IMG/VR virus record: IMGVR_UViG_3300015245_000196
Span: 1,052-46,851 of that record
Length of the DNA: 45,800 bases
Direction: 5' to 3' (one strand)
Source of the DNA: a virus
The number at the start of each line of letters is the position of its first letter. Within the stretch, counting starts at the first letter, position 1. The notes beneath the pieces are model-generated. The model saw only the letters and a program-made list of their open reading frames with translations. It made no database searches and had not been told where the DNA came from. A program made the translations under genes and the position numbers. Positions 1-45,800 of the stretch are shown in pieces.

Positions 1-1
1 C

Positions 2-607
2 TCGACGCCGGCGCCGATCGGGGATGACGTGGCGGCCGCTGCGCGCGACGCGGCGCTCGAGTCCCTCGCCCCCGCCGCGGCCGTCGTGTCGCGTCGACCG
101 CCGACGCAGGGTAGCGGCGCGCCACAAATCGCGATTGATCCCGACGACCCCAACAAAACCATCCTGATCCCGCCGCGCGGCGGGCCGCCGCTGCAAGTGA
201 CCACGCCGACCGGCACGCACACCGCGCGCCCGACCGCGAAGCCGGAAGGCCCGACCACGCACATGCGCGACATCGAGTACCTCAAAGCGCACGGCTACAC
301 CGAGCAGGACGCGACCGATCTCACGATGGGCGCGAAGGCGAACCCCGAGACGCTGTACAACGCCGTCGTGCAAGCGGAGCTCAGGAACTTCGCCAAGCCC
401 GAGGACGCCTCGAAGCTCGCGAAACAGATGGTCGCGACGCGCTTCGGTGCGGACGCGGCCGAGCAAGCCTCGCGCCCGCGGCAACAGGATCCGGCGAGCG
501 CGGGTCTGCCGACCGGCGTGCCGACGGGCTCCAAGCTCGTCGGTCACACGAAAGCGGGCGGGGAGATCTATCAATTGCCCGACGGCTCGAAGGTCGTCGC
601 GGAGTAA
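2..607 (+). CDS. Putative internal virion protein, C-terminal part (5' end cut off)
   Basis: The frame is open to the left edge, so the gene probably begins outside the window; a GTG at 29 preceded by a GGGGA stretch is an alternative start (192 residues). The visible part is rich in Ala, Pro and Gly, with a low-complexity N-terminal half and a short helical region (about residues 85-155 of the visible frame) containing charged heptad-like stretches. It ends with a small Gly-rich segment (GSKLVGHTKAGGEIYQLPDG) that looks like a beta-hairpin. It lies 3 bases upstream of the giant polyvalent gene, and its last codons supply that gene's GGAG ribosome site. Position between internal-virion-type genes (right edge) and the polyvalent protein suggests a virion or ejected protein. 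No family was recognised; the function is inferred from context only. Confidence 0.65.
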   Translation, partial: STPAPIGDDVAAAARDAALESLAPAAAVVSRRPPTQGSGAPQIAIDPDDPNKTILIPPRGGPPLQVTTPTGTHTARPTAKPEGPTTHMRDIEYLKAHGYTEQDATDLTMGAKANPETLYNAVVQAELRNFAKPEDASKLAKQMVATRFGADAAEQASRPRQQDPASAGLPTGVPTGSKLVGHTKAGGEIYQLPDGSKVVAE

Positions 608-610
608 GTC

Positions 611-3600
611 ATGCCGCTGCGAGCTCTACAACCCGACGAGGAGATCGTTCCGCTCGCGCAGCCGAAGCCGGCGGGGCGGCCCGTGCGCGCGATCCGTCCG
701 CTCGCCGACTCCGACACGGTGATCCCGCTCGGGCAGACACAGCCGAACACGCTGCCCGCGCACACGCCCTCGCTCTCCGAGTCGCTCTTGGGTCGCGAGG
801 ATCCGGGCGGCACCGCCAACGTCGCCGGCGTGCTGCCCTCGCTCGGCGAGCACCTTGCGACCACGGGTAAAGAGATCGGCAATCTATTCATGCAAGGCGG
901 CGTCAACGCGGCCGACGTGGCGCTCACCGCGCAAAAGCCGCTGCTCGACTGGTACTTGCAGCGCGACCAAGCCGCGCGCGATCGCGGCCAGCAGCAGCAA
1001 GAGGAGCTCTTGAGCTCGGGCCGCGAAATGTTCACGCCGGCGCAGACGACGCCCGTTGGCGACGTGCTCGGCGGGCTCGCCGGTATGGCGCTGCCGCTCG
1101 CCGGCGGCGTGCCCGGGCTCGTGGCGAGCGAGACGCTGCGCCGCGGCAAGGAGCTGCTCGACGAGAACATCGATTTGCCCACGGCGCAAAAGCTCTCCGT
1201 GCTGCGCGGGGCGACCACGTACGCGGGCGCGAAGCTGCCGATCGTCGGCAAGACCGCGGCGTCGCGCGTGCTCACCGGCGCCGGCGGCAACGTGGCGCTC
1301 AACGCCGCGGATCAGCAGCAGGAAAAGGACACGCTCAGGGCCGCCGCACCGACGCTCTCGCCCGAGGAGCAGGCGGCCGCCGGCGCGACGTTCGAGTCCG
1401 ATCAGCCGCCCACGGCCGAGCAACACCAAGCGCTCGCCAAGGCGGGCCAGCGCGGGCAGTACATGGAGCTCGCCGACAAAATCCCCGCGTGGTGGGATCC
1501 GAAAGCGCGCATCACCGACCTCTTGATGGGCGCGGGCTTCGGCGGTCTGCATCACGTGCTACAGGCGCCCGTCGATCGCGCGAACGCGCAAGTCGAGGCC
1601 GCTCGAGCCGCTGCCGAGCACGAGGCCGCGATCGGCGACACCCTCGCGCGCGCCGACGCCGGCGTGCGTGGAGCTCAACGGCCGCCCTCGAGCGGCGGCG
1701 CCGCGCAGAATCCGGCCGAGGCGTTCTACGACAGCTTCACGCAGGAAGGCCAGGAGACGCCGCGGCTGCACACGCCGGAATCGTTCGAGCGCCGTAACGA
1801 CATCCAGGCGCCCGAGCCGCCGCCGCCCAACGACGGCACGCTGCCGGCCGCGGGCACCGTCACGCGCACGCCGGCCGATCGCTCGCCGATCGAGCAGGAG
1901 ACCGAGCTCGAGCGCATGGGCCTGACGCCCGACGTGATCGGCAACCTCATCAAGCTCGAGGACGAGGGCGACGCCAAGCGCGCGGGGCGCGTGTTACCGA
2001 AGCCGGAGACACCGGCGCCGCCCGTGCCCGACGAGGCCGCTCAGGCGGCGCAGCGCGAGCGTTACGCCGGCGAGGCGGCCCAGGAGCGCACGGGGAAGAT
2101 CGCGGCCGAGCGGCGCGGCGAGATCGGTCTCACGCCCGACGTGCAAGCGAACCTCGCGCGTATGCAAGCACGCGGCGCGGTGGGCGCGTCCGTGCCGCCG
2201 ATCGCCGACGTTGTCGCACCTGTAACAGATAAATCGACGCCCACGGCCGATCAAGGGGTTACGCCGCAACAAAGTGCGACAAGCACTGTACAAACACCGA
2301 AAAAGGTCCGACCGCTCCGTCAGGGCGAGGAAATCGTGCCTCTTTCGGCCACCGAGGGCGGAAAAGCACCCGCGGCGGGCACAGAACACGCTATCGAGAG
2401 CGTTCAACCGGGCGAGAAGGGTCTCAAACGGCAGCGTCAAGACAAGGCCGTCAAGAAGTGGTTGCAGGCGAAGCGACCGCCCCCGAGCGATCCCGAGCGG
2501 CTGATTAGCTACCGCACCGAGGCGACGCTCGGCTACAACCTCGCGCACAAAGCGGGCGCCGCGCCCGACGTGCTCGACGCGCTGCGACGCGAATCGGAAT
2601 GGGCGCACGAGCAGCTCGCGGCGACCAGCCCCGGCACGCTCGAGAGTCTCGGCGTGGACGCCAAAGGCCGAAACACTCGCGCCGGCGGCGCGCTCGAGCA
2701 GACTGAGCCGCAAGGCAAAAGTGCAAAAAGTGCAAAACCGCAAAGCGTGCTCGAGCACCTCGCTCATCACGGCGGCGTCTCGATCGACGCGCTCGAGGCC
2801 GAGGGGATCGACCGCGCCGACATGCGCAGCGTCAAGGGCTTCAAGCGGCCGTTCACCAAGAAGGGCATGTCGCTCGACGCCGCGGCCGAGAAGCTGCACG
2901 AGGCGGGCTACCCCGTCGCCGACGAGGGCGGGCGCCCCGACGCCAACAAGGCGCTCGCGCTGATCGACTCCGAAGTGCGCCACGGCACGCGAACGCTCCC
3001 AAAGAGCGCAAGCGCGGAAGCCCCTGTGGCTGCGCAGGAACGCCGTGGCGGCGAGGAAGCCCGCACCGCGGCCGAGCGTCGCGCCCCGCCGCCCCGTGAG
3101 ACGCCCGACCGCCGCGGCGTCGTAGGCGAGCGTCGCAAGCCCGTCGGCGAAATGTCGCACGAGGAAATGCGCTCCGAGCTCCTCACGTCGCACCTGACGG
3201 GCTTGGCGAACCGCCGCGCGTACGACGAGCGCCCGCGCATGGCGCACCAGGGCTCGATTGACGTCGACTCGCTGAAATGGGTCAACGACAACATGAGCCA
3301 CGGATCCGGCGACGAGCTGCTCAAGGCCGTCGGCCAAGCGCTGAAAGAAGCCGCCGGCGACCGCGCGTATCACTTCTCGGGGGATGAGTTCGCGATCGAG
3401 GGCAAGGACGCGGCCGAGCTGCACGAGCTCATGGAGCGTGTCAACGAGCGGCTCGCGCAGGCGACGATCGAGATCACCAAGGCCGACGGCAGCGTGGTCA
3501 CGCTCGACGGTCTCGGCGTAAGCTACGGACTCGGAGAGACCCTCGATGCCGCCGACCAAAATCTCAGCGTTGCCAAACAGACCCGGGAAGCGCAAGGCGT

Positions 3601-6600
3601 TCGGGCGGCCCGCGGTGAAAAGCCTGTCGGCGCGACTGTCCGCGGCGGGGGTGACGAAGGCGGACCGGATCAGCAAGGTAACGCTCCCGCCGGCGTCAAA
3701 GAGCCCGGAGCCGACGAGTACGGATCCGAGCAGCCTGCCGAGCACGAGCCCGGAGACGTCGAGCACGTAACGCTCACCGGCGAGGGCCACGTCGCGCACA
3801 CGGAGCGCGGCGGCGGCGAGCACGTCCAAGTCGGCGAGGGACGCGCCGGCGTCAAAGAGGGCGGCGAGCTCACCGCCGAGCAGCAGTCGATCAAGAGCGC
3901 GCTGCGCGAGGTCGAAGACAATCCGACCGCGCCCGCGAAGGCGCGCGTTCGCAAGCTGCTCGATGCGTACAAGGCCGAGCACGGCAACGACGCGACGAGC
4001 GAACTCCTCGATCGCCTGGACGCCGAGCGCGAGCTCTCCGACGAGCACCCCGTCGTTCACGAGCAAGACGCCCTCGAGCGCGACTCACAAGAACTCGGCG
4101 ACGCGCTGCGCGCTGCGCACGAGGCGAATCCCGAGGACACCGCGCCGCACTCGGCCGTCCGCAAGCTCATGGCGCGTTTCGAGCGCAAGCACGGCACCGA
4201 AGCGCTCGACACTCTCATCGACAAGCTCGATAAGGAGCTCGATCTCGAGCCGCGCGAGATCCGCGCGTCGAAGGCGAAGCCGCCGGCGATGCCACCGCGC
4301 AACCCGCCCGAGCAGGGCGATCTCTTTACGCAAGACGACGCGCGCCCGGGCACGACCGCGAAGCAGATCGCCGCGGCGAACGCGATCCTCAAGGAGCTCG
4401 AGGACGCGGCGGCGTCGGACGAGGAGCACGACATCAAGTCGCTCGCGGTGTCGTTCAACCGCGAGTTCAAGACCGATCACACCGCGTCGCTGATCGGCAA
4501 GACGATCACGGCGACCGGCGACCTCGCGACGTTGTCGGAAGTGTTCCGCGACGCGAAGACGGAGATCCTGCGGTACTTCCTCACCGACAAGGGCAGCGGG
4601 CGGATCATCGCGCAAACCGGCGTCGGCTCGCGCCTGCCCGGATCCGGCGCGGCGTATCCGGCCGGCGAAAGCATGGAGTGGGTCGGGCGTTTCATCGCCA
4701 AGCATCCGGGCGCGGAACTCTGGATGCAGCACAACCACCCCGGCGGGTTCGCGCGTCCGTCGACGACCGACGTTGCGCTCACGGCGAACATCGCGCGGCG
4801 CTTCAAGATCAACGTGCGCCACGTGGTCATCGATCACGATCACTACGGGCGGATCATGGCGAAGCCCGACGGCGAGATCATCAGCAACGAAATCGTGCAC
4901 TGGTCGGAGAAGGCGAACGAGCCCGATCCGTTGCACACGCCGTCGAAGCCGCACCCGTTACTCGGCCGCAGCCTCACCGGGCCGGGGCCGCTCATTCAGC
5001 TCGCGAAGGAGCTCGAGCAGAAGGGCGCTTACGTGACCGTGATCGGCACCGGCGGCGCCTACAGCAAAGTGAAGACGCTCGGCGACATGCCGTCGCACCT
5101 ATTCAGCAACCCCGAGCGGCTCAAGCAACAGCTCCGACGCTTCGCCGTGCAAAACGGATCCGCGCAGCTCTTTATCGCCGGCATCGATCCCGAGCACTTT
5201 CGCTCGAGCGAGAGCCGCCGGCTGTTCAACGAGCTCCAATACGACGGCTACGCGATGGACTTCATCAACACCGAGGGGCACTCGTTCGCAACCGAGGGCG
5301 GCGGGATCATCCGAAAGGGCCAGCTCGAGCACGGCGTCGACTCGCACCTCGTCGCGCGCGAGGTCAAGCCGCGCGAGCCCGACACGCGCACCGAGAAGCA
5401 AGTCGACGCTTTCAACGCCGGCGCCGAGGCGCGCAACAAGCTCGCGGCCGAGGAGCGCTCGCGCGACGCGAAGCGCAACCCGAACAAGGACGTCAACGCC
5501 GACACCGGCCGACCGGGCGATCTCTTTACGCGGCACAAGCAACTCGATCTCGTGAAGGACGTCGTACCGCACCGCAAGTTGCTCGAGCGTCAATTCGAGG
5601 CCGCCAAGAAGGAGCTCGAGAAGCTCACAACCGCGGAGATCCCCGGCACCGTCGACGAGCCCGGCGGTCAAGCCGAGGCCGACGCACGCGCCGAGCAGAG
5701 CAAAAAGATCCGCGCGGCGCAAAAGCGCATGAACGATCTCGCCGAGCAGATCACGGGCCACAAGACCCGCTCGCTTGGCGAGCTCGCCGACGAGATCCGC
5801 GGGCTCGAGAATCGCCGGCGCGCGTCGCGATCGCCGAAACGTCGCAACGAGCTCGCCGACGAGATCTCGAAGCTGCACGACGAGGAGAACGACACCGTCG
5901 AGGAGACGCCCGGACAATACGGCGAGCGCCGCGCCGATCAGCGTCGCACGGTGGAACGCGGCGGCCGGCGCGAAGGCGACGAGGACAAATCGCAGAAGGG
6001 CGACAAGGGTTACGCGGCCGTCGCACAGAAAGCACTCAACGCCTGGAACAAGCGCGTCGGCTGGCGCTATGGGCCGCTCGGCCGACTACCGGCGAAGGAG
6101 CGCTATCTCGAGCAGCGCTACAAGGCGCTCGGCAAAGTCACGGAGTCCCAAGAGATCGCGCGCGGTCTCTACGACGCGCTGCACAAGGCGACGCCGGAAG
6201 ATAGCGCCGCGGTCTACGAATACTTGACCAACAAGGATGGGGAGTTCTCGACGATCAAGGATCGCGACATCCGGGCGATCGCCAAGACCACGAAGAACAT
6301 GATCGATCAGATCGGTCAACGGCTCGTGAACGCGGGGCTTTTATCGCAAGAGGCGTACGACGAACACAAGGGCGAGTATCTGCCGCGCCTCTACCTCAAG
6401 CACATGCTCGGCGAAAGCGTGATGAGCGCGATCGGCAGCGGTAAGCGCATGTCGGATCTCGGCTACTTGAAGCGCCGCCAGGACATCCCCGAGGAGGTCC
6501 GCAAGGTCGTGCTCGGCGAGATCACGGATCCCGCGTTCCTCGCGTCGTTCGGGATCTCGCGCACGCTGCGCGATCTCGCGCTGCATGACTTCCTGCAAGC

Positions 6601-8317
6601 GATCGCGGGGCGCGAACAGTGGACGCCGCGACACTCGACGGTGGAATGGCGCGGCCGACAAGTGACGCCGTTCTATCTCGCCGACGAGGCTCGAGCTCTG
6701 CGCAAGCGCGCGGCGCTGTACCAAGACGGATCCGCGAAAGCGGCCGCGTTCAAGCTCGCCGACGAGGCGCAGGCGATCGCCGACGAGGGGCTCGCGAAAC
6801 TTGAGGCGCGCCCGGATCCAAACGACTTCGAGCAGATCCCGAACTCGCGCCGCTACGGAGCGCTGCGCGGCCTGTACGTGCGGAAAGAAATCTACGGCGA
6901 TCTCGTCGGCGCGCAGCAGTGGATCCCTGCCAACTCGAGCATCGCCGAGCAGCTACTCGGATCCGGCGGCTTGATGGCGCGCGCACAGTCTTGGTGGAAG
7001 CTCTCGAAAGTGATCCTGAACCCGCCGACTCAGGTGCGGAATTTCATTGCGAACATGGTGCTATTGCACCTCTCCGGCGTGCCGTTCCATCGCGTGTACT
7101 CGGGCGAGATCGTCGGCAAGGCGATCAACTCGATCGCGAAAAAAGACCGCTTCTACCAGATCGCGAAAAAGTACGGGCTGTTCTCCGCGACGTTCGCCAA
7201 CACCGAGGGCGCGCGGATCCGCGACGAGTGGCTCGCGCTGCAAGACATGAAGGGCGGCGGCCTCGCGAAGCTGCGCGCGTTCGCCGGCCGCGGCGTCAAC
7301 GCGGCGAGCGACTTCTATCAACTCATGGAGGCGATCGGCAAGATCGCGAAGATCCGCGACGCGATCGAGCGCGAGGGCAAGGAACCGGCCGCCGCGGTGC
7401 TCGAGGCGCATGAGGCGTTGTTCGATTACTCGCTCGTGCCGCGCTCCGTGGGGTATCTGCGCAACGCGCCGGTCGGCGCGCCGTTCATCACGTTCGCCTA
7501 CAAAGCGGCCGCGCAGATGGCGAAGATCGCGATCAAGCACCCGGCTCGTTTCGCACCGTACGTCGCGATCCCGTTCCTCATGGCCTCGCTCATCAAGAAC
7601 GCCTACGACGTCACCGACGACGATCTCAAGAAGCTGCGCGAGGCGCTGCCGAAGTGGATGAAAGAGCGCGGGCACATGTTGTTGCTGCCGTACAAAGACG
7701 CGCTCGGCCGCTGGCAAGTCGTCGATCTCGGCTACCTCGCACCGTGGGGTCAATTCGCCGATCTCTACGCGGCCGCCGAGCAGGGCAAGGGCGTGAAGGA
7801 GCTCGCCGGCTCGCTGGCGTTCTCCGGTCCCATGATGGACGTCGCGAACGCGATTCAGACCGGCGTCGATCCCTTCACGGGCAAGGAGATCGTCAACCCC
7901 GCGGATCCGCCGGCCGATCGACTGCAACAGATGATGCAGTACGCATGGAACCTCGCCGCGCCCGGCTGGCTCACCGAACAGGGCGCGCTCAATCAGCTCC
8001 GAAAATCAGTCACCGGCAACAACTTGAACAAGCGCACGGGCGAGCCCGGCATGACGCCGACGCAAGCGTCGCTGCGGTTGCTTGGGTTGAACGTCTACCC
8101 CGCGGATCCGACCGCGACGCGCGCCGCGAATTTGCGCTCGATGCGTGCGAACCTCGAGGAGTCCAAGGCGCGCGCGAGCGAGCTTCTGCGCAACAAGAAT
8201 CTGAGCGACAGCGAGCGCGAGAAGATCCGGGCGACGTGGCAAAAACTTCTCGAGGCGCGCGGCAAGGAGATCGAGCTCTATAGTCGCGGCTCGGAAATCA
8301 ACCCGAAGCTACAGTGA
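611..8317 (+). CDS. Giant polyvalent protein with GGDEF, RadC-like JAMM and LPD38-like domains (2568 aa)
   Basis: Single uninterrupted 7.7-kb gene, ATG after GGAG. Domains in order: a disordered N-terminus with repeated EEIVPL-type motifs; a Gly/Ala-rich hydrophobic stretch at about 149-175; a small helical domain around 720-780 (ending in SLDAAAEKLHEAGYPV) of a kind common in phage polyvalent proteins; a GGDEF domain at about 845-1000 (LTGLANRR, DVDSLKWVND, SGDEF); two tandem helical repeats at about 1090-1212; a JAMM metalloprotease-like domain at about 1277-1427 with HNHPGGFARPSTTD, as in RadC; coiled coil at about 1640-1780; and a long C-terminal region (about 1800-2500) with NPPTQVRNF and hydrophobic helices that resembles LPD38. 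Known family: polyvalent proteins are multi-domain proteins carried in with phage or conjugative DNA. That this one is packaged and ejected is inferred from its place beside internal virion genes. GGDEF proteins make cyclic-di-GMP; activity here is untested. Confidence 0.85.
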   Translation: MPLRALQPDEEIVPLAQPKPAGRPVRAIRPLADSDTVIPLGQTQPNTLPAHTPSLSESLLGREDPGGTANVAGVLPSLGEHLATTGKEIGNLFMQGGVNAADVALTAQKPLLDWYLQRDQAARDRGQQQQEELLSSGREMFTPAQTTPVGDVLGGLAGMALPLAGGVPGLVASETLRRGKELLDENIDLPTAQKLSVLRGATTYAGAKLPIVGKTAASRVLTGAGGNVALNAADQQQEKDTLRAAAPTLSPEEQAAAGATFESDQPPTAEQHQALAKAGQRGQYMELADKIPAWWDPKARITDLLMGAGFGGLHHVLQAPVDRANAQVEAARAAAEHEAAIGDTLARADAGVRGAQRPPSSGGAAQNPAEAFYDSFTQEGQETPRLHTPESFERRNDIQAPEPPPPNDGTLPAAGTVTRTPADRSPIEQETELERMGLTPDVIGNLIKLEDEGDAKRAGRVLPKPETPAPPVPDEAAQAAQRERYAGEAAQERTGKIAAERRGEIGLTPDVQANLARMQARGAVGASVPPIADVVAPVTDKSTPTADQGVTPQQSATSTVQTPKKVRPLRQGEEIVPLSATEGGKAPAAGTEHAIESVQPGEKGLKRQRQDKAVKKWLQAKRPPPSDPERLISYRTEATLGYNLAHKAGAAPDVLDALRRESEWAHEQLAATSPGTLESLGVDAKGRNTRAGGALEQTEPQGKSAKSAKPQSVLEHLAHHGGVSIDALEAEGIDRADMRSVKGFKRPFTKKGMSLDAAAEKLHEAGYPVADEGGRPDANKALALIDSEVRHGTRTLPKSASAEAPVAAQERRGGEEARTAAERRAPPPRETPDRRGVVGERRKPVGEMSHEEMRSELLTSHLTGLANRRAYDERPRMAHQGSIDVDSLKWVNDNMSHGSGDELLKAVGQALKEAAGDRAYHFSGDEFAIEGKDAAELHELMERVNERLAQATIEITKADGSVVTLDGLGVSYGLGETLDAADQNLSVAKQTREAQGVRAARGEKPVGATVRGGGDEGGPDQQGNAPAGVKEPGADEYGSEQPAEHEPGDVEHVTLTGEGHVAHTERGGGEHVQVGEGRAGVKEGGELTAEQQSIKSALREVEDNPTAPAKARVRKLLDAYKAEHGNDATSELLDRLDAERELSDEHPVVHEQDALERDSQELGDALRAAHEANPEDTAPHSAVRKLMARFERKHGTEALDTLIDKLDKELDLEPREIRASKAKPPAMPPRNPPEQGDLFTQDDARPGTTAKQIAAANAILKELEDAAASDEEHDIKSLAVSFNREFKTDHTASLIGKTITATGDLATLSEVFRDAKTEILRYFLTDKGSGRIIAQTGVGSRLPGSGAAYPAGESMEWVGRFIAKHPGAELWMQHNHPGGFARPSTTDVALTANIARRFKINVRHVVIDHDHYGRIMAKPDGEIISNEIVHWSEKANEPDPLHTPSKPHPLLGRSLTGPGPLIQLAKELEQKGAYVTVIGTGGAYSKVKTLGDMPSHLFSNPERLKQQLRRFAVQNGSAQLFIAGIDPEHFRSSESRRLFNELQYDGYAMDFINTEGHSFATEGGGIIRKGQLEHGVDSHLVAREVKPREPDTRTEKQVDAFNAGAEARNKLAAEERSRDAKRNPNKDVNADTGRPGDLFTRHKQLDLVKDVVPHRKLLERQFEAAKKELEKLTTAEIPGTVDEPGGQAEADARAEQSKKIRAAQKRMNDLAEQITGHKTRSLGELADEIRGLENRRRASRSPKRRNELADEISKLHDEENDTVEETPGQYGERRADQRRTVERGGRREGDEDKSQKGDKGYAAVAQKALNAWNKRVGWRYGPLGRLPAKERYLEQRYKALGKVTESQEIARGLYDALHKATPEDSAAVYEYLTNKDGEFSTIKDRDIRAIAKTTKNMIDQIGQRLVNAGLLSQEAYDEHKGEYLPRLYLKHMLGESVMSAIGSGKRMSDLGYLKRRQDIPEEVRKVVLGEITDPAFLASFGISRTLRDLALHDFLQAIAGREQWTPRHSTVEWRGRQVTPFYLADEARALRKRAALYQDGSAKAAAFKLADEAQAIADEGLAKLEARPDPNDFEQIPNSRRYGALRGLYVRKEIYGDLVGAQQWIPANSSIAEQLLGSGGLMARAQSWWKLSKVILNPPTQVRNFIANMVLLHLSGVPFHRVYSGEIVGKAINSIAKKDRFYQIAKKYGLFSATFANTEGARIRDEWLALQDMKGGGLAKLRAFAGRGVNAASDFYQLMEAIGKIAKIRDAIEREGKEPAAAVLEAHEALFDYSLVPRSVGYLRNAPVGAPFITFAYKAAAQMAKIAIKHPARFAPYVAIPFLMASLIKNAYDVTDDDLKKLREALPKWMKERGHMLLLPYKDALGRWQVVDLGYLAPWGQFADLYAAAEQGKGVKELAGSLAFSGPMMDVANAIQTGVDPFTGKEIVNPADPPADRLQQMMQYAWNLAAPGWLTEQGALNQLRKSVTGNNLNKRTGEPGMTPTQASLRLLGLNVYPADPTATRAANLRSMRANLEESKARASELLRNKNLSDSEREKIRATWQKLLEARGKEIELYSRGSEINPKLQ
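3878..4250 (+). repeat. Two tandem helical repeats inside the polyvalent protein
   Basis: Two copies of a roughly 55-60 residue alpha-helical unit lie head to tail (about residues 1090-1145 and 1154-1212). Both contain an LREVED or LRAAHE helix followed by Asn-Pro, then a V-R-K-L-(L/M) helix, a KHG or EHG turn, and a final L-(L/I)-D-(R/K)-LD helix. The protein copies have diverged and the DNA is not identical, so this is an old duplication. Confidence 0.7.
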
Positions 8318-9096
8318 CCGCGCGCACCAAGTTCAAAGTCCCGGCGTACGGGAATCTCAATAAGGCGCTGATCTTTCAATCGGGCGCGCAGATCGGCGTC
8401 GACCTCGCGTTGCCCGATGGATCCGTGCCCGGGCTCTCAGAGCTCGCGGCCGCGCTCGCGCCGTATCTCACGGCGAGCTCGAGCACGCCGGCGCCGGTCA
8501 ACACGGTCGTTTTCTGGTCGCAGATCCAAAGCATCCCGGCGAACGTGCAGCAAGTCGTCGCGCTCGCAAGCGTCGGGCTCGTCACGCGGCAGACCGACGG
8601 CACCTGGATCACGAGCGCGATCGACGGCACCGCGGGGCGCATCGTCGTCGCCAACGGCAACGGCGATCTCGGGGATCCCACGATCGACCTCGCCACGGTC
8701 AGCGTGGGCGCCGGCGGCGTGCTCGCAACCTTCACCGTCGACGCCTACGGGCGCGTCACGCAGCGCACCGCGCGCACGATCACCGGCACCGCGACGCGCA
8801 TCGCGGTCAGCAACGGCGACGGCGCGGCGGGCAATCCGACCATCGACCTCGTCGCGGTCTCTCAAGACGCCAACGGCGTGCTGTACGCGATCGAGCTCGA
8901 CAGCTACGGGCGCGTCACCGGGCACCGCGTCGCGGATCTCGTCGACCTCGACGACGTGCTCTATCCGACCGGCACGCCGGCCGACGGCGACGTGCTCACG
9001 TACAACAGCGGCCAAGGCTGGATCCCGGCCCCGCCGACGGGTGGCGGCGGCTCGAGCTACCCGCCGCCGCAACTCCTGATTTCGGGGTGCTTCTGA
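8314..9096 (+). CDS. Tail fibre-like protein with two beta repeats
   Basis: GTG start overlapping the stop of the polyvalent gene (GTGA). The 260-residue product starts with a linker region and then carries two copies of a repeat of about 50 residues (residues about 105-205). Each has the pattern GTA-x-RI-x-V-x-NG-(N/D)-G, then NPTIDL or DPTIDL, and ends in DAYGRVT or DSYGRVT. This pattern is common in trimeric phage tail fibre shafts and stalks. The C-terminus is a Gly/Ser/Pro-rich tail (GGGGSSYPPPQ). It is the first of six coupled appendage genes, so it is probably a structural component of the adsorption apparatus. Receptor specificity cannot be read from the sequence. Confidence 0.75.
   Translation: MTARTKFKVPAYGNLNKALIFQSGAQIGVDLALPDGSVPGLSELAAALAPYLTASSSTPAPVNTVVFWSQIQSIPANVQQVVALASVGLVTRQTDGTWITSAIDGTAGRIVVANGNGDLGDPTIDLATVSVGAGGVLATFTVDAYGRVTQRTARTITGTATRIAVSNGDGAAGNPTIDLVAVSQDANGVLYAIELDSYGRVTGHRVADLVDLDDVLYPTGTPADGDVLTYNSGQGWIPAPPTGGGGSSYPPPQLLISGCF
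8626..8930 (+). repeat. Tandem tail fibre repeat (two copies)
   Basis: Two consecutive copies of a module of about 50 codons, starting near 8626 and 8785. Each reads GT-A-(G/T)-RI at the start, then NPTIDL or DPTIDL in the middle, and D-(A/S)-YGRVT at the end. The repeat is diverged at the DNA level. Confidence 0.75.
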
Positions 9097-9431
9097 TGAC
9101 CGATACGTTCACACCGAAAGAACTCGGCAACGGCCAGATCGCCAACTCGCAAACGACGATCCTCACCGCGGCCGCGAGCGTCACGACGTACTTGAAGCAC
9201 CTGTCGCTCTACAACACGAGCGCGACGCCGCAAACCGTGCAGCTCTGGCTCAAGCACACCGCCGGCACCGCGCGCAAGTGGAAGCGCTTTGTCCTCGCGC
9301 AGGACGAGCAAGTCGACGTGATCGATCCCGGCGAGGCGTACATGCTCGACAACGGCACCGTCGTCCAGGCGATGAGCACGACCAACAACGTCGTCGACTG
9401 GTGGGCGGACGGCGTGACTGAGGTTCCGTGA
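9096..9431 (+). CDS. Small virion-associated beta protein
   Basis: The ATG at 9096 shares a base with the previous TGA and has GGGGTG 9 bases upstream; a GTG at 9087 in the same frame is less likely because it would lose that ribosome site. The 111-residue product is predicted mostly beta (YLKHLSLYNTSATPQTVQLWLK) and has a tryptophan-rich end (VVDWWADGVTEVP). Proteins with this N-x-S/T-x2-x-Q-T-V-x-L pattern occur between tail fibre genes in many phages, but no function is assigned. Position in a coupled chain suggests an appendage subunit. Confidence 0.7.
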   Translation: MTDTFTPKELGNGQIANSQTTILTAAASVTTYLKHLSLYNTSATPQTVQLWLKHTAGTARKWKRFVLAQDEQVDVIDPGEAYMLDNGTVVQAMSTTNNVVDWWADGVTEVP

Positions 9432-9850
9432 CCAAGGTCTACACCGCCGCCGGCGTCCAAGAGATCGACGTCGAGGTCGGGCCGAACGAATTCGTACGCG
9501 GCGCGACCTGGGTGCGCGGCACCGGCGCGCTGATCGTTCCGCTCGGTGACGTCGATCTCTACGTGAGCGAGGCGCTCGAGATCGTCGGCATCGTGATCCT
9601 CACCGGGGATGCGAGCGGCTCGTGCGTGATCGATGTTTGGAAAGACACCTTTGCGCACTTCCCGCCCGATCTCTCCGATACGATCTTCGCGAGCGGCAAG
9701 CCGACGATCTCGGGCGGCATCAGCTACAGCGACTTCACCCTCGCCGGCGTGACGACGCTGCTCGCTGCCGGCGACGTGCTGCGGTTTCACCTGACGTCGT
9801 CGAGCACGTTCAATCACGCATCGATCTTTTTGATACTGAGGCGCCCATGA
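9428..9850 (+). CDS. Phage beta-sandwich appendage protein
   Basis: GTG start in a GTGA overlap with the previous stop. The 140-residue product is all beta in appearance, and its central block (SCVIDVWKDTFAHFPPDLSD) followed by an SGKPTISGG segment and GDVLRFHLTSSSTF is a recognisable pattern of small phage proteins encoded near tail fibres. It has no signal peptide or membrane segment. The likely role is a structural or receptor-contacting domain of the tail appendage; this is inferred from position and from the family pattern. Confidence 0.72.
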   Translation: MTKVYTAAGVQEIDVEVGPNEFVRGATWVRGTGALIVPLGDVDLYVSEALEIVGIVILTGDASGSCVIDVWKDTFAHFPPDLSDTIFASGKPTISGGISYSDFTLAGVTTLLAAGDVLRFHLTSSSTFNHASIFLILRRP

Positions 9851-10761
9851 CAACCGCAAGCTGGTCGACTCGTCTTCGCCACGACAGCGACGCCACGTGG
9901 CAAGAGTGGCGCGATGAAATGATTACCAAGCTCGGGCTGCTCGTCACGGGCACCGTGCTTGCGGCCGACGAGACCAACATCACGCCGGCGAGCGGCGCGC
10001 GCCCCGGCACGAACACCGAAGGCGGCTACGCGGTCTATCACATTTCGGACACGCTGCACGCGACCGCGCCGATCTACCTGCGCTTCGGCTTCGGCACCGG
10101 CGTGGGCACGACCAACCCGCGTATGCAGTTCACGATGGGCACGAGCACCAACGGCTCGGGCGTGCTCGGCGGCACGTGTCTCTCGACGATCGCCACGTTC
10201 GTCAGCACGGCCGCGCAAACCACCGACACCGCGCGCCAGTCGTACATGTGCGGCAAGGCCGGGTTCTTCGGTCTCGGCTGGAAGTTCGACACGAGCCAAG
10301 GCGGCGTCGGCGGCGAAGGTTTCGCAATGGTCTGCCGCACGTGCGACAGCGATGGCGTACCGACCGTCACGGGCGCGATCTTACGACTCGGCATCGCGAG
10401 CGTGAGCCAGGTGAGCAAGAGCCAAGCGTTTCGCTTCGCATCGGTCGCGGCCGCGTACACCGCGGTCTCGGCGGTCGGTCAAGCGATGCTCGGATTCGCG
10501 CCGCAAGGCCCGACCAACACGACCGTCGGCGCGGACATTCAAGTCTCGGTCGCGTGGACGATCACCCCGCGCGTCGCGCCGGTCTTCGGCTGTGTCGGCG
10601 TGTACGTGTCGGAGCTCGCCGCGGGCGGCACCTTCAACGCGACGCCGGTTGGCACGACCGCGCGCACGTTCATCACGCTCTACAACACCGCCGGGCCGTT
10701 CTCCGGTATCTCGGCGACCGCGACCGCGGGCTACCAGGCGATCGCGATACTTTGGGAGTAA
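9847..10761 (+). CDS. Putative tail appendage protein (304 aa)
   Basis: The ATG at 9847 overlaps the previous stop (ATGA). The reading frame is open further upstream, but that extension only covers the preceding gene in another frame. The N-terminus (residues about 1-35) is helical with Trp residues, followed by a Gly/Thr-rich beta domain (residues about 60-304) containing YLRFGFGTGVG and several Cys residues. The high Gly, Thr and Ala content is typical of fibre or spike heads. No catalytic motif was recognised. It is probably a virion surface protein, by context. Confidence 0.72.
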   Translation: MTTASWSTRLRHDSDATWQEWRDEMITKLGLLVTGTVLAADETNITPASGARPGTNTEGGYAVYHISDTLHATAPIYLRFGFGTGVGTTNPRMQFTMGTSTNGSGVLGGTCLSTIATFVSTAAQTTDTARQSYMCGKAGFFGLGWKFDTSQGGVGGEGFAMVCRTCDSDGVPTVTGAILRLGIASVSQVSKSQAFRFASVAAAYTAVSAVGQAMLGFAPQGPTNTTVGADIQVSVAWTITPRVAPVFGCVGVYVSELAAGGTFNATPVGTTARTFITLYNTAGPFSGISATATAGYQAIAILWE

Positions 10762-10765
10762 CCGC

Positions 10766-10951
10766 ATGGCAAAACTCGCCAGTCCGCCGATCAATTGGGG
10801 CGGCAACCCGCCGAACGCCGAGACTCAGATCGTCACGCAAACCGCCAACGGTCAGAGCACCCCGCCCGGATCCCCGCCGGTCTACTCGCGCAACCCGCTC
10901 ACCGTCGCCGATCAACTGCGCAACGAGCCGGGCGTCGGGTATCCGTTTTGA
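10766..10951 (+). CDS. Small Pro/Asn-rich protein between tail genes (61 aa)
   Basis: ATG at 10766, four bases after the previous stop, with GGGAG as ribosome site. The product is short and disordered, rich in Pro, Asn and Gln (SPPINWGGNPPNAETQ), without hydrophobic segments. The conserved-looking tail NPLTVADQLRNEPGVGYPF ends in a TTGA overlap with the next gene. Function is unknown; it could be a chaperone or linker for a fibre. Confidence 0.6.
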   Translation: MAKLASPPINWGGNPPNAETQIVTQTANGQSTPPGSPPVYSRNPLTVADQLRNEPGVGYPF

Positions 10952-11628
10952 CCAAGACGTACGACACCAGCGGCCGACAGAAGCTCGGCACCGACTACGC
11001 GGCGATCAGCGGGTTCCCTGCGAACCTCGCCGGCATCGGCGCGCTCGCGGATCCGGGCGCGGGATCCTGGTTGCTCGAATACGTGCAGAGCACGAACACG
11101 TGGAGCTACACCGCGTTCGGTGGCTTCGATGCGAGCACGATCACGTACACGTCGACGGGCTCACAGTGGACCGCGACGCACGTCAACACCGCGCTTCACG
11201 ACCTCGAGGCCGCGGTCGATGTGCTGCAAAGCGGCGGCGCGACACAGTCGACTGGCAACTTCGCGACCGGCGCGTCGGGCTTCACCGTCACGCCGACGGG
11301 GACGGTGTACTGGTCGAAGGTCGGCAGCAAGGTCACGCTCTATCTGCGCACCGCGATCACGGGCACGAGCAACTCGGCCGCGTTCGCGTTGAATGCTGCG
11401 ATCCCGGTTGGCTTACGCCCGGCTCACGACAAGAACGTGCCGATGGCTCAAATGACGGACTCGGGCACGCTCGTCCCGGGCGCCGTCACGATCACAAGCG
11501 CGGGCATCGTGACGTTCTTGCGGACCTACCTGAGCGGCGGCACCACGGTCCAGACCGACAACCAGTGGACGAACAGCGGCGTCAAGGCGTGGAACGTCGG
11601 CACGCAGATCGATTTCGATACCGATTAG
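10948..11628 (+). CDS. Tail fibre-type protein (226 aa)
   Basis: The best start is the TTG at 10948, overlapping the previous TGA (TTGA); an upstream ATG at 10795 in the same frame would be buried in the preceding gene. The N-terminal part (TYDTSGRQKLGTDYAAISGF) and the helical segment WTATHVNTALHDLEAAVDVLQ resemble a trimerising neck. The C-terminal half is a beta domain (GFTVTPTGTVYWSKVGSKVTLYL, then IPVGLRPAHD) of the type found at fibre tips. It is the last gene of the appendage chain and meets a minus-strand gene with a four-base overlap. A -1 frameshift fusion to the preceding gene was considered and judged unlikely. Confidence 0.7.
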   Translation: MTKTYDTSGRQKLGTDYAAISGFPANLAGIGALADPGAGSWLLEYVQSTNTWSYTAFGGFDASTITYTSTGSQWTATHVNTALHDLEAAVDVLQSGGATQSTGNFATGASGFTVTPTGTVYWSKVGSKVTLYLRTAITGTSNSAAFALNAAIPVGLRPAHDKNVPMAQMTDSGTLVPGAVTITSAGIVTFLRTYLSGGTTVQTDNQWTNSGVKAWNVGTQIDFDTD

Positions 11629-11819
11629 GAGACGCGGCGCAGCGCGTCTTTGAACTCGACGTCGGGATCGAGCTCCACGAGCTCGAAGCGCGCGTACTCG
11701 TCGCCGACCTCATCTTGTAGCCGGCGCGCGAGCGCGATCGCCTTCGGGAGCGTTCCGAAACGCCCGAGCTCGAAGCGCTTTCCGTCGATCGTCACAGCGA
11801 TAATGGCGTGCGTGTTCAT
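11625..11819 (-). CDS. Small hypothetical protein (64 aa), minus strand
   Basis: Minus-strand gene with ATG at 11819, preceded (in its own direction) by an AGGTGAG ribosome site. The product looks like one compact alpha/beta domain: beta strands around IIAVTIDGKRFELGRF, then helix PKAIALARRLQDEVG, then strand YARFELVELD. It overlaps the end of the tail fibre gene by four bases and is divergent from the next plus gene. It could be a small regulator or accessory protein inserted at the late/early boundary. No family was recognised. Confidence 0.6.
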   Translation of the reverse strand: MNTHAIIAVTIDGKRFELGRFGTLPKAIALARRLQDEVGDEYARFELVELDPDVEFKDALRRVS

Positions 11820-11846
11820 GGCTCACCTGTCCGTTGTCTCCTGCGC

Positions 11847-11852
11847 TATCCT
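11847..11852 (+). promoter_or_regulatory. Possible -10 element (TATCCT), leaderless start
   Basis: TATCCT ends 7 bases before the ATG at 11860, so transcription would begin at or next to the start codon. No convincing -35 was seen. It lies in the divergent gap between the minus gene ending at 11625 and the plus gene starting at 11860. Confidence 0.35.
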
Positions 11853-11859
11853 CTTTTGC

Positions 11860-12147
11860 ATGGCCTTCGACTGGCGAATCTATACGTATAACCGATGGCG
11901 CGCGAGCGCCAAGTTGCGCGGCATCATAGTCCGAATGTCGTTCGATGACTGGTGGTCTATCTGGCGGCCGCATTGGGACCGGCGCGACGCGGCCGATCTC
12001 GTGATGGCTCGCAACGGCGACGCCGGCGCGTACGAGCCCGGGAACGTGCGGATCATCAGCCGCGCCGAGAACACTCGTGAAGGGTTTGAGAACAGGAAAT
12101 CCACAGCTTTATCCACAAGCAAAAAGCCCGAGGGCTCCGAAGGTTAA
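11860..12147 (+). CDS. Small HNH-associated-type phage protein (95 aa)
   Basis: ATG at 11860. The frame is open upstream, but that part lies antisense to the minus gene and reads Ser/Arg low complexity. The core (residues about 27-75) has the pattern WW-x2-W-x-P-HW followed by a GNVRIISRAENTREG block. Phage proteins with this pattern (MARNGD-x-GxYxxGNVRI) are often annotated as HNH-endonuclease related, although no HNH catalytic triad is visible here, so nuclease activity should not be assumed. The 3' end of the gene contains two DnaA-box-like sites, so its last codons may be constrained by DNA function. No ribosome site was seen, consistent with a leaderless transcript. Confidence 0.6.
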   Translation: MAFDWRIYTYNRWRASAKLRGIIVRMSFDDWWSIWRPHWDRRDAADLVMARNGDAGAYEPGNVRIISRAENTREGFENRKSTALSTSKKPEGSEG

Positions 12148-12235
12148 CGACTCTATCCACAGAAAACGGCCTGCACTACTACAACAGTAGATAGTAAGAG
12201 GGGGATTTTAAGACAAGAATGAGTCGAATCGGTGT
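12097..12235 (+). other. Candidate replication origin: three DnaA-box-like sites and AT-rich stretch
   Basis: A perfect TTATCCACA lies at 12109-12117, flanked by AAATCCACA at 12097-12105 (two mismatches) and CTATCCACA at 12153-12161 (one mismatch), all in the same orientation. Spacing is 12 and 44 bases, roughly one and four helical turns. They are followed by a small CTACT/AGTAG inverted repeat (12176-12190) and a locally AT-rich stretch (about 12185-12215) that is unusual in this GC-rich DNA. TTATCCACA is the classic strong DnaA box. Origin function is an inference. Confidence 0.5.
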
Positions 12236-12255
12236 CGCAATCCGTTGAGGCGGCG

Positions 12256-12263
12256 TCTACACT
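12256..12263 (+). promoter_or_regulatory. Promoter -10 with half operator, upstream of HTH gene
   Basis: GTCTACACTCCG (12255-12266) contains the -10 TACACT at 12258-12263 and matches the right half of the palindromic operator found at 12786, 13930 and 24293. The ATG of the HTH gene is only 8 bases downstream of the -10, so the message should be leaderless. No clear -35 is visible, suggesting activator dependence or a weak promoter. Confidence 0.55.
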
Positions 12264-12271
12264 CCGCGTCG

Positions 12272-12616
12272 ATGACAAAGAAGAAGAAACGGACCAAGAG
12301 CGCGCTCGAGCGGTTCAATGCCCTGTTCGGGTTTCGCAGTCGCAGAGTGGCCGAGGCGTGCGACATCGACGTCGCCGGCTTCCAACGGATCGAGCGTGGC
12401 GACGTCTTGCCCAAACGCGAGACCGCGCGGATCATCCACAAGCTCTACGGTGGCGCGATCCCTCTCGGCGTGATCTATGACTCGGCGCACAAAGAAAGCC
12501 TCGACTGGTTCAAAGCGCACGCGCACGAAGCCACGACACACGCCCGCGCGAACGCCGTCGCCCGCAAGCACCCCGAGCTCGCAACCCGCCGACTGGACTC
12601 GAAGCGCCGACGGTAA
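12272..12616 (+). CDS. Cro/CI-like HTH DNA-binding regulator (114 aa)
   Basis: ATG at 12272, directly after the -10 element. The N-terminus is very basic (KKKKRTK). Residues about 10-65 form a helix-turn-helix of the XRE/Cro-CI type: RSRRVAEACDIDVAGFQRIERG, followed by PKRETARIIHKLYGG. The C-terminus (about 75-114) is helical and ends in a basic RRLDSKRRR tail; it has no CI-type cleavage domain. The product is probably a phage transcription regulator binding DNA as a dimer. It sits next to the first copy of the operator half-site, which makes it the best candidate for the protein that reads the operators; that link is inferred. The last 140 bases overlap another reading frame. Confidence 0.75.
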   Translation: MTKKKKRTKSALERFNALFGFRSRRVAEACDIDVAGFQRIERGDVLPKRETARIIHKLYGGAIPLGVIYDSAHKESLDWFKAHAHEATTHARANAVARKHPELATRRLDSKRRR

Positions 12617-12797
12617 GTACGTCGATTGGACGAAGCCGCCGTACTACGTCGGCGGCGTGCTCAGGCTCGTGCTCGAGGGCGAGGATCCCGAGCTCGTCGC
12701 CGGCGCCGTCGCGCAGAAGCGGATCCACGAGTACTACCGGCTCCGATGGCAAGCGATGGGCGGGCGGCCGCGGCGCTTCCATCACGTAGACCCCTGA
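12477..12797 (+). CDS. Hypothetical protein overlapping the HTH gene (106 aa or shorter)
   Basis: The C-terminal half (from about residue 40, GKYVDWTKPPYYVGGVLRLV onwards) looks like a genuine folded protein with a helical EYYRLRWQAMGG segment. The N-terminal 40 residues are Arg/Thr/Pro low complexity and lie entirely inside the HTH gene in another frame. The only upstream in-frame start is ATG 12477; a GTG at 12657 would give 46 residues. The true start is therefore uncertain. The stop at 12795-12797 lies inside the next operator. Function unknown. Confidence 0.5.
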   Translation: MTRRTKKASTGSKRTRTKPRHTPARTPSPASTPSSQPADWTRSADGKYVDWTKPPYYVGGVLRLVLEGEDPELVAGAVAQKRIHEYYRLRWQAMGGRPRRFHHVDP

Positions 12798-12808
12798 TCT
12801 ACACTCCG
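12786..12808 (+). promoter_or_regulatory. Palindromic operator and -10 promoter (copy 1)
   Basis: GTAGA (12786-12790), a 7-base spacer CCCCTGA, then TCTAC (12798-12802) form an inverted repeat overlapping the -10 TACACT (12800-12805), followed by CCG. It differs from the perfect copy at 13930 at only three positions in 21. It probably drives the exonuclease gene at 12926. The downstream leader (12809-12925) has no recognisable gene; an ATG at 12814 opens a 51-codon frame that mostly overlaps the exonuclease and is doubtful. Confidence 0.65.
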
Positions 12809-12925
12809 CGGCGATGCGTCGCGTCGAGACGGTCGGCACTTGCTGCTCTCTGAATCTCCTGGCAAGTCCTTCACCGGCCGAGATCACTCGACGCGGCGCA
12901 GTAACAACAACCAGGAGCCGCACAC

Positions 12926-13732
12926 ATGAGAGCCGTCGTTCGCGTCGTCGACATCGAGACGACTGGCTTTGACGACAAGGTCGACGGGATCGTCGAGATC
13001 GCGTGCACGGATCTCCTCGTCGACGGCGACGAGATCCGCACGATGATGCGGGCGATCTCGCGCCTCTGTAACCCCGGGATACGGATCCCGCCTACCGCGC
13101 GCGCCATACACCACATCAGCGACGCGATGGTGGGGCAACCGGGCACGCCGAGCGCGACCGAGCTCGCGACCAAAGCGCTCATGGCGCTACCGTCAACGAG
13201 CGACGCGGTGAACATGCCGATCGTCTTCGCCGCGCATCACGCCGACTTCGATCGCGGCTTCCTCGAGCGCGTCGCGATCAACACGCCGCCGCGCCAGTGG
13301 ATCGACACATGCCGGTTGGCGCGAAAGCTCTGGCCGCAGCTCGAGCACTACGGCAACCAGGTGCTCCGCTACGAGCTCTTTCCCGACGACGAGTTCACCG
13401 GACAGCCGCACCGCGCGCAGCACGACGTCGAGGTTACGGCGCGCCTGCTCGAGCGTGAGCTCATGGAGATAGCACAGAATCCGGCGCACGAACGAATCGA
13501 CGCCGTCGACGCGCTGATCGCGTACATCGCGGCACCGATCGACCTCTCGAACAAACCGATCGGCTTCGGCAAGCACGAGAAGCTCACGTGGCTCGAGGCC
13601 CGCAACACCGACCGAGGTTATCTGCAATGGATGATCCGAGAACACAACAAGGAACTCGAGGACACGGGGAAGGGTGCGTGGGATCTCGACCAATGGCACA
13701 CGATCCGGTTGTTGACGGGGTACGGTGTCTAA
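12926..13732 (+). CDS. DnaQ-fold 3'-5' exonuclease with ExoX-like C-terminus (268 aa)
   Basis: ATG after CAGGAG. The DEDD exonuclease motifs are complete: ExoI DIETTG (D9, E11), ExoII AHHADFD (D109), and ExoIII HRAQHD (H162, D167), giving a DEDDh enzyme. The C-terminal segment (about 222-250), GFGKHEKLTWLEARNTDRGYLQWMIR, matches the small domain of exodeoxyribonuclease X, which follows the pattern (F)GK-x3-(L/W)-x14-YL-W. It probably removes nucleotides from DNA 3' ends, acting in proofreading, recombination or host DNA turnover. It heads the early operon with the YqaJ exonuclease and RecT downstream, and is preceded by one copy of the shared operator. Confidence 0.88.
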   Translation: MRAVVRVVDIETTGFDDKVDGIVEIACTDLLVDGDEIRTMMRAISRLCNPGIRIPPTARAIHHISDAMVGQPGTPSATELATKALMALPSTSDAVNMPIVFAAHHADFDRGFLERVAINTPPRQWIDTCRLARKLWPQLEHYGNQVLRYELFPDDEFTGQPHRAQHDVEVTARLLERELMEIAQNPAHERIDAVDALIAYIAAPIDLSNKPIGFGKHEKLTWLEARNTDRGYLQWMIREHNKELEDTGKGAWDLDQWHTIRLLTGYGV

Positions 13733-13926
13733 CGACCAAGCAAGTCCGCGAGCTCCTCAACATCGAGGCGATGAACGCGGAGCTCGCCACGCTGCCCAAG
13801 GTCGGCAAGGGGCTCTACGTCGCCGTCGTCGTCGACCTCGTGCTCAAGGTGCGCCGCGAGACGCGCATCGGCTGGGCGCCGGCGATCCGGGTCGCGCTGG
13901 CGCTTCACGAGCAGCGGCTACCGTGA
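13693..13926 (+). CDS. Small hypothetical protein (77 aa)
   Basis: The most likely start is the ATG at 13693 (40-base overlap with the exonuclease gene); the frame is open to 13588 but that part is a shadow. The product has a helical middle (TTKQVRELLNIEAMNAELATL) and an amphipathic C-terminal region (YVAVVVDLVLKVRRETRIGW). It has no recognised family. It is positioned between two transcription units and ends just before the strongest operator. Confidence 0.55.
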   Translation: MAHDPVVDGVRCLTTKQVRELLNIEAMNAELATLPKVGKGLYVAVVVDLVLKVRRETRIGWAPAIRVALALHEQRLP

Positions 13927-13951
13927 CAAGTGTAGACCGCTGATCTACACT
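13923..13951 (+). promoter_or_regulatory. Sigma70 promoter overlapped by perfect 21-bp palindromic operator (copy 2)
   Basis: The -35 is GTGACA (13923-13928), followed by a 17-base spacer and the -10 TACACT (13946-13951). Between and over them lies GTGTAGA (13930-13936), CCGCTGA, TCTACAC (13944-13950): a perfect 7-7-7 inverted repeat. A dimeric repressor bound here would block the -10. It drives the operon starting at 13980. Confidence 0.75.
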
Positions 13952-13979
13952 CCGGCCGGATTCAACCAGGAGACCGGCC

Positions 13980-14336
13980 ATGCCCAAAGCTCACCTACCA
14001 GATCTTCTCTACGGCGGACTCGAGACCGTCGCCAACCAGCTCGACGAGCTCGGCTCCGACGCGACCATGCTCGAGCTCTCGTGCGGCATCGTGAACGTCG
14101 CGCGCTCGGTCACGTCGAACATACGAACGATTGACAAGGTCGCGGAGCGCGTCGCGTCCCTCGATAAGCACATCAAGTCGCTCGTCGACATCAGCGCGCA
14201 GCAAGCGAAGGTCAACGCTTCGGCCACGTCCGTCGTGAACGCGATCGAGACCGCGCTGCGCCATACGATCAACGACGCGCTCGCGCGCATCGAGAGCCTC
14301 GAGCGCGAGGTCAAGCGCTTAGGCGGTGCGCGATGA
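13980..14336 (+). CDS. Coiled-coil protein (118 aa)
   Basis: ATG after CAGGAGA. Almost entirely helical, with heptad spacing across about residues 45-118 (SNIRTIDKVAERVASLDKHI, then ALARIESLEREVKRLGG). There is no membrane segment or enzyme motif. It is the first gene after the perfect operator and is coupled (ATGA) to a membrane-anchored protein, so the two may form a complex. Function unknown. Confidence 0.7.
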   Translation: MPKAHLPDLLYGGLETVANQLDELGSDATMLELSCGIVNVARSVTSNIRTIDKVAERVASLDKHIKSLVDISAQQAKVNASATSVVNAIETALRHTINDALARIESLEREVKRLGGAR

Positions 14337-14632
14337 TTTGGGCCGCCGTAACCGCCGGCGTCGTGGCGCTCGGCATAGGAGTGTTCTACGTGCTGTCGTA
14401 TCCGAACGCGCTGATCGAGTCGCACGAGAAGGCGAGCCGGCCGGCGTGCGGCGATCGCGTGCGGTTTCTCTGCGCGATCCCCGAGCAGCTCATCGAGGCC
14501 GGCGAGGAAGGCAGCGTCGTGATGATCTATCCGGGCGACGATCTCGAGTTCTGGATCGCGCCCGACCGCAACACGGCCAAGCGGATCAAGTTCTTCGAGT
14601 ACGAGCTTTGGCAGATCGAGCGGCTGCGGTGA
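14333..14632 (+). CDS. Membrane-anchored protein (99 aa)
   Basis: ATG overlaps the previous stop (ATGA). Residues 2-22 form a transmembrane helix (IWAAVTAGVVALGIGVFYVL), followed by a soluble domain of about 75 residues, mixed alpha/beta, with a Cys pair (C40, C48 region). The N-terminal anchor without a cleavage motif suggests an inner-membrane protein facing one side. Coupled to genes on both sides. Candidate roles are superinfection exclusion or membrane targeting; none can be established from the sequence. Confidence 0.68.
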   Translation: MIWAAVTAGVVALGIGVFYVLSYPNALIESHEKASRPACGDRVRFLCAIPEQLIEAGEEGSVVMIYPGDDLEFWIAPDRNTAKRIKFFEYELWQIERLR

Positions 14633-14874
14633 ACAACTACACGCTGTTCCCGATCCGGCCGAACGTGGACATCGGGCACGACGACGACTGTGAGTGCAAG
14701 GAGTGTTACGCCGAGGACACCAAGCGCAGCCGCGCCGCGAAGCTCCATAGCCGGTACATCACTTGCAAGGTGTGCGGCGATCGCATCAGCGTCAACGGCA
14801 AAGGACCGCTCACGCCGCGGCGCAACCGCGCCTACGCGCGCCACGCGGAAGCGTCGCACCCTGATAGAGTGTAG
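14629..14874 (+). CDS. Zinc-ribbon-like small protein (81 aa)
   Basis: GTG start in a GTGA overlap. The product contains two CxxC-type pairs, CECKEC (about residues 22-27) and CKVCG (about 46-50), with conserved His residues near the end (HAEASH), which suggests one or two zinc sites. It is basic between the pairs. Its stop codon lies inside an operator-like half-site (GTGTAGACCGC, 14869-14879). It could be a DNA- or protein-binding adaptor; no specific function. Confidence 0.65.
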   Translation: MNNYTLFPIRPNVDIGHDDDCECKECYAEDTKRSRAAKLHSRYITCKVCGDRISVNGKGPLTPRRNRAYARHAEASHPDRV

Positions 14875-14879
14875 ACCGC
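14865..14879 (+). promoter_or_regulatory. Possible -10 (TAGAGT) with half operator before the recombination genes
   Basis: TAGAGT (14865-14870) lies 28 bases upstream of the YqaJ start, and GTGTAGACCGC (14869-14879) is identical to the left half of the perfect operator at 13930. Only one arm of the palindrome is present, so binding would be weaker or different in geometry. Confidence 0.4.
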
Positions 14880-14897
14880 ACAACAACGGAGATTGTC

Positions 14898-15806
14898 ATG
14901 CCACTAACACAAGAACAGATCGCCGCGCGCTCCAAGGGCATCGGTGGATCCGACGCCGGCGTGATCGCGGGTTTGCGCCCGAACCTGACGCCCGTGCAGC
15001 TCTGGCAGGAGAAGACCGGCCGGATCCCGCCGCCGGATTTCAGCGACAACGAGCTCGTGGAGTGGGGGCACGAGTTCGAGGAAGTGATCGGCCGGGTGTG
15101 GGCGAAGCGCACGGGCAACAAGATCCGGCGCGTCAATCGCACGCTCTACGACAAAGAGCACACGTTCATGCTCGGACACATCGACTTCGACGTGGTCGGC
15201 AAGAACGAAGGACTCGAGTGCAAACAGGCGGCGTTCTGGATGCGCAACTTTTGGGGCGACGAGGACACGGACGACGTGCCGCTCTACTACCTGATCCAAG
15301 GCGTGCACTACATGCGGATCTACGACACGGCCGCGTGGAATTTCGCCGTGCTGCTCGGCGGCAACAAGCTGATGAAGTACCGCGTCGAGCGCGACCTCGA
15401 CAGCGAGAAGCAACTCATCGAGCTCGAGCGCAAATTCTGGACGTGCGTGGAGACGGACATCCCGCCGCCGCCGATCCGCATCGAAGACCTCGCGCGCGTG
15501 TGGCCGACGACCGGCGGTAGCATCGTCGCGACCGAGGAGATCGCGCTCGCCGTCGACGAGTGCGCCAAGCTCGGCGAGCAGCGCCGGGAGCTCGAGAAGC
15601 AGGAGAAGGCGCTCAAGCTCGCGATCGGTACGTACATGGGCGCGGCCGGCGATCTCGTGGATCCCGCCGACCCGAGCACGCTGCTCGCCACCTACCGCGC
15701 GCACGACGAGAATCGCATCGACGTGAACCGACTACGCGAGGAGCAGCCGGCGATCGCGGCCGAGTACACGAAGACGAGCGCGGTGCGCAAGTTCCTGGCA
15801 AAGTGA
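14898..15806 (+). CDS. YqaJ-family viral recombinase / lambda-type exonuclease (302 aa)
   Basis: ATG after an ACAACGGAG leader. The fold is that of the lambda exonuclease family: IGGSDAGVIAG near the N-terminus, WGHEFEE (E59), GHIDFDV (D96) and the catalytic E-x-K as LECKQA (E107, K109), then YLIQGVHYMRIY. These are the metal-binding and catalytic positions of this nuclease fold. It probably digests one strand of double-stranded DNA ends to leave 3' overhangs for annealing. It is followed directly by a RecT-type annealase, which is the usual partner. Length is typical for the family. Confidence 0.92.
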   Translation: MPLTQEQIAARSKGIGGSDAGVIAGLRPNLTPVQLWQEKTGRIPPPDFSDNELVEWGHEFEEVIGRVWAKRTGNKIRRVNRTLYDKEHTFMLGHIDFDVVGKNEGLECKQAAFWMRNFWGDEDTDDVPLYYLIQGVHYMRIYDTAAWNFAVLLGGNKLMKYRVERDLDSEKQLIELERKFWTCVETDIPPPPIRIEDLARVWPTTGGSIVATEEIALAVDECAKLGEQRRELEKQEKALKLAIGTYMGAAGDLVDPADPSTLLATYRAHDENRIDVNRLREEQPAIAAEYTKTSAVRKFLAK

Positions 15807-15831
15807 CCGCCGAACAACGGAGCCGACAACA

Positions 15832-17022
15832 ATGAACACCGCACAGAGCTTTGCCGTGATCGCGAAACCGATCGCGCACCAGTTCCGCCACGTGGCGCCG
15901 ACGTCGCTCGATTGGGCGAGCGAGCGCGAGTTCCTGTACGCGCAGATCTTTCGGCCGGGCAACGAGGCGGTGATCGAAATGATCGACCGCGGCGTCGAGG
16001 AGACGATCGAATCCGTGCGCCGCGCCGCGCGCTCGAGTGCGGCGATGGGGCTCACGATGAACCCGACGGCCGCGCTCGTGTATTTCATCCCGCGCCGCGC
16101 GCGCAAGCGCAACAGCGAGCTTTATCCCGACGACAAGAGCGAGGCGCACTACAAGTCGACCGTGCCGTGGATCATCGGCGCGACGCCGAGCTACCGCGGG
16201 CTCGCGTTCGTCTGCACGCACTACTCAGGCTTCGACGACGTCTTGAGCGAGGTCGTGTTCAAGGCCGACTCGTTCGTGTATCACGGGCCGTTCGAGAAGC
16301 CGCTGCACGTGCCCACGCTCGACAACGCGCTGCGCACCGAGAAGAACGCGATCGGCGCCTACGCCCTGTTCGTCAAGCAAGGCCGGATCCGCACCGAGTA
16401 CGTCGACGCGCCCACGATCGCGATGGTTCGCTCGATGTCCGACAACTCCAACGGGCTCATGTGGACGAAGTTCTGGACCGAGGGATGGCGCAAGGTCGCG
16501 GTGCGCCGCGGATCCAAGCTCGCCATGCAGAGCGCAGGAATCGTGCCAAGCGGGGGCGAGCGGTGGACCGCGGCCGAGGACGCCATGCAGGCCGCCGACG
16601 GCGTCACGCTCGACGAGACGGGCGCCCCGGTCAATGTTCCACGTGGAACACCCGACCCGGCCGAGCCAACGAGCGGGGCTCAGGCGAGCGCCGCCAAGCC
16701 GAGGGGTATGGGCGGGTTACGGGATCGCATGACTCAGGCCACTACACGCAGCCAGGAGGCGCAGACGGAGACCGAGCTCGAGCCGGCCAGCAAGGCGCTG
16801 CTCGCGCTGCCGGCGCCGTCCAAGCACCCCGAGGGCTCGATCGAATGGTGGCTCGATCAGGTGCACGCCGGCGGATCCGACGCCCGGCTCGACGAGATCA
16901 AGGTCGCGGCGCTGGCGGCCGGGGTTGATCGCACCGAAGACGCCGACTCGTTCCGCAGGGTGTTCGCCGAGCGCAAGAAGGAACTGCGCGGGCCGCCCGG
17001 CAGCACACGGCAGCTCGTGTGA
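15832..17022 (+). CDS. recT: RecT-family single-strand annealing protein (396 aa)
   Basis: ATG after ACAACGGAG. Residues about 1-240 carry the RecT pattern: SAAMGLTMNPT, YRGLAFVCTHYSG, ADSFVYHGPFE, then EKNAIGAYALFVKQG and WTKFWTEGWRKVAVRRGSK. These proteins anneal complementary single strands and promote strand exchange with the paired exonuclease. Residues about 255-330 are a disordered linker, and the last 60 residues form a separate small helical region (SIEWWLDQVHAGGSD). The linker DNA contains a perfect parS palindrome (16635-16650) written in codons otherwise rare in this genome. Stop overlaps the next GTG. Confidence 0.92.
   Translation: MNTAQSFAVIAKPIAHQFRHVAPTSLDWASEREFLYAQIFRPGNEAVIEMIDRGVEETIESVRRAARSSAAMGLTMNPTAALVYFIPRRARKRNSELYPDDKSEAHYKSTVPWIIGATPSYRGLAFVCTHYSGFDDVLSEVVFKADSFVYHGPFEKPLHVPTLDNALRTEKNAIGAYALFVKQGRIRTEYVDAPTIAMVRSMSDNSNGLMWTKFWTEGWRKVAVRRGSKLAMQSAGIVPSGGERWTAAEDAMQAADGVTLDETGAPVNVPRGTPDPAEPTSGAQASAAKPRGMGGLRDRMTQATTRSQEAQTETELEPASKALLALPAPSKHPEGSIEWWLDQVHAGGSDARLDEIKVAALAAGVDRTEDADSFRRVFAERKKELRGPPGSTRQLV
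16635..16650 (+). promoter_or_regulatory. parS: Perfect parS-type site (TGTTCCACGTGGAACA)
   Basis: A 16-base perfect palindrome matching the conserved chromosomal parS consensus TGTTNCACGTGNAACA recognised by ParB. It lies in the recT linker, where AAT GTT CCA CGT GGA ACA are all unusual choices in a genome that prefers AAC, GTC, CCG, CGC, GGC and ACG. No parA or parB gene was found in the window. Confidence 0.75.
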
Positions 17023-17246
17023 CGCGCGCGCTCGCGGTCTCCTTCATCGTCGTGGCCGCGCTCGGCACGATTTGGGCGCTGCTCGTGCTCGACGAGATCG
17101 TCGGCTTCACGCGCTGGCTCGATCGGCTCGAGCGCCGCTTCTGGATGCGCTGGTATCTGCGGCGGCACCCGCGCTGCCGGCGCGACGCGGAGTGCTTGCT
17201 CGACGATGGTCACAAGGGCGATTGCGACACGGAGCCGTACACATGA
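17019..17246 (+). CDS. Small membrane protein (75 aa)
   Basis: GTG in a GTGA overlap with recT. Residues about 4-26 are a transmembrane helix (ALAVSFIVVAALGTIWALLV), followed by a basic, Trp/Arg-rich segment and a Cys-containing tail (RHPRCRRDAECLLDDGHKGDC) with three Cys that may bind metal or form disulphides. Coupled to the next gene through ATGA. Function unknown. Confidence 0.65.
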   Translation: MTRALAVSFIVVAALGTIWALLVLDEIVGFTRWLDRLERRFWMRWYLRRHPRCRRDAECLLDDGHKGDCDTEPYT

Positions 17247-17752
17247 GCGGGCCGGGGATTTGCTACTGCGGCGCGTACGGCGGCGGCCTTCACACGAAAT
17301 CGAGTCTTTGCCCTAAACGGGGAGAGCCCATGCAGATGCTCACCGAGTTCCGCTACACCGACACGTTCGCGCCCGCGCACGAACGAGAATGGCGCTTTGC
17401 CGGAGAGATCGACGGCGGCGTGGTCGTGTGCGCGTACGACGACAACGGTGTCGAGTTCGATCGGGTGAAGCTCAAGCGACAGGGCGCGTTCATCGTGCAC
17501 GAGCTCCGGCCGTCGACGTTCGTGCCCGACGGCTTCAACTTCCTGCGGCCGCTGGTGGAGATCCGCGAGCGTGCGGCGCTCGTCGGCTTCGTCGGCGACT
17601 GGCCGCCGGTGCTCGTGCACAGCGAGCACATACGCAAGGCGTTCGATCTCGGTTACATGCCCGGTATCAAGCGGCCGCCGGAGCGTGGTCGAGTGGAATT
17701 CTTCGGGATCCGAGTCGTGTGGGACGAAACGCTGGATCACATGGCGTTATAG
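17243..17752 (+). CDS. Hypothetical protein (169 aa, or 140 aa from an internal start)
   Basis: The ATG at 17243 overlaps the previous stop. A second in-frame ATG at 17330 has a much better ribosome site (GGGGAGAG) and would give 140 residues. The short N-terminal extension has a CYCG and a later Cys, like a zinc knuckle. The main body is a mixed alpha/beta domain (FRYTDTFAPAHEREWRFAGE, then VVVCAYDDNGVEFDRVKL). It is the last gene of the recombination operon, ahead of a strong terminator. No family was recognised. Confidence 0.6.
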   Translation: MSGPGICYCGAYGGGLHTKSSLCPKRGEPMQMLTEFRYTDTFAPAHEREWRFAGEIDGGVVVCAYDDNGVEFDRVKLKRQGAFIVHELRPSTFVPDGFNFLRPLVEIRERAALVGFVGDWPPVLVHSEHIRKAFDLGYMPGIKRPPERGRVEFFGIRVVWDETLDHMAL

Positions 17753-17778
17753 GCCGCGCGATCGATCTCGTTGACGTG

Positions 17779-17801
17779 GGGCGCTTCGGCGCCCTTTTTT
17801 T
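17779..17801 (+). terminator. Rho-independent terminator
   Basis: GGGCGC (17779-17784), UUCG tetraloop, GCGCCC (17789-17794) and seven T (17795-17801). It is a textbook intrinsic terminator closing the recombination operon. Confidence 0.9.
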
Positions 17802-17818
17802 CGTAGGGATCCCCGGTC

Positions 17819-17824
17819 TATAGT
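17819..17824 (+). promoter_or_regulatory. Promoter -10 (TATAGT) with TCCG-type discriminator
   Basis: TCTATAGTCCGCCG (17817-17830) lies just after the terminator and 28 bases before the lipoprotein ATG. The -10/TCCG arrangement matches the promoters at 12258, 12800, 13946, 24307 and 38222. The operator palindrome is absent here, so it may be constitutive. No good -35. Confidence 0.6.
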
Positions 17825-17852
17825 CCGCCGTCACCAACCCGGGAGGATCCCC

Positions 17853-18278
17853 ATGCACCGTCGCCTCTTGCGCAACCCCTGGACCGCGCCCGCCGTTTCG
17901 CTGCTGATGATCGCCGCGCTCACCGCGCTCACCGCGTGCTCCGCTCTCAACCCGCTGCACGTCGCGCAGACTCCCGAACAGAAATACGCCGCGGTCAAGC
18001 TCACCTATGACGCGCTGCTCACGGTCGCGCAGACGTTCGTAGCCGATCAAACGATCCCGCCCGACGCACGCCGCGCGGTGCAATCCGCGGTGGGCAAAAG
18101 TGGGGAGCTCTACAAATCGCTCAACACCGCGTTCGTCGAGTACGTCGCCGCCAAGTCGCAGCTCGCCGCCGGCGCGACGACGTCGGACAAGCTCAACGTA
18201 GCGACTACGAACCTCGCGACCTGGGTCGCGCAGCTCGAGGCCGCGGTCGGGCCGCTCGCTGTTCTGCTTCACCGCTAA
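17853..18278 (+). CDS. Lipoprotein (141 aa)
   Basis: ATG after GGGAGGA. A type II signal peptide is clear: basic RRLLR, hydrophobic AVSLLMIAALTAL, and the lipobox LTAC with the modified Cys at residue 29. The mature part is helical (YAAVKLTYDALLTVAQTFVA and later DKLNVATTNLATWVAQLEAA). It is probably anchored in the outer or inner membrane of the infected cell. Length is too large for a classical Rz1 spanin. Being the first gene after a promoter with its own terminator upstream, it may be expressed independently, as are many phage surface-exclusion lipoproteins; this role is inferred. Confidence 0.75.
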   Translation: MHRRLLRNPWTAPAVSLLMIAALTALTACSALNPLHVAQTPEQKYAAVKLTYDALLTVAQTFVADQTIPPDARRAVQSAVGKSGELYKSLNTAFVEYVAAKSQLAAGATTSDKLNVATTNLATWVAQLEAAVGPLAVLLHR

Positions 18279-18290
18279 TCGGAGATCATC

Positions 18291-18566
18291 ATGCAAGTCG
18301 TCGCCATTCTGAATTTCTTGAACGTGTTCACCAAACTGCTCGCCGAGCGCAGCACCTCGCACGACGGCACGATCAAGCTCTTGCAGTTCGGCACCAAGGC
18401 GATCGAGCTCGGCGCGGAGGGTGTCGCGCTGCTCGAGCAAGCCACGGCGAAGGTGCAAACGATGGTCGACGAGAACCGCGGGCTCACCGAGGAGGAGGAC
18501 GCGGCGCTTGATGCTTCGATACAGGCGAAGCTCGACGCGATCGCCGCGACCAAGATCGATGCGTAG
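18291..18566 (+). CDS. Helical protein (91 aa)
   Basis: ATG with GGAG upstream, 12 bases after the lipoprotein gene. The N-terminus is mildly hydrophobic (VVAILNFLNVFTKLLAE), the rest is amphipathic helix (LGAEGVALLEQATAKVQTMV) ending in acidic EEEDAALDASIQAKLDA. No recognised family. It overlaps the next start by 8 bases. It may work with the two lipoproteins that flank it. Confidence 0.65.
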   Translation: MQVVAILNFLNVFTKLLAERSTSHDGTIKLLQFGTKAIELGAEGVALLEQATAKVQTMVDENRGLTEEEDAALDASIQAKLDAIAATKIDA

Positions 18567-19494
18567 CCGTCGGCCGTACTTCCCCGCGCCGATCGACTAC
18601 GTGCTCGGCGCGCTCGTCTTCGCGGGCATCGTTGGGCTCGCGGTGATCTCGTGCACCGAGGCGCGCGCGGCGACCAACTCCGTGCAGATTTGCCGCGACC
18701 CGACGATGGTCGGCCACGTTGCGCAGGACTGCATCGCGTCGCTCAAGTGGGACATCCCGGGAATCAACGACCTCGTGCTCACGCGGCCGCCGACGTCGAC
18801 GGAGCAGTGGGGCAACACGACGACGTGGCAACTCTTGCACGTGGTCGCGCCGCCGGCGCAGATTCGCACGTGCCCGCTCGATCTCGCGCTGCCGGCGATC
18901 CACGGCAACGGGATCCCCGATCCCTGCGGCAGCTCGCAAGTGTGGGTTACGGCGCCGAGCGGTCAGAGCGTGCGGATCACGTGCACCCCGCCGACCACGA
19001 ACACCGACGCCACGCCGATCGGCCCGACGCAACTCCCTCTCAGCTTCTACTTTTGGGAGGGGCTCATGCCGGGGCCGGTGTATCGCCAGGTGAGCCCGCT
19101 GATCTCCGGCTGCGATTACACGTTCCCCAACCTCGAGGCCGGGAATCACTACTTTGTCGCGATCACCCAAGACGCGCTCGGCGCGCGCAGCGGCAGCAGC
19201 AACGAGGCGACCAAGACCGTGCTCGCGCCCGGGCAAGCGGCACCGAACCCGCCGACGGCACTCATGGGCACCGTGCCCGCGTCGACGCCGCTCGCGTACA
19301 CGCTCGCCACGACCAACGAGTCGCTGTTCCCGTTCGCGATCGGCACGGCCAAGCCCGGAGCTCACTGCGACATGACGCAATCGTTCACGGCGCCCACGGC
19401 CGCGAGCGGCGCGACTCAGTACCGCGTCAACGTCGCCGACGTCGACTTGAAGCCCGGCGTCAACCCCATCGTGGCGTTCACCACGTGCAATTGA
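18559..19494 (+). CDS. Secreted or lipid-anchored protein with FN3-like domain (311 aa)
   Basis: ATG at 18559 overlaps the previous gene. The N-terminus is a signal sequence: RSRRPYF, hydrophobic VLGALVFAGIVGLAVIS, and a possible lipobox VISC (Cys32); if not lipidated, cleavage after ARAA is possible. The mature part contains several Cys and a beta-rich domain with fibronectin type III features at about residues 130-225 (DYTFPNLEAGNHYFVAITQD, then SNEATKTV), followed by a second beta domain. It is likely exported to the cell envelope. Surface adhesion or receptor blocking are possible; nothing in the sequence decides. Confidence 0.68.
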   Translation: MRSRRPYFPAPIDYVLGALVFAGIVGLAVISCTEARAATNSVQICRDPTMVGHVAQDCIASLKWDIPGINDLVLTRPPTSTEQWGNTTTWQLLHVVAPPAQIRTCPLDLALPAIHGNGIPDPCGSSQVWVTAPSGQSVRITCTPPTTNTDATPIGPTQLPLSFYFWEGLMPGPVYRQVSPLISGCDYTFPNLEAGNHYFVAITQDALGARSGSSNEATKTVLAPGQAAPNPPTALMGTVPASTPLAYTLATTNESLFPFAIGTAKPGAHCDMTQSFTAPTAASGATQYRVNVADVDLKPGVNPIVAFTTCN

Positions 19495-19585
19495 TCGAGC
19501 GAGTGCGCCGAGCTCTCTGCCGGCTGCTACGCTGCCACCCGCCCCCGTTAAAACCCGGCACGATCCGGGCAGAGGAGTCCCCGCA

Positions 19586-19903
19586 ATGAACGTCTTGATT
19601 ACCGCCGGCCACCCGACGCAGCGCATCGACAACACGCCCGGCACTGCGGTCACGTGGCGGCTCTTGATGAAGCTGCACGCGGATCCACCGAGCGCCTTCA
19701 CACCCGTCGGCGCCGATCGCGCGGTCACGGGCGCGAGCGACACCGGCAACGTCAACAGCCTGCCCGACGGCGATTACGACTTCGGGGTGATCTGGCTCGA
19801 TAGCGACGAGCGTGAAAGCGCGATGGCTGTGACCGAGCTCAACACGACGGTCCCTACGCTGGCGCCCTTGAAGCCGGGCACGGTCGTCGCGGCTCTCGCG
19901 TGA
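19586..19903 (+). CDS. Small beta-type protein (105 aa)
   Basis: ATG after AGAGGAG; the leader carries a CCCGG/CCGGG hairpin (19554-19569). The product shows an Ig- or FN3-like beta pattern (WRLLMKLHADPPSAFTPVG, then SLPDGDYDFGVIWLDSDERE). It could pair with or decorate the preceding secreted protein or be a minor virion protein. Coupled to the next gene by GTGA. Confidence 0.62.
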   Translation: MNVLITAGHPTQRIDNTPGTAVTWRLLMKLHADPPSAFTPVGADRAVTGASDTGNVNSLPDGDYDFGVIWLDSDERESAMAVTELNTTVPTLAPLKPGTVVAALA

Positions 19904-20169
19904 ACCGAGCCGATCAGTTCATCGCGCGCACGCAAGCGGCGCTGACGTTCGTGCTCGTGTTCGCGTTCATCGGCCTGCTCGTGTACGGCGACGGCGTGCG
20001 AGCGGACAAGATCAAAGACGCCGTGTCGCTCGCGGTCGCGTTCTGGCTGATGCGCTCGAGGCCCGGAGCTCCGGCCGCAGTCGTCGACGTCGAGCCCAAC
20101 ACCGACGTCACCACGACGACGACGGCGAGCTCGAGGACCGCGTCGCCGGCGACACCGAATCAACCGTAG
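19900..20169 (+). CDS. Small transmembrane protein, possible holin (89 aa)
   Basis: GTG in a GTGA overlap. One clear transmembrane helix at about residues 12-30 (QAALTFVLVFAFIGLLVYG) and a second weaker one at about 41-51 (VSLAVAFWLMR), followed by a hydrophilic Thr/Ser/Pro tail. Size and topology suit a small phage holin, and the minus-strand lysis-type gene lies 0.4 kb away. The long polar tail is less typical. Holin function is an inference. Confidence 0.6.
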   Translation: MNRADQFIARTQAALTFVLVFAFIGLLVYGDGVRADKIKDAVSLAVAFWLMRSRPGAPAAVVDVEPNTDVTTTTTASSRTASPATPNQP

Positions 20170-20181
20170 CGGGCGAGCCGC

Positions 20182-20207
20182 CCCGGCCGGAGTGATCTCC
20201 GGCCGGG
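20182..20207. terminator. Perfect hairpin between convergent genes
   Basis: CCCGGCCGGAG (20182-20192), loop TGAT, CTCCGGCCGGG (20197-20207): an 11-bp perfect stem with no T tract. It sits between plus genes ending at 20169 and a minus gene ending at 20219 and may stop transcription from both sides. Confidence 0.6.
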
Positions 20208-20218
20208 TGCGCTCCGAG

Positions 20219-20419
20219 CTACCGCGTAATCAGCTCGCGCAAGAGGCGCGCGCTCTCCTCGATCCGAGGCAGGGTGTTTATCAAGTCACGCTGCGCGCGG
20301 AAGTAACGACCCTTCGGATTCCACCGCTTCGAGAGCTCGACGGCGATCGCGGCGTCGGCCTCGATTCGATAGAGTCGACGTCGGATGTTGCTCGGTGTAG
20401 GCTTGGTCGCGGATCTCAT
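20219..20419 (-). CDS. Small basic helical protein (66 aa), minus strand
   Basis: Minus strand, ATG at 20419 with AGGAG upstream in its own direction; a GTG- or ATG-started extension to 20449 is possible but lacks a ribosome site. The product is basic and helical (SNIRRRLYRIEADAAIAVEL, then DLINTLPRIEESARLLREL). It could be a small DNA-binding or regulatory protein. It lies downstream of the DUF5675 gene on the same strand. Confidence 0.55.
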   Translation of the reverse strand: MRSATKPTPSNIRRRLYRIEADAAIAVELSKRWNPKGRYFRAQRDLINTLPRIEESARLLRELITR

Positions 20420-20449
20420 CGATCTGACTCCTGTGTTGTGATAGACCAC

Positions 20450-20493
20450 CCCGCCAGGCGCGCAAACGCTTGGCGGGACTCAGGATAATTATC
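20450..20493 (-). promoter_or_regulatory. Leader hairpin and GATAATTATC palindrome upstream of the minus gene
   Basis: CCCGCCAGGCG (20450-20460), loop CGCAAA, CGCTTGGCGGG (20467-20477) forms an 11-bp stem with one G-U pair in the leader of the minus gene. Just upstream (minus direction) GATAATTATC (20484-20493) is a 10-bp palindrome, and reads TGAGATAAT on the minus strand, an extended -10-like sequence. The 173-base gap 20420-20592 is otherwise without a convincing gene. Confidence 0.45.
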
Positions 20494-20592
20494 TCACGGA
20501 CGGAAGTATGCGGGTCGCAGAGGCGCCAATCGCGCCGATTTTGCGATTTGATCAATCGCTTACGTTCGGTTTGCGCACGCCGCGCCTCACTC

Positions 20593-21144
20593 TCAGACCA
20601 TTGTTGGAGCAACAACGCGAGGCGTGCCCGATTTCGGCGGTTGAGCGAACGCGATCTCGCGCGTGCCAGCGCTCGGCCGGATCCACAGCGTCGCCGGCCG
20701 ATCGGTCACGATGCAGCCGAGCACGAGCTCGAGCGCGTCCTTGGACATCAAGAGCGACGGCGTGTTGTCGTAGATCACCGTGTTAGTGCCCGGCGCGATG
20801 CAGCCCTCGAGCTCGTCGGCTTGGGTCGCGGGATGGATCAGGATCGCGAAGCGTCCCCACTTCTGCCCGGCCGGCAGCGCGTCGCGATAGACGCCGAGCG
20901 CTTCGTTGACGATCTGCAACGTGTGCGGGTGTCGCTCGCTCTCGTGCGGGTAGAGCTTGTACAAGCCGTCAGGGACGCACGAGATTCGCGGCATACCCCC
21001 GAGCCCGGCCGGGTTGGGGATCCACGGCCGCTCGAGCGAATGGAGCGCGTAGGGCACGCCCGGCAGCAGGATCCGGCCGAGGGTCGCTTGCGACATGTAG
21101 CAGTTGCGGACGATCGTAAGCTGCTCGGCGCCAGGTGATGACAT
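20593..21144 (-). CDS. DUF5675 family protein, putative lysis-related enzyme (183 aa)
   Basis: Minus strand, ATG at 21144 with CGGAGAG upstream in its own direction. The protein fits the DUF5675 pattern: an N-terminal TLGRILLPGVPYALHSLERPW, then ISCVPDGLYKLYPHES, a central FAILIHPATQADELEGCIAPG, and a C-terminal helix. The family has a fold related to L,D-transpeptidase-like enzymes, and is found in phage lysis and host-interaction regions; the conserved His and Cys (IHP...GCI) are present. Whether it cuts peptidoglycan has not been shown from the sequence. It is divergent from the plus genes at 21209. Confidence 0.75.
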   Translation of the reverse strand: MSSPGAEQLTIVRNCYMSQATLGRILLPGVPYALHSLERPWIPNPAGLGGMPRISCVPDGLYKLYPHESERHPHTLQIVNEALGVYRDALPAGQKWGRFAILIHPATQADELEGCIAPGTNTVIYDNTPSLLMSKDALELVLGCIVTDRPATLWIRPSAGTREIAFAQPPKSGTPRVVAPTMV

Positions 21145-21208
21145 AGGGCTCTCCGTGGTTTATTGTTCGCGGGTCCACAAATTACCATACGAATAGGACC
21201 GCACAGAA

Positions 21209-21421
21209 ATGGCACGAAAAGCAACGTCCGCGTCCCTCTTTGGGATGCCTCAAGCGCTGGCCGACGCGATTCTCGCCGAGCTCCCGGTCGAGCAGCGCGC
21301 CGCACTCATGGAGAAGAATCCGCGCGCGCTCATGGAGCTCGCGATCGAGACCGCCGACCGCGTGCGCGAGCTCGTGGCGTTCGGCAGCGCCGAGGATCCG
21401 CCCGGCCGAGCGGCGACCTGA
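21209..21421 (+). CDS. Small helical protein (70 aa)
   Basis: ATG with no strong ribosome site, downstream of a relatively AT-rich divergent gap (21145-21208) that could hold promoters for both directions. The product is helical (MPQALADAILAELPVEQRAA, then LMELAIETADRVRELVAFG). Its stop shares a base with the next ATG (TGATG). No family was recognised. Confidence 0.62.
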   Translation: MARKATSASLFGMPQALADAILAELPVEQRAALMEKNPRALMELAIETADRVRELVAFGSAEDPPGRAAT

Positions 21422-21942
21422 TGGCTAAGGACAAAGAGCCCGCCGAGCGCGGCATCAAGTTCAAGGTGCGCCCGTCGATCGTCTCCAATGTCGTGATCTC
21501 GCCCGAGAAGCACGGCAAGGAGTTCGTCGAAAAGCATGACGTGATCTTTGAGCAGCTCCTCGAGAAAGCCGAAGTCGGGCAATTCTTCGAGCCGATCGAC
21601 GGCGTCGACGCGATCGAATTTTTCTGGACCGACGAGGGCCTACTCCGCTACGCCGAGCTCGGACACTTGCCGATCGACTTGAAAGCGCTCGGCATCGTGA
21701 AGCTCGGCTACGTGAAGGGCTCCGCGATCGAGTTCACGGGCACGCTCAAGAAGCTCTCGATCGAGATCAAGGACGATTACCGCGCGACGCTCTACGGTCA
21801 GGTGCGCGTCGATCCGGGCAACCATCACAAGATGCTCGCGCAGCTCAAGGTCGAGCACGCCTGCAAGCTCGGATTCGACGGCGCCGTCGACGAGAAGCAC
21901 GAGCCCGGCGACGACGACTCGCAGGCAGAGCTCCCGGTATAG
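21421..21942 (+). CDS. Hypothetical acidic protein (173 aa)
   Basis: ATG in a TGATG overlap. Mixed alpha/beta protein: KFKVRPSIVSNVVISPEKHG, helix FVEKHDVIFEQLLEKAEVG, a FFWTDEGLLRYAELG region, then beta strands (GSAIEFTGTLKKLSIEIKDD, ATLYGQVRVD) and an acidic tail (GDDDSQAELPV). It is cytoplasmic in appearance. It lies upstream of the N4 gp49-type gene and may be a phage-specific early protein. Function unknown. Confidence 0.68.
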   Translation: MAKDKEPAERGIKFKVRPSIVSNVVISPEKHGKEFVEKHDVIFEQLLEKAEVGQFFEPIDGVDAIEFFWTDEGLLRYAELGHLPIDLKALGIVKLGYVKGSAIEFTGTLKKLSIEIKDDYRATLYGQVRVDPGNHHKMLAQLKVEHACKLGFDGAVDEKHEPGDDDSQAELPV

Positions 21943-21972
21943 ATCCACTAACAACGAACAGGAGACCGACAC

Positions 21973-22314
21973 ATGAGCGAAGGTGACATCGAGCGCGAAA
22001 TTCAGGCGAAGGGACTCACGGCCGCACGGCTCACGCCGCAGCAGATCGACGCGACGATCGCCGCGGAGCAGTACCACGTATTCGAGGGCACGACGCTCAC
22101 CGTGTGCGTGCTCACGCTGCGCAACGGCTTCACCGTCACGGGCGAGAGCGCCGCGGTGTCGCCGGCCAACTTCGACGAGGAGCTCGGCCGCAAGATCGCG
22201 CGCGGCCACGCTCGCGACAAGATCTGGCAGCTCGAGGGTTACTTGCTGCGCGAGCTGATCTTCCGCAGCGGCCCGAACGCCCTCACGAACGAGACGCCCA
22301 ACCCCCGGCCGTGA
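21973..22314 (+). CDS. N4 gp49 / Sf6 gp66 family phage protein (113 aa)
   Basis: ATG after ACAACGAACAGGAG. The family pattern is clear: YHVFEGTTLTVCVLTLRNGF, TVTGESAAVSPANFDEELG, and IWQLEGYLLRELIF. This family is widespread in phages of Pseudomonadota and occurs in early or accessory regions; its biochemical role is not established. Length is typical. The stop overlaps the next GTG. Confidence 0.88.
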   Translation: MSEGDIEREIQAKGLTAARLTPQQIDATIAAEQYHVFEGTTLTVCVLTLRNGFTVTGESAAVSPANFDEELGRKIARGHARDKIWQLEGYLLRELIFRSGPNALTNETPNPRP

Positions 22315-22505
22315 GCCACGACGTTCAGCGCTGCGACTGCGGCGCGCTATTCGTGTACCTCAAGACCAAGGCCGGGCGGCACATGCCGGTGAATTGGGAC
22401 GGCACCGTGATCCCGCTCGATACCCACTACGTGCACGGCCGGCATACGTCGCACTTCGCGACCTGTCCGAACGCTCTCAAGCACCGCAAACCAAGGCGCC
22501 CATGA
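22311..22505 (+). CDS. Small zinc-binding-type phage protein (64 aa)
   Basis: GTG in a GTGA overlap. Pattern CDCG at residues 8-11, then AGRHMPVNWDGTVIPL and HFATCPNALKHRK, with Cys and His positions suggesting one zinc site. Small phage proteins with C-x-C-G, WMPV or HMPV, and SHFATCP are common next to recombination genes; the function is unknown. It overlaps the next ATG. Confidence 0.68.
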   Translation: MSHDVQRCDCGALFVYLKTKAGRHMPVNWDGTVIPLDTHYVHGRHTSHFATCPNALKHRKPRRP

Positions 22506-23008
22506 CCGACGAAAACAAGACGCTCAAAGAAGCTCGAGACGAGACGCGCGCGGCAATCCTCGCCGGCGCCAAGGTCACGTGTCCGTGTTGCAAGCAGCTC
22601 GTCAAGATCTACCCTCGGCCGATCAGCGCGCAGATGGCTCGATGGTTGATCGCGCTCGTTCGTATGCACGCGAAGGATCCGCATTGGATCCACGTGCACG
22701 AGATCGGCGTCGCGCTCGGGCTCGGTCCCAAGGCGCACGCCGCGGACTTCGCGAAGCTGCGCTACTGGCATTTGATCGAGTCGCGCGAGAAGGACAGCGA
22801 CGACACGACGCGGCGATCGTCGGGGTACTGGCGCCCGACCGACCACGGGATCGGCTTCGTTCGCGACTCGGTGCGCGTGCCGAGCCACGCCAAGATCTAC
22901 GACGCGCATTTTCTCGGCTGGAAGGATCCGAACAAGCTCGTCACGATCCGCGACTCGCTGCGCAAAGAGTTCAACTACGACGAGCTCATGCGGACGCCGC
23001 TGAAATGA
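22502..23008 (+). CDS. Phage protein with CPCC zinc motif and winged-helix-like region (168 aa)
   Basis: ATG overlaps the previous stop. Residues about 27-33 have CPCCKQLV, and a middle helical region (ISAQMARWLIALVRMHAKDP, VHEIGVALGLGPKAHAADFAKL, then WHLIESREKD) reads like a winged helix-turn-helix. The C-terminus (HFLGWKDPNKLVTIRDSLRK) is typical of a family of phage proteins with unknown role. DNA or RNA binding is likely but inferred. Followed by a RuvC-like nuclease gene with a four-base overlap. Confidence 0.68.
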   Translation: MTDENKTLKEARDETRAAILAGAKVTCPCCKQLVKIYPRPISAQMARWLIALVRMHAKDPHWIHVHEIGVALGLGPKAHAADFAKLRYWHLIESREKDSDDTTRRSSGYWRPTDHGIGFVRDSVRVPSHAKIYDAHFLGWKDPNKLVTIRDSLRKEFNYDELMRTPLK

Positions 23009-23514
23009 TCGCGGGCATCGATCCCGGGGTGAGCGGCGCGATCGCGTTCCTGAGCATGTTGCCCGAGCTCGGTGTCGCGGAGCTCGTCGACATGCCGGTT
23101 ATGCAGCGCGGCAAGACTGGTAACAAGCAGCAAATCAACGGCGCGGCGCTCGGCGCGGTGTTCCGCTCCTTCACCGATCGCGGGCTCAAGATCTCGCACG
23201 TGTACCTCGAGCACGTCATGGGCGCGCCCCGCAAAACCGGCGGCGGCTCGGTGATGGGTGCGGCCAGCGCGTTCAACTTCGGGCACTCGTTCGGCGTGAT
23301 CGAGGGCGTGCTCGGCGCGCTGCAACTGCCCTACTCGCTCATCACGCCGGGCGTGTGGAAAAAGGCCGCGAACCTGATCGGCGCCGAGAAGGACATGTCT
23401 CGCACGCGCGCGATTCAGCTATTCCCGCACTGCGCCGACCAGCTCGAGCGCAAGAAGGACATCGGCCGCGCCGAGGCGCTCTTGATCGCACACTTCGGCC
23501 GGGCGCTCGCGTGA
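23005..23514 (+). CDS. RuvC-like Holliday junction resolvase / RNase H-fold nuclease (169 aa)
   Basis: ATG in an ATGA overlap. The N-terminus is the RuvC-type GIDPGVSGAIAF (D6 catalytic). E69 lies in VYLEHVMGAP, and the C-terminal helix has KKDIGRAEALLIAHFG, with D152 and E157 as likely remaining metal ligands. Length matches bacterial RuvC. It probably resolves branched DNA produced by the YqaJ/RecT pair and concatemer processing before packaging. Coupled by GTGA to the next gene. Confidence 0.88.
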   Translation: MIAGIDPGVSGAIAFLSMLPELGVAELVDMPVMQRGKTGNKQQINGAALGAVFRSFTDRGLKISHVYLEHVMGAPRKTGGGSVMGAASAFNFGHSFGVIEGVLGALQLPYSLITPGVWKKAANLIGAEKDMSRTRAIQLFPHCADQLERKKDIGRAEALLIAHFGRALA

Positions 23515-23975
23515 AGGACGTCGACGACTTCGGCTTGCCGCTGATCGTGAAGCCGTTCCGGCCGCTCACCGGCGGGTGGGAGCCCGTCGAGGTCGCGTGG
23601 CCGCGCGATCGCCGGCAACCGTACGTGATCGAGAAGTACTACAACCGCGGCCAAGAGCTCCAAGTCATCACGGCGATCGAAATGGTCGAGCCCGACGACC
23701 TGGTCGTGCGGCCGCGGCGCGCAGAGTTCCACGTATCCGTTTCGGGCTTGAAGTGGATGGCACCCGCACCCTACCGCGTGAGCGACTCTCGAGCTCGGTG
23801 GGCGATGAAGCAATTCGGCTACGCCGGCTACACCGAAGACAATCACGTGCCCGGCGGCATCGCGCGCAATTACTGGCGCCCCGTCGACGATCACTTCCAA
23901 GGCGAAGTCTGCAAGTGCCTCGAGCGCGAGCCGACCATGCGCGAAATGAAAGGCGACTACGTGTGGCGCGGCTGA
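23511..23975 (+). CDS. Hypothetical protein (154 aa)
   Basis: GTG in a GTGA overlap with the RuvC-like gene. N-terminal half beta-rich (PLTGGWEPVEVAWPRDRRQP, then QELQVITAIEMVEPDDLVV), with a long basic C-terminal part (HVPGGIARNYWRPVDDHFQG, then CKCLEREPTMREMKGDYVW). No family recognised. Operon position suggests a nucleic-acid role. Confidence 0.65.
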   Translation: MKDVDDFGLPLIVKPFRPLTGGWEPVEVAWPRDRRQPYVIEKYYNRGQELQVITAIEMVEPDDLVVRPRRAEFHVSVSGLKWMAPAPYRVSDSRARWAMKQFGYAGYTEDNHVPGGIARNYWRPVDDHFQGEVCKCLEREPTMREMKGDYVWRG

Positions 23976-23976
23976 C

Positions 23977-24267
23977 GTGAAGTGCTCGATCGTCGAGCTC
24001 CCCGACGGCGGTCGCGCGATCGTCTGCGGGAGTCGCCGCTACGTCGTGCAACGCTGCGCGTGCGGCGCCGAAGCGACGAAGCTCTGCGACTGGATCCTCA
24101 CGCGATCGCGCGCGCCCATGTTCGGGATCGGCACGGGCACGATCACGACATGCGACGCGCCGCTCTGTGAGAAGTGCACGACGTCGCCGGCCGAGGGCAA
24201 GGATCTATGTGCCAAGCACGCTCAGGTGTGGCGCGACGGTACGCGGCAACAAGCGCTCCCGCTTTGA
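23977..24267 (+). CDS. Cys-rich zinc-ribbon-type protein (96 aa)
   Basis: GTG start one base after the previous stop. Nine Cys are visible, including CACG (about 27-30), CDAPLCEKC (about 60-68) and a later LCAKH, indicating two zinc sites. The layout resembles small treble-clef or LIM-like proteins. It ends the operon before the third operator. Function unknown. Confidence 0.62.
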   Translation: MKCSIVELPDGGRAIVCGSRRYVVQRCACGAEATKLCDWILTRSRAPMFGIGTGTITTCDAPLCEKCTTSPAEGKDLCAKHAQVWRDGTRQQALPL

Positions 24268-24292
24268 GCAAGGTTAAATCGGCTACCTTTTC

Positions 24293-24345
24293 GTAGACCG
24301 CTGATCTACACTCCGAACGCCGCCGGCATTCCGTCGGCGGACGTT
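24293..24345 (+). promoter_or_regulatory. Palindromic operator with -10 (copy 3) and leader hairpin
   Basis: GTAGA (24293-24297), CCGCTGA, TCTAC (24305-24309) overlaps the -10 TACACT (24307-24312), followed by CCG. The spacer and right arm are identical to the perfect copy at 13930. Just downstream AACGCCGCCG (24316-24325) and CGGCGGACGTT (24335-24345) form a hairpin in the leader. The -35 is poor. Confidence 0.68.
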
Positions 24346-24384
24346 CGCGGGCACGGAGTCCCGCAACCGATTGGAGTACTGCAC

Positions 24385-25503
24385 ATGTCTACGAACCTGA
24401 TCCAAGCATCCCGCCAGTGGGCGACCCGCCCGGCCGATCAACGCTTCACGTCCCTGCCCTCGCTCCTCGAGCGCTGCACGCAATTCCGCGCGAGCGCTGA
24501 CGCCAAGGTGATCCCGAACCGCGCGATCAACGTGATCGCGGACCCGTCCGACGATCTGCGCGGCATCCTGCTCGAAGGTCCGAACGGCGTGCCCGTCGCG
24601 CCGTCCAATTGGGCGTTCGGCCAGCTCGCCGGCCTCGCCAAGTTTCCGACTGCACCGCTGCGCGAGCTGCCCTCGCCGCTCGTGGCCGACATCCTGAACT
24701 ACAAGATGCAAGTACAGCGCGGCGTCGAGTCGGTCGGCGTGATGACCGCCGCGAACGTCGACGGTGCGGGCGAGCGCGTGCTCGCGTGCGCGACCGGGCC
24801 GAACTACGGGCGCATGTGGAATGCCGACATCACGAGCGCGTTGATCGAGCGCTTCGGCGACGGCGTGTCGGGCTACTGGCGCGTGCCCGGGGAATTCGGC
24901 GTCGCGGTCCCGGTCACGAAGGAAAACACCACGCTCTACGCGAGCGATCGCGACATGTTCATCTTTCTCGCCGACGAGGAGCGGCGCATCGAGATCCCGA
25001 ACCGCCGCGACGGCAAGGCCGGCGGTCTCGCGCGCGGCTTCTTTCTGTGGAACTCGGAACTCGGCTCGCGCTCGCTCGGCTTCGCCGCGTTCCTGTTCGA
25101 CTACGCATGTCGCAACCGCACGGTGTGGGGTGCGGAGGGCTATCGCGAGATCCGCATTTCGCACACGGCCGGCGTCTCGTACCGCTGGCTCGAGGAAGTG
25201 ATTCCGCAGCTCGAGGCGTACGCCAAGTCGAGCGCGGAGCCCGTCGTGCGTCAAATCACGAACGCTCAGGGCAAGTCGCTCGGCGACGAGGACTCGGTGC
25301 GCAAGTTTCTCACCGGCCGCAAGTTCAGCGGCGCGCAGGCTTCCGCGATCATGGCCGCGCACGTGAGCGACGAGGGCAAGCCGATCGAGACCATTTGGGA
25401 CGCGGTCACGGGCATCACGGCCTATGCGCGCACGCAGCCCTACCAAGACGAGCGCGTGGATCTTGAGCGGGAGGCGGGCAAGGTGCTCGAGCTCGCGCGA
25501 TGA
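24385..25503 (+). CDS. DUF932 family protein (372 aa)
   Basis: ATG preceded by GGAG at 24373-24376; leader of about 70 bases with a strong hairpin. The DUF932 pattern is clear at about residues 190-290: DMFIFLADEERRIEI, ARGFFLWNSELGSRSLGFAAFLF, YACRNRTVWG, and EIRISHTAG. The family is common on phages and plasmids and is sometimes called phage/plasmid-like protein; its biochemical function is unknown. It has its own operator-bearing promoter, so it is probably made early and in quantity. Overlaps the next ATG (ATGA). Confidence 0.85.
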   Translation: MSTNLIQASRQWATRPADQRFTSLPSLLERCTQFRASADAKVIPNRAINVIADPSDDLRGILLEGPNGVPVAPSNWAFGQLAGLAKFPTAPLRELPSPLVADILNYKMQVQRGVESVGVMTAANVDGAGERVLACATGPNYGRMWNADITSALIERFGDGVSGYWRVPGEFGVAVPVTKENTTLYASDRDMFIFLADEERRIEIPNRRDGKAGGLARGFFLWNSELGSRSLGFAAFLFDYACRNRTVWGAEGYREIRISHTAGVSYRWLEEVIPQLEAYAKSSAEPVVRQITNAQGKSLGDEDSVRKFLTGRKFSGAQASAIMAAHVSDEGKPIETIWDAVTGITAYARTQPYQDERVDLEREAGKVLELAR

Positions 25504-25973
25504 AAATCGCGGTGATTCTTGAGAACGCGCCCGACGTGGAGTTCTGTCGGGAGGAGTTCGAGGTCGCGGACGACCACGAGGATTTCAACGACGCCGTCGA
25601 CGAGGCGGCTACCAAAATCGTCGAGGGTTGGATCCTCTCGGTGGGAGACAGGATCAAGATCGTCGAGCTCGAGGGCGACGCGAGTCTCGTGAACCGCGCG
25701 ATGGCACGCAAGCTCGCGATCGGGGCCGCGGTCGACGTGGCGGGGTTCGAGCGGCTCGGACCCTACTACGTCGTGCCCAAGGCGCAGGCGATCGACGTCG
25801 ACTTCTGCGACGCAAGCCGCGAGGCGTGGATCTGGTCGATCGGTCGCGCCGAGCGGCCGTTCACGTTCAAGCACGCCGACACGTCGTACGTGGTCCCGGT
25901 CGGGATGGTGCTCGCGTCGCTCTGGAACGACATGTATCAACGGGAAGGAGTCGAGTGCTTATGGCTACGCTAA
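25500..25973 (+). CDS. Hypothetical protein (157 aa)
   Basis: ATG in an ATGA overlap with the DUF932 gene. N-terminal strand KIAVILENAPDVEF, helical DHEDFNDAVDEAATKIVE, then a beta-rich body (DRIKIVELEGDASLV, GPYYVVPKAQAIDVDFCD). It is acidic and apparently cytoplasmic. Linked to DUF932 by coupling; function unknown. Confidence 0.65.
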   Translation: MKIAVILENAPDVEFCREEFEVADDHEDFNDAVDEAATKIVEGWILSVGDRIKIVELEGDASLVNRAMARKLAIGAAVDVAGFERLGPYYVVPKAQAIDVDFCDASREAWIWSIGRAERPFTFKHADTSYVVPVGMVLASLWNDMYQREGVECLWLR

Positions 25974-26206
25974 ACGCGGTCGAGCTCTTGGCGCGTCTCA
26001 AGCCGCTCGTTGCGGCGGCGCGCTCGTGGCACAACTTCCACCACGGCTCGAGCGTCGTGCAGTGCGACGCGATCTGTGACGCGCTGCCCGAGGCGGAGGA
26101 GGCGGTGCGCGAGCTCGAGGCGACCGGCACGCACACGTTCAAGGCGACCGAAGGGTTCTCGGACTGTTGCGTGATCTGCGGGGAGTCGGAAAGCTCGCAC
26201 GAGTAG
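25961..26206 (+). CDS. Small protein with CVICG zinc motif (81 aa)
   Basis: ATG at 25961 with GGGAAGGAG upstream, overlapping the previous gene by 13 bases. Helical N-terminus (NAVELLARLKPLVAAARSW) and a C-terminal CCVICGESESSHE, with further Cys and His residues in the middle (HHGSSVVQCDAICDA). It may bind one zinc. The last gene before a terminator hairpin. Confidence 0.62.
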   Translation: MATLNAVELLARLKPLVAAARSWHNFHHGSSVVQCDAICDALPEAEEAVRELEATGTHTFKATEGFSDCCVICGESESSHE

Positions 26207-26223
26207 AGGGGGGAGGAAGGACG

Positions 26224-26253
26224 GGCCGGCGGCCGTGAGTGGCGCCGGCCTTT
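26224..26253. terminator. Terminator-like hairpin between convergent genes
   Basis: GGCCGGCG (26224-26231) and CGCCGGCC (26243-26250) form an 8-bp stem with an 11-base loop, then TTT. It separates the plus gene ending at 26206 from the minus gene ending at 26260. Confidence 0.6.
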
Positions 26254-26259
26254 CCATGT

Positions 26260-26592
26260 CTACGGCGGGGAGCGCGGCGGCAACCGTCCCTCGACACGCC
26301 CGAGCCCGACGGCCAGCCGGTTGATCTTCTCGTGCAGCGCCGAGCGGCTGTGCTCCGAGAGCTCGCGATCGCGACGGATCTCGCGCAGCAATTCCTTGTC
26401 GTCGCTCATGTGCTGGCGCACTTGCTCGACGAGCTGCTCGATCTCTTGCTTGTCGACCTTGCCGTTGACGTCTTGCACCGTGCGACGCCAAACAATCCCG
26501 AGCAACGTGCTCAGAGCAACAGATAGGGTCAAGGCAACCTCGCGCCAACCGAAAACGACAGAGCTGACCGGGTCCACGACCGGGTCGCTCAC
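26260..26592 (-). CDS. Membrane protein with transmembrane helix and coiled coil (110 aa), minus strand
   Basis: Minus strand. The chosen start is the GTG at 26592; GTG at 26607 and ATG at 26643 in the same frame are alternatives. A transmembrane helix at about residues 17-37 (WREVALTLSVALSTLLGIVW) is followed by a charged coiled coil (QEIEQLVEQVRQHMSDDKEL, then RRDRELSEHSRSALHEKINR). One anchor plus a long coiled coil resembles phage inner-membrane spanins and XhlA-type holin-like proteins. It lies alone on the minus strand between terminator and terminase promoter. Lysis function is an inference. Confidence 0.65.
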   Translation of the reverse strand: MSDPVVDPVSSVVFGWREVALTLSVALSTLLGIVWRRTVQDVNGKVDKQEIEQLVEQVRQHMSDDKELLREIRRDRELSEHSRSALHEKINRLAVGLGRVEGRLPPRSPP

Positions 26593-26694
26593 TTCGGCTT
26601 GCCGCACTGTTGCATGGTTCCACCTATCCGCGCACGCCGGCATAAACCGAACGGGCCAGGCGCGGGCATCGTAGCGAGCGAAGTCCACCGCCGC

Positions 26695-26700
26695 TATAGT
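26695..26700 (+). promoter_or_regulatory. Promoter -10 (TATAGT) of the terminase operon
   Basis: GCTATAGTCCCGGCG lies about 40 bases upstream of the small terminase GTG. The TATAGT-TCC arrangement matches the promoter at 17819. It lies in a 148-base divergent gap (26593-26740) with no other feature seen. No clear -35. Confidence 0.5.
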
Positions 26701-26740
26701 CCCGGCGCTGAAAACCTCGAATGCACAAACGAGGAGAGAA

Positions 26741-27397
26741 GTGAAGAAGAAGACACGCGCGCGCTCGAAACGCGCTAAGACAAAGCCCACGCGCCGCGGC
26801 CGTCCGATGCGTATCGTCGACGTGACACGCGGGGGAGGGCGCCCCACCAAGTACGTTGCACAGTACGCACACATAGCCGAAGTGATGGCCGCCGGCGGTC
26901 AGACCCTCACCGAGATCGCACGAGCGCTCGAGGTTCACATCGACACGCTTTGGCAGTGGCGCGTCGAGAATCCAGAGTTTTCCGAAGCGCTCAAAACCGC
27001 GCGCGAGATAGCGACGTCGCGCGTCGAGGCGTCGCTCTATCACCGCGCGATCGGCTACCAGGTCGAGAGCACGAAGATCCTGCAAAACGGCGGCCAGGTG
27101 ATCGCGGTCAAGCACATCGAGCACTACCCACCGGATCCCGCGTCGATGATCTGGTGGCTCAAGAACTGCGCGCCGACGCGCTGGCGCGAGCACCCGCTCA
27201 CGCCCGAAGACGAGACGCCGGCGAAGCCCGAGCAGCTCATGACGCTCGAGGAGATACACGCCGAGCTCGCGGAGCTCGAGCGCACGCGCATCGCGCTCGC
27301 CAAGGTGCTCGAGCTCCCGCTGCTACCGGCGGCGACGAACGGCCACGGAACGAACGGCGGCGGCAATGGCAGCGGCAGCAACAACGGCCACGGCTGA
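26741..27397 (+). CDS. Terminase small subunit-like protein (218 aa)
   Basis: GTG with GAGGAGAG upstream. Very basic N-terminus (KKKTRARSKRAKTKPTRRGR) followed by a helix-turn-helix at about residues 45-85 (TLTEIARALEVHIDTLWQWR, NPEFSEALKTAREIA). The next segment YHRAIGYQVESTKIL and KHIEHYPPDPASMIWWLKNC matches the terminase small-subunit family in phages, where this protein binds the packaging site. The C-terminus is a Gly/Asn-rich tail. It overlaps the large terminase by 32 bases. Confidence 0.82.
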   Translation: MKKKTRARSKRAKTKPTRRGRPMRIVDVTRGGGRPTKYVAQYAHIAEVMAAGGQTLTEIARALEVHIDTLWQWRVENPEFSEALKTAREIATSRVEASLYHRAIGYQVESTKILQNGGQVIAVKHIEHYPPDPASMIWWLKNCAPTRWREHPLTPEDETPAKPEQLMTLEEIHAELAELERTRIALAKVLELPLLPAATNGHGTNGGGNGSGSNNGHG

Positions 27398-29081
27398 CGC
27401 GGTCGCGCACATGCGCGCCACGCTGACGAAAGCGCGGCGGCTCAACCTCGAGCTCGAGCGCCGAGCGCGGGCGTGCGCGTCGCTGGTGGAGTTCGCACGC
27501 TTCATCGAGATCCCGGGTGCGGCGACCGTCGACGTCGATGCGTGGACCGAGGAGGAGCTCGACGACCTCGACAAGCCGCTCACGTTCCGGCCGATCGAGA
27601 CCGCGGTCACTGCGCACCACCGCGTGATGCTCGAGGAGATTCAGCTCTGTATGCAGACCGCCGGCGGCCGGCTGATGATCTTGGCGCCGCCCGGATCCGC
27701 CAAGAGCACGTATGCGAGCGTGGTCGCGCCGCCGTGGGCGATGGGACGCTGGCCCGGGTACCGCGTGCTCCTCACGTCCTACGCCAGCAGGCTCGCCCGC
27801 AAGCACGGCCGCCGAGCGCTGCACATCGCCCGCACCGAGCGTTACGCCTCGATCTTCCCGTCGATGCCGCACGTGAGCTCTGACGCGAGCGCGGCGCACG
27901 AGTGGTCGCTCACGAACGCCAGCGAGTTCATGGCCGCCGGTATCCTCGCCGGCATCACCGGCAACCGTGCGAACGCGGCGATCGTCGACGACCCGATCGC
28001 GGGCCGCCAGGAAGCGGAGAGCCCGACGATCCGCGCGAACACGTGGGAGGCGTTCAAGGACGACGTCGAGAGCCGGCTGCTGCCCGGCGGGTGTCTCGTG
28101 GTCATCAACACGCGGTGGCACCAAGACGATCTCAGCGGCTCGATCCTGCCCGACGACTACGACGGTCGCAGCGGCCCCGTCGTGTGCAAGGACGGGCGCA
28201 CGTGGCGGGTGCTCAACATCCCCGCCCGTGCCGAGCGCTCAGACGATCCCGTGGGCCGTGCGGTCGGCGAGTATCTGTGGCCCGAGTGGTTCCCGCTCGC
28301 GCACTGGCAGGCGCTTGAGAACGACACGACACCGCTCGGACAGCGCACATGGACATCGCTGTACCAAGGGCGCCCGACGGGGGCGAGCGGCCGCGACTTC
28401 AAGCGCGAGGATGCGCTCTGGTACGACGAGGCCGAGCTCCCGAAGCGTCTCTCGTACTACGGCGCCAGCGACTTCGCCGTGAAGGATCCCGACAAGGACA
28501 AGGCCGCGGCGGGCCGCGTCGACTTCTCCGAGCACGGCGTCGTCGGCATGGATGAGACCGGCGATCTATGGTTCATCGCCTGGTGGAGCGGGCAGAAAGA
28601 GACCGACGAATCGATCGACGCGCTGCTCGAGCTCGCGCAGCCGTTCAAGCCGTCGGAGTGGTGGGATGAGGGCGGCACGATCGACAAAGCGATCAGGCCG
28701 GCGCTGCGTCGTCGGATGCGTGAGCGCAGCAACGCCAAGGACGCGAAGGGTCGACAAACGAGCTACTACGTCAAGGTCGAGGCGCTCGTGCAGATTGCGG
28801 ACAAGCGGGCGAAGTGCCAATCTTTCGCCGCGCGCTACCAGGGGCGAACGACACATTGGCCGAGATCGCAGCCGTGGGCGCACGCGGTGATCGATCAGCT
28901 CGTGAACTTCGGCGCGCATCGCTACGACGACAAGTACGACGTCTGCGGGCTGATCGGCCGGGGCATCGACAAGATGCTCGAGGCACCGAAGCCGCCGCCC
29001 GAGCGCGTCATGGGTCCGAAGCCGTTCACGGGGAAATGGGTGGAGTATCAAGAGCCGAAGTCGGGGCCGCGCTACAGGTGA
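27366..29081 (+). CDS. Terminase large subunit (571 aa)
   Basis: ATG at 27366; an ATG at 27411 would remove 15 residues and the overlap. ATPase motifs: Walker A APPGSAKST (G110 to T115, K113), Walker B NAAIVDDP (D208, D209), and a coupling motif near VVINTRWHQDD. The nuclease domain starts around YGASDFAV (D369), with VEALVQIADKRAKCQSF and FGAHRYDDKYDVCGL further on. This enzyme cuts concatemeric DNA and pumps it into the procapsid through the portal. It is followed by small genes and the portal. Confidence 0.95.
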   Translation: MAAAATTATADAVAHMRATLTKARRLNLELERRARACASLVEFARFIEIPGAATVDVDAWTEEELDDLDKPLTFRPIETAVTAHHRVMLEEIQLCMQTAGGRLMILAPPGSAKSTYASVVAPPWAMGRWPGYRVLLTSYASRLARKHGRRALHIARTERYASIFPSMPHVSSDASAAHEWSLTNASEFMAAGILAGITGNRANAAIVDDPIAGRQEAESPTIRANTWEAFKDDVESRLLPGGCLVVINTRWHQDDLSGSILPDDYDGRSGPVVCKDGRTWRVLNIPARAERSDDPVGRAVGEYLWPEWFPLAHWQALENDTTPLGQRTWTSLYQGRPTGASGRDFKREDALWYDEAELPKRLSYYGASDFAVKDPDKDKAAAGRVDFSEHGVVGMDETGDLWFIAWWSGQKETDESIDALLELAQPFKPSEWWDEGGTIDKAIRPALRRRMRERSNAKDAKGRQTSYYVKVEALVQIADKRAKCQSFAARYQGRTTHWPRSQPWAHAVIDQLVNFGAHRYDDKYDVCGLIGRGIDKMLEAPKPPPERVMGPKPFTGKWVEYQEPKSGPRYR

Positions 29082-29296
29082 GCAAGCGAGCGCGTGGTCA
29101 CTGGCCGATCGCCGCCTCGAGCTCGCGGCGCCCTCTCATCCCGCAAGCCCCGCTGCCGATCATCAAGCCGCTCGCGCGCGCCGTGCGTGCGCTCATGGGC
29201 GGGGGCTACGCGAACGTCGTGGCGCTCTCGAGGCGCGCGTCGCTGCGCATCTTCGCGATGATCGAGCAGCAGCAACGCGACGAGCGTGCGGCGTGA
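29078..29296 (+). CDS. Small basic protein (72 aa)
   Basis: GTG in a GTGA overlap with the large terminase. The product is basic and Ala/Arg-rich, with a helical C-terminus (IIKPLARAVRALMGGGYANV, then SLRIFAMIEQQQRDE). No family was recognised. It forms the first of three tiny coupled genes between terminase and portal. Confidence 0.6.
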   Translation: MSKRARGHWPIAASSSRRPLIPQAPLPIIKPLARAVRALMGGGYANVVALSRRASLRIFAMIEQQQRDERAA

Positions 29297-29406
29297 TCCT
29301 TTGCATCGCCGGCGTGCACCACGTGGTCGGAGATCTCGGCGGTCACTTGCTCGAGATCGAGTCGGCGTATTGGTCGACCGGCTTCGACCCGCGGTATCGC
29401 TCGTGA
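29293..29406 (+). CDS. Tiny protein between terminase and portal (37 aa)
   Basis: GTG at 29293 overlaps the previous TGA, and its own TGA (29404-29406) overlaps the next GTG, so coupling on both sides supports translation. The product begins MILCIAGVHHVVGDLGGHLL and ends in an aromatic segment (YWSTGFDPRYRS). Function unknown. Confidence 0.5.
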   Translation: MILCIAGVHHVVGDLGGHLLEIESAYWSTGFDPRYRS

Positions 29407-29588
29407 GCTGCGCAACCTGTGCCCGGATCCGCAAGCGGCTCGCCGAGGTCGCGCGCCGAGCTCGCGATCGCGCGGCCGCGGTGCTCGAGCTCAGGCGCCG
29501 ACGCAAGCGCACGCCGATCGCGTTCACGAACGAGGGCGGCACGTACGAATACGACGGCCGCCGGATCAACCCGAGGAGCCCGCAGTAA
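29403..29588 (+). CDS. Small CxxC protein with coiled coil (61 aa)
   Basis: GTG in a GTGA overlap. Starts with SCATCARIRKRLAEVARRAR (one CxxC, strongly basic helix), then RKRTPIAFTNEGGTYEYDGR and NPRSPQ. It could bind DNA or a metal. Its stop overlaps the portal ATG (TAATG). Function unknown. Confidence 0.58.
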   Translation: MSCATCARIRKRLAEVARRARDRAAAVLELRRRRKRTPIAFTNEGGTYEYDGRRINPRSPQ

Positions 29589-31786
29589 TGGCGATCGAAG
29601 ACAGCACGACACCGACCGCTGACGCGGTGCAGCCGGCCGAGGGCGCGACCGCGCCGCTCGACACCGGGCCGAACACTCAAGTCGACGAGAGCGAGCGGCT
29701 CGAGGAAAAGACCGTCGAGGATCTCGCGAACGAGTGGAAGCAGGCGCGCGAGTTCGACTCACCCGCGTACAACCAGGTCGCGCGCGATCGCAAGTACGTC
29801 GCCGGCACCGACGGTGCGGATTGGGCGGTGAACGCGAACCTTCTCGGCTCGTACATCGACATCCTTGTGAGCTTTATCTACGCGCGCAATCCAAAGGTCT
29901 CGGTGCGCCCGGCCGAGCAGACCGGGCAAGCGGCGCAGTCGGATCGGCAGAACTTCGCCAAGACGCTACAGATCGTCATCACGCGCCTCTGGCTCTCCGG
30001 CAAGCTCAAGAAAGCGATGAAGCGCGTCGTCCGCTCCGCGTTCTCCGTGTCGACGGGCTGGTTCAAAGCGTCGATGCTGATGCAGACCGAGCTCGATCCG
30101 ATCGTGCAGCACGAGCTCGAGGACGTGCAGGACGCGCTCGCGCGCATCGGCTCGCTCGAGGCGCGCATGAGCGACGTCGACGGCGGGGATCCGATCGACA
30201 AGGAAGTGGCCGCCAGCGAGCTCAAGCTGCAACTCGAGGCGCTCGAGAGCAAGGTCGAGATGATCGTCGGGTATCTGTTCGCGATCGACTTCTGCCCGTG
30301 CGATCAAGTGCAAGTGTCCCTCGACGTGCGCGACATCGACGACTACCTCGCGGCCGGGTGGGTCGGCGATGAGATCTTCGTCAAAAAGACCGAGCTCGCC
30401 GGGCGCTTCCCACGGCTCAAAGCCGACGATCTCAAGCGCGCGACGGTGTACTACCAGCGATCGCCGACGGAGTACTCGCGCTACGAGACGGTCGAGGGCG
30501 CAGCCGGGGGCGACATCGGCATCGTGGGCGCGCCGGATCCGCACGGCGAAGCCAGCGCGTACACGACCAACATGGGCGCCGCCGGAATGCGTGGATCCAC
30601 GATCAACGACTCGAGCGGCAAGCCCGTCGAGTACGCGAAGATCGTCGAGACGTGGGACAAGCGCGACCAGCACATCAAGACCCGGATCGAGGGCGTGAAG
30701 AAATGGGCGAAGCTGCCGTATCAACCGCAGTTCGTGACCGCGCGGTTCTATCCGTACTTCTACGTTGACTTCTTCCCCGTCGACGGCGAGCGCTGGCCTC
30801 AGTCGCTCACGTTCCGCCTCGCGAAGCTGCAAGACGAGTACGCGGGCACGCGCTCGAGCTTTAGGCTCACGCGCCAGCGCGCGATCCCGGGCACGATCGT
30901 CAACGGCACGCAAGTCGAGGCGGCCGACCTCGACAAGATCAGGAAGGGCACACAGGACGAGTACATCGTCATCACGCCGCGCGACCAAGAAGCGGACATG
31001 AACAAGCTGTTCGCCGCGAAGCCAATGCCCACGATCGACCCGCGCCTCTTTGACACCGCGCCGATCGTCGGGGACATGGAGAAGATCTCGGGCGTACAAG
31101 AGGCGCTGCAAACGTCGCAGACGATGGTCAAGACCGCGACGCAAGCCGACATCGAGCAGCAGGGGTTCAGCGCGCGCAGCACGAGCGAGCGCGACTGCGT
31201 CGAGGACACGTTGACCGAGTTCGCGGTGTACACGGCGCAGCTCGCGTTACAAGCGCTCACGCACAACGACGTCGTGAAGATGGCCGGTCCACTCGCGTTC
31301 TGGCCGGAAGGCTTGCCCACCGAGACGATCACGACGCTGCTCGACATCGAGATCGAGGCGGGCTCCACGGGCCGCCCGAACGCCACGCAAGAGCGTGATG
31401 CGTGGACGACGCTGCTGCCGCTGCTCACGCCGCTGATCGAGAAGATCTACGCGATGCAGGCCGCGCCGATCGCGCAGGCTTACATCGAGATCCTGCGCGA
31501 GACGTTCAGCCGCTTCGACGACCGCATCGACGTCGAGCGCTTCCTGCCCGGCATCAAGGTCGGCGCGCAAAACGCGCTGCCACCGGATCCCATGCTCGGC
31601 GGCCGCGGGCCGAACGGTCTCATGCTGCCGCCACCCGACGGCGGTGGAATGCCCGGACCAGGCGCCGGCCCCGCGCAACCCGGCCAGGGCGGCGTACAGG
31701 CGCCCGACGACGTCGCCTCGACCGATCCGCAAGCGAGCCCGATCCTGCCGCCTCGAGGGCAGCAGCCGGCGCTTGCGGCCGCGTAA
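29588..31786 (+). CDS. Portal protein (732 aa)
   Basis: ATG in a TAATG overlap. A long portal of the podovirus type: NEWKQAREFDSPAYNQVARD, LGSYIDILVSFIYARNPKVSV, VVRSAFSVSTGWFKASML, YYVDFFPV-like region around residues 395-405, RLTRQRAIPGTIVNGTQVEA, and the downstream helix GVQEALQTSQTMVKTATQADI, followed by a Pro/Gly-rich C-terminal tail (about 680-732). The portal forms the dodecameric ring at one capsid vertex through which DNA is packaged and ejected. It sits between terminase and scaffold, the usual order. Confidence 0.9.
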   Translation: MAIEDSTTPTADAVQPAEGATAPLDTGPNTQVDESERLEEKTVEDLANEWKQAREFDSPAYNQVARDRKYVAGTDGADWAVNANLLGSYIDILVSFIYARNPKVSVRPAEQTGQAAQSDRQNFAKTLQIVITRLWLSGKLKKAMKRVVRSAFSVSTGWFKASMLMQTELDPIVQHELEDVQDALARIGSLEARMSDVDGGDPIDKEVAASELKLQLEALESKVEMIVGYLFAIDFCPCDQVQVSLDVRDIDDYLAAGWVGDEIFVKKTELAGRFPRLKADDLKRATVYYQRSPTEYSRYETVEGAAGGDIGIVGAPDPHGEASAYTTNMGAAGMRGSTINDSSGKPVEYAKIVETWDKRDQHIKTRIEGVKKWAKLPYQPQFVTARFYPYFYVDFFPVDGERWPQSLTFRLAKLQDEYAGTRSSFRLTRQRAIPGTIVNGTQVEAADLDKIRKGTQDEYIVITPRDQEADMNKLFAAKPMPTIDPRLFDTAPIVGDMEKISGVQEALQTSQTMVKTATQADIEQQGFSARSTSERDCVEDTLTEFAVYTAQLALQALTHNDVVKMAGPLAFWPEGLPTETITTLLDIEIEAGSTGRPNATQERDAWTTLLPLLTPLIEKIYAMQAAPIAQAYIEILRETFSRFDDRIDVERFLPGIKVGAQNALPPDPMLGGRGPNGLMLPPPDGGGMPGPGAGPAQPGQGGVQAPDDVASTDPQASPILPPRGQQPALAAA

Positions 31787-31811
31787 CCACAACGACGAAA
31801 GGACCGCACAC

Positions 31812-33044
31812 GTGCCACCCGAAGAAAACATCGAACAAGTCCCGACGCTCGAGAGCGTGATCGACAGCGCGATCGCGGAGGCGAGCCCGGAAGGAAGCCC
31901 GAACCGTGAGCCGGCAGGAGACGACGACGATGGGAGTACGCAAACACCGGATCCCGCAGCCGCGGCCGGGGATGAAGCACAAGCCGCAGCCGCCGCGGCC
32001 GCCGCAGCAGCCGAAGCCGGCGCCGGGGGTGACGCTGACGATAAGGCCGGAGACGGATCCGGCGACGCTGGCAAGGCTAAACCAGGCGGCGAGAGCGCCG
32101 CGGGTAAGGGTGGGGGCGAAGGGAAGCCAGGTGCGAAGGCCGCAGAGGTAAAGCCCAACGGCGAGGACAAGAGCGCGCTCGAGGCGAGCGAGGCCGCCGC
32201 GGCCGCCGCGGCGAAGCCCAAGCCGCCCGACGTCGTCAACGATCCGATCCCCGAGGAGGTCAAGGGCAAGACCCGCGCGCGCATGACGTCGCTCATCGAC
32301 TCGCACAAGGCGACGACCAAAGAGCTCGAGGAGTCGCAGGGCCAGGTCGACACGTTCCTGAAAGCGATCAGCGAGACGGGCGCGGATCCCGACACGTTCG
32401 CGCGGCACGTCGAAGTGCTCAGGCTCATCAACTCCGCGGATCCCGTCGAGCAGCGTGCCGCGGTCAAGGCGCTGCGCGGCGTGGCCGATCGGCTCGCGAA
32501 AGATCTCGGTGAGACCGAGCCCGGCAAGGAGCTCGAGGGACACCCCGACTTGCTCGAGGAGCTCGAGGCCGGCGACATCACGCGCGCTCGCGCGCTCGAG
32601 ATCGCCAACGGGCGCAACGAGAAGAAGGCGAGCGACGCTCGAGCCGCGCGCGCGAAGGAGACCAACGACGCGACCGCAGCGGAGACCGCGGCCGTGACGA
32701 CCGCGCGCAACGAGCTCAACGTGCTCGAGCAGGAGCTCGCCAAGAGCGATCCGCTCTACTACCGCAAGCGCGAGGCGATCGAGGGCGCTGCCAAGGCGCT
32801 CATCCCGACGATCCATCCGACGCGCTGGAAGGCCGCGTACAAGCGCCTGTACGACTCCGTCGACGTCGCGACGCTGCCCCGTGCTCAACCGCGTGTCGGC
32901 GACGGTGGCGTGCGCCACGTGGCTCGAGGCACGGGTGAGCGCCAGCCGCAGCGACCGCGCCAAGGTGCGGGCGGCGGCCCCGTCAAGCTGCCGACGTCGA
33001 TCGAGGAAGCCATCGACTTCGGTATCGAGCAAGCGCGGCGCTGA
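31812..33044 (+). CDS. Putative scaffold / capsid assembly protein (410 aa)
   Basis: GTG at 31812 with GAAAGGA upstream (open frame before it is a shadow of the portal). The N-terminal 150 residues are acidic and Ala/Gly-rich, with a long alanine run around residues 60-75; the C-terminal half is helical (SLIDSHKATTKELEESQGQV, NELNVLEQELAKSDPLYYRK) with a basic end (PTSIEEAIDFGIEQARR). Such acidic, helical proteins just before the capsid gene act as scaffolds. The role is inferred from composition and position. It ends in a TGATG overlap. Confidence 0.75.
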   Translation: MPPEENIEQVPTLESVIDSAIAEASPEGSPNREPAGDDDDGSTQTPDPAAAAGDEAQAAAAAAAAAAEAGAGGDADDKAGDGSGDAGKAKPGGESAAGKGGGEGKPGAKAAEVKPNGEDKSALEASEAAAAAAAKPKPPDVVNDPIPEEVKGKTRARMTSLIDSHKATTKELEESQGQVDTFLKAISETGADPDTFARHVEVLRLINSADPVEQRAAVKALRGVADRLAKDLGETEPGKELEGHPDLLEELEAGDITRARALEIANGRNEKKASDARAARAKETNDATAAETAAVTTARNELNVLEQELAKSDPLYYRKREAIEGAAKALIPTIHPTRWKAAYKRLYDSVDVATLPRAQPRVGDGGVRHVARGTGERQPQRPRQGAGGGPVKLPTSIEEAIDFGIEQARR

Positions 33045-33196
33045 TGGACGACGACGAGATCCCGTGGACGCTCGCCGAGCTCGTGAAGATCGACGATCTC
33101 TTGAACGAGCAGTCGGGGATCCAACCCGTCACCGAGGCGCTGCGCTTGTTGCTCGCGCCGATCGTGAAGCAGCTCATCAAACGGAAACAGGAGTAG
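33044..33196 (+). CDS. Small acidic-then-basic protein (50 aa)
   Basis: ATG at 33044 overlaps the scaffold TGA. The product reads DDDEIPWTLAELVKIDDLLN, then a helix EALRLLLAPIVKQLIKRKQE. Too short to classify; coupled translation supports it. It could be an assembly factor or a small helical partner of the scaffold. Confidence 0.55.
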   Translation: MDDDEIPWTLAELVKIDDLLNEQSGIQPVTEALRLLLAPIVKQLIKRKQE

Positions 33197-33200
33197 CGCT

Positions 33201-33452
33201 ATGCCGTGGGATCCGAAAGACGCGAAGCGTCACACCAAGAAGGCGAACACCGCGAAGAAGGGCCGCCAGTGGTCCGACGTCGCGAACAGCGTGCTCAAGC
33301 GCGGCGGCGGCGAGGGCTCGGCGATCCGGCAAGCAAACGCGGTCGCGGCGGGCACCGCGAAGCACGGCGCGCCGAAGTTTCGCAAGAAGCGCGCGGCGCC
33401 GGCGAGCGCGCTCGAGGCGGTGAATCAGGGCGTCGAGGACGGGAGTAGGTAG
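33201..33452 (+). CDS. Small basic phage protein of the KDAKRHTKKA type (83 aa)
   Basis: ATG four bases after the previous stop, with CAGGAG upstream. The pattern WDPKDAKRHTKKANTAKKGR, QWSDVANSVLKRGGGEGSAI, RQANAV is a conserved small domain found in phage genomes and in other mobile elements. It is strongly basic in the C-terminus (KFRKKRAAP). Function unknown; position near scaffold and decoration genes suggests a head role or DNA binding. Confidence 0.7.
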   Translation: MPWDPKDAKRHTKKANTAKKGRQWSDVANSVLKRGGGEGSAIRQANAVAAGTAKHGAPKFRKKRAAPASALEAVNQGVEDGSR

Positions 33453-33454
33453 CG

Positions 33455-33808
33455 ATGAAGCTCACGAGCATGAAGGTCAAGAAGCGCGACAAGGAGAAGA
33501 CGCTCGGGATGATGTCACCGTCGGCCGTCGGCGACGGCGATCAGTACCCGTACGGCTTGCGGATCCGGCTCGAGAACGAGCAGCTCGACAAGCTCGGGTT
33601 CAAGGACATGCCCAAGGTCGGCGACTACCTCACGATCGAGGCCGAGTGCTGCGTGATCTCGACGTCGCAAAACACGAACCAGGGTGGCGACGAGCGGCGC
33701 AACCTCGAGCTACAGATCGAAAAGATCGGCTGCGAGGAGGACGACGACGGCGACGACGTCGCGGCGGTCTCCAAGGGCGTCAAGAAAGCGGACGACGACT
33801 ATGCCTAA
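33455..33808 (+). CDS. Putative capsid decoration/stabilisation-type protein (117 aa)
   Basis: ATG with GGAGTAGGTAGCG upstream. The body matches a widespread small phage head protein pattern: YPYGLRIRLENEQLDKLGF, MPKVGDYLTIEAECCVIS, and NLELQIEKIG, a small beta-barrel with an acidic tail (DDDGDDV...ADDDYA). Such proteins are found next to capsid genes and often coat or staple the capsid. The role is inferred from the family pattern and from position. Overlaps the next gene by 8 bases. Confidence 0.72.
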   Translation: MKLTSMKVKKRDKEKTLGMMSPSAVGDGDQYPYGLRIRLENEQLDKLGFKDMPKVGDYLTIEAECCVISTSQNTNQGGDERRNLELQIEKIGCEEDDDGDDVAAVSKGVKKADDDYA

Positions 33809-34250
33809 GGGCGCCTCACCGTATCTGCCGATGTGCCGCTACGCCGTCGAGCAGCTCCACGCGCGCGGCGGCTTCCTGTTCATCGAGCAGGGCATGTACG
33901 GCGACTCGTGGTGCTGCTACGCCCCACCCGAGGTCGCGGCTCGTATGCCGGAGTTCCTCGAGGACGCGGCCGCCGATCTCGAGGGGCAGGGCACGCGCGA
34001 GAGCTCGCGCTTTGTCGCGCCGCTCACCGCGACGGGGGACATGTACCGCGACGCGGCCGAGGCGGCGTGCAAAGCGGCCGAGGCGCGGATCGCGTTCATC
34101 CTCTTGATCGAGGGCAACCGCGGCACCGCGTGGTCGATGTTCGCGCCCCCGAGCGTCAACGCGCTGAACATGGCGGCACTCCTGCGCGGCTTCGCGTACG
34201 ATCTCAAGGGCGAGGAGCCCGTGCTCCGCAACGAAGCGTCGATCAACTAA
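33801..34250 (+). CDS. Hypothetical head-region protein (149 aa)
   Basis: ATG at 33801, overlapping the previous gene by eight bases. Repeated pattern: YAVEQLHARGGFLFIEQG, and later KAAEARIAFILLIEGN, each followed by an aromatic segment (GDSWCCYAPPEV and GTAWSMFAPPSVN). This looks like an internal duplication of about 75 residues. It has no signal sequence. Function unknown; it lies just before the sugar/methyl transferase cassette. Confidence 0.68.
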   Translation: MPKGASPYLPMCRYAVEQLHARGGFLFIEQGMYGDSWCCYAPPEVAARMPEFLEDAAADLEGQGTRESSRFVAPLTATGDMYRDAAEAACKAAEARIAFILLIEGNRGTAWSMFAPPSVNALNMAALLRGFAYDLKGEEPVLRNEASIN

Positions 34251-34269
34251 CAACGAAGAAGGCGCACCC

Positions 34270-34977
34270 ATGCGCTTGAATGTCTCCGGCTGGTACGTGC
34301 CCGACGTCTTGCTCGAGGGCGAGCCGGATCCCGTCGAATCGCAGCGCAACGAGTGCGACGATCAGATCGCGGCCGCGCTGCCGCACATCACGTGTCACGA
34401 GCTCGTCGTGCAGGCCGGCGGCCGCGTGGGTCTCTGGCCGTGTGCGCTCGCGCAGTGGTTCGCCAAGGTCGTTACGCTCGAGCCGGATCCGGTCAACTTC
34501 GAGTGCCTCGCCGCCAACGTCGCCAAGCACGCGAACGTCGTGCCGTTCAACGCCGCGTTCGGCCGCAGTAACCGCTTTGGCTATCTCAATCGCTCCGATC
34601 AGTCGGGCGGCGAACACTATCTGCGGCCGCTCGGCGAGCGCCCCGCGCGCAACGTGCACAGCACGCGCGTACAGGTGATCGACGTCGACACGATGATCGC
34701 GGAGGAGGGCGGGCGCGTCGGCGCGATGTTCCTCGACGTCGAGGGCTACGAAATGGAAGCGCTTGCCGGCGCGCGTGAGACGCTGCGCAAGCACAAGCCG
34801 ACGCTGGTGCTCGAGGAGAACGCGCTCTGTCACCGCTACGGCTACGATCGCGGCGACCTCAAGCGGTGGCTCTCGGCGTTCGGCTACGCTGAGGTCGGCA
34901 CGTTCACCAAGCTCGCGCCCGAGATCCAGAACGACGGCTACTTCCGCGGCGCCGATCTCATCTTCGCGCCCGCATGA
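34270..34977 (+). CDS. FkbM-family methyltransferase (235 aa)
   Basis: ATG at 34270 with GAAGAAGG upstream. SAM-binding motif I VVQAGGRVGLWPCALAQWF, then VVTLEPDPVNFECLAANV, DVDTMIAEEGG, and the FkbM hallmark MFLDVEGYEMEALAGARETL followed by LVLEENALCHRYG. FkbM enzymes O-methylate sugars or polyketides. Here it opens a five-gene cassette with sugar transferases, so the substrate is probably a glycan. Coupled (ATGA) to the next gene. Confidence 0.87.
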   Translation: MRLNVSGWYVPDVLLEGEPDPVESQRNECDDQIAAALPHITCHELVVQAGGRVGLWPCALAQWFAKVVTLEPDPVNFECLAANVAKHANVVPFNAAFGRSNRFGYLNRSDQSGGEHYLRPLGERPARNVHSTRVQVIDVDTMIAEEGGRVGAMFLDVEGYEMEALAGARETLRKHKPTLVLEENALCHRYGYDRGDLKRWLSAFGYAEVGTFTKLAPEIQNDGYFRGADLIFAPA

Positions 34978-35771
34978 GGATCCTCGTGCAGCGACGCGCG
35001 GACGGCGTCGGCGATTGGCTGTTCATGCTCGCGTGCATCAAGCACTACAACGCGCAGGCGAGCGACGTGATGTTCTACGTCGACTTCGAGCTGCGCGCTC
35101 GATCGAACGTCGACCGCTCGCTGCCGCCGATCATCCGGCAGGCGTTTGAGGCGAGCGACGTCACGTGGTATCGCGCTGATGATCTCGCCGGCATCGAGTT
35201 CGACCTCGTGATCCCGCACGTGGTCTACAAGATCCGCGAGGACGTGCCGTATCTCGAGTCGATGCTCGCGAACCTCGTCTCCCAAATCGGGCGCGACGTG
35301 CGCTACAACCCCGAACTCCTGCCGCGGTTCATCTTCCCCGAGCTCGCGGACCGGCCGCGCAAGTACATGGTCACGGTGTCGCAGGGCAAGCGCGAGACCG
35401 CGCACAAGGATTGGCAGCGCTCCCGCTTCGCCGAGCTCACGTACGAGATCTCCAAGCGCGGCGTCGACGTCGTGCACTTGGGGCTCACGGGCGACGCGCG
35501 GCTCACGTACGCGACGCGCGCGTTCATGGGTTGCAGCTTCGACACCGTCGCGGGCGCGCTCGCCGGCGCCGGGTTGTTCGTCGGTCTTGAGAACGGGCTC
35601 GCGGTGCTCGCGTCGTGGCTCGGGATCCCGACGGTCGTGCTCTACATGGGCGGCGCCTATCAGGGCACGGACACGCGGATCAATCGATGGAGCGGCCCCG
35701 CGATCGCGCGCATGGTGCGCCCGGGCGTGGCCGACGTGTTGGCGATCGCGCGAAAGGAGCTCAAGTGCTGA
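34974..35771 (+). CDS. GT-B / heptosyltransferase-like glycosyltransferase (265 aa)
   Basis: ATG in an ATGA overlap. N-terminus ADGVGDWLFMLACIKHYNAQ, resembling the GVGD loop of GT9 enzymes. The C-terminal nucleotide-sugar half is seen in WQRSRFAELTYEISKRGVDV, then AGAGLFVGLENGLAVLASWL, GIPTVVLYMG, which fit the heptosyltransferase (GT9) Rossmann domain. It probably transfers a sugar from a nucleotide donor. It is a distant relative of the gene at 36481. The acceptor is unknown. Confidence 0.78.
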   Translation: MRILVQRRADGVGDWLFMLACIKHYNAQASDVMFYVDFELRARSNVDRSLPPIIRQAFEASDVTWYRADDLAGIEFDLVIPHVVYKIREDVPYLESMLANLVSQIGRDVRYNPELLPRFIFPELADRPRKYMVTVSQGKRETAHKDWQRSRFAELTYEISKRGVDVVHLGLTGDARLTYATRAFMGCSFDTVAGALAGAGLFVGLENGLAVLASWLGIPTVVLYMGGAYQGTDTRINRWSGPAIARMVRPGVADVLAIARKELKC

Positions 35772-36496
35772 TCGAACGATGTCTCTGTGGATCCGACTCG
35801 TGGACGCAAATCGCGATGAAAGGAAAGCTCGTGCTTGCGTCCTGCCTCAACTGCGGGACGAAGTGGCTCGTCACGCACAAAACCGCGGAGTCGTTCGAGA
35901 AGTGGTACGCGAGCGGCGACTATCACGACGACGTGCACCGGCATCCCGGCTGTGTCGCATACGCCGAGCGCTACGCCAGCGACTTCGTCGCCGCGCAAAA
36001 GCGGCTCGAGCGCTATGCCGATCGCCTGCCTCTGCTGTTCGCGCCCGGACGCCTCGAGCCGGTTCGTATGCTCGACGTCGGCGCGGCCGAGGGCGCGTTC
36101 GTCGACGCGGCGCGCGAGCGCGGCCACCTCGCGATCGGGCTCGAGCCCGACGAGCGCTTTGCACGCGAGCACGTGCTGCGCGGCACGATCGCGACGGCGC
36201 CGCTCGAGCTCAACACGTACGACCTCGTCACGTATCACGACGTGATCGAGCACGTGGCGGATCCGCTCACCGAGATCCGCTCCGCGGCGTCGCTGCTCGA
36301 CGCGACCGGCTGCATCGTGATCGAGGTTCCCGACGTGCACGTCAAGGAAGGCGAGAAGCACTACAAGGCCGAGCATCTTTGGTACTTCACGCTGCTATCG
36401 CTCGCCGATCTCGTGCACGACGCCGGGCTCGAGGCGACCGCGTTCGACTATCCGATCATGGGCAAACTGGCGGTGTTCGCATGTCGACCACGTTGA
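35765..36496 (+). CDS. SAM methyltransferase with N-terminal zinc ribbon (243 aa)
   Basis: GTG at 35765 overlaps the previous stop by seven bases. Residues about 5-32 hold two Cys pairs (CLCGS, then CLNCGTKW), an N-terminal zinc ribbon common in sugar C-methyltransferases. The class I core follows: RMLDVGAAEGAFVDAARERG (motif I), AIGLEPDERFAREHV, VTYHDVIEHVADPLTEIRSA, and ATGCIVIEVPDV. The target is probably a sugar or nucleotide-sugar. Overlaps the next gene by 16 bases. Confidence 0.82.
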   Translation: MLIERCLCGSDSWTQIAMKGKLVLASCLNCGTKWLVTHKTAESFEKWYASGDYHDDVHRHPGCVAYAERYASDFVAAQKRLERYADRLPLLFAPGRLEPVRMLDVGAAEGAFVDAARERGHLAIGLEPDERFAREHVLRGTIATAPLELNTYDLVTYHDVIEHVADPLTEIRSAASLLDATGCIVIEVPDVHVKEGEKHYKAEHLWYFTLLSLADLVHDAGLEATAFDYPIMGKLAVFACRPR

Positions 36497-37350
36497 TCGG
36501 AGTGCCGCCGGGCGTCGGCGACGTGTACTGGTGTCTCGCCAAGCTCAAAGCGTTCAAGGCGCACTACGGGCTCGGTCACGTGACGCTCGCGATCCAGAAG
36601 ACCTCGAAGGATCGCTCGATCGAGTGGCGCACGATGGTCGACTTCGTCGACGACGCACGCTACGTCGCGCTCACACCCGGCAACGCCGCGACCGCCGACT
36701 CTGGCTTGTCGCGTAATCACGGCCCGCTCGACTTCGTCATGTGGCCGAACGCGATCGTCGACCGCGGCCGCCACCTGAGCACGTGGTTGCCGGAGCTCGA
36801 GCTCGACCTCGACTTCCCGGTGAAGACGACGCCGATGAACGAGAGCCTCGAGAATCGGATCGTGCTCTATCCAAGCGCGGCCGGCGTCAACCGTGCGTGG
36901 TTCCCCAAGCGCCGGTCTGACTTCTGGATCGCGCTCGCGGTGGAGCTCGCGAACCGCTTCGGCGTGCCGCCGCTGGTGATCGGCGCGGATTGGGACCACG
37001 ACAATTCGGATCCGCTCGCCGAGGTTGCGCAATCCCTCGTCGGGCACACGACGCTCGGTCAGGTCGCGTGGATCCTCGAGCACGCGCGCGCGGTCGTCGG
37101 GGTGATCTCCGGCATGACGATCCTCGCCAATCACTTCAAGCGCCCGACGCTCGCGTTCGCGCCCGACAAGCATCACCCCGACTTCCCGTACACGTGGGTC
37201 CGCAATCAGCCGTGGTATCGCTGCCTGCGCCCGGTGTCGATGTTCGATCCGTCGGCGGCGGTGGAGGCGCTCGCGTGGGCGATCGATGCGAAGGAGTCGC
37301 ACATCACATTCCGCGGCGTGCCGATCGTGTTCGATCCGGTGACGCCGTGA
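36481..37350 (+). CDS. GT9-like glycosyltransferase (289 aa)
   Basis: ATG at 36481 (the long open frame upstream is a shadow). N-terminal GVPPGVGDVYWCLAKLKAFK resembles the GVGD region of the paralogous gene at 34974. The C-terminal half has NRIVLYPSAAGVNRAWFPKR and LEHARAVVGVISGMTILANH, FKRPTLAFAPD, typical of heptosyltransferase-like GT-B folds. It probably adds a sugar to a glycan or virion acceptor. Coupled to the next gene by GTGA. Confidence 0.78.
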   Translation: MSTTLIGVPPGVGDVYWCLAKLKAFKAHYGLGHVTLAIQKTSKDRSIEWRTMVDFVDDARYVALTPGNAATADSGLSRNHGPLDFVMWPNAIVDRGRHLSTWLPELELDLDFPVKTTPMNESLENRIVLYPSAAGVNRAWFPKRRSDFWIALAVELANRFGVPPLVIGADWDHDNSDPLAEVAQSLVGHTTLGQVAWILEHARAVVGVISGMTILANHFKRPTLAFAPDKHHPDFPYTWVRNQPWYRCLRPVSMFDPSAAVEALAWAIDAKESHITFRGVPIVFDPVTP

Positions 37351-38201
37351 AGCTGCTCGGCGAAGTGTGCGGCACGTTCACGGGGCCGATCATCGTGGTC
37401 GGCGGTGGACCGTCGGCGCCGGCGGCGCTCGAGGCGCTGCGCGACACGTACCAGATCGCGCCGGCGGCGGTGCTCTCGGCGAACGAGCACGGCCACAAGC
37501 AGTCGATTTACAAAGTCACGCATAGCGTGTGCTGCGATGCGACGCACGGCGTCACGCGACAGAGCATGGAGAAGGTTCTGCGCCAGCACGGCAAGCCGAT
37601 CGTCTCGCCGCATCACTTCGCCGACATCCGGCTCGCGGAGTGGAAGCTCGCCGCGAACACAGGGCTAACGGCGATCGCGGTCGCGGTGTACTTCGGCGGG
37701 GCGCCCGTGATCGTCGTTGGCGTCGACTGCTATCGCGCGGTGGATCCGCACGCGGGCGTGTACTTCTACGACGAGCGCGCCAAGAGCAACAGCACGACCA
37801 AGCACGCCAGCAACTTCGACCGCCAGTTCACGGCGCTCGAGCAGTACATCGGCGCTCGAGCTCCGGTGAGGTTCGTCGGCGGCCACGCGCTCGAGCACTT
37901 TCCGCAATGGGATCCGAGCGAGGCGCTCGCGCCGGTGCAGCCGGTGAAGGCGCGCTACTACCGCTCGCTCGCCACGATCGTCATGCAGTGCCGACCGCAC
38001 GGCCACGTGCAGTTTTCGATGTGCACGGTGGAGCCCGGGCGCCTGTTCGTCGCGTCGCCCAACGAGGCTCGAGGGCTCGTGAACGCGCGCCGCGCCAAGG
38101 TGATCGAGACGCACGCGCCGCCCGACGGCTCCGCTCTCAAGCTGCCGCCCGAGCTCGTGCGACCGCCGATCGGCTACCGCCCGAGCCTCGCGCGCGTTTG
38201 A
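37347..38201 (+). CDS. DUF115/MAF-type putative glycosyltransferase (284 aa)
   Basis: GTG in a GTGA overlap. The pattern GPIIVVGGGPSAPAALEALR, then AVLSANEHGHKQ, HSVCCDATHG and GLTAIAVAVYFGGAPVIVVG-VDCYR matches DUF115 (MptE/MAF-like) proteins, whose members include flagellar glycosyltransferases and pterin pyrophosphokinases. The YFYDERAKSNSTTKHASNF segment is typical of phage and bacterial sugar-transfer members. The last gene of the cassette; its TGA overlaps the -35 of the capsid promoter. Confidence 0.75.
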   Translation: MKLLGEVCGTFTGPIIVVGGGPSAPAALEALRDTYQIAPAAVLSANEHGHKQSIYKVTHSVCCDATHGVTRQSMEKVLRQHGKPIVSPHHFADIRLAEWKLAANTGLTAIAVAVYFGGAPVIVVGVDCYRAVDPHAGVYFYDERAKSNSTTKHASNFDRQFTALEQYIGARAPVRFVGGHALEHFPQWDPSEALAPVQPVKARYYRSLATIVMQCRPHGHVQFSMCTVEPGRLFVASPNEARGLVNARRAKVIETHAPPDGSALKLPPELVRPPIGYRPSLARV

Positions 38202-38227
38202 CGTAAGGCGCGCGCGCGCAGTACATT
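38198..38227 (+). promoter_or_regulatory. Sigma70 promoter of the major capsid gene
   Basis: TTGACG (38198-38203), an 18-base GC-rich spacer, and TACATT (38222-38227) followed by CCG. It is the best -35/-10 pair in the head region. The leader of about 110 bases contains a CCGCGG/CCGCGG hairpin (38256-38261 and 38267-38272) and a GGAG ribosome site. Confidence 0.72.
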
Positions 38228-38345
38228 CCGCCGCGAACGCCTACCTCGCTGATCGCCGCGGTCGCTCCGCGGTAGCGCTGGACCCCGGAAGTCGCGCCCC
38301 GCAGGCAAGTGGTTTCACCCATTTGTTCCCGCGGAGGATCAGCAC

Positions 38346-39437
38346 ATGTGTCCGTTCACCGTCGAACAGATCGCGTACGCCGGCAAGGCCGCGATCGACT
38401 ACTACCTCAAGAACGACCCGATCGATCAGATCAACGTCGCCCGCCCGCTGATTAAGAAAGCGATGGAGGGTAAGCAGGACTACGCCGGCGGTCTGCAATT
38501 CGTCGTCGAGCAACTGCGCTACAGCAACGACAGCAACTTTCAAAGCTACTTCGGCGACCAACAGGTCACGTACAACCGCAAGCGGACCTTGCAGCAAGCG
38601 AAGTACTCGTGGGGCTCGTTCCACGATGGCTTTGGTCTGAACGAGGACGAGCTCGCGCAGAACGGGATCACGATGACGGATGACCGCGACGCGGTGCCGT
38701 CGGACGCCGAGAAAGTGCAGCTCACCAATCTCTTGAAGGAAAACCAAGAGACGTTGAAGCTCGGCTTTCAAGAGAACTTCGACATCATGTTGCACCTCGA
38801 CGGCTCGCAAGACGCCGAGGACATCCCGGGGCTCGACGCGCTCGTCGCGCAGGATCCGGCGGTGGGCATCGTGGGCGGTCTCGACCCGAGCTCTAACTCG
38901 TGGTGGGAGAATTACGCCGATCTCAACATCGACACGCCCACGGTCGACCTGATCGATCGGATGGAGATCGCGTGGCGTAAGTGCATTCGAGTCGGCGGCA
39001 TGGCGCCCGATTTCATCCTCGTCGGCTCGACGTTCGTCGATGCGTACCGCACCGCGGCCGCGAGCAAGAGCGCAGCGTCGGGCATCCAAAAGACGATGCT
39101 CGTCGGCGGCGGCAGCGGCAACACCAAGGGCGTCACGATCGACCCGTCGGTCGGATCCGGCATCGAGACCGGCCTCTACTTCAAAGGCGTGCAGCTCACC
39201 TGGGATCCGGTCATGGAGCAGCTCGACGACACGTACTCGCCCACGGTGGCGTGGGAGAAGCGCTGCTACATGCTCAACACGCGCTTTATCAAGCTGCGGC
39301 CGATCAAAGGTCACTGGCTGGTGTCGCGCAAGCCGCCCCGGGTTTACGACCGCTACGTTCACTATTGGGCGCTCACGTCGAAGGCCGCGTACACGACCGG
39401 CAAGCGCAACTCGCAAGCCGTTCTCTCGATCGCGTAG
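38346..39437 (+). CDS. Major capsid protein (363 aa)
   Basis: ATG after GCGGAGGATCAGCAC. Pattern PLIKKAMEGKQDYAGGLQFV, FQSYFGDQQVTYNRKRTLQQ, AKYSWGSFHDGFGLNEDELA, and the late TGLYFKGVQLTWDPVMEQLD, CYMLNTRFIKLRPIKGHWLV fits the HK97-fold capsid proteins of many podo- and siphoviruses. Length (363) is normal for this group. It has its own promoter and is preceded by scaffold and decoration genes. It is expected to be the most abundant virion protein. Confidence 0.88.
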   Translation: MCPFTVEQIAYAGKAAIDYYLKNDPIDQINVARPLIKKAMEGKQDYAGGLQFVVEQLRYSNDSNFQSYFGDQQVTYNRKRTLQQAKYSWGSFHDGFGLNEDELAQNGITMTDDRDAVPSDAEKVQLTNLLKENQETLKLGFQENFDIMLHLDGSQDAEDIPGLDALVAQDPAVGIVGGLDPSSNSWWENYADLNIDTPTVDLIDRMEIAWRKCIRVGGMAPDFILVGSTFVDAYRTAAASKSAASGIQKTMLVGGGSGNTKGVTIDPSVGSGIETGLYFKGVQLTWDPVMEQLDDTYSPTVAWEKRCYMLNTRFIKLRPIKGHWLVSRKPPRVYDRYVHYWALTSKAAYTTGKRNSQAVLSIA

Positions 39438-39481
39438 ATCGGCGGTCAACGAGCAGCTCAACACTTTAGAGGGACACGAAC

Positions 39482-39829
39482 ATGCGTAGTTTGCTTATCG
39501 GCCTGGGCATCGATCTCGACTTCGGTGCGACGGCCAGCGGTGCAGCGATCGACATGACCGGGCAGGAGCTCCCGTTCACGCCGGGCAATACGGCGATCGC
39601 GGTGATCTCGATCAACAATTGGGCCGAGGGCGAGGCCGTCGCCAAGCTCGCGTTGCAGGGCTCCGACAACGCCTTCTCGGGGTGGGAGGATCTCGCTTTC
39701 GCCGGCAGCGGCGCGAGCGGTTGCCCGGTCTCCTACACGGCGGTCCAGATCCCCGATTGGCTGCGCTGGCACACGAGCGGCGTTACCGCGAGCGACGGCC
39801 GCGGCTCGATCTACCTGCTATCGAACTAA
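39482..39829 (+). CDS. Small virion-type protein after the capsid gene (115 aa)
   Basis: ATG after GAGGGACAC. Mostly beta with Gly/Ala (IDLDFGATASGAAIDMTGQE, then NNWAEGEAVAKLALQGSDNA) and a C-terminal block resembling a beta-sandwich (SYTAVQIPDWLRWHTSGVTA). Small proteins in this position are often head fibres or capsid decorations. Function inferred from position. Confidence 0.68.
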   Translation: MRSLLIGLGIDLDFGATASGAAIDMTGQELPFTPGNTAIAVISINNWAEGEAVAKLALQGSDNAFSGWEDLAFAGSGASGCPVSYTAVQIPDWLRWHTSGVTASDGRGSIYLLSN

Positions 39830-39836
39830 CCGAGAG

Positions 39837-39865
39837 GGGCGCCCGGGCGTGAGTGCCGGGCGCCC
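39837..39865 (+). terminator. Perfect hairpin after the small capsid gene
   Basis: GGGCGCCCGG (39837-39846), a nine-base loop, and CCGGGCGCCC (39856-39865) form a perfect 10-bp stem without a T tract. It could trim or stabilise the abundant capsid message, or attenuate transcription. Confidence 0.55.
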
Positions 39866-39916
39866 GAGCTCGTAACCGCGCACACGGTTCGCACCACAAC
39901 CACAACGGAGAACGTC

Positions 39917-40336
39917 ATGCCCCGCAAAACTCTCGTCGACATCCGACGCAGCGAGCTGCACACGCACCGCGCCGACTTCTGGCCGTGGGAGCTCCCGATC
40001 CTCGCGTTCATCCACAAGGAACAGATCAAGGAGGTCGGGGAGATCGACTGCGACAACCGCGTGCTCGATCCCGAAGCCGAGTTCGCGCGCCTCGAGCGCC
40101 GCTTCGGTTGGGACAAAGAGACGCACGAGGTCCGCGTGCGCGCGATCTACGGCAACGGCCCGCTCGGTGTCGCCAAGCTCGCCGAAGCGATGGAAGGCCA
40201 CTTGAAAGAGCAGGCCGAGAACGACGGGCGCGTCGCGGCCGAGCTCGACGCCGCGGCCGCCGCCGCCGAGACCGAGGGAGCGCCACCGATCGACGACGCC
40301 GAGCAGCCGCGCACGCGCCGCCGCGCGAGCTCGTAG
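39917..40336 (+). CDS. Hypothetical head-region protein (139 aa)
   Basis: ATG after ACAACGGAGAACGTC. The N-terminal part (FWPWELPILAFIHKEQIKEV) is followed by a helical EAEFARLERRFGWDKETHEV and an acidic alanine-rich tail (LDAAAAAAETEGAPPIDDAE). Placed between the small capsid protein and the adaptor, it could be a head completion or chaperone protein. No family was recognised. It is followed by a two-hairpin terminator. Confidence 0.65.
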   Translation: MPRKTLVDIRRSELHTHRADFWPWELPILAFIHKEQIKEVGEIDCDNRVLDPEAEFARLERRFGWDKETHEVRVRAIYGNGPLGVAKLAEAMEGHLKEQAENDGRVAAELDAAAAAAETEGAPPIDDAEQPRTRRRASS

Positions 40337-40348
40337 GTTTCTGTGCGG

Positions 40349-40401
40349 CCCTATTCGTAGGGTCTTGATCGGGCGGCTCGAAAGGGTCGCCCGCTTTTTT
40401 T
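40349..40401 (+). terminator. Tandem hairpins with T tract upstream of adaptor gene
   Basis: CCCTA-TTCG-TAGGG (40349-40362) is followed by CGGGCGGC (40370-40377) and GTCGCCCG (40386-40393) with one G-U pair, then seven T (40395-40401). The second hairpin is a standard intrinsic terminator. No promoter was found between it and the next gene at 40417, so partial read-through is expected. Confidence 0.82.
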
Positions 40402-40416
40402 GCGAGGAGCGCGCAC

Positions 40417-41847
40417 GTGGACACAGTCGAATGGGGCTTCTCTAACGACACGTGGCTCGCCTCGTGGGCCATCACGTACGGACTGATCGCCGAGTCGGGC
40501 GTCGCGTTTAGCTGCGGCGCTCAGGTTGCGTACAGCGACCAAGCCGCGCTCGCTGCCGACGATTACGTGTGGTCCGCGACCTTCGCGCCGCCGACGGCTC
40601 CCTCGCTCACCGCCGGCTGGCTCATGGTGTCCGTGGTCGGCACCGGGCCGATCAACATGTCCAACCCCGGGTTCGTCAATTGCGTGATCCGCTACGGCGG
40701 CGTCGATCTCGTGATGACGGGCTTGAAGTTCGACACGATCGAGCACCACGGTTTCGTGCTCGCCGGCGTCGTGCGCGTCGGGGATCTCTCCGGCTTCACC
40801 GGCGAGCTGCTCGAGGTCGACTTGAGCTCCGGGTTCACCGGGCAAACGGTTCCGGTCGTGCTCGCGATTCAAGCGGCCTTCTTCGATGGCGTGGCCGATG
40901 TCGCGGATCTCGACTTTCAGCTTGGCGACGCCGACACGTTCGTCACGCCGCTCTCGATCGATCCCGCGCCAAGCAACAACGTCGATCTCGTCGTCACCGT
41001 GGCCGCGGCCGCGCGCTTGAGCTCGAGCGACACGGGCACGATCGAGAACGCGACCACGGGCTACACCGCGGCCGACGACACGCCCTCGATCAACGGCGGG
41101 CTCCTGACGTTCAGCTACTTGATGGCGTGCGACACGAGCTACAACTGCGAGTGCGAGACGGATCCCGAAGCCAAGACGCTCGCCGAGCTGCGCGTCGAAG
41201 TGCTCACGCTCACCGGCTACGCGATGCAGGCGAGCAACCCGCCGCCCGGCGTCGAGCAGCAGTACAACGCGCTCTTGCGCACCGCGCAGGGCTATCTCAT
41301 CACCAAGTATCGAGCGCTTGAGACCGAGCGATTCTTTTCGTGGACGCTCACGCCCGGGATCCGCTACTACGGACTGCGCGACAACCGCAATTGTTGCGAC
41401 GTCAAGCTCAACAAGTACCGGATCACCGGCGCGTGGTTGCAGGATCTAAATAACGTCTGGTGGCCGCTGATCTATGGGATCGACCCGACGTTCTACACGC
41501 TCAACGTCAACTTCGGGTGGCCGGCGTTCTACGAGATCCGCCAGTGCGTCGAGATCTTCCCCGCACCGCAAGCCGCGTACACGCTTTGGATCAAAGGACA
41601 CTTCGAGCTCCTGCCGTTCACCGAGGACGACGACGTCACGACGATCAGCGCGGAGCCCGTCAAGAATTGGGCGGTCTACCTCGCCAAGGCCGCGAAGGGT
41701 TTGCAGGACGCGGCCGTGTATGCCGCGATGGCGAAAGACCAGGTGGGCCAGCTCATCGCCGGCGCGCACGTCTCGCGTCGCTACATCCCGGGCACCAGCG
41801 AGATCCCCGTGCCGACGCCGCCCGTGATGGTGCACTTCGATGCCTGA
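40417..41847 (+). CDS. Beta-domain / head-tail adaptor fusion protein (476 aa)
   Basis: GTG after GCGAGGAGCGCGCAC. The first 240 residues are a beta-rich domain (AITYGLIAESGVAFSCGAQV, then GGVDLVMTGLKFDTIEHHGF, and SDTGTIENATTGYTAADDTP) of the kind seen as a separate appendage or decoration protein. Residues about 245-476 match a phage head-tail adaptor family: LAELRVEVLTLTGYAMQASN, ALETERFFSWTLTPGIRYYG, GWPAFYEIRQCVEIFPAPQA, and WIKGHFELLPFTEDDDVTTI. The C-terminal domain probably binds the portal. The fusion is unusual. It overlaps the next gene by eight bases. Confidence 0.8.
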   Translation: MDTVEWGFSNDTWLASWAITYGLIAESGVAFSCGAQVAYSDQAALAADDYVWSATFAPPTAPSLTAGWLMVSVVGTGPINMSNPGFVNCVIRYGGVDLVMTGLKFDTIEHHGFVLAGVVRVGDLSGFTGELLEVDLSSGFTGQTVPVVLAIQAAFFDGVADVADLDFQLGDADTFVTPLSIDPAPSNNVDLVVTVAAAARLSSSDTGTIENATTGYTAADDTPSINGGLLTFSYLMACDTSYNCECETDPEAKTLAELRVEVLTLTGYAMQASNPPPGVEQQYNALLRTAQGYLITKYRALETERFFSWTLTPGIRYYGLRDNRNCCDVKLNKYRITGAWLQDLNNVWWPLIYGIDPTFYTLNVNFGWPAFYEIRQCVEIFPAPQAAYTLWIKGHFELLPFTEDDDVTTISAEPVKNWAVYLAKAAKGLQDAAVYAAMAKDQVGQLIAGAHVSRRYIPGTSEIPVPTPPVMVHFDA

Positions 41848-42646
41848 GCCGCGCAAAGCGCCGCTCACCGTCTCCAAGGGCGGCATCGACCGCCTACGCA
41901 CCAAGGGCGGCGCTCGAGCCGACTCGCTCTACGATCTCGTGAACGCGGTGATCGATGCCGAGTTCAACATCAACCCACGGCCCGGATCCACGCGCCTCGC
42001 GCAGCTTCCGACCGGCACCGTCGGCCTGGCCGCGTTCGACGGCAAGTTTCACGTGTTCGCGCACGAGGAGGTCGATCTCACCGGGTTCGATGACTTCGAG
42101 CTCGACATCCTCTTGCACCCGTTCGATCCGACTGCGGAGCTCGAAACGATCCACTTCGCGCAACCGTATCTCGGCGCGCTCTACGTGGTCGCGGAGTTTC
42201 ACTCCGGCTCGACGACCGTCACACAGTCGATTTATCACTACTGGTTGCAGCCGGGCGAGGAATGGACGGCGTCGACGGAGTACTCGTTCAACGAATTCGT
42301 CACCCCGACCGTGCCCAACGGTTTCGTGTACAGCGCCTCGCGGCTCGGGCTCGCGTATCCCGCCTGGGCGCCGGGCGTGCCGCGCACCGCCGGCAACGGC
42401 TCGAGCATCGATCCGTCGATCATCGAGCCGACGATCTACAACGAGTTCTTTTACGTGGCGATCGAGACCACGGGCGACAACCCGCTCTCAAGCTCGAGCG
42501 AGCCCGACTGGCCGACGTCGACGGGCGCGACGATCGTTGAGAACACGGACGGCACGCCGACGCAAAGCGCCAACGACGTCACGCCGCCGGCGCCGCCGCC
42601 GACGAGCACGCCGCAAGCCTCGACGGTTGAAAGGTACAACCGATGA
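41840..42646 (+). CDS. Tail nozzle-type protein, N-terminal half (268 aa)
   Basis: ATG at 41840, overlapping the adaptor gene. Residues about 10-110 (SLYDLVNAVIDAEFNINPRP, GSTRLAQLPTGTVGLAAFDG, KFHVFAHEEVD) match the start of podovirus tail nozzle (T7 gp12/P22 gp10-like) proteins. It continues with ALYVVAEFHSGST, an EPDWPTSTGATIVENTDG module and a Pro/Thr-rich tail (TPPAPPPTSTPQ). It appears to be the first half of a nozzle whose propeller core is in the next gene. It overlaps that gene by four bases. Confidence 0.78.
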   Translation: MPEPRKAPLTVSKGGIDRLRTKGGARADSLYDLVNAVIDAEFNINPRPGSTRLAQLPTGTVGLAAFDGKFHVFAHEEVDLTGFDDFELDILLHPFDPTAELETIHFAQPYLGALYVVAEFHSGSTTVTQSIYHYWLQPGEEWTASTEYSFNEFVTPTVPNGFVYSASRLGLAYPAWAPGVPRTAGNGSSIDPSIIEPTIYNEFFYVAIETTGDNPLSSSSEPDWPTSTGATIVENTDGTPTQSANDVTPPAPPPTSTPQASTVERYNR

Positions 42647-44553
42647 CCGCGCCGCTGTGGACACCGGGCACTCTCAAGCAGCCGGGCGACATCGTCCGGC
42701 CGACGAGCGCGGGCGCGATCGCGGCACCGGGCCTCGACAACCCGAACTTCGACGAAGCGGTCAGCAACGACGGGTGGTCGAGCTCGGGCGCGGGCTCGTG
42801 GCTGATCGACAATAGCGCGCCGGTCTTCAACGGCACGAACTCCCTCAAGCTCGGCTGGACGAGCAACCCGAACGCGCAAACGCTTCGGACGATCAACGAT
42901 GCGCGCCTCGCAGTCACGCCGGGTCAAGTCGTCACCATGACGATCTACGCGATCTCGGATGTGACCGGCGACGTCGCGCGGCTCATGCCGATGATCCGAT
43001 GGTTCTCGGCGGCGGCCGCGGAGCTTGACCCCACCAAGCTCGATCTCGATCCGACCAACGTCGCCGGCGAGGCGCGCATCAACTCGAGCGGCCTCACGAG
43101 TGCGGCCGCGAACGGCGTATGGGTGCAGCTCACCGTACAAGGCGTCGCGCCGGCGGGTGCGGCGACTGCGACCGCGGGCATCGACGCGACGTGGGGCGAC
43201 TGTCACTGGACGGTGGATTTCGTCACGTTCGATTACGCGAGCCAGGTCGCGGCGAACAACAACCTTTACCGCGCCGTGCAGGCGGCCGCGGGCTTCACCG
43301 CGAACACCGAGCCCGACTGGCCGACCACGATCGGCCTCACCGTCGTCGACAACGAGGTCACGTGGGAGTGCGTGAGCGGCAACTCCGTCACGTGGCAGGC
43401 GCACCGGATCCTCGTGAGCGGCACGTTCGAGCCGACGTGGCCCACCGTTGCGCAGGGCACCGTCCCCGACAACACGATCACGTGGACGCTCAACCCTCGA
43501 CAGGTCACGGATCCCAACGTACCGAACGACTCGAGCATCGTTCTGATCGCGGCGTCGAAGGTGTACATCGGCGACAACGACATCATCGACTACAGCGCCA
43601 CGGCGAACCCGCTCGACTTCTCCACGCGCGACGACGCCGGGTATCTGCCTTTCGGCTTGCAGGAGTACGGCGCGAACCCCGTTGCAGCGATGGGCCTCTA
43701 CCGCGGCAACCTCGCGGCCTTCAACTCGCAGGGCTGTCAAATCTGGCAAGTCGACGAGGATCCGACGCAAATCTCGCTGCTCGACGCCGTGCCGATCCCG
43801 TGCACGTATCCGAAGTCGCTCGCTCCCGTCGGCGACGACCTCGTCTTCCTGTCGGATCTCGGGATCCGCTCGCTCGGCGTCGCGGGCGCGCAAATCAACC
43901 TCGCGTCGGGCGGTTACGGTCGGCAGATCGATCCGCTCGTCACCGCGGCGATCCTCGAGGCGATCGACAACGGGTGGACGCCGCGCGGTCTCTACTGGCC
44001 GGCGCAGGGGCAGTACTGGCTCTTTTTCGGATCGCAAGCGTTCGTTCACACCGTCACCGGGCCGAAAGCCGAACAGCGCTCGTGGGCGCGCTACACGTTC
44101 CCGTGGGTCGTAGACGACTGGACAATTCTCGGCACGAGCCTGTGCCTGCGCGCCGGCGACCTCGTGGTCAAGATGGACACCGCCGCGTGGCTCGACGATC
44201 AACACGACGACACCGGCTCGCCGAATCTCGGCGAAGACATCGTGAGCGAGATCCAGTGGCCGGCGCTTGATCTCGGTAACTTCGGCAGCGACAAGCAGCT
44301 CGTTGCGTTCGACCTCTCGATCACGGGCGCCGCCGATGTGTCGTTCGGTTGGGATCAACGCGCGCTCGACTACGATCCCGCGTCGGGTCCGTGGACCGAG
44401 CCGTACACGGTGGACGGTGACACGCAACCCGGCACCGCGGTCCCGTTCGATGCGACCGCGCCCTCGTTCTCGATGCACTTGCAGTTTGCCAACGGGCCGA
44501 CGCCGTGGAAGTGGTTCGCGTCGAATCTCTACCTCAAGGATCTCTCGCAATGA
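42643..44553 (+). CDS. Tail nozzle/stabilisation-type protein, propeller part (636 aa)
   Basis: ATG in an ATGA overlap. N-terminal 200 residues are a jelly-roll-like beta domain (NDGWSSSGAGSWLIDNSAPV, then TMTIYAISDVTGDVARLMPM). Two copies of a module with EPxWPT and VTW or ITW follow (about 220-290). The C-terminal 330 residues have the nozzle pattern: ASKVYIGDNDIIDYSATANP, YRGNLAAFNSQGCQIWQVDE, LAPVGDDLVFLSDLGIRSLG, and QYWLFFGSQAFVHTVTG. This protein forms the tail channel below the adaptor. Confidence 0.85.
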   Translation: MTAPLWTPGTLKQPGDIVRPTSAGAIAAPGLDNPNFDEAVSNDGWSSSGAGSWLIDNSAPVFNGTNSLKLGWTSNPNAQTLRTINDARLAVTPGQVVTMTIYAISDVTGDVARLMPMIRWFSAAAAELDPTKLDLDPTNVAGEARINSSGLTSAAANGVWVQLTVQGVAPAGAATATAGIDATWGDCHWTVDFVTFDYASQVAANNNLYRAVQAAAGFTANTEPDWPTTIGLTVVDNEVTWECVSGNSVTWQAHRILVSGTFEPTWPTVAQGTVPDNTITWTLNPRQVTDPNVPNDSSIVLIAASKVYIGDNDIIDYSATANPLDFSTRDDAGYLPFGLQEYGANPVAAMGLYRGNLAAFNSQGCQIWQVDEDPTQISLLDAVPIPCTYPKSLAPVGDDLVFLSDLGIRSLGVAGAQINLASGGYGRQIDPLVTAAILEAIDNGWTPRGLYWPAQGQYWLFFGSQAFVHTVTGPKAEQRSWARYTFPWVVDDWTILGTSLCLRAGDLVVKMDTAAWLDDQHDDTGSPNLGEDIVSEIQWPALDLGNFGSDKQLVAFDLSITGAADVSFGWDQRALDYDPASGPWTEPYTVDGDTQPGTAVPFDATAPSFSMHLQFANGPTPWKWFASNLYLKDLSQ

Positions 44554-45029
44554 AAGCGGTCACACGGATCTACGGCGACATCGACCGCTACATGCGCGAG
44601 ATCGGCGACGCGCAATCGCTCGAGATCCGCCGCGACCTCATCGTGCAGCTCGAGGAGCGTATGCGCGCCGACGTCGGGGCGCTCGACGCGGCCGCGTTCG
44701 TCACGCGACATCACTTCGCACCGGGCACGTACGCGCGCGAGATCGAGCTCCCCGCGGGCTCGTGCGTCGTCGGCAAGATCCACCGCGAGGCGCACGCGAA
44801 CGTGATCTCACGCGGGCACGTGCTGGTCGCCACACCCGACGGCGTCGACTCGCTCTCCGCACCGCTCACGTTCATCAGCCACCCGGGCACCAAGCGACTC
44901 GTGATCGCCGTCGACGACGTCGTGTGGACGACGGTGCACGCGAACCCGACCAACACCCGCGACCTCGAGCAGCTCGAGCGCGAGCTCATGGCGCCGACCT
45001 TTGCGGCGCTCGAAGGAGTACAGCGATGA
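44550..45029 (+). CDS. Cupin-like beta-helix protein (159 aa)
   Basis: ATG at 44550, overlapping the nozzle stop by four bases. N-terminal helix (DRYMREIGDAQSLEIRRDLI), then a beta-jelly-roll region at about residues 58-125: GTYAREIELPAGSCVVGKIH, REAHANVISRGHVLVATPDG, and LTFISHPGTKRLVIAVDDVV. This matches the cupin-like phage protein family found between nozzle and internal virion genes. No catalytic metal centre can be proved. It is probably a structural or chaperone protein. Confidence 0.75.
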   Translation: MKAVTRIYGDIDRYMREIGDAQSLEIRRDLIVQLEERMRADVGALDAAAFVTRHHFAPGTYAREIELPAGSCVVGKIHREAHANVISRGHVLVATPDGVDSLSAPLTFISHPGTKRLVIAVDDVVWTTVHANPTNTRDLEQLERELMAPTFAALEGVQR

Positions 45030-45688
45030 CGTGGGTATCGGCAGGCGTGGCCGTCGGATCCGCCGTGATCGGCGCGAGCCAGGCGAAGAAGACGAAGAAG
45101 GCGCAAGACAAAGAAGCGCAAGCCAACTCCGAATTCGAGGCGTCGCGCGCGGCGAAGACCAACCTTGTGCAAGGCCAGGTCGACGCCGCGTACAACTCGC
45201 CGGCGCGGCAGCAGCAGTACGGAACCTTCGCCGGCGCGCTGCGCGATTTCTACGGGCAGGCGCTCGACAAGAAGAAGCTGCAAGCGACGCAACAGCTCAA
45301 GTTTGGGCTCGCCAAGCAAGGCCAGATCGGCGGCAGTCAGCAAGTCGATCGCGGCCGGCTGCTCGGCGAGGAAATGACGAACGCGGCGACCGGCAACGAG
45401 CGGCAAGTGCAAAGTGCGCTCGCGAACTTGAAGGGCAACGATGAGCAGTCGCGCATCGCGCTCCGCAATCAGGCGGGCGCGGGCTTGCAGCTCAACCAGG
45501 TCGCCTCGCGCGCCGCGGAGTCGGAGAAGCAGAACATCGGCACGGCCGACGTCAACGCTCGAGCGAAGGGCATCGGCGACGTATTCGAGAACACGCTCGG
45601 CACCTACAAAGCGATCCAAGACCGCAAGTTGCTCGCGGGCGGTTACAACGCCTCGCGTCAGAACTTGTGGGGCTCGATGGGTCCGTAA
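45026..45688 (+). CDS. Internal virion-type protein (220 aa)
   Basis: ATG at 45026 overlaps the previous stop (ATGA); the longer frame upstream is a shadow. The N-terminus has a Gly/Ala-rich hydrophobic stretch (SAGVAVGSAVIGASQ), followed by a long coiled-coil-like body rich in Gln and Ala (KLQATQQLKFGLAKQGQIGG, then EEMTNAATGNERQVQSALAN). This composition fits podovirus internal core proteins such as the T7 gp14 type, which enter the cell with the DNA. It is followed by another virion gene at the edge. Confidence 0.75.
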   Translation: MTWVSAGVAVGSAVIGASQAKKTKKAQDKEAQANSEFEASRAAKTNLVQGQVDAAYNSPARQQQYGTFAGALRDFYGQALDKKKLQATQQLKFGLAKQGQIGGSQQVDRGRLLGEEMTNAATGNERQVQSALANLKGNDEQSRIALRNQAGAGLQLNQVASRAAESEKQNIGTADVNARAKGIGDVFENTLGTYKAIQDRKLLAGGYNASRQNLWGSMGP

Positions 45689-45700
45689 CGGAGACGATCG

Positions 45701-45800
45701 ATGGCAGGAGAAGGGTTCGATTGGCGCGGCCTCGTGGGCGGGGTGAGCTCGCTCATTCCGGTCTACCAGCAAAACCGCGCGGCGGCGCGCCAGCAAGCCG
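45701..45800 (+). CDS. Start of another internal virion-type protein (truncated by edge)
   Basis: ATG at 45701, twelve bases after the previous stop, with GGAGACG upstream. The 33 visible residues begin AGEGFDWRGLVGGVSSLIPV and continue with YQQNRAAARQQ, a Gly-rich then Gln/Arg-rich helical start like that of the preceding gene. It is probably the next internal virion or ejection protein. It could in principle be the same gene as the one seen at the left edge, with a missing middle. Confidence 0.6.
   Translation, partial: MAGEGFDWRGLVGGVSSLIPVYQQNRAAARQQA

Follow-up and report, generated by a model that had tools for sequence, protein, structure and literature searches.

A compact GGDEF domain from a phage clade, likely an active diguanylate cyclase, within a giant polyvalent-type protein

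A giant protein encoded by this virus contains a compact GGDEF domain that has the fold of diguanylate cyclases and belongs to a phage clade in which the residues that bind GTP and metal are almost completely conserved. We favor the reading, at a probability of roughly 0.58, that the domain is a catalytically competent diguanylate cyclase built as a module into a large polyvalent phage protein, and that this protein would reside in the virion and enter the cell with the DNA. The basic idea is not new: in 2017 Iyer et al. described GGDEF domains among the modules of phage polyvalent proteins and proposed that they act in cyclic-nucleotide signaling (PMC5512222). What is new here is the delimitation of a phage clade with a compact form and signatures of its own, the strictness with which its catalytic residues are conserved, a linker motif, and the adjacency of the domain to a pyrophosphatase in some relatives.

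Results

A GGDEF domain in a giant phage protein

The window (the whole stretch of 45,800 nucleotides that was analysed) comes from a record that is a 46.9-kb fragment, with the gene for the giant near its left end and its place in the gene order partly visible. A short run of unknown bases at about 1030-1045 of the record (L169), before the start of the window, breaks an open reading frame and thus indicates an assembly gap near the left end. The features discussed below are as follows.

611 to 8317, plus strand: giant multidomain polyvalent-type protein, 2568 amino acids, one long open frame
3107 to 3136, plus strand: linker motif DRRxxxxxRR, residues 833-842, just ahead of the GGDEF domain; R835 is nearly invariant
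3152 to 3625, plus strand: compact GGDEF (diguanylate-cyclase-like) domain, residues 848-1005
3194 to 3217, plus strand: LTGLANRR, residues 862-869
3260 to 3289, plus strand: DVDSLKWVND, residues 884-893, with D884 (metal), K889 (phosphate) and N892 (guanine) assigned by correspondence to PleD
3350 to 3361, plus strand: AAGD at the position of the RxxD inhibitory site, residues 914-917
3377 to 3391, plus strand: SGDEF signature, residues 923-927
3575 to 3625, plus strand: family C-terminal signature, K989-x2-R-E-x2-G-x-R-A-x-R-G-x2-P1005, from the alignment
4481 to 4870, plus strand: RadC-like JAB region, residues 1291-1420, with HNHPGG...PSTTD at residues 1374-1387
6077 to 8314, plus strand: C-terminal module, residues 1823-2568, also found in giants L014 and L020 and in the giant of podovirus ctwe8250
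8314 to 9096, plus strand: following gene, which overlaps the 3' end of the giant gene; matches phrog_697, a family of phage structural proteins (E=4.9e-15)

The reading frame of the giant is high in G+C at third codon positions. Pfam recognized two things in the protein, a GGDEF domain and a weak RadC match. The GGDEF match (PF00990, residues 861-993) has an E-value of 2.8e-11 and, at 43.9 bits, clears the curated cut-off of 23.8, and is therefore far beyond chance; it is the one GGDEF match in the 46,851-base record. A first-pass annotation of this DNA had proposed such a domain at about residues 845-1000. The location holds, and the domain is slightly longer, because the conserved K..RE..G.RAARG..P stretch that runs to residue 1005 belongs to it. 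Structure prediction, which the same annotation had put forward as a check, gave a confident diguanylate-cyclase-like fold (AlphaFold, single chain, pLDDT 94.5, pTM 0.88). The model superimposes on DgcB with Z 16.8 (1.9 Å over 138 residues) and matches WspR with Z 16 and PleD with Z 15; these values of 15-17 and the Pfam match together bear out the assignment. Across 50 GGDEF-domain entries, Z ranged from 13 to 17. Foldseek gave a probability of 1.00.

The LTGLANRR, DxDxLKxxND and SGDEF motifs reported earlier are all in place and the set of catalytic residues is complete (D884, K889, N892, D901, G924, D925, E926, F927 and K989). The window domain shares its fold, its metal- and GTP-binding residues and its GGDEF signature with PleD, WspR, DgcB and DosC, but differs from them in several respects. 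Its first-helix stretch is about 10 residues shorter, and the first helix in the model has six residues. It lacks RxxD, it ends in K-x2-R-E-x2-G-x-R-A-x-R-G rather than GRN, and no sensory or coiled-coil partner was seen. Neither a dimerisation domain nor a long coiled coil was recognized adjoining the GGDEF domain. The unusually short region between the first two motifs, also pointed out earlier, is real: 14 residues separate R869 from D884. Counted from the alignment, the NRR-to-DxD spacing has a median of 14.5 in the clade described below (interquartile range 14-15) and of 24 in the sampled bacterial GGDEF domains.

An almost purely viral clade

A tblastn search with the whole window protein matched 48 phage records. 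Forty-seven of these are YuA-type Pseudomonas and Bordetella phages, with about 33-38% identity confined to the GGDEF domain; the other is podovirus ctwe8250, which matches the C-terminal region. Scans of viral contigs with a single sequence as query, whether the window domain or the C-terminal module, returned no relatives. The query that did retrieve them was an alignment of the window domain with three Yuavirus-type proteins, which found 79 loci in IMG/VR and 80 in bacterial genomes. Leaving out three unclear members (L082, L083 and L088) gave 76 viral loci, seven of them stand-alone genes of about 156-260 amino acids and about 69 within larger reading frames, mostly of 1,400-6,000 amino acids, some of which are truncated where the contig stops. 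Full-length matches in the bacterial collection came from about ten contigs of metagenome-assembled genomes (MAGs). These contigs are mostly short, and the matches are probably phage since they often lie in giant reading frames. Beyond them, the bacterial matches drop to ordinary GGDEF proteins.

A tree built from 104 domains separates the viral, window and MAG copies from 53 bacterial GGDEF domains with an SH-aLRT of 99; the bacterial rows came from the same motif scan and so represent the nearest bacterial GGDEF domains rather than a random sample. Within the viral clade, stand-alone and giant forms make separate branches, with small exceptions. These sequence comparisons place the domain in a GGDEF clade that is almost purely viral and comprises the 76 IMG/VR loci and the Yuavirus and Vojvodinavirus proteins. 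Its hallmarks are the short NRR-to-DxD spacing, DSLKW[VI]ND, YH.SGDEF in the giants, and the ending K-x2-R-E-x2-G-x-R-A-x-R-G-x2-P.

Several Bacillota GGDEF proteins (L103, L104, L112, L114, L124, L128, L145, L162 and L166) have a phage-like ending, K..YY..TGK.RR. They are a possible source group for the phage domain, and in the 104-domain tree they did not join the phage clade. We also considered an origin from plasmid polyvalent proteins and set it aside; the matches listed for plasmids were to GGDEF proteins of the ordinary bacterial kind.

Catalytic residues are conserved and the RxxD site is not

Among 83 family sequences, the residues counted are invariant or nearly so: D884 (83), D886 (83), K889 (78), N892 (83), D893 (81), D901 (77), G924 (83), D925 (82), E926 (83), F927 (82), K989 (82) and R998 (81). 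The signature opens with S in the window domain, as it does in 73 of the 83. We take PleD D327, K332, N335, D344, E370, E371 and K442 to be the counterparts, by motif correspondence, with D884 presumably equivalent to D327, K889 to K332 and N892 to N335. In an alignment of 65 sequences with a mean column identity of 37%, the invariant columns are D47, D49, N55, D56, G63, G87, D88 and E89 (domain numbering). The bacterial sample is less strict, with D886 in 59 of 71 and N892 in 60 of 71. That substrate and metal sites stay invariant at such divergence is strong evidence of selection on catalysis, and an active cyclase is likely given this pattern in the 83 sequences.

The opposite possibility is that catalysis has been lost and that the domain is a GTP-binding or structural module. 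The shortened first helix, the replacement of GRN and the lack of a visible dimerisation partner would fit such a module, and diguanylate cyclases require two GGDEF domains. However, degenerate GGDEF domains usually lose exactly the catalytic metal and substrate residues, and these are invariant across highly diverged phages here, with one exception (L100, which has SGAEF). We therefore think it very improbable that activity has been lost. The much shortened first helix and the R-rich signature in place of GRN do mean that the substrate or product could differ from the usual ones.

The RxxD inhibitory site of diguanylate cyclases sits five residues ahead of the GGDEF signature. The window domain has AAGD there, at residues 914-917, as noted in the first-pass annotation, and RxxD is gone in 82 of the 83 family members; the loss of the canonical site, like the short region after LTGLANRR, is a family trait. 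The annotation had gone on to conclude that product inhibition should be absent; the canonical primary site is indeed missing, but full absence is too strong a claim.

A different proposal is that the domain is a nucleotidyl cyclase for counter-defence, which would make another cyclic dinucleotide, or c-di-GMP as a decoy or competitor for defence effectors. Iyer et al. suggest that such domains could disturb the nucleotide-based responses of the host (PMC5512222), and palm-domain cyclases serve in defence, as in Panoptes (PMC12657218). The YuA-type gene lies immediately upstream of an antirestriction gene (PF03230), and the base-contact position of D901 is occupied by N in five and T in one of the 83 sequences. 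On the other hand, that neighbor accompanies the close YuA-type genes only and is not found beside the more distant stand-alone members, and the residues predicted to contact guanine, N892 (83/83) and D901 (77/83), point to GTP and hence to c-di-GMP. In Hypr GGDEF domains (cGAMP synthases), a Ser reportedly replaces the guanine-contacting Asp (PleD D344), from work on GacA; the window domain keeps D901 and does not have this substitution. The Panoptes cyclase OptS (mCpol) belongs to the same palm-domain superfamily and makes cyclic dinucleotides in phage-host conflict, but its GGDEF motif is nearly absent and KpOptS makes 2',3'-c-di-AMP from ATP (PMC12657218), whereas the window domain is on the phage side and retains SGDEF and both guanine-binding residues. 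Overall, we consider a counter-defence function improbable.

The domain is a mobile module of polyvalent-type giants

Twenty giants that we aligned have in common the GGDEF domain, a short [ED]RR..R linker element, and little else. In blastp searches with the window protein, residues 850-1000 are covered by 82-95 proteins and the remainder by at most six. GGDEF is thus a mobile module among giants that are otherwise unalignable, although every giant compared had been found through its GGDEF domain. The linker element, [ED]RR-x5-7-R, is present in 45 of 68 giants, where shuffled linkers would give 2.7, and is absent from all 67 bacterial GGDEF proteins examined; it is possibly a processing or docking site.

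Polyvalent-type domains in the 20 giants include inorganic pyrophosphatase (InPase, 5/20), LPD38, LPD22, LPD39, LPD1, ART-PolyVal, RadC and GNAT. The window protein has the make-up of a polyvalent protein in its 2568 residues and its pairing of GGDEF with a RadC-like stretch, the latter (PF04002, E=0.0014) lying under the Pfam cut-off; the RadC-like JAB region is shared with giants L058, L069 and L074. No LPD or other polyvalent marker exceeded the Pfam cut-off in the window protein, L014 or ctwe8250, and L020 has a weak ART-PolyVal match only. An assignment of the window protein's C-terminus to LPD38 was dropped, as Pfam does not reach LPD38. The C-terminal module is 44.5% identical in L014, and the ctwe8250 giant has a similar module and no GGDEF match. 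L014 also has a weak methyltransferase match mid-protein (residues 1086-1200), where the window protein has none. Module content thus differs between these near relatives. Another stretch of the window protein, residues 715-798 (window about 2753-3004, containing SLDAAAEKLHEAGYP), recurs in giants L017, L020, L026, L030, L035 and L041, directly after the InPase domain in L017, L026 and L035. Elsewhere in the window are adjoining genes for a RecE-like exonuclease and a RecT-like annealing protein (14898-17022), and a methyltransferase-like gene (phrog_8156, 34270-34977) flanked by the terminase and major head protein genes.

An iterated profile found InPase in 16 of 79 reading frames; the window protein gave no match. 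Among 15 non-redundant giants with InPase, seven have it within 50 residues before or after GGDEF, where random placement predicts 0.8, or 1.6 when placement is limited to the N-terminal part (p=0.0005); L017, L026 and L035 represent one arrangement, so these events are not all independent. Joining two GTP by cyclisation frees two pyrophosphates, and the adjacency thus suggests functional coupling of the two domains. This coupling is our own inference; Iyer et al. suggest for polyvalent proteins that InPase may remove pyrophosphate that would inhibit replication or transcription (PMC5512222).

Gene neighborhoods and delivery

The first-pass annotation called the giant probably ejected, a view that receives indirect support from the polyvalent domains of related giants and from their tail and head-closure neighbors. 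Among 20 neighboring reading frames scanned in relatives, several are virion genes and many gave no match. A head-closure gene adjoins L014, L029 has a tail protein and tail-fibre-like genes next to it, tail-fibre genes follow L028 and L040, and an endolysin-type protein precedes L053. Giants that lie between tail genes and tail fibres sit where T7-like phages have their internal virion proteins. The virion genes and this position favor a putative delivery of the giant with the virion. A podovirus ejection apparatus as a general feature was considered and rejected: a T7-type portal (head-tail connector) exceeded the cut-off in 8 of 50 records, and the window's record is not among them.

Alternatively, an active cyclase might not be ejected and could instead be made and act in the infected or lysogenic cell, as proposed for the stand-alone YuA gp44. 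The sister branch in Yuavirus and Vojvodinavirus is indeed a stand-alone 156-amino acid gene outside the structural module, and lysogens of Bordetella phage LK3 produce more biofilm, which is a correlation only (PMC8471281). The giants are different in that they fuse GGDEF with polyvalent modules and several adjoin tail or head genes; the window gene itself overlaps a gene of structural type. For the giants, we regard synthesis and action solely within the infected cell as unlikely.

Discussion

We propose that the giant is a virion component that would enter the cell alongside the DNA. The GGDEF domain, perhaps cut loose from the flexible linkers that flank it, would pair with a second copy, and the paired domains would make c-di-GMP from two GTP, unchecked by the usual feedback through RxxD. 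Where a relative has a neighboring InPase, as some do, that domain would remove the pyrophosphate released and pull the reaction forward. Higher c-di-GMP could then act through host receptors on surface behavior (pili, flagella, exopolysaccharide); the first-pass annotation had named motility, biofilm or receptor display as what might change. The gain to the phage would most plausibly be that rival phages are excluded or that the cell is held in a favorable state. This last step, from c-di-GMP to host surface behavior and phage benefit, is the least certain. A PilZ c-di-GMP receptor was found in none of the 50 phage records searched, so the receptor would be the host's or of another type. Infection by phage N4 relies on host c-di-GMP via a surface glycan (PMC8669472), and phages are known to block pili against superinfection (PMC11656802).

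The closest known proteins are YuA gp44 and its Vojvodinavirus counterparts (phrog_5594 type, 'diguanylate-cyclase GGDEF domain protein'), which share the clade, its signatures and 33-38% identity over the domain. Unlike the window giant, they are stand-alone proteins of 156 amino acids beside antirestriction or SprT-like genes; the annotation of gp44 names a diguanylate-cyclase domain and gives the protein a 'putative role in host cell conversion'. The GGDEF polyvalent proteins of Iyer et al. resemble the window protein in that they, too, are giant phage proteins, believed to enter the cell during infection, in which GGDEF is fused with other enzymatic domains. In the portions of that paper on which we draw, GGDEF is called 'not very widespread', the compact clade, its residues and its signatures are not described, and RadC is listed for conjugative elements only, whereas the window protein is a phage protein with a RadC-like stretch (PMC5512222). 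We found no biochemical test of phage GGDEF proteins in the open-licence literature.

More broadly, we entertain the tentative idea that phages of many lineages eject giants with unregulated diguanylate cyclases, some of them assisted by a pyrophosphatase of their own, and thereby reset c-di-GMP within minutes; the second-messenger synthase itself, and not just its gene, would then arrive together with the DNA. Should the domain be active and free of product inhibition, a few copies could be enough to have an effect: by our own estimate, ten copies at about one turnover per second would make about 600 molecules per minute, or about 1 µM in a 1-fL cell. The clade occurs in many unrelated giants and also as a 156-amino acid stand-alone gene of cultivable Pseudomonas and Bordetella phages, which makes the 2017 prediction testable with a small domain. 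Phages are known to degrade or bind nucleotide signals; a signal-making enzyme delivered with the DNA would, if true, be the opposite tactic.
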